A DNA stretch of 37,973 bases, taken from Spirosoma fluviale (GTDB lineage Bacteria > Bacteroidota > Bacteroidia > Cytophagales > Spirosomataceae). The stretch lies in the NCBI GenBank assembly GCA_945885545.1, contig CAMCYZ010000011.1, positions 1 to 37,973 on the forward strand. Direction: 5' to 3'. Within the stretch, counting starts at the first letter, position 1. Each line of letters starts with the position of its first letter. The notes below the pieces were generated by a model. That model made no database searches, was not told the origin of the DNA, and saw only the letters and a list, made by a program, of their open reading frames with translations. Of the stretch, positions 1 through 37,973 are shown piece after piece. The position numbers and the translations under genes are program-made.

Positions 1-99
1 TTACTTTTACAAAACCAACTTCAAATACATATTTCTAGAAGACGAAAAGTATCAGTTATTCCAGTAGTTGAAGACTATTTGGCCAACAAAAACGAATAA
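1..99 (+). CDS. 3' end of an upstream gene, possibly a LytTR-type regulator
   Basis: A reading frame enters from the left edge and stops with TAA at 97-99. The 32 visible residues end in ISRRRKVSVIPVVEDYLANK plus two more. An 'ISRRRK' segment followed by a short helix resembles the end of a LytTR DNA-binding domain, where a strand with a conserved S-R pair precedes the last helix. That is a resemblance only; too little is visible to name the family. Frame 1 was chosen because it is the longest and ends just before a strong terminator. A second frame stops earlier, at 65-67. Confidence 0.4.
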   Translation, partial: LLLQNQLQIHISRRRKVSVIPVVEDYLANKNE

Positions 100-126
100 T
101 TATTCTCCTTTCTCAGCTTCTTAAAT

Positions 127-165
127 CAAAAAAATCTTCCAAAACTAAATTTGGAAGATTTTTTT
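127..165. terminator. Bidirectional intrinsic terminator
   Basis: Perfect 11-bp arms AATCTTCCAAA (133-143) and TTTGGAAGATT (150-160) enclose a 6-nt loop. The hairpin is flanked by an A-run on the left and a T-run on the right, so it can end transcripts from both sides. It serves the gene ending at 99 and the leftward NfeD/SPFH operon ending at 210. Confidence 0.85.
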
Positions 166-209
166 AATTTGCAATTAATGATGTTCCAGCTAGGCTCTAT
201 ATAAACATT

Positions 210-641
210 TCAAACCTCCTCTACTATCAGCTTTATACCATCTATCTTTTTAATGAGCACCTTCGTACCTTCCTTAATCAACTTACCATCAGCTTGATAG
301 GCAATCCAGTCAGACCCTCTGTAAAAGACCTTCCCCTCGCCATTGGCTGGTATTTCTTTTGAAACCTTGGCGTATTCGTCTATTATTTCTTTAAACTCTG
401 AGCTGTTTTTTGTAAAAAGTTCCAGTATTCTTTTTCTAAAAAACAAAAGACTAACAATCGAACTCAGAACAAAAATAATAATCTGCGTAGACAATTCTTC
501 TGCTAAACCCAAATATACAAACAAGGAGGTGACTAATGCACCAATTCCGAAAAATATGGCATAAAAAGAGGTAGTGAAAATCTCTAAAATAAGCAGCACT
601 ACGCCCGCAATTACCCAGATATTTATACCCGATATTTCCAT
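210..641 (-). CDS. NfeD-family membrane protein
   Basis: A 143-residue protein with two or three hydrophobic segments in the first ~70 residues, including one led by W-V-I-A-G-V-V and one rich in I/L/V before an F-R-K-R stop-transfer. A soluble C-terminal domain (~85-143) has the short beta-strand pattern of the NfeD OB-fold: a 'GEGKVFYRGSDWIA' strand followed by 'GTKVLIKKIDGIKLIVE'. In known NfeD/SPFH pairs this protein partners a stomatin-like protein in membrane quality control. Here the gene starts one base after the stop of the SPFH gene (642 is the only base between them), so the two are almost certainly co-transcribed and translationally coupled. The terminator at 127-165 follows. Confidence 0.88.
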   Translation of the reverse strand: MEISGINIWVIAGVVLLILEIFTTSFYAIFFGIGALVTSLFVYLGLAEELSTQIIIFVLSSIVSLLFFRKRILELFTKNSSEFKEIIDEYAKVSKEIPANGEGKVFYRGSDWIAYQADGKLIKEGTKVLIKKIDGIKLIVEEV

Positions 642-642
642 T

Positions 643-1569
643 TTACTTGGTATTTTCTTGTTTAGTACTTTCCTGTTTTATTACGTTCATGGCTGTGGCT
701 ATAATGCTCGAAACATCGGCCAAGTTCGATGGCAAAATCATGGTATTGGTCGTTTTAGCCAATTTGCCAAACTGCTCAATATAGTTTTCAGCTACTTTCA
801 GTTGCACAGCCTGCATACCACCTTTTGATTGTATAGAATCTGCTACCAATCTGATGGAGTCTGCGGTAGCCTCAGCAACCGCCCTGATGGCATTTGCTTC
901 ACCTTCGGCTTTGTTTTTTTGCTGTTGCATTTGTGCCTCCGACTCCAAAACTACACGCTCTCTTTCACCTTGGGCCACATTTATGGCAAACTGCTTTTTA
1001 CCCTCCGACTCCAAGATAACCGAACGTTTCTCTCTTTCGGCTTGCATTTGCTTTTCCATGGCCTGCAATACAGTAGTAGGAGGTGAAATATTTTTTATTT
1101 CATAACGGAGCACTTTAACACCCCAACCAATAGCGGCCTCGTCTATGGCAGCCACAACAGCAAGATTGATGACCATCCTCTCTACAAAAGTTTTGTCGAG
1201 GTCTATTTTACCGATTTCGCTTCGCATAGTGGTTTGTGCCAGCTGTGTTACCGCAAAAACGTAGTCATTGATACCATAAGACGCCTTCTGAGGGTCAATA
1301 ACTTGGAGAAAAATTACACCGTCGACACGCACCTGCACGTTGTCGCGGGTGATACATATCTGTTCGTGAATGTCATAAGCCTGTTCTTTAAGGCTATGCT
1401 TGTAGGCAATTCTGTCAAAAAATGGGATGACAAAATTGATCCCCGGTTGAAGAATACCGTTGTATTTGCCTAGCCGTTCGGCAATGTAGGCGTTTTGTTG
1501 CGGCACAACTTTTACGGCCATCATGATGACAACGACAATTAAAAGCGTAATGGCGATAAGTGAATACAT
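643..1569 (-). CDS. SPFH/Band 7 (stomatin/QmcA-like) membrane protein
   Basis: A 308-residue SPFH-domain protein. One N-terminal hydrophobic anchor (about residues 2-22) is followed by the diagnostic 'VVPQQNAYIAERLGKYNGIL' start of the Band 7 domain. Further on come 'RDNVQVRVDGVIFLQVIDPQKA' type strands and a long Glu/Ala/Gln-rich coiled coil in the last third, ending in a variable tail. Such proteins form large oligomeric membrane-anchored assemblies and usually pair with NfeD, as here. The frame stays open upstream to 1716, but those 49 codons read as Pro/His-rich and non-homologous. I therefore place the start at the ATG at 1569, directly before the transmembrane anchor. Confidence 0.92.
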   Translation of the reverse strand: MYSLIAITLLIVVVIMMAVKVVPQQNAYIAERLGKYNGILQPGINFVIPFFDRIAYKHSLKEQAYDIHEQICITRDNVQVRVDGVIFLQVIDPQKASYGINDYVFAVTQLAQTTMRSEIGKIDLDKTFVERMVINLAVVAAIDEAAIGWGVKVLRYEIKNISPPTTVLQAMEKQMQAEREKRSVILESEGKKQFAINVAQGERERVVLESEAQMQQQKNKAEGEANAIRAVAEATADSIRLVADSIQSKGGMQAVQLKVAENYIEQFGKLAKTTNTMILPSNLADVSSIIATAMNVIKQESTKQENTK

Positions 1570-1767
1570 ATTTGTTTTGTTTAAAAGTTTAGATAAATAA
1601 ATATAACACCTCAAAGTTAGTTTTCCCAACAAATCTCGAAATAAAAATTGGATGAACCAAGGCAGAATATGTGGGATTGGATGTGGGATTGGACAAACGG
1701 TAATTGACATATTCAAGATAAAATATAAATATACATATCTAAGTTTAAGTATATCAGCGGTTTAAAT

Positions 1768-1775
1768 TAACTTTG
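1768..1775 (+). promoter_or_regulatory. Bacteroidota -7 box for the rluB-like gene
   Basis: TAACTTTG matches TAnnTTTG and lies 33 nt before the ATG at 1808. The -33 region about 21 nt upstream is weak (GTTTA). The rest of the 238-bp divergent gap (1570-1807) shows no gene. Confidence 0.5.
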
Positions 1776-1807
1776 CACAAAATTACAGTAGTGATATTGC
1801 AACATAC

Positions 1808-3361
1808 ATGAGAAAAAGAATTACAGAAGGTCGCAACAGCGACAGAGATTCGAGCAAAAGCTCGTTTGGCAAATCAGATTTCAAAAGAAAAGAAAGTGGT
1901 TTTAGCCCAGAAAAAAGAAGTTTTGACAAGCCATCTGCAAAAAAGGACGGTTTTTCGAAACCAACAGGTGGAAATGATAAATTCCCTAAACGAGAATTTA
2001 AACCCAACAATTTCAGTAAATCAGAACCAGGAAACGATAGATTTCCAGAGAAAGATTTCAAGCCAAATACTTATGGTAAGCCCGAAGGTGGCAATGACAG
2101 ATTCCCGAAAAGAGACTTCAAATCAAGCACTTACGGTAAACCAGAAGGTCCTTCAGAAAGATTTACGAAAAGAGACGTTGAAAACTTAGGAAACAGATAT
2201 TCTGACAGAAACTCCCCAAGAAAAGACGCCAGACCAGATGCTGCACGAACTACGGACAGATTTCCAAAGAAAGAATTCAAACCCAATAGTTACGGCAAAA
2301 CAAACGCAGGTTCTGCAGACAGTAGGTTCCCTCGCAAAGACGACCGTTTCCCAAGAACAGGAAATCGTTCTGAGGGTTTTCCGAAAAGGGAATTTGGAGT
2401 TAGAAACGAAGGTGGGTACAAACCAAGAGAAGAAAGCAGAGATGGATTTGAAAATAGAAGCGAAAGACCCAATTTCGAAAGAAAGGCTTTTGATAGAAAA
2501 GAAAATACATCAAAACCAGAAATTAGTAAATCAAACTACGGCAATAACAAAAACGCCAGACAGGCCATTCGTCCCAACTATGAAGAGGACGCACTAAAAA
2601 GTAAACTTCCACCAAAAGTTAGAACGAAAGTTGAAAGTAGTGAGACTTTTACGCCAACCATTCGTCTTAATAGATATTTGGCAAACGCCGGACTTTGCTC
2701 ACGCCGCGATGCTGATGAGTTTATAGCAAGTGGACAAATAACTGTTAATGGAGAAGTTATAACCGAAATGGGCTACCAAGTGCAAGCCACAGATGTTGTA
2801 AAATACGGTAGAAAAATATTGAACAGAGAGAAATTGGTTTACGTATTATTGAATAAACCAAAGGACTTCTTGACAACAACAGACGATCCCGAAGGTCGAA
2901 AAACAGTTATGGATTTGGTACAAAAGGCTTGTCCTGAGCGTATATACCCTGTTGGAAGATTGGATAGAGCAACAACCGGCCTATTGTTAATGACCAACGA
3001 CGGCGAACTGGCCGAGAAACTTTCTCACCCATCTAATGCCATGAGGAAGATTTATCAGGCGGAGTTGGACAGGAAAATGGAGCAAGAAGATTTTGACAAG
3101 ATTTTGGAAGGCATAGAATTGGAAGATGGAAACATAAAGGCTGACGATTTGTCTGTAATAACACCTGACCGCCAAGTAGTTGGTATAGAAATACATAGCG
3201 GCAAAAACAGAATTGTGAGGAGGATTTTTGAGCATTTGGGATACGAAGTAACCAAGTTAGACAGAACCACTTATGCTGGCCTAACCAAGAAGGACCTTCC
3301 GAGAGGAAACTGGAGATTCCTAACTGAAAAAGAGGTTATTAGATTGAAGTATCTAATTTGA
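1808..3361 (+). CDS. RluB/RsuA-family pseudouridine synthase with long repeat-rich N-terminal extension
   Basis: A 517-residue protein. The C-terminal half is a standard RsuA/RluB enzyme: an S4 RNA-binding domain (~285-331, with 'RLNRYLANAGLCSRRDADEF') and a pseudouridine synthase domain (~345-517). The catalytic motif is 'VGRLDRATTGLLL' with Asp near residue 386, and the C-terminal signature is 'SGKNRIVRRIFEHLGYEVTK'. The likely substrate is large-subunit rRNA, as for RluB. The first ~280 residues are low-complexity and very basic, rich in R/K/D/F/G/P/N, with a 20-residue tandem repeat. Long disordered basic extensions are seen on Bacteroidota RluB homologues; here it exceeds half the protein. 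It probably adds RNA affinity (inference). Confidence 0.9.
   Translation: MRKRITEGRNSDRDSSKSSFGKSDFKRKESGFSPEKRSFDKPSAKKDGFSKPTGGNDKFPKREFKPNNFSKSEPGNDRFPEKDFKPNTYGKPEGGNDRFPKRDFKSSTYGKPEGPSERFTKRDVENLGNRYSDRNSPRKDARPDAARTTDRFPKKEFKPNSYGKTNAGSADSRFPRKDDRFPRTGNRSEGFPKREFGVRNEGGYKPREESRDGFENRSERPNFERKAFDRKENTSKPEISKSNYGNNKNARQAIRPNYEEDALKSKLPPKVRTKVESSETFTPTIRLNRYLANAGLCSRRDADEFIASGQITVNGEVITEMGYQVQATDVVKYGRKILNREKLVYVLLNKPKDFLTTTDDPEGRKTVMDLVQKACPERIYPVGRLDRATTGLLLMTNDGELAEKLSHPSNAMRKIYQAELDRKMEQEDFDKILEGIELEDGNIKADDLSVITPDRQVVGIEIHSGKNRIVRRIFEHLGYEVTKLDRTTYAGLTKKDLPRGNWRFLTEKEVIRLKYLI
1973..2152 (+). repeat. 60-bp in-frame tandem repeat (3 units) in the rluB-like gene
   Basis: Residues 56-75, 76-95 and 96-115 are three units of 20 residues with the pattern GNDrFPkrdFKpntyGKpE. 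They correspond to a 60-bp DNA period. Degenerate single copies occur again further on, for example around residue 150 with 'DRFPKKEFKPNSYGK'. Confidence 0.85.
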
Positions 3362-3376
3362 TATTAATTAAATTTG
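3343..3376 (+). promoter_or_regulatory. Bacteroidota-type promoter for the 3407 gene
   Basis: A TTG-containing -33 element (ATTG, 3343-3346) is followed after 22 bp by TAAATTTG (3369-3376), a full match to TAnnTTTG. It sits across the end of the rluB-like gene and 30 nt before the ATG at 3407, so the downstream gene probably has its own transcript. Confidence 0.5.
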
Positions 3377-3406
3377 TAGAAAAATAAACAGTAAACTAAA
3401 ATAACA

Positions 3407-3955
3407 ATGGAAGAGAACAAAAAAGATATGATGGATCAAGCTGGAGACATGGCAGCTAAGGCGAAAGAAGTTGCGACTGAGAAATTAGCTGATGTAAAAG
3501 AAGATGCTGCTGAAGTAGTAGCCAATTTGAAAGAAGAGGCAACTGAGAAATTGGCAGAAGTCAAAGAAAAAATGACTGAATTGGCTGGTGAAGCTACTGA
3601 AGCATTCAATGCAGCAAAAGACAAAGTATCTGAAATGATAGATACTGACAAAATAAAAGCTGAAGCCGCTGAGAAATTGGCAGATGCGAAAGCTATGGCT
3701 GGAAACATTGCAGGCGAAGCTACCGAGGCGTTTAATTCTGCTAAAGCTAAGGTTACAGAATTTGTAAATGCTGAAAGTGTGGCTGATTTCAAAAACGAAG
3801 CTGCCGAGAAATTGGGGGATTTGAAAGGAGAGGCTGAAGAAGCTTTGAACAAAGCGAAAGATAAAGCAAACGAATTGGCTGGTGAAGCCGAAGAAGCTGT
3901 TACACAAGTGGCGGCAAAAGCAAAAGGTTTCTTTAGCCGACTTTTCGGAAAGTAA
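3407..3955 (+). CDS. Helical Ala/Lys/Glu repeat protein (LEA/apolipoprotein-like)
   Basis: A 182-residue protein without signal peptide or obvious transmembrane segment, composed almost wholly of A, E, K, D and short aliphatics. The motif E-K-L recurs at residues 25, 47, 89 and 134, and 'LAGEATEAFNaAKdKV' occurs twice with a degenerate third copy. Spacings of 22, 42 and 45 residues are close to multiples of 11, the helical period of group-3 LEA and apolipoprotein-like proteins. It ends in an amphipathic basic tail 'AKGFFSRLFGK' that could dock on membranes (inference). LEA-like proteins are linked to desiccation or stress protection, but no function can be assigned here. It has its own promoter-like sequence and a terminator right after it. 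Confidence 0.8.
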   Translation: MEENKKDMMDQAGDMAAKAKEVATEKLADVKEDAAEVVANLKEEATEKLAEVKEKMTELAGEATEAFNAAKDKVSEMIDTDKIKAEAAEKLADAKAMAGNIAGEATEAFNSAKAKVTEFVNAESVADFKNEAAEKLGDLKGEAEEALNKAKDKANELAGEAEEAVTQVAAKAKGFFSRLFGK

Positions 3956-3962
3956 GAACACT

Positions 3963-3988
3963 AAAACCCAATCCAACGATTGGGTTTT
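3963..3988 (+). terminator. Intrinsic terminator after the helical repeat gene
   Basis: A perfect 11-bp hairpin, AAAACCCAATC (3963-3973) and GATTGGGTTTT (3978-3988), with a CAAC loop. It begins 7 nt after the stop codon. Confidence 0.85.
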
Positions 3989-4090
3989 ACTATACTTTTG
4001 ATTTTTCATTTATTATTGAAAGTATAATCATTTCAATAAGAACTATTTTTTCAGTACTTATAATATTCAATTTCGCTGAAATATATAAAC

Positions 4091-4126
4091 AAAAAAAACC
4101 TCCAGAACTTTCGCTAAGGAGGTTTT
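4091..4126 (-). terminator. Intrinsic terminator for the 4144-4908 gene
   Basis: Arms AAAACCTCC (4095-4103) and GGAGGTTTT (4118-4126) enclose a 14-nt loop. The A-run at 4091-4098 becomes a U-run on the minus-strand transcript. It lies 18 nt past the stop of the leftward gene. Confidence 0.8.
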
Positions 4127-4143
4127 ACGAATTATAACAACAA

Positions 4144-4908
4144 TCAGTCAATCTTCACTTTTCTACTAACACCATCATCTCCCTGCGACACTATCACAAA
4201 AAATGTCCCTTTAGCACCTTTGCTTAGTTTGATTTGACCCACATATTCACCTTCGAAGTTCTTGGCCTCTTCTTTTGCTTTTACATTTCCCTGCAAATCC
4301 AAAACCGTGATATTCACATCTCCTGGCTTTGGAGCGTAAAACCTAATATTCAACACGTTAGTTTCAGGCTTGTTCGTAAAAACATCGATACTCCTTATCG
4401 TGGTTGGCTCCATAACTTTCTTCCATCTTTCATCAAAAACTTCCACATCAAAGTTTCTAAGCTTGTTAGGCATCCCTGCCAAATGATCCGAAAGCCTATC
4501 CATTTCAAAATGAAGTTCTTTCATTCTACCCTTCGGAAGGTTTCCTTTTCGGTTAGAATTTGTTCCACGACCACCAGAAATATTTTCGTCTTCCGACCAT
4601 TCAAAATCATCTTCTCCAATCTCTTTTACAATAACCTTTACACGCTTATCGCTCCCTTTTTTATCAATTATAACGGTATCCAATTGTCCGTCCAAAATCA
4701 TAATGTTGGAATCACCGTCTTTAAAATCAATTTCTTTCTCGGTAATTTCTACTTTACCGTTGATGCTTTTCTCAATTCTCACCTTCTTTTTACCAGGTTT
4801 GTCAGAATCCAGCACTTCTGTTTTAATTTCTTTTCTTACCTCTTTGTTTTGGGCATTGGCCATAAAAAACGCCAATGAAGCCACCGTCAATACTATTACT
4901 TTTTTCAT
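4144..4908 (-). CDS. Secreted protein with T9SS type A-like C-terminal domain
   Basis: A 254-residue protein. The start is set at the ATG at 4908 because it begins the signal peptide (MKKVIVLTVASLAFFMANAQ); ten upstream in-frame codons do not fit. The mature protein begins with Lys/Glu/Asp-rich segments (about 20-145) with no recognised fold. The last ~75 residues are a beta-rich domain of the Por/T9SS sorting type: 'NVLNIRFYAPKPGDVNITVLDLQG', a Gly-Glu-Tyr turn, 'LSKGAKGTFFVIVSQ', then a short basic end. Proteins with this domain are usually exported through the type IX system. Function is unknown; it may be surface-attached. It is a single gene with its own terminator. Confidence 0.82.
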   Translation of the reverse strand: MKKVIVLTVASLAFFMANAQNKEVRKEIKTEVLDSDKPGKKKVRIEKSINGKVEITEKEIDFKDGDSNIMILDGQLDTVIIDKKGSDKRVKVIVKEIGEDDFEWSEDENISGGRGTNSNRKGNLPKGRMKELHFEMDRLSDHLAGMPNKLRNFDVEVFDERWKKVMEPTTIRSIDVFTNKPETNVLNIRFYAPKPGDVNITVLDLQGNVKAKEEAKNFEGEYVGQIKLSKGAKGTFFVIVSQGDDGVSRKVKID

Positions 4909-5111
4909 ATAATTTTTGTTTTTTATATCAATAGACAAAATATTTTTACGAAGGTTGCATAAAAAATTACAGTGTTAATTATATTTAGTCTTAAAAAAAG
5001 TTAAACGAGCTTTGAGCAATTGTTAAGCCATGAACCTAATCAATTCCAACTATCAAAAATAGTAAAAAGAGTTTTTTTGCACCAAACGAAAAATTAAATA
5101 CTTGCAAAGAT

Positions 5112-5405
5112 ATGACAATGAGAATAGTAAAAATAACTTTTAAAGAAAGACAAAGTCGCTGAATTTTTAGCTTTCTTAGAAAAAAATAAAAGCAAAAGCA
5201 GAAATTTTCCCGGTTGTGAAACAGTAAAATACTCCAAGAAAAAGAAAACCCTGCAGTAATTATGACGCACAGCTATTGGAGGTCAGAAGTTGAACTTAAA
5301 AATTATCGTCATTCAGACTTTTTTAACTACGTTTGAGCCAACACAAAAATCCAGTTCAATGCTAAACCCAAAGCTTATTCTATGTTATCTTTGGACAAAC
5401 TTTAA
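5112..5405 (+). pseudogene. Decayed ABM-family (antibiotic biosynthesis monooxygenase-like) gene
   Basis: Reading in three pieces recovers a typical ~95-residue ABM-fold protein. From ATG 5112/5118 the frame gives 'MRIVKITFKERQ' and stops at 5160. After a frame change, 5158-5255 gives 'AEFLAFLEKNKSKSRNFPGC' followed by 'ETVKY'. After a second frame change, 5262-5405 gives 'THSYWRSEVELKNYRHSDFF' and later 'ANTKIQFNAKPKAYSMLSLD'. The family pattern of an FPGC-type core, an S-Y-W, an NYRHS and a late W-A-x-T-K is preserved. The in-frame TGA at 5334 stands where family members carry Trp, so TGG became TGA. At least two frameshifts plus one stop make it non-functional. ABM proteins act as small quinol or haem monooxygenases; the original substrate is unknown. 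Confidence 0.8.
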
Positions 5406-5448
5406 AAGTTTTCTGTTCGTTAAAAAGATTACAAAACTGTTTATCAAA

Positions 5449-5643
5449 ATGAAATACGCATTAATAATACTTTCTTTGATATTTTTAAGACCAGATTCTT
5501 GGGCTAAGGCTGTAAACCAAAGCACAAAATTGGAAGGATTTGATGGACGTAAACGGAAAAAAGACGGCAGTTATCGTAAAAAAAATCATACCTTCAAGAA
5601 ACTTATTCTGGGTAAAAGATATTGCGATTGTCCAAAACACTGA
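5449..5643 (+). CDS. Small basic secreted protein (64 aa)
   Basis: A short gene with a clear signal peptide (MKYALIILSLIFLRPDSWAK, cut near A-K-A). The mature part of about 42 residues is strongly basic, contains G-F-D-G followed by alternating R/K-rich stretches, and ends in a C-x-C-P-K-H tail. The reading frame is open upstream to 5290, but that part overlaps the decayed ABM gene, so I chose the ATG at 5449. A TATCTTTG at 5386-5393 matches the -7 box and could drive it. Its stop is 5 nt before the next gene, so the two are probably co-transcribed. Function unknown; no family recognised. Confidence 0.6.
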   Translation: MKYALIILSLIFLRPDSWAKAVNQSTKLEGFDGRKRKKDGSYRKKNHTFKKLILGKRYCDCPKH

Positions 5644-5648
5644 TTTTG

Positions 5649-6695
5649 ATGAAAAAAATATTATTTGTCTTCTTATTTTTGAATTTCACCCAGATTTTTG
5701 GCCAAAATTTCAATGAAAAAGAAGTGGTTTTTGCGGATTTGAGCGAAACATTTAAACTAAGCGGCACCTTCACTAGCCCAAAAGGCCTAAAAAATTACCC
5801 TGTAGCTGTGTTAATTTCAGGTTCGGGACAAACCGATAGAGACGAGACACTCGGCAAACATAAAATTTTCAAAGAATTGGCGGAGTATTTATCCAACAAT
5901 GGTATCGGTGTCTTGAGATATGATGACCGTGGCGGATTTAAATCTGAAGGACCAAAGACCGTGAATAGCACAACACAAGAACTCGCTCTAGACGTGGTGG
6001 CGGCAGTAAAATTTATAAAAAAAGAATTAAAAATAAAAAAAATCGGTCTGATTGGACACAGCGAAGGTGGCGGAATAGGGCCCATTGTGGCGTCAAAAGT
6101 TAAGAATTTAGATTTCTTGGTATCGCTCGCAGGGCCAGGTGTTTCGGGTAGGGAGATTTTAATTCAGCAAAACAAAGATATTTACTTAGAAGCTGGCGTG
6201 CCACTCGAACACGTTGAACATTTCATTAAAGACTTTTTTGAGCCTATGTTATCAGATGTTGTTCTTGAAAGAGACAGCACAAGCAAGGCCAACAATATCA
6301 AAAAACTGGGCGAAATGTATCAAAAAAAATATAAGGCTGAGAATTTTGTCTTGGGCATGACAACCCACAGTGCCAATATTCCTCTAATTATGAAGCAATT
6401 AAACAACCCTTGGTTTATAAGCTTCATAAAATATGACCCACAGGAATATTGGAAAAAGATAAAAATACGCACCCTTGCTCTAAACGGCGATTTAGACATA
6501 CAAGTTAACGCTAAGGTAAACCTGACGGCGATTGAAAACCAGAAAAACAAGCATATTAAAACCAAGATCCTCAAAAACCACAATCACCTTTTCCAAATAG
6601 CAAAAACAGGAAATTTACAGGAATATTACAAACTTAATGAAGGCATTTCGAAAGAAACGCTTAGGGAAATCAAAAACTTTATTATCGAAAAATAA
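5649..6695 (+). CDS. Secreted alpha/beta hydrolase
   Basis: A 348-residue protein starting at the ATG at 5649, which begins the signal peptide (MKKILFVFLFLNFTQIFGQN). The frame is open nine codons further up but without support. It has an alpha/beta-hydrolase fold: an oxyanion-type 'VLISGSGQTDRDE' strand (~53-66), 'VLRYDDRG' (~88-95), nucleophile elbow G-H-S-E-G with Ser138, a probable acid in 'LNGDLDIQV', and a probable His in 'NHNHLFQ' (near 315). This pattern matches the periplasmic dienelactone-hydrolase/BAAT-like esterase group common in Bacteroidota. It likely cleaves ester or peptide bonds; the substrate is not deducible. It is followed after 15 nt by the M1 peptidase gene. Confidence 0.85.
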   Translation: MKKILFVFLFLNFTQIFGQNFNEKEVVFADLSETFKLSGTFTSPKGLKNYPVAVLISGSGQTDRDETLGKHKIFKELAEYLSNNGIGVLRYDDRGGFKSEGPKTVNSTTQELALDVVAAVKFIKKELKIKKIGLIGHSEGGGIGPIVASKVKNLDFLVSLAGPGVSGREILIQQNKDIYLEAGVPLEHVEHFIKDFFEPMLSDVVLERDSTSKANNIKKLGEMYQKKYKAENFVLGMTTHSANIPLIMKQLNNPWFISFIKYDPQEYWKKIKIRTLALNGDLDIQVNAKVNLTAIENQKNKHIKTKILKNHNHLFQIAKTGNLQEYYKLNEGISKETLREIKNFIIEK

Positions 6696-6710
6696 ATACG
6701 CTAAAGACTT

Positions 6711-8585
6711 ATGCTTCATAAACTTACCCTCTTCCTTTTAATAGCTTTTAATGCCTTCTCGAACACCATAAAAAGTGACAGAGCGGCAAATTATGACATA
6801 AAAGCAAATTTAGACCCTATAACAAAAACCTTAAGAGGACAGCAAACACTTACCTGGACCAACAAAACCTCCAAACCAACCTCAGAACTACAGTTTCATT
6901 TATACCTGAATGCCTTTAAGGACGAGAACTCCACTTTTTTAAAGGAATCTGGCGGACAATTGCGAGGCGACAAAATGGATATCACCAAACAAAGTAACTT
7001 TGGCAATATATATTTGAGTACTCTAAAAATCAGAAATGGAGAAAATCTTTATCCTAAAATAAAATACATACAACCCGACGACCTCAACGCCGGGGACAAA
7101 ACAGTGATTCAGGTTAATTTGGGAAAAGCCATAAAACCAGGGGAAACCGTGGTGTTGGAAATGGATTTTAGAGCAAAACTTCCTAAGATCTTTGCACGAA
7201 CAGGTTGGGCAGACAACGACTATTTTTTTGTGGGACAATGGTTCCCAAAAATCGGAGTTTTAGAAGAAAACGGAAAATGGAATTGTCATCAATTTCACGC
7301 CAATACAGAGTTTTTTGCCGACTTTGGCAACTATAATGTGCAGATAACACTACCTCAGGAGTATATTATAGCAGGAACTGGCGAAAAAAAATCCGAAGTG
7401 AAAAATAAAAACAAAAGCAAAACCATCAGTTTTGCTGCCACAGATGTGCATGACTTTGCTTGGACTGCCTCTCCGCATTACAAATATCTGGAACTGAAAC
7501 ACAGAGGCATAAAATTAATGGTCTACATGCAGCCTGAGCACTATCACATGGCCCATAGGTACTTTGAATCTGCGAAAAACGCCATTGATTATATGGAGAA
7601 AAGGGTTGGTAAATACCCACACAGCACCTTGTCCATGATAGACCCTACTTTGTCTGGTTCGGGATCGGGTGGCATGGAATACCCCACCCTTATCACTTGC
7701 GGAAGTTACTGGGGAATGGGTTCTTGGGGGAAGTTCCAAGAAGTGGTAACCATTCATGAGTTTGTGCATCAGTACTTTCAGGGCGTGGTGGCTAGTAATG
7801 AGTTTGAGAATTCGTGGATGGACGAAGGCTTTACGCAATACTTCGAGGGACGCATAATGGACGAATATTACAAAGGTCAACAAGCCAATATTTTTGGATT
7901 CGCCATACATGACATGGCGTCATCGCGAGCAGGTTATGTAATGATGGACAATCCAAAAATGACCGAAATAAGAAGAAATGCATGGACTTATCCGGGTGGA
8001 ACTTATGGCATAATGACCTATCAAAAAACGGCCACTTGGCTTAAAACACTGGAGGGTTTTGTAGGAATCAAAAACATGGACGCCATCATGCAGACTTACT
8101 TTTCGAGATTCAAATTTAAACATCCACAACCGCAAGATTTTATCGATATCGCGAATAAAATTGCTTCAAAAAACACCAAATATGCTAATCTTGATTGGTT
8201 TTTCAAACAAGTTTTGTTTGAGGCACCCGATTGCGACTATGCCGTAAGCGACCTCGTGAATGCTCCCAGAAAACAAACGCCTTATGGCTCCTTTGCGGTC
8301 AATCGCTTGGGTGAAATGACTTTCCCAACAAAAATAAAAGTAGTTTTTGACGACAAAAAATATCTGCTTATCAACTGGTCAGGAAGTGAGCGTTTTAGAA
8401 AATTCAGATTCAAGAAAAGAATAAAATATGTGCAGCTCGACCCAGAATATATCAATTGGATGGATTTGAACATGATAAACAACTCCGTAGCAGCCAAAGA
8501 ACCCACCAAGGCAGCAGCGAAGTATGGAACTAAAATGCTTTTTTGGGTACAGCGAATATTGTTTTTCTTTGGTGGATTAGGGTAA
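6711..8585 (+). CDS. M1-family metallopeptidase
   Basis: A 624-residue zinc metallopeptidase with an N-terminal signal sequence (about residues 1-20). The M1 beta-sandwich domain comes first. The catalytic domain has the substrate-binding 'GSGSGGMEYPT' loop in place of GAMEN, then the zinc site H349-E-F-V-H353 with the third ligand Glu372 in 'WMDEGF', the exact H-E-x2-H-x18-E spacing. The ERAP-like C-terminal domain of long M1 enzymes is missing, as in shorter bacterial members. A hydrophobic stretch near the end (~605-620) could be a membrane anchor. It is probably an exported aminopeptidase, in line with the hydrolase gene 15 nt upstream. Confidence 0.92.
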   Translation: MLHKLTLFLLIAFNAFSNTIKSDRAANYDIKANLDPITKTLRGQQTLTWTNKTSKPTSELQFHLYLNAFKDENSTFLKESGGQLRGDKMDITKQSNFGNIYLSTLKIRNGENLYPKIKYIQPDDLNAGDKTVIQVNLGKAIKPGETVVLEMDFRAKLPKIFARTGWADNDYFFVGQWFPKIGVLEENGKWNCHQFHANTEFFADFGNYNVQITLPQEYIIAGTGEKKSEVKNKNKSKTISFAATDVHDFAWTASPHYKYLELKHRGIKLMVYMQPEHYHMAHRYFESAKNAIDYMEKRVGKYPHSTLSMIDPTLSGSGSGGMEYPTLITCGSYWGMGSWGKFQEVVTIHEFVHQYFQGVVASNEFENSWMDEGFTQYFEGRIMDEYYKGQQANIFGFAIHDMASSRAGYVMMDNPKMTEIRRNAWTYPGGTYGIMTYQKTATWLKTLEGFVGIKNMDAIMQTYFSRFKFKHPQPQDFIDIANKIASKNTKYANLDWFFKQVLFEAPDCDYAVSDLVNAPRKQTPYGSFAVNRLGEMTFPTKIKVVFDDKKYLLINWSGSERFRKFRFKKRIKYVQLDPEYINWMDLNMINNSVAAKEPTKAAAKYGTKMLFWVQRILFFFGGLG

Positions 8586-8987
8586 ATATGCCACCAAAGT
8601 TATAGGAAACAAATGAAGCAAAAGCATTTGTCAAAAAACTAAAATTTATTGTACGCAAATTAAGGCTTTAGAAAAATACTTTAAACAAAATCATTTTAAC
8701 TGCCAAGCCAAAAGTATCAATTATTGTGCTGAGCCCAAAAGTTGAGTAATTGATATTTGCATAGAAAATCTATTGCTTAAGTTTAAAACTATATATATTT
8801 TCCCCTCTAAAAATAGCCTTTTGAAATAAACTTGACAATATTACCCAATTGAACTCACTAGCCTAATTCCAATAACTTTTGATACAAAAACATTAGCTTC
8901 CGAATAATTTGATGCCGTTAATATCTATTTGAATTTACAATATTATCTTTGGGAAGAAAAAACTTTAAGTGGGCCAAAACCCAAACT
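8586..8987. other. 402-bp intergenic region without a gene
   Basis: No convincing coding stretch is visible. It holds a weak hairpin right after the M1 gene (ACAAATG 8609-8615, CATTTGT 8625-8631). It also holds an inverted repeat TATCAATTA (8715-8723)/TAATTGATA (8747-8755) with a 23-nt loop, extendable to ~12 bp with a G-T pair, and the promoter box at 8944-8951. Base composition is strongly AT-rich. Confidence 0.6.
8944..8951 (+). promoter_or_regulatory. -7 box for the protein-glutaminase-like gene
   Basis: TATCTTTG matches TAnnTTTG and lies 36 nt before the ATG at 8988. No good -33 element at the usual distance. It argues against the alternative TTG start at 8949, which would fall inside the promoter. 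Confidence 0.5.
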
Positions 8988-9830
8988 ATGAATAGTCAAC
9001 AAGAATATCATCAATTATTTAATACCAAACCGCTTATTCCATACCTTCAAGTTGTTGAATATAATCAACGTCAGCATATTTTTGACCTGATTGTAGCTGA
9101 AAACATTGAGTATAGATACCTCAACGGATCATGTGAAGATCGTACGCACTTGATTTGCTTATTGCTCAAAAAAGCAGGTTTTGACTCTGGGAAAATATGG
9201 AACTTTGCCCCAGCTCGCTTTACTTTACTTTCCAATGAATTGTTTCGTATAAAGGATCCCTTGGGTATTTCCGATCCACTTTTTTGGGGTTTTCATGTAT
9301 CGCCGTACATACTTTCTTACAACCAAAACGGAGACTTAGAAACCCTGATATTTGATTTATCTTTTGACTCGCAAAAATTCTTGTCTGTAGCCGAGTGGCA
9401 GGCAGAAATGAACTGCCCAAGAGCCCTATACCTGCAAACCGACCTTGAAAACTACTTGTTTTACTCTATTGAAAGTTACTCTTTACGCAGTGCTAAAATC
9501 GGCAATAATCCTGTGTACAACATTCCGGCTGCTCAGCCTTCTATCATAACGGGAGATTTTTGGAAATTAGCTCCAGAAGAAACCTTAGTACAAAACGGAC
9601 TGGCTATCAACGACTTGGCCATGCATATCTACAACACAAAATCAAAAATGAATGATGCTGAACAAAAATATCTTTCAGAAACACTAACCAACATCGACTG
9701 GCTAGATGGATTTATTTTTTGCCCAAAATCGCCTGAAATATCAGAACAACTCCATGCCGAATTGATTGGTTTTTATAAGCAGCGATTTGAGTATTGGGAA
9801 AACAAAATTATCGAACTTTCTGGTGTATGA
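8988..9830 (+). CDS. Protein-glutaminase-like cysteine hydrolase, leaderless
   Basis: A 280-residue protein with no signal peptide or membrane segment. The N-terminal half carries an apparent Cys-His-Asp triad: Cys49 in 'NGSCEDRTHLICLLL', His103 in 'WGFHVSPYI', Asp123 in 'LIFDLSFD'. This order, with a G-x-H-V strand and an I-x-D-L/P-S strand 20 residues later, is that of protein-glutamine glutaminase (Cys41, His82, Asp102 in the mature Chryseobacterium enzyme, as I recall it), which deamidates protein-bound glutamine. The Cys-His gap is 13 residues longer here. The C-terminal half (~150-280) is unrecognised. Known enzymes of this type are secreted with a propeptide; this one has none. The start at ATG 8988 is preferred over TTG 8949. 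Assignment is by motif only. Confidence 0.65.
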   Translation: MNSQQEYHQLFNTKPLIPYLQVVEYNQRQHIFDLIVAENIEYRYLNGSCEDRTHLICLLLKKAGFDSGKIWNFAPARFTLLSNELFRIKDPLGISDPLFWGFHVSPYILSYNQNGDLETLIFDLSFDSQKFLSVAEWQAEMNCPRALYLQTDLENYLFYSIESYSLRSAKIGNNPVYNIPAAQPSIITGDFWKLAPEETLVQNGLAINDLAMHIYNTKSKMNDAEQKYLSETLTNIDWLDGFIFCPKSPEISEQLHAELIGFYKQRFEYWENKIIELSGV

Positions 9831-9897
9831 GTTTATAGAAAATCCACAAAATTTGAAGTTCCTGCTAGTCTGAAGACTCAGCACAGCATCTTTAAAA

Positions 9898-11187
9898 TCA
9901 TTCATCCACTGCCGCAAAAACCATTTGTCTGAAAAGTGTAGAAGTTCTGTCCTCCCCTATTCTTTGGGTTTGTTTCATTAGTACGCCAATGATTTTAGAG
10001 TTCGGGTCTGCAAAGTAGGCGGTATTAAAATATCCACCCCAATCGAAGGTGCCTTCTGAGCCGTTTCCGCCTTTGCCTTCACCTTTGGCTTTTACCAATC
10101 CGAAAGCCAAACCGTGTCCCGTAGCACTTTTGTCTCCACCCCAAATATCGCCCAATTGGTCAGCCATTATGGCTTTTATGGTGGTTTTACTTAAAAAACG
10201 CCTGCCGTTGTATTCACCTCCATTTACATACATTTGCAAAAACGTGGCGTAATCTTTGGCCGTAGATGAAAGCCCAGCTCCGCCGCTGTAGAAAGTTTTG
10301 GCTCCTTTGGCTGGATAATCTACATCATAAAAAGTATCCGTAAAATGAACCCACTTATTGTCTTTTTTGGTATGCACTTTTACCAATCTATCAGCCTTGG
10401 AAGATGGCAAATAGAAATAAGTATCACTCATGCCCATCGGCTCAAACAAATTCTTTTGCAAAAACTCATCGAAAGTTTGACCTGAAACCACCTCTATCAA
10501 ATGTCCCAAAACATCTAATCCTTCACTGTAAATGAATCTCTCACCAGGATGGGCATGAAGCGGAAGTTTGGCCAATTTCCTTATGTTATCACCGATTTTC
10601 ACTGGATTAGTAGTGAAAAGGTCCACAATTCCTGCTTTCTTGTAAATGGCCTTCATTTTTTCGTCTCCATCTATTACGCCATAACCAAGGCCTGATGTAT
10701 GTGTCAGCAAATGACGGATAGTAATCTCTTTATCAGCAGGTTTGGTCGTATAAGTAGAGTCCGCCATTCTAAACTTATCCAAAACCACGGGATTCTTAAA
10801 TTCAGGAATATATCTCGAAATAGGATCATCCAAAGTGAATTTTCCTTGCTCCCACAGCATCATGATGGCCGTAGAAGTGATGGCTTTTGACATAGAAGCT
10901 ATTCTGAAAACATGGTCATTTTTCATCACCACTTTATTAGGCACATCGGCGTATCCAAAGGCTTTTTGGTACACTATTTTGCCATCTTTTACTATTAAGG
11001 CAGTAGCCCCCGGAATAGTCTCATTTTTGATGGCTTCGGCCAACATATCCTCAATTCGCTTGATTCTTTCGGATGACATTCCAACATTCTCTGGTGCGGA
11101 ATCTTTAAGCGGGGCACTGATTTTGAGCGATTTGGTTTGAGCAAAAGATTGAAGTGCGACAAACAAAAGGAGAAGAAGTTTTTTCAT
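9898..11187 (-). CDS. Secreted serine hydrolase, beta-lactamase/class C fold
   Basis: A 429-residue protein with a signal peptide (MKKLLLLLFVALQSFAQTKS). It has the class C beta-lactamase/esterase set: S98-M-S-K101 (nucleophile and general base), a Y-S-E in 'RFIYSEGLDVLGHLIEVVSG' in place of Y-x-N, and an H-G-L-A-F-G segment late in the chain replacing K-T-G. 'HLLTHTSGLGYG' is the typical family strand. The divergences from K-T-G and Y-x-N favour an esterase or D-aminopeptidase-like enzyme over a true beta-lactamase. It is monocistronic and divergent from hisB. No terminator is visible in the 67-bp gap to the rightward gene ending at 9830. Confidence 0.9.
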   Translation of the reverse strand: MKKLLLLLFVALQSFAQTKSLKISAPLKDSAPENVGMSSERIKRIEDMLAEAIKNETIPGATALIVKDGKIVYQKAFGYADVPNKVVMKNDHVFRIASMSKAITSTAIMMLWEQGKFTLDDPISRYIPEFKNPVVLDKFRMADSTYTTKPADKEITIRHLLTHTSGLGYGVIDGDEKMKAIYKKAGIVDLFTTNPVKIGDNIRKLAKLPLHAHPGERFIYSEGLDVLGHLIEVVSGQTFDEFLQKNLFEPMGMSDTYFYLPSSKADRLVKVHTKKDNKWVHFTDTFYDVDYPAKGAKTFYSGGAGLSSTAKDYATFLQMYVNGGEYNGRRFLSKTTIKAIMADQLGDIWGGDKSATGHGLAFGLVKAKGEGKGGNGSEGTFDWGGYFNTAYFADPNSKIIGVLMKQTQRIGEDRTSTLFRQMVFAAVDE

Positions 11188-11227
11188 GTTTCTGAGGTTG
11201 ATTTTTAGAATATAAACGGTCTAATTG

Positions 11228-11268
11228 TAAAGATAATTTTAAAAAGACTAATTCTAGGCTTATTTTTG
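11228..11268. promoter_or_regulatory. Divergent promoter region between serine hydrolase and hisB
   Basis: Rightward, TATTTTTG (11261-11268) matches TAnnTTTG and lies 15 nt before the hisB ATG. Leftward, TATCTTTA (minus strand, 11228-11235) has one mismatch and lies about 40 nt before the serine hydrolase ATG. No clear -33 elements on either side. Confidence 0.4.
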
Positions 11269-11283
11269 CAAAAAATATAACAG

Positions 11284-12405
11284 ATGAAGAAAGTCCTTTT
11301 TATAGACCGCGACGGTACCATAATCGTAGAACCACCCATAGATTTCCAAATAGATTCTCTCGATAAGCTTGAATTCTTGCCTAAAGTAATCTCCAATCTA
11401 AGAAAAATATCAGAAGAGACAGACTTTGAACTCGCCATGGTAACTAACCAAGACGGCCTAGGAACTGACTCATTTCCAGAAGAAACTTTTTGGCCAGCAC
11501 ACCAGAAAATGATGAATCTCTTGGAAGGGGAAAACATCCTGTTCGACGAGGTTTTTATAGACAGAACTTTCGAACACGAAAACGCCCCAACCAGAAAACC
11601 GAGAACTGGACTTTTGACCAAATATTTTGAGGGAGAGTACAACTTGGCCAATTCTTATGTTTTGGGAGATAGACTTACGGATATGCAATTGGCGGCAAAC
11701 TTGGGTGGCAAAGGAATCTTTATTGGAGAAACTTTGCCCGAATCTGCCACTGAAGAACAAAAAAGTGCTACAGTTTTGGTCACCAAAGACTGGGACAAAA
11801 TATATGAATTCTTGAAACTTCCTGAGCGTATAGCCGAGGTAAAAAGAACCACCAAAGAGACCGATATTTATGTTAAACTAAACCTCGACGGAAAAGGTAA
11901 ATCACAAATAGAAACCGGACTGGGCTTTTTTGACCACATGCTTGACCAACTAGCCAAACATTCGGGTGCAGACCTAACCATCACCGTCAAAGGAGACTTA
12001 CACATAGACGAACACCATACCATTGAAGACACTGCTTTGGCATTGGGCGAAGCATATTTGGTGGCCCTTGGCGACAAAAGAGGCATCAACCGTTACGGAT
12101 TCCTTTTACCCATGGACGAGTGCCTATCGCAGGTAGCTATTGATTTTTCAGGCAGACCCTGGTTGGTGTGGGATGCTAGTTTTAAAAGAGAAAAAATAGG
12201 CGAAATGCCCACCGAAATGTTCATGCATTTCTTCAAAAGCTTCTCGGATACCTCAAAATGTAATCTAAACATAAAATGCGAGGGAGACAATGAGCACCAT
12301 AAAATCGAATCGATTTTTAAAGCTTGGGCAAAAGCCATAAAGATGGCCGTGCAAAGAAATATCAAAGATTTGGACGCTATGCCCAGCACGAAAGGTACTT
12401 TGTAA
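11284..12405 (+). CDS. hisB: Bifunctional histidinol-phosphatase / imidazoleglycerol-phosphate dehydratase
   Basis: A 373-residue fusion with two histidine biosynthesis activities. Residues 1 to ~170 form a HAD phosphatase with the nucleophile motif '[13 protein letters not shown]' and a later '[16 protein letters not shown]', giving histidinol-phosphate phosphatase. Residues ~180-373 are imidazoleglycerol-phosphate dehydratase, with '[20 protein letters not shown]', the metal-binding '[16 protein letters not shown]' and a later '[19 protein letters not shown]'. Both active sites look intact. No other his gene is in the window, so it is separated from the rest of the pathway, at least locally. 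A -7 box lies at 11261-11268. Confidence 0.97.
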
Positions 12406-12549
12406 GCAAATCAAATAGTAAAATATTTTAAGAAAAATATATTGTTTGGTTCATTTCTTACTGATTTTGCACAAAAAAACCTTATTTTGCAAAATATTTA
12501 TGTCGCTTTTCAGTTAATAACGCAAAAAATAAATTAGACCCATCAAAAT

Positions 12550-13236
12550 ATGCTTTTAGACCTTATTCTTCAAGTACCTACTGCCACAGACTCAACCGCT
12601 GCTGCAGCAGGAGTTCAAAGTATTAATTATCTCTCGTTGTTGTTTAAAGGTGGTATAGTCATATACCCTATCATGGCCTTGCTTTTGGTCACTTTATTTT
12701 TGGCCGCCGAAAGATATTTATTTATTAAAGATGCATCAAAAATCGATATGGGATTTCTTAGATCACTTAAAGACAATATCTTAAGAGGAGATATTCGTAC
12801 AGCTTCGTCACTCTGTAAAGGCACCAATAAGCCCATTTCAAGAATTCTGGAGAAAGGAATTGCAAGAGTAGGAAAGCCAGTAAAAGATATCGAAAGTGCC
12901 ATGGAAATTCAATCCAACTTGGAGATTTCTAAAATGGAAAAGAACATGGGATACCTTGGTTTGATAGCTGGCGTAGCTCCAACCTTGGGATTTGTTGGTA
13001 CTATTTCGGGTATAATTCGTATATTTTATGAAATATCTGTAACTGGGAATTTCTCTATCGAAACCATCTCAAATGGTCTTTATGAGAAAATGATTTCGAG
13101 TTTCTCCGGTTTAGTGGTGGGTCTATTGGCTTACTCGTTTTACCACGGTATCAACATGATGATTGACAAATTCAGTATCAATCTTCAGGCGACGGTTATG
13201 GACTTTTTTGATACATTAAATGAGCCAATTCGCTAA
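12550..13236 (+). CDS. MotA/TolQ/ExbB proton channel family protein
   Basis: A 228-residue inner-membrane protein with three hydrophobic segments (~36-58, ~135-158, ~175-195). The family signature is present in 'VAPTLGFVGTISGIIRIFYE' and 'SSFSGLVVGLLAYSFYHGIN'. A short N-terminal periplasmic stretch precedes the first segment. With the next gene it forms a proton-driven motor energising TonB-type uptake or Tol-Pal outer-membrane constriction; no TonB or OmpA gene is in the window, so the choice is open. The stop and the next start share one base (TAATG, 13234-13238), a sign of translational coupling. Confidence 0.93.
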   Translation: MLLDLILQVPTATDSTAAAAGVQSINYLSLLFKGGIVIYPIMALLLVTLFLAAERYLFIKDASKIDMGFLRSLKDNILRGDIRTASSLCKGTNKPISRILEKGIARVGKPVKDIESAMEIQSNLEISKMEKNMGYLGLIAGVAPTLGFVGTISGIIRIFYEISVTGNFSIETISNGLYEKMISSFSGLVVGLLAYSFYHGINMMIDKFSINLQATVMDFFDTLNEPIR

Positions 13237-13637
13237 TGAAATTTAAAAGACAAAGACGTTTTGAGGCTGAAGTACAAACAGCTTCTCTCAACGATATCAT
13301 GTTTTTCTTACTATTATTTTTCTTGATTGTATCAACACTCGGCAGCCCAAACGTCATAAAGTTGATGTTGCCAAAGTCTGACAAATCAACGCATGATGTT
13401 AGTAAGCAACCCATAACGTTGTCTATCACAGAAGATAAGCAATATTTTATAGATAAAACACCTATTCCTTTTCCTCAATTGGAAGCTTCACTTGTAGAAG
13501 CGACAACCGGGATGGAAGAACCAACTGTTATACTAAGGGCCGAACAAAATCTGACCATTCAAGATTTGGTAGATGTGATGGCCATAGGAGCTAGAATAAA
13601 AATCAGAATGGTCCTTGCCACAGAATTATCAAAATAG
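13236..13637 (+). CDS. ExbD/TolR family biopolymer transport protein
   Basis: A 133-residue protein with a short basic cytoplasmic N-terminus, a single membrane helix (~20-37) and a periplasmic domain. The helix contains the key proton-carrying Asp20 in 'SLNDIMFFLLLFFLIVS'. The periplasmic part follows the family pattern ('ITEDKQYFIDKTPI', 'LRAEQNLTIQDLVDVM'). It starts on the last base of the preceding channel gene and must work with it as the stator-like partner. Confidence 0.93.
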   Translation: MKFKRQRRFEAEVQTASLNDIMFFLLLFFLIVSTLGSPNVIKLMLPKSDKSTHDVSKQPITLSITEDKQYFIDKTPIPFPQLEASLVEATTGMEEPTVILRAEQNLTIQDLVDVMAIGARIKIRMVLATELSK

Positions 13638-13640
13638 AAA

Positions 13641-13683
13641 CACCTTTGTGAAACTTTGTGTATCCTCCGTGTAACTTTGTGCA
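13641..13683. repeat. Short intergenic CTTTGTG repeat cluster
   Basis: The 71-bp gap before coaD is dominated by imperfect copies of a ~10-nt unit: CCTTTGTGAA, ACTTTGTGTA, CTCCGTGTAA and ACTTTGTGCA, in direct order. Similar CTTTGTG/CTTTGCG phrases are a familiar dispersed intergenic repeat in Bacteroidota genomes (from memory, not checked). It has no coding role. Confidence 0.6.
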
Positions 13684-13708
13684 ACAATTTTCTTACAAGA
13701 GATAAAAA

Positions 13709-14164
13709 ATGAAAAAAGTAGCCTTCTTCCCCGGTTCATTTGATCCTTTCACAAAAGGTCATGCAGATATTGTTGAGAGAGGATTAAAGCTTTTTGATGA
13801 AATCATCATCGGTATAGGAACAAACACAAACAAAAAAAGGTATTTTGAAATAGAGTTAATTGAGAGAGAAATCAAAGGAGCTTTTGCCAACGACCCTAGA
13901 ATAAAAATCGTTAACTATGACGACCTAACTGCCTCTGTAGCAAAGAAATACGGAGCCCAGTTTATTTTAAGAGGGCTAAGGAATACCACAGATTTTGAAT
14001 ACGAAAATACGATATCGCAGGTTAACCGTCAATTGGCTAAGGACTTAGAAACCGTATTTTTGATAACCGCACCTGAGCTTGCTCCTATTAGCTCAACAAT
14101 TGTTAGAGAACTTCATAAGTTTGGTGCTGATATAACACCTTATATACCTTACAAAATTGAGTAA
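13709..14164 (+). CDS. coaD: Phosphopantetheine adenylyltransferase
   Basis: A 151-residue enzyme of normal length. It transfers AMP from ATP to 4'-phosphopantetheine, the penultimate step of coenzyme A synthesis in the cytosol. The nucleotidyltransferase motif 'FFPGSFDPFTKGHADIVERG' contains the T/HxGH site, and the C-terminal 'APISSTIVRELHKFGADI' carries the ISSTxVR motif. Its stop is one base away from the stop of the converging metalloprotease-like gene. Confidence 0.97.
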   Translation: MKKVAFFPGSFDPFTKGHADIVERGLKLFDEIIIGIGTNTNKKRYFEIELIEREIKGAFANDPRIKIVNYDDLTASVAKKYGAQFILRGLRNTTDFEYENTISQVNRQLAKDLETVFLITAPELAPISSTIVRELHKFGADITPYIPYKIE

Positions 14165-14165
14165 T

Positions 14166-15398
14166 TCAATTTTTAAGAAACTGAATCGATTCATTCTCAG
14201 CAATTCGTAAAATGTATTTTCCAAAAGGCAATTTTTCAATATCAAGCTTGAAATTTGATTGAATATCAATAACTTGCTCCTTTACCAACAAACCTCTTAA
14301 ATCAAATACCTGTACACTCACACGCTTTTGATGGTATTTTTCAGGAATAATTACATTCAAGATATCTGCCGAAGGATTTGGATAAACAAAGAGCTGCTGA
14401 GAAATATCTTGAGGTTCGATGGCAGTTATCACTTGTCCTTCATAGTTGAGAACGCCCCAACCAATTTGATTTAATATCCCTAAAATCACCTGACCTGGAT
14501 AATGATTAATCTCAGCAGCACCTATTTGTGGAGACATCAGCGAGTTTTCCGTACCTTTTGGGTACTTAACTTCGTCTAGATGTGAAAGCGTACCACCGCT
14601 TCTAAAAGTCGTTGGTGCATACATTTTGGGGAAATCTTTTGCCAAAGGCCCATTGGATATTTTAAAAAATATATCCTGACTTGTTAAGGCTGCCTTTAAT
14701 TGTGTAGACGGATTTCCAATAATTGCCGTATTAGTTAATACCTGACCATTAGACATTTGCGGAAAAATATCATAGATTAGTGGAAGGCCTTCTATGCCCC
14801 ACTGGGCTTGGGTTTCGTTTGTTCCTGCGAGTTTCATTGAAGTTGTAAAACCCAATCCGTGGGCTATTTCATGCAAAACAACTGTCATTAGGTCGTATTT
14901 AAATGCCTGCCTTGTACCATCGGTATCGTATGACCAACTGATGTTTTTGTTTACCGTTATGTTAATGTCAGTCTCAGAGCCGTTGAGATTTACACCAGCT
15001 ATAGATTCAGCCAATGCCGATGGATACCAAACCTCCCTGATTGGAGCATTTGCGAAGTTTTTAAATACTTTCTTAGCTCCTGAAGTGGCTAAGGTGTTTG
15101 AGGCTAGGCCCTCCCAGCCTGCAGTTATTTTTATTGAAACCCTACTGATTAGTAGCCTTTGCCAGACATTAACAGCCGCCTGAAATGCCTCCTTAGCATC
15201 GTTGGGAAAACCAGAATAAGTTACGTCTATGATTGAGGCGGTGGCTTGAGTTCGAAGATTCTGAAAATTTGGCCCTAGAAAAGACACGTCCTCGTTTTTA
15301 TCAGATGCTTCACATTCAATCAAATAACCTTCGGCAGACTCTTGAGCAAAACTCAAAAAACCTGAAAAAAGCAAAAACGTAATTAGTGAATTTTTCAA
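14166..15398 (-). CDS. T9SS-exported metalloprotease-like protein
   Basis: A 410-residue protein with a signal peptide (MKNSLITFLLFSGFLSFAQ). Near the middle is a zinc-peptidase-type motif H176-E-I-A-H180-G-L-G-F in 'DLMTVVLHEIAHGLGF', resembling the metzincin HExxHxxG helix; the third ligand is not obvious. Tandem beta segments surround it. The last ~75 residues are a T9SS type A sorting domain: 'LFVYPNPSADILNVIIPE', 'SVQVFDLRGLLVKEQVIDI', 'LPFGKYILRIAENE' and a short end. It is likely exported and surface-attached or released, where it would cut proteins. Whether it is active is uncertain. The gene stands alone with its own -7 box. Confidence 0.85.
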   Translation of the reverse strand: MKNSLITFLLFSGFLSFAQESAEGYLIECEASDKNEDVSFLGPNFQNLRTQATASIIDVTYSGFPNDAKEAFQAAVNVWQRLLISRVSIKITAGWEGLASNTLATSGAKKVFKNFANAPIREVWYPSALAESIAGVNLNGSETDINITVNKNISWSYDTDGTRQAFKYDLMTVVLHEIAHGLGFTTSMKLAGTNETQAQWGIEGLPLIYDIFPQMSNGQVLTNTAIIGNPSTQLKAALTSQDIFFKISNGPLAKDFPKMYAPTTFRSGGTLSHLDEVKYPKGTENSLMSPQIGAAEINHYPGQVILGILNQIGWGVLNYEGQVITAIEPQDISQQLFVYPNPSADILNVIIPEKYHQKRVSVQVFDLRGLLVKEQVIDIQSNFKLDIEKLPFGKYILRIAENESIQFLKN

Positions 15399-15426
15399 AA
15401 TTGTAAAATTATTAATATTCTGTCCG

Positions 15427-15434
15427 CAAAAGTA
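15427..15434 (-). promoter_or_regulatory. -7 box for the metalloprotease-like gene
   Basis: The minus strand reads TACTTTTG, a full match to TAnnTTTG, 28 nt before the start codon at 15398. No convincing -33 element. The rest of 15399-15479 is AT-rich and empty. Confidence 0.45.
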
Positions 15435-15479
15435 AAACCAATATTTATATTACGTAAAAAATTTCCGTAGAGTTTAAAC

Positions 15480-16493
15480 TCAACCCCATATTTTGGTGCC
15501 TTCCGTACAATTTTTACACATTTCGATATTTTTGCGAGAACCTATCAGCTGTTTTCGGAATGAAAGATATTTCTCTGAAGACCAAACCTCTTTAAAACTC
15601 TGCTTTGAAACATTACCCATTCTATACTCTGCATCCTTGTCGAAACAGCACGGCACCACCAATCCATCCCACGTAATCACGGCCGAGTGCCACATTTTCC
15701 AACAATGATTCAGTAATTTATTTTTTATTTCAAACTTACCCGAAGTCGTCTTCTTGTAGCGGGCGTACTTTGGATTTTCGGGTATCAGCCCAGAGCCATT
15801 CTCATAATCATAGATTTGGGCAGTTTTGAAGCGAATCTCATTTACTCCCAAAGATTTGCTTAGAGCCTTGGCCTCTTCAATTTGATGTTCGTTTGGCCCA
15901 ACCACTAAAAACTGAAAAATCACATGCGGAGTAGTTGATTTTAAAGCCTTTTTGGCTGCAATTAAATTCTTGGTCCCTTCTATTACTTTCTCCAAATTAC
16001 CCCCGATTCTATATTGCTCATAGGTGTCTTGAGTGGTTCCATCCAATGAAACAATGACCCTGTCTATACCCGACTCCACTGTGGCAAGTGCATTTTCAGG
16101 GCTTAAGTAATGTGCGTTTGTAGAGGTAGATGTATAAATTTTTTTCTGGGTAGCAGACTTCACCATTTTCAAAAAATCTTTGTGCAAAAAAGGCTCACCC
16201 TGAAAGTAAAAGGTCAAATAAAGCAAGGCATCTTTTAATTCGGCAATGGTTTTTTCAAACATCACTGTATCCAACATTCCTGTTGGCCGAGTAAATGACC
16301 GTAAACCGCTCGGACATTCCGGACAGCGTAAATTACAAGAAGTAGTTGGTTCAATAGCCAAAGCTACGGGCAAAAAACCGTTTATAGGAGTTTTAGTAAT
16401 TTTGGAAAAAACATAACCAAACACCAAACCTAGAGCATTATACGCTCTTTTCAGTGTGAGTTTGGATAGGAAATTGGTATAATCTCTCCACAT
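15480..16493 (-). CDS. Radical SAM/SPASM domain protein
   Basis: A 337-residue cytosolic Fe-S enzyme. The radical SAM cluster motif C53-x3-C57-x2-C60 is in 'TTSCNLRCPECPSG'. The TIM-barrel part includes 'YLTFYFQGEPFLHKDFLKMV'. The C-terminal ~90 residues carry extra cysteines (one in 'LNHCWKMWHSAVITWDG', two in 'VPCCFDKDAE', and a final C-K-N-C pair), the layout of a SPASM/twitch domain binding auxiliary clusters. Members modify peptides or proteins, or mature enzymes; the target here is unknown and no small precursor peptide is seen beside it. It starts right after the stop of the M1 peptidase gene and is the last member of the rbfA run. Confidence 0.9.
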   Translation of the reverse strand: MWRDYTNFLSKLTLKRAYNALGLVFGYVFSKITKTPINGFLPVALAIEPTTSCNLRCPECPSGLRSFTRPTGMLDTVMFEKTIAELKDALLYLTFYFQGEPFLHKDFLKMVKSATQKKIYTSTSTNAHYLSPENALATVESGIDRVIVSLDGTTQDTYEQYRIGGNLEKVIEGTKNLIAAKKALKSTTPHVIFQFLVVGPNEHQIEEAKALSKSLGVNEIRFKTAQIYDYENGSGLIPENPKYARYKKTTSGKFEIKNKLLNHCWKMWHSAVITWDGLVVPCCFDKDAEYRMGNVSKQSFKEVWSSEKYLSFRKQLIGSRKNIEMCKNCTEGTKIWG

Positions 16494-18956
16494 TTACTTT
16501 TTGAATTGCTCGTAGTAATTAATTAATCTCTGGTCTTTTTCTTGGGCGATTACCTTTTTCAAAGCTGCCTCAGCTTCAGGATTATCATTGCGGAGCATAT
16601 CCAAGAGTTGAGCAGCACTGATTCTAACAAACCACTCAGGTTCAACAGTAGCGAGGCCAAAAATATAAGGAATGGCTTTTTGCACTATACTTTTATCAGC
16701 CATTGACAGATAAGAGCCGAAGATGGCCAAATATTGATATACCTCTATGCCCTCCATCCTAGTGAGCCTTGCCATAAACCAATCGTAATGTTGAGGCTCA
16801 GGATTTCCCGAGTAATAGTTAGCAACAGAAGCAAATATAGAATTGTCAAAACTCAGTGAAAACTTGGATGCCAATTCAGCCGCGTCTGACACTTTATTGG
16901 TAAACAAAGCCTCTAAGGCGGCAGCTTTAACCAAATTGGAAGAATCATCCAGGGCTGCCCTGAACAACAAGTCATTCTGAGGATTCAGGAAGTTTTTCAT
17001 GGCTAAAATAGCATCAGCCCTGACCACACTTTTCGTTTCTATCTTTATCAAATTCTGCAATGCCTTTTCTACTTTCAGAAAATCTTCACCATCATAATCG
17101 AATAATTTCTGAACAGCCGTTTGTCTAATTTTCCAGAAACTATCTTTTAGGGCCTCCACCGTCAAGTCTCTTATGACCTTCTTTTGTAATGGATTTTCTC
17201 CAACCTCCTCCTCGGGTTTTAGCGTGAGAGCTTCCAGAGCATACAATCGGGCATAGACCGTTGAAGAATTTTGAAATTGGAATACCAACTCATCGGTAGT
17301 TTTTACATGTTCTATGGCACCCAAAAAATATCCGTCGGGATTGATAAGAACATTTTTCAAGTCTCCTTCTACTTCAAAACTAAAATCTTGATCTTGTTGG
17401 CTGATTTCTATAATTTTCTCAACAGATGACTTACCTGAATAAATTCTAAGTGGAAGTTTGAGGTTATAAACTGTTTGATTAAGCGAATCTACAATCTGAC
17501 TTACAGAGAGTTGCAGTTTATTTTTTTCTATTTTCTGTAGAACTTTCAACCTTGGATGCCCAGGCACTTTAAACCATTGATCAAAAAACCATTTGAGATC
17601 TCTTCCTGTGATTTTTTCAAATGAAATACGCAAATCTTCTATTTCGGCAGTTTGAAAAGCGTGACTCTTAAGATAATGATTCAAAGAAGCAAAAAAAGCT
17701 TCGTCGCCCACTTCTAGCCTTAATTGATGTAAAACTCTACCTCCTTTTTGGTAAGAATGAGCATCAAACATGTCCTCTCTGCTAGCAAACTCAAACCTGA
17801 TAAGTGGTACCTGTTTTTGAGTGGCTTCATAAAGATAATCTTGCAAAGCATTGATGTAAATCAAATCACCTTCATCTTTGCCATACTTATGTGTTGCCCA
17901 CAAAAACTCTGAGTAATTGGCAAAAGACTCATTAAGTGGTAAATGTGACCATGACTCGCAGGTTACAAAATTTCCAAACCAATGGTGGAACAATTCATGG
18001 GCTATAACGCCATCATCGTTTCCATCAATAAGTTGATTATCGGTTTTTAACAAGGTTTTTGAATGCACCGTGGCTGTGGTGTTCTCCATTGCTCCAGATA
18101 CATATTTTCTAACCGGAATCTGAGCATATTTGGGCCATTGGAAGTTTACACCGAGTATTTTTTCAAAGTATTTAATCATTTCTGGGGTACGACCGAAAAT
18201 ACCCAAAGCATTTTTTTCGAACTCAGGTTCTACGTAATAACTCACCTCGAAACGTTTGAAAGTATTATCTACAACTTTCTTAAAACTCCCAGCGGCAATC
18301 ATCGAAAGATAAACCGCATGTGGCGTTTTCAGCTGCCAATGGTCCGTTTTAGTGCCGTCCGAATTTTGCTTGGTATCTAGCAAAACGCCATTTGAAAGTG
18401 TCGTAAAACTATTTTCTACAGTCAAAAACACATCCTGTGTGTGATTCTGATTGGGCGTATCGATGGTTGGAAACCAAAAACTATTGGCTTGGGTCTCGCC
18501 TTGCGTCCAAAGCTGTCTCGGCAAGCCGGCAGGGTCATTTTGTGGATTTACAAAATACAGGCCTTGATCACTCACGATGGCATCGCTGCCCTGCGTAGAT
18601 ATTTTTTCTGGCTGAGCTAAATACTTGATTGAAACTACCAGCGTGTCTTTTCTGGTATATTTTTTCGGCAGAATAATGTCTAAAATCTCGTTGTCATATT
18701 TGTACTTGAGGTCTTTCTGTGATGACTGAACAGAACTAATCACGAAACCTTTGGCATTTAAAACTAGCATTTCTTGCTCATAAAAATAAGGCTTCAAAGT
18801 TAAAGTTGCCGTACCTTCCAGTGTTTGATTATTCCAAATTGGCTTAAGCTTTAGCTCCGTATGCAAAAGATCGAATGCCAGATCCTGAGATTTCTGGACT
18901 TGCCCATAAACTAGAATTTGAGTAAAATAAAGGGCTGAAAGCACATATTTTTTCAT
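16494..18956 (-). CDS. Large M1-family aminopeptidase with HEAT-like C-terminus
   Basis: An 820-residue exported enzyme with a signal peptide (first ~18 residues, ending V-Y-G-Q). The order is: M1 N-terminal beta domain; 'GAMENTTATV' substrate loop; zinc site H320-E-L-F-H324 with Glu343 in 'NESFANY', at the exact H-E-x2-H-x18-E spacing; a helical C-terminal half (~560-820) with repeating A/L helices typical of HEAT/ARM-like ERAP domains. It trims N-terminal residues from peptides, probably in the periplasm. It sits 7 nt downstream of the small secreted protein gene and adjoins the radical SAM gene with no gap, so it belongs to the rbfA-led operon. Confidence 0.93.
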   Translation of the reverse strand: MKKYVLSALYFTQILVYGQVQKSQDLAFDLLHTELKLKPIWNNQTLEGTATLTLKPYFYEQEMLVLNAKGFVISSVQSSQKDLKYKYDNEILDIILPKKYTRKDTLVVSIKYLAQPEKISTQGSDAIVSDQGLYFVNPQNDPAGLPRQLWTQGETQANSFWFPTIDTPNQNHTQDVFLTVENSFTTLSNGVLLDTKQNSDGTKTDHWQLKTPHAVYLSMIAAGSFKKVVDNTFKRFEVSYYVEPEFEKNALGIFGRTPEMIKYFEKILGVNFQWPKYAQIPVRKYVSGAMENTTATVHSKTLLKTDNQLIDGNDDGVIAHELFHHWFGNFVTCESWSHLPLNESFANYSEFLWATHKYGKDEGDLIYINALQDYLYEATQKQVPLIRFEFASREDMFDAHSYQKGGRVLHQLRLEVGDEAFFASLNHYLKSHAFQTAEIEDLRISFEKITGRDLKWFFDQWFKVPGHPRLKVLQKIEKNKLQLSVSQIVDSLNQTVYNLKLPLRIYSGKSSVEKIIEISQQDQDFSFEVEGDLKNVLINPDGYFLGAIEHVKTTDELVFQFQNSSTVYARLYALEALTLKPEEEVGENPLQKKVIRDLTVEALKDSFWKIRQTAVQKLFDYDGEDFLKVEKALQNLIKIETKSVVRADAILAMKNFLNPQNDLLFRAALDDSSNLVKAAALEALFTNKVSDAAELASKFSLSFDNSIFASVANYYSGNPEPQHYDWFMARLTRMEGIEVYQYLAIFGSYLSMADKSIVQKAIPYIFGLATVEPEWFVRISAAQLLDMLRNDNPEAEAALKKVIAQEKDQRLINYYEQFKK

Positions 18957-18963
18957 AAACCAA

Positions 18964-19434
18964 TCAATTTAAGTTGCGAAAGAAAACCTTATTTTTTAAA
19001 ACCATCTCAAAACATTCTACCTTACTATCAACCAAAAAAGTTTGAGACTCATACTCATTCTTTGAAATAAAATCATCAATACTTGCATAACCGCCCATGA
19101 GCGTCAAAAGAATAATGTTTGTTGCAGAATTAGGTCGCAAGGTGCTAGCATCTAAATCAAGATCTGAAAAATTCACTCCCAAACAAGCTTCAACATCTTC
19201 ATTAGACTGAAAATCATACGTTAAACGACCATTAGGTTTAAATTCCCATATCATAGTATTAAGTGATACAATGTCTTTCGAATACGACACAAACCTTATA
19301 CGTTCAGACTTTTCAGCCTTATCTGTTACCAAAATCCATTGTTTATTGGCCACATAAGACCTAAAGTCCTGTACTTTAAGTGTAAACGATGAAAATAATA
19401 GAAATAATAAGCTTACGAAACGAAGGGTCATCAA
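18964..19434 (-). CDS. Hypothetical secreted protein
   Basis: A 156-residue protein with an N-terminal hydrophobic signal (MMTLRFVSLLFLLFSSFTLK), then a beta-rich chain with a single central Cys in 'EACLGVNFSDLDLDAS' and another near the end in 'VECFEMV'. The pattern 'QWILVTDK...MIWEFKPNGRLTYDF' resembles small lipocalin-like secreted proteins of Bacteroidota, but I do not recognise a family. The start could be either of two adjacent ATGs (19434 or 19431). It follows the permease by 4 nt and precedes the M1 gene by 7 nt, so it is an operon member. Function unknown. Confidence 0.7.
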   Translation of the reverse strand: MMTLRFVSLLFLLFSSFTLKVQDFRSYVANKQWILVTDKAEKSERIRFVSYSKDIVSLNTMIWEFKPNGRLTYDFQSNEDVEACLGVNFSDLDLDASTLRPNSATNIILLTLMGGYASIDDFISKNEYESQTFLVDSKVECFEMVLKNKVFFRNLN

Positions 19435-19438
19435 TAAA

Positions 19439-20659
19439 CTATTTTTTTTGATTTAACATAAATTTCTGGGCTTTTGCTGCAGGAAGTATAGATGCCAAGA
19501 AAGTAATCAGAAATATTCCTAAAACCGACAAAAAAATATCTAAAGAAATGATTTTCACGGGATAGGCGTCCACTGTTGCGTACTGCATTCCTAAAGATAC
19601 TATACCGAACCTCATCTGAATAAAACAAATACCTATGCCCATAACCAAACCCAGAGCCACACCAACGAAGGATATCACCAAACCCTCTGCCAAGAATATA
19701 TTTTTAACCAAACCTTTGGTTGCACCAATAGAAGATAGCGTCTCAATATCATCTTTTTTGTCGATAACGAGCATACTGAGTGCATAAAAAATATTAAATG
19801 ACGCAATACCAATTATAAAAAACAGTGCCACGAAAATAAATAGCTTTTCTATCTTTATGGCCTTTAACAAAGACTCATTCTGCTCATCACGGTCTTTAAT
19901 TTGTAGCGAATCGTCTAATATCGCTGCAATTCTATCTTTCACAGAACCAACTTCTGCACCCGGCTTCAGGGTTATTTCTACACTTGTACGCTTTCCGGGT
20001 GCTTCTATAAGCTGTTCCACCGTAGACAAGGGTAAGTATACGTAATTGTCATATTGCTGTTCCAACACAAAAATGCCAGAAACCTCCACATTTATTTGAT
20101 TGATGTTGTCTTCTGGTGCCAAAACATTTAACTTCTGGTTTTTTGGATATAGAATGCCAAGCGGTGTTAGGTAATCTAACACATTTAGGTTCAGAATTGA
20201 AGACACTCCACCTCCGATAAAAGCCGTTGGCCTACCACCGTTCAAAATCTCCATTTTACCATCTACGAGGGATTTTTTCATCTCGGCATTTTTGGTAAAG
20301 GTACTGTCCACACCTTTCAAAACGACTATCATTTGAGCATCTTTGCTACGAGCAAGAGCTTTGTCTTGATAAACCTCAGTGGTAAAAGCAACACCATCTA
20401 CCTTGTTTATTTGCTGAATGAGCATTTGGCTTGGATAAAAGCCTTTATTTTCAATGGCAGTTATTTTGAGATCAGGATCAAAAGCTTTGAAAATTTGACG
20501 ATTTAGCTCCTCTAAACCGTTAAAAACAGAAAGAATTATGATGAGAGAGGTCAAACCAAGTGCTATTCCCAACATCGATATGATAGAGATAAAGTTAATA
20601 AAACTTCTCTTTTTTTTGGAAAGAAAATACTTCTTGGCAACAAAAAAAGGCAGATTCAT
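19439..20659 (-). CDS. FtsX-like/LolC-LolE family ABC transporter permease
   Basis: A 406-residue permease with four membrane segments in the LolC/E layout: one near residues 22-46, then a large periplasmic domain (~50-265), then three near 270-292, 320-345 and 365-390. The start 'FFVAKKYFLSKKKRSFINFI' and the motif 'DIETLSSIGATKGLVKNIFL' are typical of lipoprotein-releasing permeases. In that family the permease, with an ATPase (LolD), extracts lipoproteins from the inner membrane. No ATPase gene is beside it, as is common for Bacteroidota. Its start is 2 nt after the stop of rbfA. Confidence 0.88.
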   Translation of the reverse strand: MNLPFFVAKKYFLSKKKRSFINFISIISMLGIALGLTSLIIILSVFNGLEELNRQIFKAFDPDLKITAIENKGFYPSQMLIQQINKVDGVAFTTEVYQDKALARSKDAQMIVVLKGVDSTFTKNAEMKKSLVDGKMEILNGGRPTAFIGGGVSSILNLNVLDYLTPLGILYPKNQKLNVLAPEDNINQINVEVSGIFVLEQQYDNYVYLPLSTVEQLIEAPGKRTSVEITLKPGAEVGSVKDRIAAILDDSLQIKDRDEQNESLLKAIKIEKLFIFVALFFIIGIASFNIFYALSMLVIDKKDDIETLSSIGATKGLVKNIFLAEGLVISFVGVALGLVMGIGICFIQMRFGIVSLGMQYATVDAYPVKIISLDIFLSVLGIFLITFLASILPAAKAQKFMLNQKK

Positions 20660-20661
20660 GC

Positions 20662-21039
20662 TTATTCCGAGGTTTCGTCTTCTTCAGCTGGTGGAATATG
20701 AATATTTGCAAATAGCTGCTCGATTTTCTGAGCATATTCGGCCGTATCGTCAATAAAAAAGGTGAAATTCGGAATTATCCTGAGTTGATTTTTAGCTTTT
20801 TGGCCAAACAAACCTCTTATTTTTTTCGTATTCTCTTTTATATTTTGAAGTATATCTTCACGGTTGTCAAGCTTTAAAAAACTCAAATAAACACGGCCAA
20901 CACTCAAGTCAGGAGAAAGTTTGACATCTGTGATTGTCACAAAATTCCCCATGAACAATGCTTTGAAGTCTCTTTGGAAAATTTCACCTAGATCCTTCTG
21001 AATCAACTTTCCTACCTGTTTTTGTCTTTTACTTTCCAT
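20662..21039 (-). CDS. rbfA: 30S ribosome-binding factor A
   Basis: A 125-residue KH-type protein that helps mature 16S rRNA ends during small-subunit assembly and in cold adaptation. The start 'KRQKQVGKLIQKDLGEIFQR' and the central 'ITDVKLSPDLSVGRVYLSFL' match RbfA, as do 'IKENTKKIRGLFGQK' and 'LRIIPNFTFFIDDTAEYAQK'. Length is normal, with a short acidic tail. It heads the five-gene leftward run that continues with the permease 2 nt downstream. Confidence 0.95.
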   Translation of the reverse strand: MESKRQKQVGKLIQKDLGEIFQRDFKALFMGNFVTITDVKLSPDLSVGRVYLSFLKLDNREDILQNIKENTKKIRGLFGQKAKNQLRIIPNFTFFIDDTAEYAQKIEQLFANIHIPPAEEDETSE

Positions 21040-21139
21040 TTCTCAATTTAAGAATCCGTATTCGAGATGCCAAAAACGATTCAGCCTCTATACAAAACCT
21101 TCCTTCCACCAGAATTATTTTACAAATATCATGCTTATT

Positions 21140-21172
21140 TTTGGTTTATCCGTAAACGAAATGATATTTTTG
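21140..21172 (+). promoter_or_regulatory. Consensus Bacteroidota promoter for the DUF6427 gene
   Basis: TTTG (21140-21143), a 21-bp spacer, then TATTTTTG (21165-21172). Both elements and the spacer fit the -33/-7 consensus. It ends 27 nt before the TTG start at 21200 and so supports that start. Confidence 0.75.
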
Positions 21173-21199
21173 CACCTTATTATTTAAAAAGAAAAGACT

Positions 21200-22603
21200 T
21201 TGCTAACGTTTTTCAGAATAAATTCAATCTTTCAGGTTATCACCCTTTTGGCCTTGCTTTTAGGTCTCAAAATGATATACATCGGCTCCAAATTGCCACT
21301 TCTCACCTACGAGCTCGAGTGGATGCTGATAGGCGAAAAGCAGAATGAAGGTCTGAAATTGTACAGTGAAATTTTGACCCAGGTTGGGCCACTTTCGAGT
21401 TTTGTATATCGAACAATAGACCTCTGGGCAGGTAAAAGTCAGTTTATATACGAAACAATCGCCTCTATTCTTATTTTCATTCAAACCTTGTATTTTGTTT
21501 TTATAACCAACAGAAGAAACCTTTTTAATGAAAAAAACTATATTGCGGGCCTTATTTTTCTGGTATTAATCAATGCCTCATTTGACTTCTTAAAACTCTC
21601 ACCTGCCCTTTTGGCTAACACATTTGTTTTGATGGCCCTAAACTCCACACTGAGACAAATAGAAAAAAGAGAAGGTGTAGGCGATGATGTTTTCGAGGCA
21701 GGTTTGTTTTTGGGCATTGCTACCTTGTTTCATCTTCCGAGTTTTATACTTTTGGCTTGGGCAGTTTTGGTACTTTTTCTATACACTAGTGTTAACCTCC
21801 GACAGACATTCATGGTTATCTTGGGGTTCATTATGCCTATATTCTTCGTGTATCTTTATTTTTATTTCAACGACCAAGCCGAATATTTCAACGACGTCTG
21901 GTTGTTTCATTTAAGTTATTCATTTGACTTTACGTTACTTAGCCTGAGAGACATTCTCGGGTCATTTGTTTTGCCTATGGCAGTAGGTTTTTTTGGAATC
22001 ATCCGTGTACTTAGGGGACAGCGATACAACAGTTTTCAGAACCGTTCCCACCAACTGATTATTGTCACTGCTATTTTCTCCTTGATTTCGTTTTTTGTTT
22101 CCGGACAATATACGCCATCTAATATGATTTACATGATTGCACCTTTGGCGTTCTTTTGTGCTGGTTTTTTCATTCACGCCAAAAAAATGCTGATTCCTGA
22201 AATCCTATTCCTACTATTTTTTATACTTACTATATTTGTTTCAATTACTGGAGCGAAACCTTTTTTAGGCATTTTCCAAAATGGTTTGGCCAACTTCAGA
22301 GTAATAGAATCCAATCTTAAACCACAATACCAAGGCAAAAGGATTTTTGTAACGGGTCAACACATAGATGCCTACAAAACCAATGCAATGGCTACGGGAT
22401 ACTTAAGTTGGAGTCTGGCAAAAAAAGACTTCGAAAATCCTAATAATTATTTAAGTCTATCCAATATTTACAATAACTTCAAAAAAGACATGCCGGAAGT
22501 AATTATTGATCGTGAAAACGTAATTCCGGCCATATTCAAAAATATACCTGAACTTCGGGCCAAATACAAAACTGCGGAAAAAGGCATTTACGTTCTAATT
22601 TAA
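21200..22603 (+). CDS. DUF6427-like multi-pass membrane protein
   Basis: A 467-residue polytopic inner-membrane protein with roughly ten hydrophobic segments between residues 12 and 350, then a soluble C-terminal domain (~365-467). The start 'MLTFFRINSIFQVITLLALL' and the segment around 'LYTSVNLRQTFMVILGF' recall the Bacteroidota family DUF6427; function unknown. The C-terminal part ('QGKRIFVTGQHIDAYKTNAM') looks globular. The start is TTG at 21200 because it is the first sensible start after a consensus promoter; the next ATG (in 'KMIYIG') would cut the first helix. Its stop overlaps that of the convergent gene. It is divergent from rbfA. Confidence 0.75.
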   Translation: MLTFFRINSIFQVITLLALLLGLKMIYIGSKLPLLTYELEWMLIGEKQNEGLKLYSEILTQVGPLSSFVYRTIDLWAGKSQFIYETIASILIFIQTLYFVFITNRRNLFNEKNYIAGLIFLVLINASFDFLKLSPALLANTFVLMALNSTLRQIEKREGVGDDVFEAGLFLGIATLFHLPSFILLAWAVLVLFLYTSVNLRQTFMVILGFIMPIFFVYLYFYFNDQAEYFNDVWLFHLSYSFDFTLLSLRDILGSFVLPMAVGFFGIIRVLRGQRYNSFQNRSHQLIIVTAIFSLISFFVSGQYTPSNMIYMIAPLAFFCAGFFIHAKKMLIPEILFLLFFILTIFVSITGAKPFLGIFQNGLANFRVIESNLKPQYQGKRIFVTGQHIDAYKTNAMATGYLSWSLAKKDFENPNNYLSLSNIYNNFKKDMPEVIIDRENVIPAIFKNIPELRAKYKTAEKGIYVLI

Positions 22604-23286
22604 TTCTGTAGTGTCCAAATTTCTTTTATCGGATCTCCTTTTGAGCTTTTACCAGAGTGAATCCACTCTTTGCCTTTCACTTCTGCCTCAAAACTTAATT
22701 CGGCCCCTACCCTGTTGTTGTCGCGGGAGAAAAATTCAATTTTTTCCGTGTATTTCCCATCGACCAACGTGTATCTACCCCCACCCGTTCCCGAGAATTC
22801 ACGAGTTTGTGTATTGATGGCAAACCACTGAAAATAGCCACCAGACATAATTTTCAAGGTTTTTCTTGGACCAGGTTTCATCTCTGACATTTCGCCTTTT
22901 TCATTAGCCCTTGCAGTTATTCTCCAAAGACCCGAAAGTGCATTTTCTTTAGCAAAATCAAGCTTTTGAAACTTCTTATCATTGAATTCGAGATTCTTCT
23001 TCTTAAGATTTATATTGTATGATTGTGAAGAATTCACAATATCTGGATTCTGAGAATGAAACTCAATCTCTATAAAAGCCTCATTGGTAGCCCCTATGAT
23101 ATATTTTCCACCCCATGATTCTAAGAACTTTTTACCTCGGAAGTCATATACATTCACTGTTAAGTAATTGTCAGTAGCTATAATAGTAGTTGTAGTTTCA
23201 TTGTCGGTATTTTGCCAAGCACCTTTAAGAGTTTGGGCATTTGCCCCAATATTTAGAAGCAAAAACAATACAATCAGTTGTTTCAT
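22600..23286 (-). CDS. Secreted lipocalin-like hypothetical protein
   Basis: A 228-residue protein with a signal peptide (MKQLIVLFLLLNIGANAQTL). The mature chain reads as two similar beta-rich halves, each beginning with a 'l.G.W' motif: 'LKGAWQNTDNETTTTIIATD' and 'LSGLWRITARANEKGEMSE'. That is the calycin-like start seen in lipocalin-type and 'membrane or secreted' proteins of Bacteroidota. Binding of a small molecule is possible; no function can be assigned. It is monocistronic, and its stop codon overlaps the stop of the convergent DUF6427 gene. Confidence 0.75.
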   Translation of the reverse strand: MKQLIVLFLLLNIGANAQTLKGAWQNTDNETTTTIIATDNYLTVNVYDFRGKKFLESWGGKYIIGATNEAFIEIEFHSQNPDIVNSSQSYNINLKKKNLEFNDKKFQKLDFAKENALSGLWRITARANEKGEMSEMKPGPRKTLKIMSGGYFQWFAINTQTREFSGTGGGRYTLVDGKYTEKIEFFSRDNNRVGAELSFEAEVKGKEWIHSGKSSKGDPIKEIWTLQN

Positions 23287-23454
23287 AGTAATTTAAAATT
23301 AATGTTTCCGAAAAAATAAAACGTATCCGTCACGAATTAACATGACAAAAGTGCAAAATATTTGTTAAAATAAATCCCAATTTTCAACATAAGTAATATT
23401 TTTGGGCGGCGAAAATAAACATACAACAAAAATTAATATAAACCTTATCCTCCG

Positions 23455-24580
23455 ATGGAAAAACCAGAGTGGTAATAGAAAAAAATAAACCAGAACTAAA
23501 TGCCCTTCAATATGTTACCAAAACTATTGTTGGACAAAAAATTAGTATTTCAGACGATATATTGATAAACGGGAACGACTACTTATATCAAAGACTATTA
23601 AGCAAGTACCAAAAAGGCCAAAACTGCAATGAAACTCCAATATTTGGCCAAGTTAATAATATACTTAGTGGCCAGCTTTTAGTAGAAAAAATAGGGTTTT
23701 ATAATTTCACAATTGAAGCTTAGGCCGATCATTTGGGCACCTGCCAACACAAAGTTGACGAAAAAATAAAAGCTAGTTTCGTCTTAGAAGTAGAATAATT
23801 GGTTGACTTAGAGTTTTTGAATACAAAACAAAAGTAGACAAAGTGACTGATAAAGAAGCCATTATAAAAAGTAGCTATAATCTTCAAAACGCCCGCTTAA
23901 TATGCTATATATTGGTTTTACGTAATCTTACACCTACAACACTTGGCGATAGCCGAAATTGTAAATACATAAGGTAGCAGACAAAATCTGAAATGAAAAA
24001 CTATTTCAGACCGAATTTCTGGAGAAATCTCAACGATATAAATCCATTTATTTTACAAATAGAGCATGAACCTATGTTTTTAATCTAATACTTTATGGCA
24101 GTCATGATGCCTAGCAAATATGGTGTGTTTGAACATTGTAATGAGTATTTACATCACGTTGCCAATATCCCAAAAGTAGATTACAAAAACTTAGAGAAGT
24201 ATGAAATAAAATACTAGGAGTGGAAAAAGCGAAATAAAATCACGCATATTTAAACAGAAGTAGCTTGCAGCAGAACACAAAATTTTGCTCAACAGCAAAC
24301 CAATAAAACGAATTTTGTGAGATTTCTAACGAAAACATACTGGTTTACATAAAAATGGCAACAGACTGCTTTTTATGGTGAATTTTAATGATTATAACAC
24401 CCAATCGGGCACTTTAAACCTTTCTCTCTTTAAAATAGGTAACCACGAAACGGAGTCTATTGGGTTCATAACCTCATAATCGGAGCAAAATATACATGGT
24501 GGGGAGCTAGTAATTTTGTATCTTTGAATCCAAATATTTTGCCATCTTATTTATTCAGAAATGAAGACATTCACAGTTAA
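23455..24580 (+). pseudogene. glgE: glgE pseudogene with deleted catalytic centre
   Basis: The N-terminal piece (ATG 23455; main frame from 23469) reads 'VVIEKNKPELNA', then 'KTIVGQKISISDDILINGND', then 'KIGFYNFTIEA', a stop at 23721 where GlgE has Trp, and 'ADHLGTCQHKVDEKIKA'. This is the GlgE N-terminal (DUF3416) domain. The C-terminal piece (from 23993) reads 'NYFRPNFWRNLNDINPFILQ', 'PSKYGVFEHCNEYLHHVANI' and 'DYKNLEKYEIKY', with stops at 24086 and 24215. A frame-shifted 'NRLLFMVNFNDYNTQSGTLN' and the closing 'YTWWGASNFVSLNPNILPSY' follow. This is the GlgE end. Full GlgE is ~650 residues (~1.95 kb); 1.13 kb remains, so ~0.8 kb of the (beta/alpha)8 barrel with its catalytic Asp and Glu is gone. 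GlgE makes alpha-glucan from maltose-1-phosphate; this copy cannot. Confidence 0.85.
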
Positions 24581-24583
24581 TTT

Positions 24584-25123
24584 ATGACCAAGAAAATTCT
24601 TTTAATATCCCTATTACTCATTAGTTGCAGCCAAGGAAAACAACTCTCAACCAAAAAATATTTTGATTTAAAAGGGTTTTCAGAGTCTATCATTCGGGCT
24701 CTTGAACGCCAAAAACCAGAAGTGAGTAAAACTTGGCAAATAGGCAAACAAAAGGAAATTAAAACTACCAACGACATTGACTGGGCGAAGGAACTCAGCC
24801 TTTTTACGGAAGCTGACTTAAACAAGAGTGCCTTTGTAAATAGTTACGAAATATCTGAAAATCAATACGCTATTAACTATAAACTTAAAAAATCCGAAAC
24901 ACTGCCAGTAAAAACCATGACCATAGAAACCATGGCTGGAGAAGATTCTAAACAAATTTCTGTAAAAACTACTACCTCAAACTATCTTTTCAAAAACATG
25001 TCTGAGATAAAGCTTAAAACAAAAAACGGAAAACTACAAGAGTATTCCGTTTACAGTATTCAAAAACTTTTTATGTCAAAGGCAGATACCAGTTATATAA
25101 ATGGACAGATAATAAACTTATAA
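24584..25123 (+). CDS. Hypothetical lipoprotein
   Basis: A 179-residue protein with a lipoprotein signal: MTKKILLISLLL then the lipobox L-I-S-C near residue 15. The mature chain is Lys/Thr/Ser-rich with alternating beta-like segments ('YAINYKLKKSETLPVKTMTI') and no cysteine or known motif. No family recognised. It starts 4 nt after the end of the glgE remnant, so it may once have been its operon partner or may depend on its promoter. TATTTTTG at 23397-23404, upstream of the remnant, is a candidate -7 box. It converges on the SDR gene, and the two stop codons are adjacent. Confidence 0.7.
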   Translation: MTKKILLISLLLISCSQGKQLSTKKYFDLKGFSESIIRALERQKPEVSKTWQIGKQKEIKTTNDIDWAKELSLFTEADLNKSAFVNSYEISENQYAINYKLKKSETLPVKTMTIETMAGEDSKQISVKTTTSNYLFKNMSEIKLKTKNGKLQEYSVYSIQKLFMSKADTSYINGQIINL

Positions 25124-25954
25124 ATAAGTCTTTATCATTTTCATAGAAATTTCCCAGAGTTGGTCTTGTGCCACAATGTCTTGGCTTTCAAGAGACGAAT
25201 ACGAAATCTGGCATCTTTTATAATATCCTCCATTTGACAACTTTTCCTTTGTTTGAGTTGCTAAATACACACTCGTTTCAGCTCCTTTTTCTGGAGTTAT
25301 CAGGAAAGGCATTTTGTTAAAATATTTCAAAAATCCTGTATTGTTTGCCCCAAACCCTGACTTCACAACACCTGGATGAACCGCAAAAGACAGCAAACCT
25401 TTATCACCAAACTTGTTTGCTAAGGCCTTGGTAAACAATATGTTCATCAATTTTGTAGCTCCGTACTGTTTCCACGTGCCAAACTTTTTCTCGGCGTTAA
25501 GATTCCCTACACTAAACTTACCTATTCGGTGTGCTTCAGAAGATAGATTTATTACTCTAGATTCTTCTGATTTAAGCAAGTTATCGAGTAAAATTTGTGT
25601 CAGTAGAAAATGGGCCAAGTGGTTTACTTGAAATCCAACCTCAAAACCATCCATTGTTTTCTCAAATTCAGAAAAAACCCCACCCGCATTGTTGATCAGG
25701 ATATCTATTTGGGGATATTTAACTTTAATCTCTTCGGCAGCAGATTTTATTGAGTTTAAATCTTTCAAATCTCCACTAAAGATATCAATCTTTCCATTCG
25801 GAAATGTTTTCAGAATTTCTTTTTTAACCAACTCAGCCTTTTGGATATCTCTGGCCAAAAGCACCATAGTAGTACCGAAGGTAACTAGTTTTTCAACAGT
25901 TGCCTTTCCAATTCCCGAAGTACCACCAGTTATTACCGCTATTTTCGTATTCAA
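25118..25954 (-). CDS. Short-chain dehydrogenase/reductase
   Basis: A 278-residue NAD(P)-dependent oxidoreductase. The cofactor motif T-G-G-T-S-G-I-G is at residues 9-16, N-N-A-G at 88-91, catalytic Ser at 138 or 139 ('INLSSEAH') and the Y164-x3-K168 pair in 'YGATKLMN'. The overall pattern, with 'NHLAHFLLTQILLDNLL' and 'VHPGVVKSGFG', is that of the retinol-dehydrogenase/WWOX-like SDR group, whose bacterial substrates are mostly unknown. It is monocistronic as far as visible; the 57-bp gap to the GH109 gene shows no clear promoter or terminator. Confidence 0.92.
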   Translation of the reverse strand: MNTKIAVITGGTSGIGKATVEKLVTFGTTMVLLARDIQKAELVKKEILKTFPNGKIDIFSGDLKDLNSIKSAAEEIKVKYPQIDILINNAGGVFSEFEKTMDGFEVGFQVNHLAHFLLTQILLDNLLKSEESRVINLSSEAHRIGKFSVGNLNAEKKFGTWKQYGATKLMNILFTKALANKFGDKGLLSFAVHPGVVKSGFGANNTGFLKYFNKMPFLITPEKGAETSVYLATQTKEKLSNGGYYKRCQISYSSLESQDIVAQDQLWEISMKMIKTYL

Positions 25955-26011
25955 TTGATAAAGTGTTATATAACTTGTAACCCAAAAAGAGTCAAAATGA
26001 TTTATTCTAGG

Positions 26012-27352
26012 TCAATAATTCTCTGTTAAACCAAAAATCCTTTTGTTCGTTTTCCATTTGCCTCGGGTGAAATCCGGAATCTCCACTGGTGAACTTCCAC
26101 GAGCAATAGAAAGCTCAGACAAAGGACTGATTGCACTCCAAGCCGCTGCATCGTACACATCAATCGGTGGTGCGACATTGTTTTTGATGGATTCAATAAA
26201 CGCCCTTAATACAAAAAAGTCAATACCACCATGCCCAGCCTTTTCGGCATTTTGAGCATGGGTTTTCCATACCGGATGATCATGCTCTACTTGATAAGGC
26301 TTGAACGGCTCCCAAGCATGGGCTTTCGGACTTTTACCTTGTATATAAATAGACTTGTTATCGTCCATCCAAATGCCCTCCGTACCTTGAGCCCTAAAAC
26401 CCAACGAATAAGGTCTTGGTGAATTACAGTCGTGCATTATCACTATATTTTCCCCATTTTCACATTGAATCGTTGTGGTCACAACATCGCCTAACTTAAA
26501 TTTGACCTTGGCGTTTGGATGATCCGCTCCACCTTTATCTACAATATGCTTATGCAATCCTCTAGCCTTTGTTGCCGTAGCAGTTAGATAATTAAATTTA
26601 TTTCCCCTATTTATATCTAACCAATGAGCCACTGGACCAAGACCATGTGTTGGATAAATATCGCCATTTCTATCTACAGAATGCTGGGTACGCCACTTGG
26701 CTTCCGAAATGGCCTTTTCACCAAATTCTACACCACCTCCATAAAAACTCTTTCCATCGTTAAACTTCACTTCCCTGAGGTCGTGCTGATAACCACAATG
26801 TGCATAGAGCATTTCACCGAACATTCCTTTGCGAATCATATTCAAAACCGACATCACGTCACGGCGGTAACACACATTTTCTAATATCATACAATGAGAG
26901 CCCGTTTTCTCGAAAGTATCCACCAAATCCCAGGATTCTTGGAGTGTAACTGTAGCTGAAACCTCCACTGCAGTATATTTACCAGCCTTCATTGACTCCA
27001 CGCTCATAGGTACGTGCCACTCCCATGGGGTAGCTATCACAACGCCATCAATATCATCTCTTTTGAGCATATTTATGAAATCATTGTCACTTTTTCCATA
27101 AACCGCCGGATCTTTCCGGTTTGCTTTTTGGGTAATGGACAATGTGCGTTTTATGGCATCGGGGTCTATATCACAAATTGCCGTTATCTCAACATCATCT
27201 CTATAAATGGCTTGTTCTACGTGGTTTCTCCCCCTCAATCCAACACCAATAAAGGCCAATTTTACTTTTTTGTCTTTCTGAGCTGCATTTACATTAAGAA
27301 ACGGAATAGCTGATGTGGCTAGACTGGTTGTTAGAAAATTTCTGCGATCCAT
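26012..27352 (-). CDS. GH109-type Gfo/Idh/MocA protein (alpha-N-acetylgalactosaminidase family)
   Basis: A 446-residue protein starting at the ATG at 27352, which begins a Tat-like signal, M-D-R-R-N-F-L followed by a hydrophobic stretch; upstream frame extensions do not fit. A Rossmann fold follows ('VKLAFIGVGLRGRNHVEQAI', then 'EITAICDIDPDAIKRT'). The C-terminal domain has GH109 hallmarks: 'YPTHGLGPVAHWLDINRGN', 'GGGVEFGEKAISEAKWRTQH' and 'DAAAWSAISPLSELSIARGS'. GH109 enzymes use tightly bound NAD to cleave terminal alpha-N-acetylgalactosamine by oxidation and elimination. Export through Tat fits a folded, cofactor-loaded enzyme. Neighbours give no glycan cluster; the sialate-esterase-like gene is 3.5 kb away. 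Confidence 0.92.
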   Translation of the reverse strand: MDRRNFLTTSLATSAIPFLNVNAAQKDKKVKLAFIGVGLRGRNHVEQAIYRDDVEITAICDIDPDAIKRTLSITQKANRKDPAVYGKSDNDFINMLKRDDIDGVVIATPWEWHVPMSVESMKAGKYTAVEVSATVTLQESWDLVDTFEKTGSHCMILENVCYRRDVMSVLNMIRKGMFGEMLYAHCGYQHDLREVKFNDGKSFYGGGVEFGEKAISEAKWRTQHSVDRNGDIYPTHGLGPVAHWLDINRGNKFNYLTATATKARGLHKHIVDKGGADHPNAKVKFKLGDVVTTTIQCENGENIVIMHDCNSPRPYSLGFRAQGTEGIWMDDNKSIYIQGKSPKAHAWEPFKPYQVEHDHPVWKTHAQNAEKAGHGGIDFFVLRAFIESIKNNVAPPIDVYDAAAWSAISPLSELSIARGSSPVEIPDFTRGKWKTNKRIFGLTENY

Positions 27353-27400
27353 AAGGTTTTTAATTTTTTTTACTAATGTAATATTTATTTTTAATTTGAA

Positions 27401-27408
27401 CAAAATTA
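27401..27408 (-). promoter_or_regulatory. -7 box for the GH109 gene
   Basis: The minus strand reads TAATTTTG, a full match to TAnnTTTG, 49 nt before the ATG at 27352. A TTTG lies 24 bp further upstream (27433-27436, minus strand), slightly wider than usual. Confidence 0.5.
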
Positions 27409-27501
27409 AACTTTCATTAGTTAAATATTTATCAAAATCAGTCCAGTCCGTTTTTGATTGTGTAGTACACATACTTTGTACAAGACTAAAAAAACTTTAT
27501 A

Positions 27502-27912
27502 TTGAACAAAATTTCAGTAATTAGAAAAGAACATTTCAACGCAGCTCACAGGTTGTTCAACCCCGAGTGGAGCGATGAAAAAAATCAAGAGGTTTTCGGT
27601 AAATGTAATAACCCCAACTATCACGGGCACAATTATGATTTATTGGTAAAACTCACTGGTTTTCCAGACCCGAAAACAGGTTATGTATTTGATTTAAAAA
27701 TACTCAGCGACATTATCAAGGAAAACATTCTTGATAAATTTGACCACAAAAATCTTAACCTTGACATAGAATATTTTAAAAATTTAAACCCCACAGCTGA
27801 AAATATAGTTGTGGTGATTTATGATATTCTTCGTCAGAAGATAGATGAAAAATATGATTTAAAAATAACATTATTTGAAACAGAAAGAAACTATGTTGAA
27901 TACCCAGCGTAA
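27502..27912 (+). CDS. 6-carboxytetrahydropterin / 6-pyruvoyltetrahydropterin synthase family (QueD-like)
   Basis: A 136-residue T-fold enzyme. Zinc ligands are His16 ('HFNAAHRL'), His41 and His43 ('NYHGHNYDL'), with probable catalytic Cys35 in 'GKCNNPNYHGHN'. Members turn 7,8-dihydroneopterin triphosphate into 6-carboxytetrahydropterin (queuosine route) or 6-pyruvoyl-tetrahydropterin (biopterin route); sequence alone does not separate these. The start is TTG at 27502, since no in-frame ATG precedes the conserved 'HFNAAH'. It overlaps folE by 20 nt, so the pair shares one transcript and the two enzymes act in sequence on GTP-derived pterin. Confidence 0.9.
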   Translation: MNKISVIRKEHFNAAHRLFNPEWSDEKNQEVFGKCNNPNYHGHNYDLLVKLTGFPDPKTGYVFDLKILSDIIKENILDKFDHKNLNLDIEYFKNLNPTAENIVVVIYDILRQKIDEKYDLKITLFETERNYVEYPA

Positions 27913-28567
27913 TGCTATCCATGACCAAGAAATAGGCGATGATCACATCATGACCAACATTGCTACACCATTGAGAGCGGATGCTTTTGATATGTCTGAT
28001 GACGACAAAATTGAAGTAATCGCTGGCCATTTTAAAGAAATCATGCAAACATTGGGCTTAGATTTAAGCGATGATAGCCTAATGGGAACTCCCAAGCGGG
28101 TTGCCAAAATGTACGTGAAAGAATTATTTTCCGGTTTAAATCCAGAAAACATGCCAGCTATTACACTTTTTGACAACAACTACAAATACGACGAGATACT
28201 CGTTGAGAGAGATATCAGTTTTTATTCAAACTGCGAGCATCATTTTGTGCCAATAGTGGGAAAAGTCCACATTGGATATATTTCCTCAGGAAATGTAATA
28301 GGCCTTTCAAAATTGCACAGGTTGGTTAATCATTATGCCAGAAGGCCGCAGGTTCAAGAAAGAATGACAATACAAATCGGAAATGCTTTAAAAGAGGCTC
28401 TAAAAACAGATGATATTGCGGTTGTAGTAGACGCAGATCATTTCTGTGTATCCTCAAGAGGCATTGCCGATCAAAGCAGTTCTACCGTAACTTCGTTTTT
28501 TAAAGGTGCTTTTAACAATGCCTTGAAAAAAGAAGAATTTTTATCTCTAGTAAAATTGAAAGGCTGA
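27893..28567 (+). CDS. folE: GTP cyclohydrolase I
   Basis: A 224-residue enzyme that converts GTP to 7,8-dihydroneopterin triphosphate, the entry to folate, biopterin and queuosine. Zinc ligands are visible: Cys114 and His117 in 'SNCEHHFVPIVGKVHIGYI', and Cys185 in 'ADHFCVSSRGI'. Other signatures are 'GLSKLHRLVNHYARRPQVQE' and 'TPKRVAKMY'. The start is set at ATG 27893, inside the end of the upstream QueD-like gene; a TTG at 27875 in the same frame is possible but less likely. Terminators follow at once. Confidence 0.96.
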   Translation: MLNTQRNAIHDQEIGDDHIMTNIATPLRADAFDMSDDDKIEVIAGHFKEIMQTLGLDLSDDSLMGTPKRVAKMYVKELFSGLNPENMPAITLFDNNYKYDEILVERDISFYSNCEHHFVPIVGKVHIGYISSGNVIGLSKLHRLVNHYARRPQVQERMTIQIGNALKEALKTDDIAVVVDADHFCVSSRGIADQSSSTVTSFFKGAFNNALKKEEFLSLVKLKG

Positions 28568-28624
28568 TAATTAGCCTTTTTAAATATTAAAAAAATACAA
28601 ATCTCCTAAGATTTGTGTTTTTTT
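28559..28624 (+). terminator. Two stacked terminators after folE
   Basis: The first hairpin, AAAGGCT (28559-28565)/AGCCTTT (28573-28579), overlaps the folE stop codon and is followed by a few T. The second, ACAAATC (28597-28603)/GATTTGT (28610-28616), can extend to ~12 bp with a G-U pair and is followed by a T-run to 28624. Confidence 0.75.
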
Positions 28625-28774
28625 GTTATGCTTTTGGCAGAAAAAAAGCACCCTGAAACCTAATGTGCTTTTTCGACTAATCCCATATATCTTAGAATAA
28701 ATCCTAAATCTTTATAAAAAAATCTTCAGGCCGATTTATGCAAAATACACGTGAATCATAAAAAAAATTGTAAA

Positions 28775-28806
28775 AAAAGTCTGAACTAATTAAAGTCCAG
28801 ACTTTT
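28775..28806 (-). terminator. dnaK terminator
   Basis: Arms AAAAGTCTG (28775-28783) and CAGACTTTT (28798-28806) enclose a 14-nt loop that can pair further inside. The A-run on its left gives U's on the minus transcript. It lies 28 nt past the dnaK stop. Confidence 0.8.
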
Positions 28807-28833
28807 CCGTATTTTCAAGAACGCTAAGTTCTT

Positions 28834-30735
28834 TTATTTCACCTCTTCAAAATTTACGTCAGTTACGTTTTCATCTGAACCACCCTGAGCTGAGCCAGCA
28901 TCGGCAGCTGGACCTTGAGCACCGCCGTCAGCTTGTTGGGCATTATATATCTCTTGACTAGCTGCTTGCCAAGCTGTATTGATTTTCTCCATAGAGGCAT
29001 CAATTGCAGCTAAGTCACGTGTCCCATGAGCAGCTCTAAGTTCTGTCAAAGCACCCTCAATGGCCGTTTTGTTACCTTCTGAAAGTTTGTCACCAAATTC
29101 TTTCAATTGTTTTTCCGTTTGAAAAATCATCGAATCCGCCGCATTTACTTTCTCTATAGTTTCTTTTTCTTTCTTATCAGCTTCTTCGTTGGCTTTGGCT
29201 TCGTCTCTCATTCTCTGAATTTCAGCATCTGAAAGTCCGCTTGAAGCCTCAATTCTGATTTTTTGCTCTTTACCAGTACCTTTATCTTTGGCAGTAACGT
29301 TCAAAATACCGTTGGCGTCCACGTCAAAAGCCACTTCGATTTGAGGCACTCCTCTCATGGCTGGTGGTAAACCGTCCAAATGGAATCTTCCCAAAGTACG
29401 ATTTTGATTGGCCAAAGGCCTTTCACCCTGCAACACATGTAATTCTACAGAAGGCTGATTGTCAGCAGCAGTAGAGAAAACCTCCACTTTGTTCGTAGGT
29501 ATTGTAGTGTTGGCCTCAATCATTTTAGTGAATACGCCACCCATGGTTTCGATACCCAATGAAAGCGGAATAACGTCTAACAACAAAATATCTTTCACTT
29601 CACCTGTCAATACACCACCTTGAATAGCCGCACCAATAGCCACAGCTTCGTCCGGATTTACGCCTTTTGAAGGTTTTTTACCAAAGAAAGCTTCTACTTC
29701 CTCTTGAACTTTAGGAATACGAGTAGAACCACCTACCAATATAACTTCTGATATTTGACTGTTGGAAATTCCTGAGTTTTTCATGGCTCTCTTACAAGGC
29801 TCCATCATTCTTTTGAAAAGGCTATCTGCCAATTGCTCAAACTTCGCTCTTGTAAGTGACCTAACCAAGTGCTTAGGTACACCGTCCACAGGGAAGATAT
29901 ATGGCAAGTTTATTTCGGCCTGAGTAGAACTTGAAAGCTCCACTTTAGCTCTTTCAGCAGCTTCTTTTAGTCTTTGAAGTGCCATAGCATCGTGCATCAA
30001 ATCCACGCCTTCGTCAGCTTTAAATTCTGCAGCCAACCACTCAATAATCACTTGATCAAAGTCGTCACCACCTAAGTGAGTGTCACCGTCAGTTGATTTC
30101 ACTTCAAAAACGCCATCACCAAGGTCAAGGATAGACACGTCAAAAGTACCGCCACCCAAGTCAAACACCACCACAGTCATGTCTTTGCCTTGTTTGTCTA
30201 GACCATAAGCCAAAGCCGCAGCCGTAGGCTCGTTGATGATTCTTTTCACATCCAAACCAGCAATCAAACCAGCCTCTTTGGTAGCTTGACGCTCCGCATC
30301 GTTGAAATATGCAGGAACAGTAATTACTGCCTCTGTAACGGTTTGGCCTAAATAATCCTCGGCTGTGGCCTTCATTTTTTGGAGAATAAAAGCAGAGATT
30401 TCTTGAGGTGTATATTGACGATCACCAATTTTAACCCTTGGCGTATCATTTGCTCCTTTTTCTATGTCGTAGGCAATTGTTCTTAGTTCTGAGCCTACCT
30501 CTGTATATTTCTTACCCATAAAACGCTTCACCGAAGCGATTGTATTCTTGGGGTTGGTAATTGCTTGTCTTTTTGCTGGTGCACCAACCTTCTTCTCGCC
30601 GTTGTCCAAAAAAGCTACAATAGAAGGGGTGGTTCTCGCTCCCTCACTATTGGCTATTACTACCGGTTCGTTTCCCTCCATTACGGCCACACAAGAGTTG
30701 GTAGTTCCTAAATCTATTCCAATAATTTTTCCCAT
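28834..30735 (-). CDS. dnaK: Molecular chaperone DnaK (Hsp70)
   Basis: A 633-residue Hsp70 of normal length. ATPase-domain signatures are all present: '[20 protein letters not shown]', '[20 protein letters not shown]' and '[20 protein letters not shown]'. The substrate-binding domain ('[20 protein letters not shown]') and helical lid follow. The C-terminus has a Gly/Ala/Gln-rich linker, then '[13 protein letters not shown]', the conserved acidic end of bacterial DnaK. It folds and refolds cytosolic proteins with DnaJ and GrpE, neither of which is encoded here. It has its own terminator, and its promoter region carries a palindrome. Confidence 0.98.
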
Positions 30736-30808
30736 GATTTTCTGTCAGTGTATTTAATTAAAAATAATTACAATACTCATTTCACAATGAATATGCCAAG
30801 CGTTTTTT

Positions 30809-30834
30809 TGACAAATTTTAATGACAAATTGTCA
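30809..30834. promoter_or_regulatory. TGACAAATT direct repeat and palindrome upstream of dnaK
   Basis: TGACAAATTGTCA (30822-30834) has 6-bp arms around one central base. TGACAAATT also occurs 13 bp away at 30809-30817, and a TGTCA follows at 30844-30848. The block lies 75-100 nt upstream of the dnaK start. No CIRCE element (TTAGCACTC-N9-GAGTGCTAA) is visible. The layout suits a repressor or activator site, but the binder is unknown. Confidence 0.45.
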
Positions 30835-30845
30835 CGACTGTACTG

Positions 30846-33773
30846 TCAATTAGGACAATTTTGGATTTTTGCAGAAAATTTCACGCCAGAATCGACCATA
30901 AATCCAGGACTGAGAATAATAGCATTGGCAGCACTATACTGCACATTGTTGTTCGGCAGAATGGTATTGCTTGCCGTAATTGTATTGCTACTGTTAAAGT
31001 TTAAAGGATTGATTCTCGAAGTCAAGTTGTCAGCTGTCGGAGCTAGAACCAAATTACTAGTGCAATTGGGTATGACTTTCACTGTGATGTTGTTTGAGTA
31101 CACGTAGCACTGTTGACTTGCACAGTATGCATAATAACTATCCGTATTAGTGGGACTAAATGACAAGTTTGTTGAGTGACTATTTGAAAAGCTCCAATTT
31201 AGCGTACTTGAAGCATCACAAGCCGAAGAAACAAAATTCACGATAGTATTCTGATTTATTACATTTTTATCAGCAGTAATACTCGGTGTAATTGTTGGTT
31301 GGTTAACAATTCCTAAGGTTCGGTAACTTTCATCTAAGCATCCCGGTAAAGCGGCTCCCACTCTGTAACGAATATAAAAATATAGATAGGGATCATATCT
31401 GTTGGCAGTAATATTACTAGTAAAGAATTCACCAGTAATAGCATTTACAGTGGCCGTTGGGCCTTCTATTTGGGCAAACTCTCCACCCAGGGGAACTACG
31501 TTAATTGGAAAGTAACTACGATTTACACACAAAAAAGGTTCTAATTGAAGATAATCAAAATTTAAACTAACTGTACTTACCGTGTTATTAACAATCATCG
31601 ATTCATTTCCTACAATATCAAAAGCCTTTACCCCAAACTGAATGGAATTCGCAGAACTTAAACCCGTTATGGTGTACGTATTTTGAGAATCAGAAATCGT
31701 ATCAACTTTGACCCCATTCTTATAAATATAATACCCCCCAAGAGCTTGATCATCAGTAGCGTGTGTCCACTGAAAAGAAACACACTTGGTCAAGGTGTTG
31801 GTAGCTACAAGATTTGAAATAACCGAAGGTGCCATTGTATCACCCAATGAACAAAGAAGCCTTGCATCGGTCCATACCGCACGATTACAAGTCGTATTTG
31901 ACCCAACAGGCTCTACTTTTAACCTAATTGAGCTGTAAGCAAAAATATTAACGTTTACTTCTTGTAAAGCTGTATTTCTGTAAATAGTTGGGCTCGTGTA
32001 AAGCAAGGTTTCATTGCCATAAACTTTAAAAATAACTCCACCAGTGTTATCACAAGTGTTAGATACATCATCACTAATACCTATAAATGACCTAAACTTA
32101 TAAAATTGACCACTTGGAATTTGGTATTTTATTTCTGAGTTGTTAGCCACTCCGATTCCCTTGACATAGCTCTGACCTTTCAGTACGATTGCCGCCCCGT
32201 CTCCATCTCCAGAATTTCCGTTGGTTTTGTTCAATTCAATAGGACCGAGACCGTTTGATGCTGAGACAAATTTCAGGTCTGATAAATAGGCATTGGCCGT
32301 ACAGGAACTACCGTTATTAGCCAAAAGTAATGCTTGGTTGACATTTACTTGGCTGCTGATCTGCTGATTACCGTTTGAGGTGGTTACCCAACACCTGTAA
32401 GTTCCCGAACTGACCGTTAAGGAGTTAGATGTACCAAAACTTGAACCACCAAAGCTAAAGTCTCCGCTGACCCATTTGTAAGAAGTGTAGCCCGAAGGAA
32501 CACTCAAAGTAACTTGTGTAGAATTTAGGTAACTCACAGATACGGTGGGCGGTGTATTGGCCGGAATTGGATTGGAGTTGCTGAAGAATGAAGTATTTAA
32601 GTAGCTTGTCCACGCGTCTGCAAGATAAGAGAGCCCTACAGGTGCCAAAAAATGAACATCCTCAGCATCCCTAGAATTTGCTAAAGTAGCGTTTCTAATA
32701 TTATCTGTCTCTGGGCCAGCAAAGACTTGAGAAGTTCCTGAAATAACATTATTTTGTGCATTTGTTATATTTGAATTAAAATTGCGATTAAAATAAGAAA
32801 CCCTCGCCACAACCCAAGGAAGATTAGGAGCAAAATCGGACCGCGATTTAGTTATAACAGAAGTCAAGTCTGCCTGATATGCTGAGGCAGATGTACTCCG
32901 AAATGCATCAGACTCACCTTGATGCCATAAGATAGACCTTGCACCGAACATTGAATTATAGTAATTCAACCCTTTTTTAAAGAAAAAATACGGATTGGTA
33001 CTTACGTATGTACTAGAATTTCCAGAGATAAAATTTGGATTATCAGTATTCTCCCCTCCTAAAGAACAAAAAGGTTCATTTGTTAATGCATGAATGGTTG
33101 ATGAACCGTCAGAAGATTGTTTCCAGTTATAAACACTAGAACCAGAAGCCCCAGCATTAAAAAAAGCTACTGGAAAACCAGTAATTCCAACTAAGTTATC
33201 TCCAAGCCTTCCATAGCACCAGGCATCACGACCATTTATGCCTGGTTTAACTGTGCCTGTTAATTGCTGTAAAACTGGAAAAGGAATTTCTAAATTACTA
33301 CAATACCTTCCATTATTGTGTGATACAACTTTTTCAGAGGTAGCACCTAAATATTGACTATCAACATGTCCCTGAGCATTTGACTGCCCAGCGATCATAA
33401 AAACATCGCCAATACCTACTCTATTTACGGTAGTTGTTTCCAAGACGACCCCGCTTTTAACGGTTCGAATCACTAGGGTGTACCAACCTGCCGGGACATT
33501 ACTAAATTGTCCTTGAAAATAACCCATGGCTGGATTTTCTTGAATTATGGACCAATCAAAACCTGAAATTGGACTGCCATTTGTAGGATTAAGTAACCTT
33601 GCTTGTACAGAAGTGGCCAAAGGTTGTGAATATGTCCCGCTTATAATAAGATTGGCCTGACTGGTACTGTTACGCTGATAAACAGCATTGTTTAGTGGAT
33701 GTGATACCGTAATTTGTGCAGAAAGTTTGCTGAATAATAGAAGTAATAATACTATTTTAAAAGAAAATTTCAT
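30846..33773 (-). CDS. Multidomain secreted sialate O-acetylesterase-like protein
   Basis: A 975-residue secreted protein starting at ATG 33773, at the signal peptide (MKFSFKIVLLLLLFSKLSAQ); the frame runs four codons up to a TTG that I do not use. An N-terminal beta domain (~20-115) is followed by an SGNH/DUF303 esterase (~120-395) with nucleophile Ser131 in 'MIAGQSNAQGH', 'ILWHQGESDAFRSTSA' and a D-V-H in 'AEDVHFLAPVG'. Next come an Ig-like part, an NPCBM-like domain (~495-645), a fibronectin type III domain (~655-740) and beta modules. The tail has the 'APTADNLTSRIN...AANAIILSPGF' pattern of the '3-coathanger stack' repeats. It probably removes acetyl groups from glycans outside the cell. 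Confidence 0.82.
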   Translation of the reverse strand: MKFSFKIVLLLLLFSKLSAQITVSHPLNNAVYQRNSTSQANLIISGTYSQPLATSVQARLLNPTNGSPISGFDWSIIQENPAMGYFQGQFSNVPAGWYTLVIRTVKSGVVLETTTVNRVGIGDVFMIAGQSNAQGHVDSQYLGATSEKVVSHNNGRYCSNLEIPFPVLQQLTGTVKPGINGRDAWCYGRLGDNLVGITGFPVAFFNAGASGSSVYNWKQSSDGSSTIHALTNEPFCSLGGENTDNPNFISGNSSTYVSTNPYFFFKKGLNYYNSMFGARSILWHQGESDAFRSTSASAYQADLTSVITKSRSDFAPNLPWVVARVSYFNRNFNSNITNAQNNVISGTSQVFAGPETDNIRNATLANSRDAEDVHFLAPVGLSYLADAWTSYLNTSFFSNSNPIPANTPPTVSVSYLNSTQVTLSVPSGYTSYKWVSGDFSFGGSSFGTSNSLTVSSGTYRCWVTTSNGNQQISSQVNVNQALLLANNGSSCTANAYLSDLKFVSASNGLGPIELNKTNGNSGDGDGAAIVLKGQSYVKGIGVANNSEIKYQIPSGQFYKFRSFIGISDDVSNTCDNTGGVIFKVYGNETLLYTSPTIYRNTALQEVNVNIFAYSSIRLKVEPVGSNTTCNRAVWTDARLLCSLGDTMAPSVISNLVATNTLTKCVSFQWTHATDDQALGGYYIYKNGVKVDTISDSQNTYTITGLSSANSIQFGVKAFDIVGNESMIVNNTVSTVSLNFDYLQLEPFLCVNRSYFPINVVPLGGEFAQIEGPTATVNAITGEFFTSNITANRYDPYLYFYIRYRVGAALPGCLDESYRTLGIVNQPTITPSITADKNVINQNTIVNFVSSACDASSTLNWSFSNSHSTNLSFSPTNTDSYYAYCASQQCYVYSNNITVKVIPNCTSNLVLAPTADNLTSRINPLNFNSSNTITASNTILPNNNVQYSAANAIILSPGFMVDSGVKFSAKIQNCPN

Positions 33774-33801
33774 AACTTTTCTCAATACAAAGGCTTTACA
33801 T

Positions 33802-33833
33802 AAAAAAAGCGTAGAAACGATTTCTACGCTTTT
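33802..33833 (-). terminator. Terminator of the DUF937-like gene
   Basis: Perfect 13-bp arms AAAAGCGTAGAAA (33805-33817) and TTTCTACGCTTTT (33821-33833) with a CGA loop, 16 nt after the stop at 33850. Seven A's at 33802-33808 give a U-run on the minus strand. Only 28 nt separate it from the next leftward start codon. Confidence 0.88.
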
Positions 33834-33849
33834 AACTATTAAACTCTAC

Positions 33850-34452
33850 TTATTTCTTTCCAAATAATCCACCAATTATATTTCCAAATAGGCCACCGCT
33901 TCCACCAGAACTTTGACCTTGACTTGGCGAACCACCAGACGCTAAGTTGATTAGGTCATTCATATCTAGTTTCCCATCTGCTAAAGCACCTGCACCTTTA
34001 CTCAATAAACTTCCGAAATCAATTCCATCTGTTTTACCACCTGAAAGCACACTCATAATTCCACCAGCATCAACAGACGAATCGTTTGGGTCGTTGGCTT
34101 TGTTAATAAGACCACCTAAAACGGACGGCAACATACTTGATACAACTGCCGAGGCAGCACTATTTGAAAGACCAAATTTAGACATTATACTACCGATAAT
34201 ATTTTGAGCTATACTAGCCACCATAGGATTACTCATTAAACTCCCACCTTGTTTTGAGTTAACTCCACCTGTAAGCATACCCAATAAATTACCTATTCCA
34301 CCTTGCGAATTAGCTTGGTTGGTTAAACCGCCCAACAAACCTTGCATAACCTCTCCCATTACGCCTTCATTGTGTTCGTTAGGAACATCTGTATTTTCTA
34401 CAACTGCAGAATGACCTGCTTGTTGAATTAATCCTTGCAATACTTCTAACAT
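33850..34452 (-). CDS. DUF937-like protein
   Basis: A 200-residue protein without a signal peptide, rich in Gly, Ser, Asn, Met and Leu. The middle part ('IAQNIIGSIMSKFGLSNSAA', then 'VVSSMLPSVLGGLINKANDP') matches the helical pattern of DUF937 proteins. The end is a Gly/Ser-rich linker closing with 'GGLFGNIIGGLFGKK'. DUF937 members have no settled function; the alternating hydrophobic-Gly helices suggest self-association (inference). It is a single gene with a strong terminator. Confidence 0.78.
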   Translation of the reverse strand: MLEVLQGLIQQAGHSAVVENTDVPNEHNEGVMGEVMQGLLGGLTNQANSQGGIGNLLGMLTGGVNSKQGGSLMSNPMVASIAQNIIGSIMSKFGLSNSAASAVVSSMLPSVLGGLINKANDPNDSSVDAGGIMSVLSGGKTDGIDFGSLLSKGAGALADGKLDMNDLINLASGGSPSQGQSSGGSGGLFGNIIGGLFGKK

Positions 34453-34542
34453 AGTGATTTATTAATGTTAATAAAATTTGTTTAAAATTATAAATTATCT
34501 ATTGAAATTCCATATTTAGACCAAAAATTTATCTTTAAGTCA

Positions 34543-34578
34543 CAAAAAAAAAAGACATCAGTCGATGCCTTTTTTTTT
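34543..34578 (-). terminator. Terminator of the rpmI-rplT operon
   Basis: On the minus strand, GGCATC and GATGTC pair with one G-U around GACT, flanked by long A and T runs (34543-34553, 34570-34578). A second weaker hairpin AAAAACTT (34582-34589)/AAGTTTTT (34593-34600) sits directly after the rplT stop. Confidence 0.8.
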
Positions 34579-34601
34579 AATAAAAACTTAACAAGTTTTT
34601 A

Positions 34602-34946
34602 TTATTTTACTTTCTCTACGATGGCCTTGAAAGCATCTGGATGATTCAAAGCTAAATCGGCCAACACTTTACGATTAAGCTCAATGCCTGCTTTTTGTAG
34701 TTTGTTGATAAACACAGAGTAAGACATACCGAATGGTCTCACACCTGCGTTAATCCTTACGATCCACAAGCTACGGAAATTTCTTTTCTTTTGCTTACGA
34801 CCTATGTAGGCGTAAACTAAACCTTTTTCAACGGCGTTTTTAGCAACCGTCCAAACGTTTTTTCTTCTGCCGTAATAGCCTTTGGCTAATTTCAGCACTT
34901 TTTTGCGTCTTGCTTTAGACGCAACATGATTGACACTACGTGGCAT
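34602..34946 (-). CDS. rplT: 50S ribosomal protein L20
   Basis: A 114-residue ribosomal protein of normal length, with the usual basic start '[20 protein letters not shown]', then '[20 protein letters not shown]' and the end '[14 protein letters not shown]'. L20 binds 23S rRNA early in large-subunit assembly and in several bacteria represses its own operon. It lies 86 nt downstream of rpmI, with a small hairpin between (35011-35029). Confidence 0.98.
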
Positions 34947-35010
34947 AATTTTTTAGTTTTTTGAATCAGGCGTTCCGATTAGGGAAACTTTAAGGCCTTT
35001 ATTCGGGTGA

Positions 35011-35029
35011 AACAATTGAACCAATTGTT
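35011..35029 (-). other. Hairpin between rpmI and rplT
   Basis: AACAATTG (35011-35018) and CAATTGTT (35022-35029) form an 8-bp stem with a 3-nt loop in the mRNA leader of rplT, just after the rpmI stop. There is no U-run, so it is unlikely to be a terminator. It may slow or regulate translation of L20, but this is inference. Confidence 0.4.
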
Positions 35030-35032
35030 GAA

Positions 35033-35227
35033 TTAACCATTCAACAAGGCTTTGATGCGGCTTTCGTCCGCAGAGCTAACTAGAGCTGACGATGCAAGAA
35101 CTCTCTTACGTTTCGTCGATTTTTTAGTCAAAATGTGACTGTGGAAAGCATGCTTACGCTTAATTTTTCCAGTTCCAGTCAATTTAAACCTCTTTTTTGC
35201 TCCTGAATTTGTTTTTTGCTTAGGCAT
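35033..35227 (-). CDS. rpmI: 50S ribosomal protein L35
   Basis: A 64-residue, very basic ribosomal protein with the family start '[20 protein letters not shown]' and '[20 protein letters not shown]'. The frame is open for 37 more codons to 35338, but those have no homology and run through the promoter; the ATG at 35227 gives the normal length. It is the first gene of an rpmI-rplT pair. infC, usually directly upstream, is absent. Confidence 0.97.
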
Positions 35228-35269
35228 TGTACAAAACAGATTAAGTGTATTAAAAGTAAAATTGGGATG

Positions 35270-35300
35270 CAAAATTAGAGAAAAATATCTAGAAATCAAA
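35270..35300 (-). promoter_or_regulatory. Consensus promoter of rpmI-rplT
   Basis: On the minus strand TTTG (35297-35300), a 19-bp spacer, then TAATTTTG (35270-35277): full -33/-7 match. It leaves a leader of roughly 35 nt before the rpmI ATG. Confidence 0.8.
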
Positions 35301-35329
35301 TTTTGATGGGAAATTTTGGTGTGCAGTAC

Positions 35330-35358
35330 AGTTGACAACTTTTAAAAAGTTGTCAACT
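35330..35358. repeat. 29-bp near-perfect palindrome (probable old terminator)
   Basis: Arms AGTTGACAACTTTT (35330-35343) and AAAAGTTGTCAACT (35345-35358) around a single A. It lies just 5 nt past the stop of the possible gene remnant at 35364-35423 (minus strand), the position of an intrinsic terminator for that lost gene. It lies upstream of both flanking intact genes, so it could also act as a protein binding site. Confidence 0.6.
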
Positions 35359-35363
35359 GATAT

Positions 35364-35423
35364 TTACTTTCTGGTTTGTGAGAAGCACACTTCTGCGAAG
35401 CCATTAGGATCCGTAAAAGATAG
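35364..35423 (-). pseudogene. Possible 3' remnant of a lost gene
   Basis: The minus strand encodes 'LSFTDPNGFAEVCFSQTRK' then TAA (35364-35366), followed by a terminator-like palindrome. 'FTDPNGF' resembles the last strand of VOC/glyoxalase-type proteins (F-x-D-P-D-G), but the sequence further upstream (35424-35520) does not stay in one readable frame. Family assignment is tentative. The remaining part of the 357-bp gap 35228-35584 holds the two promoters and no intact gene. Confidence 0.3.
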
Positions 35424-35523
35424 CCCAATGCTTTAGCAGGCCGCCAGTTAATTATTGCACAGGCTGCGAATTACTGATTTTGAGAGGAATTGCTTCAAAT
35501 ACCGAAATTATTGAGATTCGGAA

Positions 35524-35555
35524 TTGAAAAAGAATGGGGTTGTTGGCTATATTTG
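35524..35555 (+). promoter_or_regulatory. Promoter of dnaE
   Basis: TTG (35524-35526), a 21-bp spacer, then TATATTTG (35548-35555), a full -7 match, 29 nt before the ATG at 35585. Confidence 0.6.
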
Positions 35556-35584
35556 CATGATACTCCTTACTAAAAAAAGAACAG

Positions 35585-37973
35585 ATGCAATTTTCTCATT
35601 TACACAATCATACCCAATATTCTTTGTTAGATGGAGCTTCTAATGTTAAGAAACTCTTTGCCAAGGCCCAAGCTGACAATATGCCAGCCATGGCCATTAC
35701 TGACCATGGCAATATGTTTGGGGTGTTTGATTTTGTGGCAGCAGCTGACAAGTTCAACGTGAAACCGATAGTGGGTTGTGAACTATATGTGGTAGATGAT
35801 CACACCCGAAAACAGTTTACTAAAGAGCAAAAAGACATTCGATATCATCAACTTTTGTTGGCAAAAAATCCTGTTGGATATAAAAACCTCACAAAATTGT
35901 GCTCACTGGGCTACATGGAAGGACTTTACAGCAAGTACCCAAGGGTAACCAAGGCCATGATTGAGAAGTATAAGGAGGGTTTAATAGCCACAACTTGTTG
36001 TATAGGTGCATCGGTGCCCAAAACCATACTAAAAAAAGGCGAAGAAGAGGGAGAAAAAGAATTTCAGTGGTGGCTAGAGAGGTTTGGTGAGGATTATTAT
36101 GTCGAAATTCAACGACACGAAATACCGGAGCAGAATATCGTTAATGAGGTTTTGCTTAAATGGGCAAAAAAGTATAATGTAAAAGTAATTGCTTCCAACG
36201 ACAGCCATTATGTGGATCAGTCTGACTGGGTAGCTCATGATATTTTGCTGTGTGTAAATACCAACGAAAAACTTGCTACACCATCGGCCAAAGATTTTGC
36301 TGATGACGAAACGATGAGCTCGAAAGATACCCGCTTTGCGTTTTTCAATGACCAGTTTTATTTCAAGTCGACCGAGGAAATGAGTTATTTATTTCGTGAC
36401 ATTCCTGCGGCAATAGACAACACAAATGAGATTGTCGACAAAATAGAGAAGCTAAATCTGAAGCAAGATATTCTTTTACCAAATTTTCCGATTCCAGACG
36501 AATTTAAGATACATGCCGATGATAAGCTGAATCAATGGGAATATTTGCAGCATTTGACCTACGAGGGTGCACGGAAACGTTATGGAGAAATAATAACAAC
36601 TACACAAGAACGCCTTGACTTTGAGCTATTTACCATCAGAACCATGGGTTTTGCTGGTTATTTTTTGATTGTGATGGACTTTATAAAAGCAGGACGTGAT
36701 CTGGGCGTAATGATAGGCCCAGGTCGTGGTTCGGCTGCTGGTTCGGTGGTGGCGTATTGTATTGGTATTACGAACATTGATCCCATAAAGTACAATTTAC
36801 TTTTTGAGCGTTTCTTAAATCCAGACCGTACTTCAATGCCCGATATTGATACAGATTTTGACGACGAAGGTCGCCAGAAAGTGATTGATTATGTGGTGGA
36901 TAAGTATGGAAAAAACCAAGTAGCCCAGATTATCACTTACGGTACTATGGCTACCAAGTCGTCGATAAAGGATGTGGCTCGTGTAATGGACTTGCCACTG
37001 GCCGATGCTAACTATATAGCAAAACTTATCCCTGACAAACCTTCTTATGGCATGGATTTTAAGAAATTGATACACATGCCAATGATGGGACCAAAATCTC
37101 TTAACGAACTCGGACTAGGCCCTGATGAGCAGGATAATGTAAAGAAAGTACGAGAAATGTACAATGGCAATGACCTAACTTCTAAGGTGTTGAAACAAGC
37201 CGAAAAACTGGAAGGAACTGTAAGAAACACAGGAATTCATGCAGCTGGTATCATTATAGCACCTTGGGATTTGTCAGACATTGTGCCAGTGTGTACCTCC
37301 AAGGACTCCGACTTATTGATTACGCAGTATGAAGGAAAGGTCATAGAAGAAGCCGGAGTTATAAAAATGGACTTTTTGGGATTGAGAAACCTCTCGATAA
37401 TCAAGGAAACCCTTCGAATGATCAAAGAAAACTATGGACATGAAATAGAAATTGACGAGATTCCCTTGGACGATGCCAAAACTTTTGAGCTTTTTCAACG
37501 AGGCGAAACCACGGCGATATTTCAGTTTGAATCCGACGGTATGAAAAAATACATGAAGGAACTCAAACCTGATAGATTTGACGACCTAATTGCTATGAAT
37601 GCACTTTATCGACCTGGGCCGATTGGCTACATCCCTAACTTTATAGCCCGAAAACATGGAACGGAAGAAATCAAATACGATTTGCCCGAAGTGGAGGAGC
37701 ATTTGGGAGAAACGTATGGCATTACGGTTTACCAAGAGCAAGTGATGCTTTTGTCTCAGAAGTTGGGCAACTTTTCCAAAGGCGACGCGGATTTTTTGCG
37801 TAAGGCCATGGGTAAAAAGCAGATAGAAGTCCTGAACAAAATGAAGGTAAAATTCATGGAGGGTGGAGCATCAAACGGCCACGACGCCAAGATTCTGGAG
37901 AAAATATGGACAGACTGGGAGGCTTTTGCACAGTATGCTTTTAACAAATCACACTCTACTTGTTATGCATTTG
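35585..37973 (+). CDS. dnaE: DNA polymerase III subunit alpha, 5' part
   Basis: An open frame from ATG 35585 to the window edge, 796 codons with no stop; full DnaE is ~1,150-1,450 residues, so the 3' part is outside. It begins with the PHP domain ('MQFSHLHNHTQYSLLDGA', 'PAMAITDHGNMFGVFDFVAA'). The polymerase core shows 'GPGRGSAAGSVVAYCIGI' and the metal-binding pair Asp420 and Asp422 in 'PDIDTDFDDEG', matching Asp401/Asp403 of E. coli DnaE. Further on come 'GTVRNTGIHAAGIIIAP' and 'MNALYRPGPIGYIPNFIARK'. It is the replicative polymerase, used with the clamp and tau complex. It is divergent from rpmI-rplT. Confidence 0.97.
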   Translation, partial: MQFSHLHNHTQYSLLDGASNVKKLFAKAQADNMPAMAITDHGNMFGVFDFVAAADKFNVKPIVGCELYVVDDHTRKQFTKEQKDIRYHQLLLAKNPVGYKNLTKLCSLGYMEGLYSKYPRVTKAMIEKYKEGLIATTCCIGASVPKTILKKGEEEGEKEFQWWLERFGEDYYVEIQRHEIPEQNIVNEVLLKWAKKYNVKVIASNDSHYVDQSDWVAHDILLCVNTNEKLATPSAKDFADDETMSSKDTRFAFFNDQFYFKSTEEMSYLFRDIPAAIDNTNEIVDKIEKLNLKQDILLPNFPIPDEFKIHADDKLNQWEYLQHLTYEGARKRYGEIITTTQERLDFELFTIRTMGFAGYFLIVMDFIKAGRDLGVMIGPGRGSAAGSVVAYCIGITNIDPIKYNLLFERFLNPDRTSMPDIDTDFDDEGRQKVIDYVVDKYGKNQVAQIITYGTMATKSSIKDVARVMDLPLADANYIAKLIPDKPSYGMDFKKLIHMPMMGPKSLNELGLGPDEQDNVKKVREMYNGNDLTSKVLKQAEKLEGTVRNTGIHAAGIIIAPWDLSDIVPVCTSKDSDLLITQYEGKVIEEAGVIKMDFLGLRNLSIIKETLRMIKENYGHEIEIDEIPLDDAKTFELFQRGETTAIFQFESDGMKKYMKELKPDRFDDLIAMNALYRPGPIGYIPNFIARKHGTEEIKYDLPEVEEHLGETYGITVYQEQVMLLSQKLGNFSKGDADFLRKAMGKKQIEVLNKMKVKFMEGGASNGHDAKILEKIWTDWEAFAQYAFNKSHSTCYAF

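Follow-up and report, generated by a model that had tools for sequence, protein, structure and literature searches.

The gene at positions 8988-9830 of the DNA analysed here, from the freshwater-type bacterium Spirosoma fluviale, belongs to a leaderless branch of the protein-glutaminase (PG) domain family. To judge from profile and model comparisons, its 280-amino acid product is most likely an intracellular glutamine amidohydrolase acting on protein or peptide. Note that, throughout, the window refers to the whole stretch of 37,973 nucleotides. The relevant features are as follows.

8944..8951, + strand: promoter-like TATCTTTG box, 44 nt before the ATG, resembling the Bacteroidota -7 element
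8988..9830, + strand: gene for the 280-aa protein-glutaminase-like protein, with the ATG at 8988 and the stop codon ending at 9830
9075..9410, + strand: stretch matching PF18626 Gln_deamidase_2 (9.9e-15, 56.2 bits in a separate search)
9132..9134, + strand: codon of Cys49, the predicted nucleophile, invariant in 19 sequences, aligned with Cys42 of mature PG and first residue of a predicted helix
9294..9296, + strand: codon of His103, the predicted base, invariant in 19 sequences and aligned with His83 of PG
9354..9356, + strand: codon of Asp123, the predicted third triad member, invariant in 19 sequences and aligned with Asp103 of PG
9411..9827, + strand: C-terminal half, past the Pfam match, with a family-conserved GLAIN motif, Y263 and W270 (from the alignment of 19 and predicted models)

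Residues 30-141 of the protein match Pfam domain PF18626 (Gln_deamidase_2) with an E-value of 2.2e-14 and 54 bits, where the cut-off is 25. The domain was found in all 19 aligned family members, and a paralogue in the same genome scores 47.6 bits. The NCBIfam model for protein-glutamine glutaminase (NF040782, EC 3.5.1.44) gives 15.9 bits against a cut-off of 250. On these scores, the protein is a member of the PF18626 domain family that falls outside the characterised PG enzyme group, NF040782. A match between residues 2-44 and a T4 neck protein (21.3 bits, below the cut-off of 25, and present in 2 of 19 members) was taken as chance.

A sequence-only reading of the window had placed Cys49, His103 and Asp123 of this open reading frame in a PG-like triad. 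The residues are indeed in place and, like H54, K69, W71, W100 and V104, are invariant in the alignment of 19 sequences; the H54 position is Gln in a more distant member. A single-protein search of PDB sequences gave nothing credible, and only family profiles got to PG. Specifically, a profile of the 19 relatives reaches PG at an E-value of 5.2e-4 and sets C49, H103 and D123 onto Cys42, His83 and Asp103 of the Chryseobacterium proteolyticum enzyme, the triad given for mature PG in one figure legend (PMC3498931, Fig. 3). The two proteins also share a His five residues and a Lys 20 residues after the Cys, a Trp three residues before the catalytic His, and a Val directly after it. The spacing between His and Asp is 20 in both, in agreement with the earlier claim, and that between Cys and His is 54 here compared with 41 in PG.

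The predicted structure points the same way. A model of the 280-aa protein, made with 16 aligned sequences, has a mean pLDDT of 58.5; blocks spanning residues 101-140 reach 84-91, the block containing C49 (41-50) has 53, and most of 151-280 is poor. In this model, C49 begins a helix, H103 is in a strand, and D123 comes just after the strand that follows. Of 741 PDB chains aligned, five PG entries rank first, with Z-scores of 12.4-13.0, and the next is NTAQ1 at 6.3. The model of an Emticicia aquatilis homologue (L035), built with 15 sequences, is better, with a pLDDT of 79.6 and a pTM of 0.81. Here, PG entries score 12.7-13.8, followed by NTAQ1 (8.5) and SseI (8.2). Foldseek gives the homologue five hits with E-values of 0.001 or less; every one is PG, and the TM-scores, taken over the length of the homologue, are 0.33-0.44. 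Identity in the structural alignments with PG is 16-20%. The 280-aa protein is therefore predicted to adopt the PG fold, and the resemblance first noticed in its motifs extends to domain, profile and model.

The C-terminal half had been described as unrecognised. This holds for Pfam, with the match ending at residue 141. Structurally, however, similarity to PG extends further, and the half is conserved in the family. It is thus probably not an unrelated add-on. Since alignment of the L035 model to PDB entry 2ZK9 covers residues 13-222 of 266, with 155 aligned, much of the C-terminal half probably belongs to the PG fold as well; what is left, including a long helix, is probably additional to it.

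Members of the family also weakly match Transglut_core (8 of 19, best 0.047), Tox-PL-2 (5 of 19, best 1.2e-4) and NTAQ1 (PF09764; 1 of 19, 0.0035) and, because of this, the reaction could differ from that of PG. Thus, the same fold and triad might serve transglutaminase-type cross-linking, acyl transfer, or hydrolysis of a small-molecule amide or peptide bond. According to PMC3498931, the fold with Cys-His-Asp triads spans glutamine deamidases, transglutaminases, proteases, N-acetyltransferases and PNGases. Our structural matches at lower Z include transglutaminases, vasohibins and arylamine N-acyltransferases. We consider a different reaction unlikely, as PG is far ahead in both profile and structure comparisons (Z of 13.0 versus about 4 for transglutaminases, and 13.8 versus 5-6 for vasohibins).

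The protein was said to have no signal peptide or propeptide, and this was borne out. The reading frame is open for just 22 codons before the ATG (302 aa from stop to stop), and for 11-12 codons in four close orthologues. The account of classic PG in PMC6132073 gives a 21-aa signal and a 114-aa pro-sequence. Because of the stop 22 codons upstream, an in-frame prepro region of the PG type is excluded for this gene. Consistent with this, hydropathy over 12 residues peaks at 0.90 within residues 1-45. Window proteins whose N-termini resemble signals have values of 2.29-2.74 in three cases and 1.88 in a fourth, and four cytosolic ones have 0.38-1.39. In the family, 23 of 24 members score 1.22 or less and one (L007) scores 1.88, figures that rest on assigned starts when some members, such as L002 and L008, have longer open frames. 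The box upstream of the gene has the form TA(2-3)TTTG and resembles the consensus of the Bacteroidota -7 element. Of 24 family members, 21 have such a box in the 60 nt before the start, 17 of them at 22-29 nt and four at 44-45 nt. In 1000 shuffles the mean was 1.9 and the maximum 7 of 24, a contrast that is overstated because the sequences had been viewed before the pattern was picked and because closely related members are not independent samples. For ten members from outside the window's family, at most 64 residues are in frame before the Cys, with starts unsure as five of the ten lack an ATG at the expected position. We also observed a short GGGC(C)AAAACCC motif immediately before the ATG (window positions 8970-8987), which four Lacihabitans-type orthologues (L003-L006) retain in slightly altered form.

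Logically, a secreted proenzyme could appear leaderless if a wrong start or frameshift hid its leader. Classic PG has the signal and pro-sequence described above (PMC6132073), and some relatives have longer upstream frames, including L008 and L002, where a GTG-started ORF is 38 residues longer and contains hydrophobic residues. The hydropathy peak of L007 could be read similarly. Against this, frames close within 22 codons here and 11-12 codons in the close orthologues, and 21 of 24 members carry the box 22-45 nt upstream of the ATG; in L002, it is inside the longer frame. A missed leader is thus extremely improbable, and for this gene is ruled out by the closed frame. We conclude that the gene is leaderless. 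It is also under purifying selection: dN/dS is approximately 0.03-0.05 in comparison with three orthologues, and 0.02-0.09 with the halves taken apart, while the comparison with a fourth is saturated.

The nearest named relatives are from Lacihabitans soyangensis (order Cytophagales), at 91%. Of 222 genomes from the window's family, 23 have a homologue, as do 12 of 291 in an order sample, four of the 12 being from that same family. In a phylum sample there are six among 395 genomes, namely the genome itself, two with full-length proteins, two with short relatives (at least one having a signal peptide) and one with a weak match containing internal stops. Members of the protein family share one architecture, and its distribution is patchy. 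Known members had been described as secreted proenzymes. This is correct for characterised enzymes, but the phylum sample of PF18626 includes other proteins without an evident signal peptide. The genome itself has two PF18626 matches, the 280-aa protein and a 30%-identical copy at C72. The second copy (L002, positions 1408-2202), of the GNCHN type, sits between nitroreductase-like and polyphosphate-kinase-2-like genes, named by reading.

Subgroups differ in the motif around the catalytic Cys, which is GSCED in the 280-aa protein and GNCHN/GNCHC, ANCHN or GGCQQ in others. In an unrooted tree of 43 rows, six window-type proteins form a single clade (100/100). The tree does not set the leaderless subgroups off as a single group from PG: the PG-type branch falls among them, with deep forks unsure and long branches meeting. 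Cysteines number 2-9 in 34 family rows compared with 11-14 in six PG-type rows; a low number suits the reducing cytosol. Four PG-type proteins from another family (L095, L096, L097 and L098; approximately 317-325 aa, 11-14 cysteines) have a long region before the Cys and, read from the first Met, no hydrophobic N-terminus (hydropathy 0.88-1.15).

The gene's neighbours in the window were named by reading of sequence. An M1-type peptidase gene is upstream, and a convergent gene for a beta-lactamase-like serine hydrolase is downstream. No neighbour was shared across subgroups in 37 regions, 35 of which had the gene in one BLAST cluster; the comparison took ORFs of 90 aa or more, so smaller partner genes would escape. 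ABC-type transport genes, also identified by reading, are downstream in four Lacihabitans-type orthologues and absent from the window. The other neighbours that recur between genera are, as far as they were identified, widespread genes, for example those for pyruvate kinase, NAD kinase, M17 aminopeptidase, a DegT-type aminotransferase and YceI. In regions from one genus (g9, named records mostly Emticicia), with clusters named from the L035 region, a SusC gene is nearby in 11 of 11, a PhnX-like gene in 10 of 11, and Phn-HD in 6 of 11. The E. aquatilis region itself (L035, positions 1692-12443) is a phosphonate-degradation neighbourhood with SusC, Phn-HD, TIGR03364, PhnX-like and DUF5690 genes. 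A phosphonate link for the whole family was rejected, since PhnX-like, Phn-HD and SusC genes are absent from the window's region and most other subgroups, and the arrangement was taken as local synteny. It could carry meaning within genus g9. Elsewhere in the window are a 182-aa Ala/Lys/Glu-rich repeat protein, LEA-like by reading (positions 3407-3955), and, on the minus strand, a 979-aa protein that begins with a signal-like stretch and looks multidomain by reading (positions 30846-33785).

Gene content also bears on whether the protein is an effector that acts in other cells after injection. Glutamine deamidases of the same fold are injected or secreted elsewhere, SseI and Pasteurella multocida toxin (PMT) being among our structural matches. 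The lack of a leader, the patchy distribution, and the Tox-PL-2 matches in 5 of 19 members (best 1.2e-4) would fit. In addition, PMC10318531 treats PF18626 proteins as protein glutaminases and describes type IVb secretion genes in their vicinity; none was noticed in passing in the regions compared here. Such neighbourhoods would favour effectors elsewhere in the PF18626 family. For the family studied here, the contractile sheath domain PF04984 is present in 0 of 23 carriers, versus 27 of 199 non-carriers, in the window's family, and the type VI secretion protein VipB is in 0 of 33 carriers. Note that this search covered contractile machinery only. No neighbour is shared across the 37 regions and no conserved adjacent partner, as expected for a toxin with an immunity gene, was found across subgroups among ORFs of at least 90 aa. 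With neither sheath nor VipB in the carriers searched, we rejected the injected effector, a role we think improbable. Similarly, a defence role was set aside given no PADLOC match for three proteins, which also counts against an effector. Phage origin was rejected with no PHROGs match for the 280-aa protein or L035, and no hit with an E-value of 0.001 or less for the L035 model in a viral structure library. The paralogue L002 has two weak PHROGs matches (3.3e-4 and 0.023). Of the three possibilities raised by the sequence-only reading, a cytosolic deamidase fits best; a toxin-like effector gains no support from injection genes or common neighbours.

A further possibility is a bacterial N-terminal-glutamine amidohydrolase, similar to NTAQ1, feeding an N-degron pathway. 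With both models, NTAQ1 ranks second among the structural matches (Z of 6.3 and 8.5). It is also the best viral-library hit of the L035 model (E-value 5.4e-3), and its profile, PF09764, matches 1 of 19 members (0.0035). Furthermore, the genome has two matches to ATE_C, and this domain occurs in 22 of 23 carriers compared with 94 of 199 non-carriers in the window's family. Outside that family, however, ATE_C is in 5 of 12 carriers (5 of 10 without two short relatives, G727 and G761) versus 25 of 49 controls, the latter counted as non-carriers since they are absent from the order-sample carrier list. Because the association is not repeated outside the family, it probably reflects shared ancestry, and ATE_C matches may include other acetyltransferase-fold proteins. 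Moreover, PG exceeds NTAQ1 by 5-7 Z units and the 280-aa protein has no PF09764 match up to an E-value of 10. We therefore put aside the N-degron role, which gained no independent support from co-occurrence and seems rather improbable. One of the ATE_C-type genes (L082, positions 1315-2091, at C129) encodes a 258-aa aminoacyl-tRNA-protein transferase-like protein and, by reading, is beside murG-like and ftsQ-like genes.

Our preferred reading, to which we give roughly even chances, is that the gene encodes a cytosolic papain-fold amidohydrolase of PF18626, deamidating glutamine in a protein or peptide within its own cell. By homology, Cys49, activated by His103 and Asp123, would attack the side-chain amide of the glutamine, releasing ammonia and leaving glutamate behind. 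Since the propeptide that restrains secreted PG is absent, specificity for the substrate would probably restrain the enzyme instead, perhaps by way of the family-specific C-terminal end. We infer the catalysis, glutamine as the target group, action on an own-cell protein and the role of the C-terminus; the substrate is probably specific. The PF18626 score, triad register, PG as top structural match for two models, leaderless gene, few cysteines and dN/dS count for this reading. Counting against it are the NF040782 score, far below its cut-off, the weak model outside the core, modest TM-scores and patchy distribution.

More tentatively, scattered Bacteroidota may possess an intracellular deamidase dedicated to protein glutamine, which modifies one or a few proteins of the same cell. 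It would be a propeptide-free PG held in check by its family-specific C-terminal end. To our knowledge, CheD is the only well-known self-directed protein-glutamine deamidase of bacteria. If true, the self-editing deamidase would be a second kind, unrelated to CheD. The PGs in the publications consulted are exported and first produced as proforms with little or no activity, and no leaderless PG subfamily was seen in the open-access literature searched. Conservation of the same catalytic domain inside the cell would imply tight substrate specificity or another control. Secreted PG-type deamidating enzymes are used in the food industry, and the family would offer a tractable route to both a new bacterial protein modification and a scaffold, free of any propeptide, for a useful class of enzymes.

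Among known systems, the deamidase effectors SseI and PMT also have a papain-like fold with a Cys-His-Asp triad. Unlike in the 280-aa protein, with a His-Asp spacing of 20, the spacing is 15 in the residue numbers that PMC3498931 gives for SseI (216/231) and PMT (1205/1220). A further difference is that no contractile injection machinery (PF04984 or VipB in carriers) was found with the gene. NTAQ1 (PF09764) is a cytosolic deamidase whose fold may be similar, and the second structural match. The 280-aa protein differs in scoring a lower Z to NTAQ1 than to PG, and in having no PF09764 match. The closest likeness is to PG (EC 3.5.1.44) of C. proteolyticum (PDB 2ZK9, 2KSV, 3A54 and 3A56) and to FBPG (8Z3I), with which it shares a PF18626-type domain, the triad register and the best structural match. 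Unlike PG, it has no signal or propeptide, fewer cysteines, a Cys-His spacing of 54 rather than 41, and a family-specific C-terminal end. Finally, the chemoreceptor glutamine deamidase CheD, which belongs to a different family, would be comparable in function, as a deamidase of proteins of its own cell.
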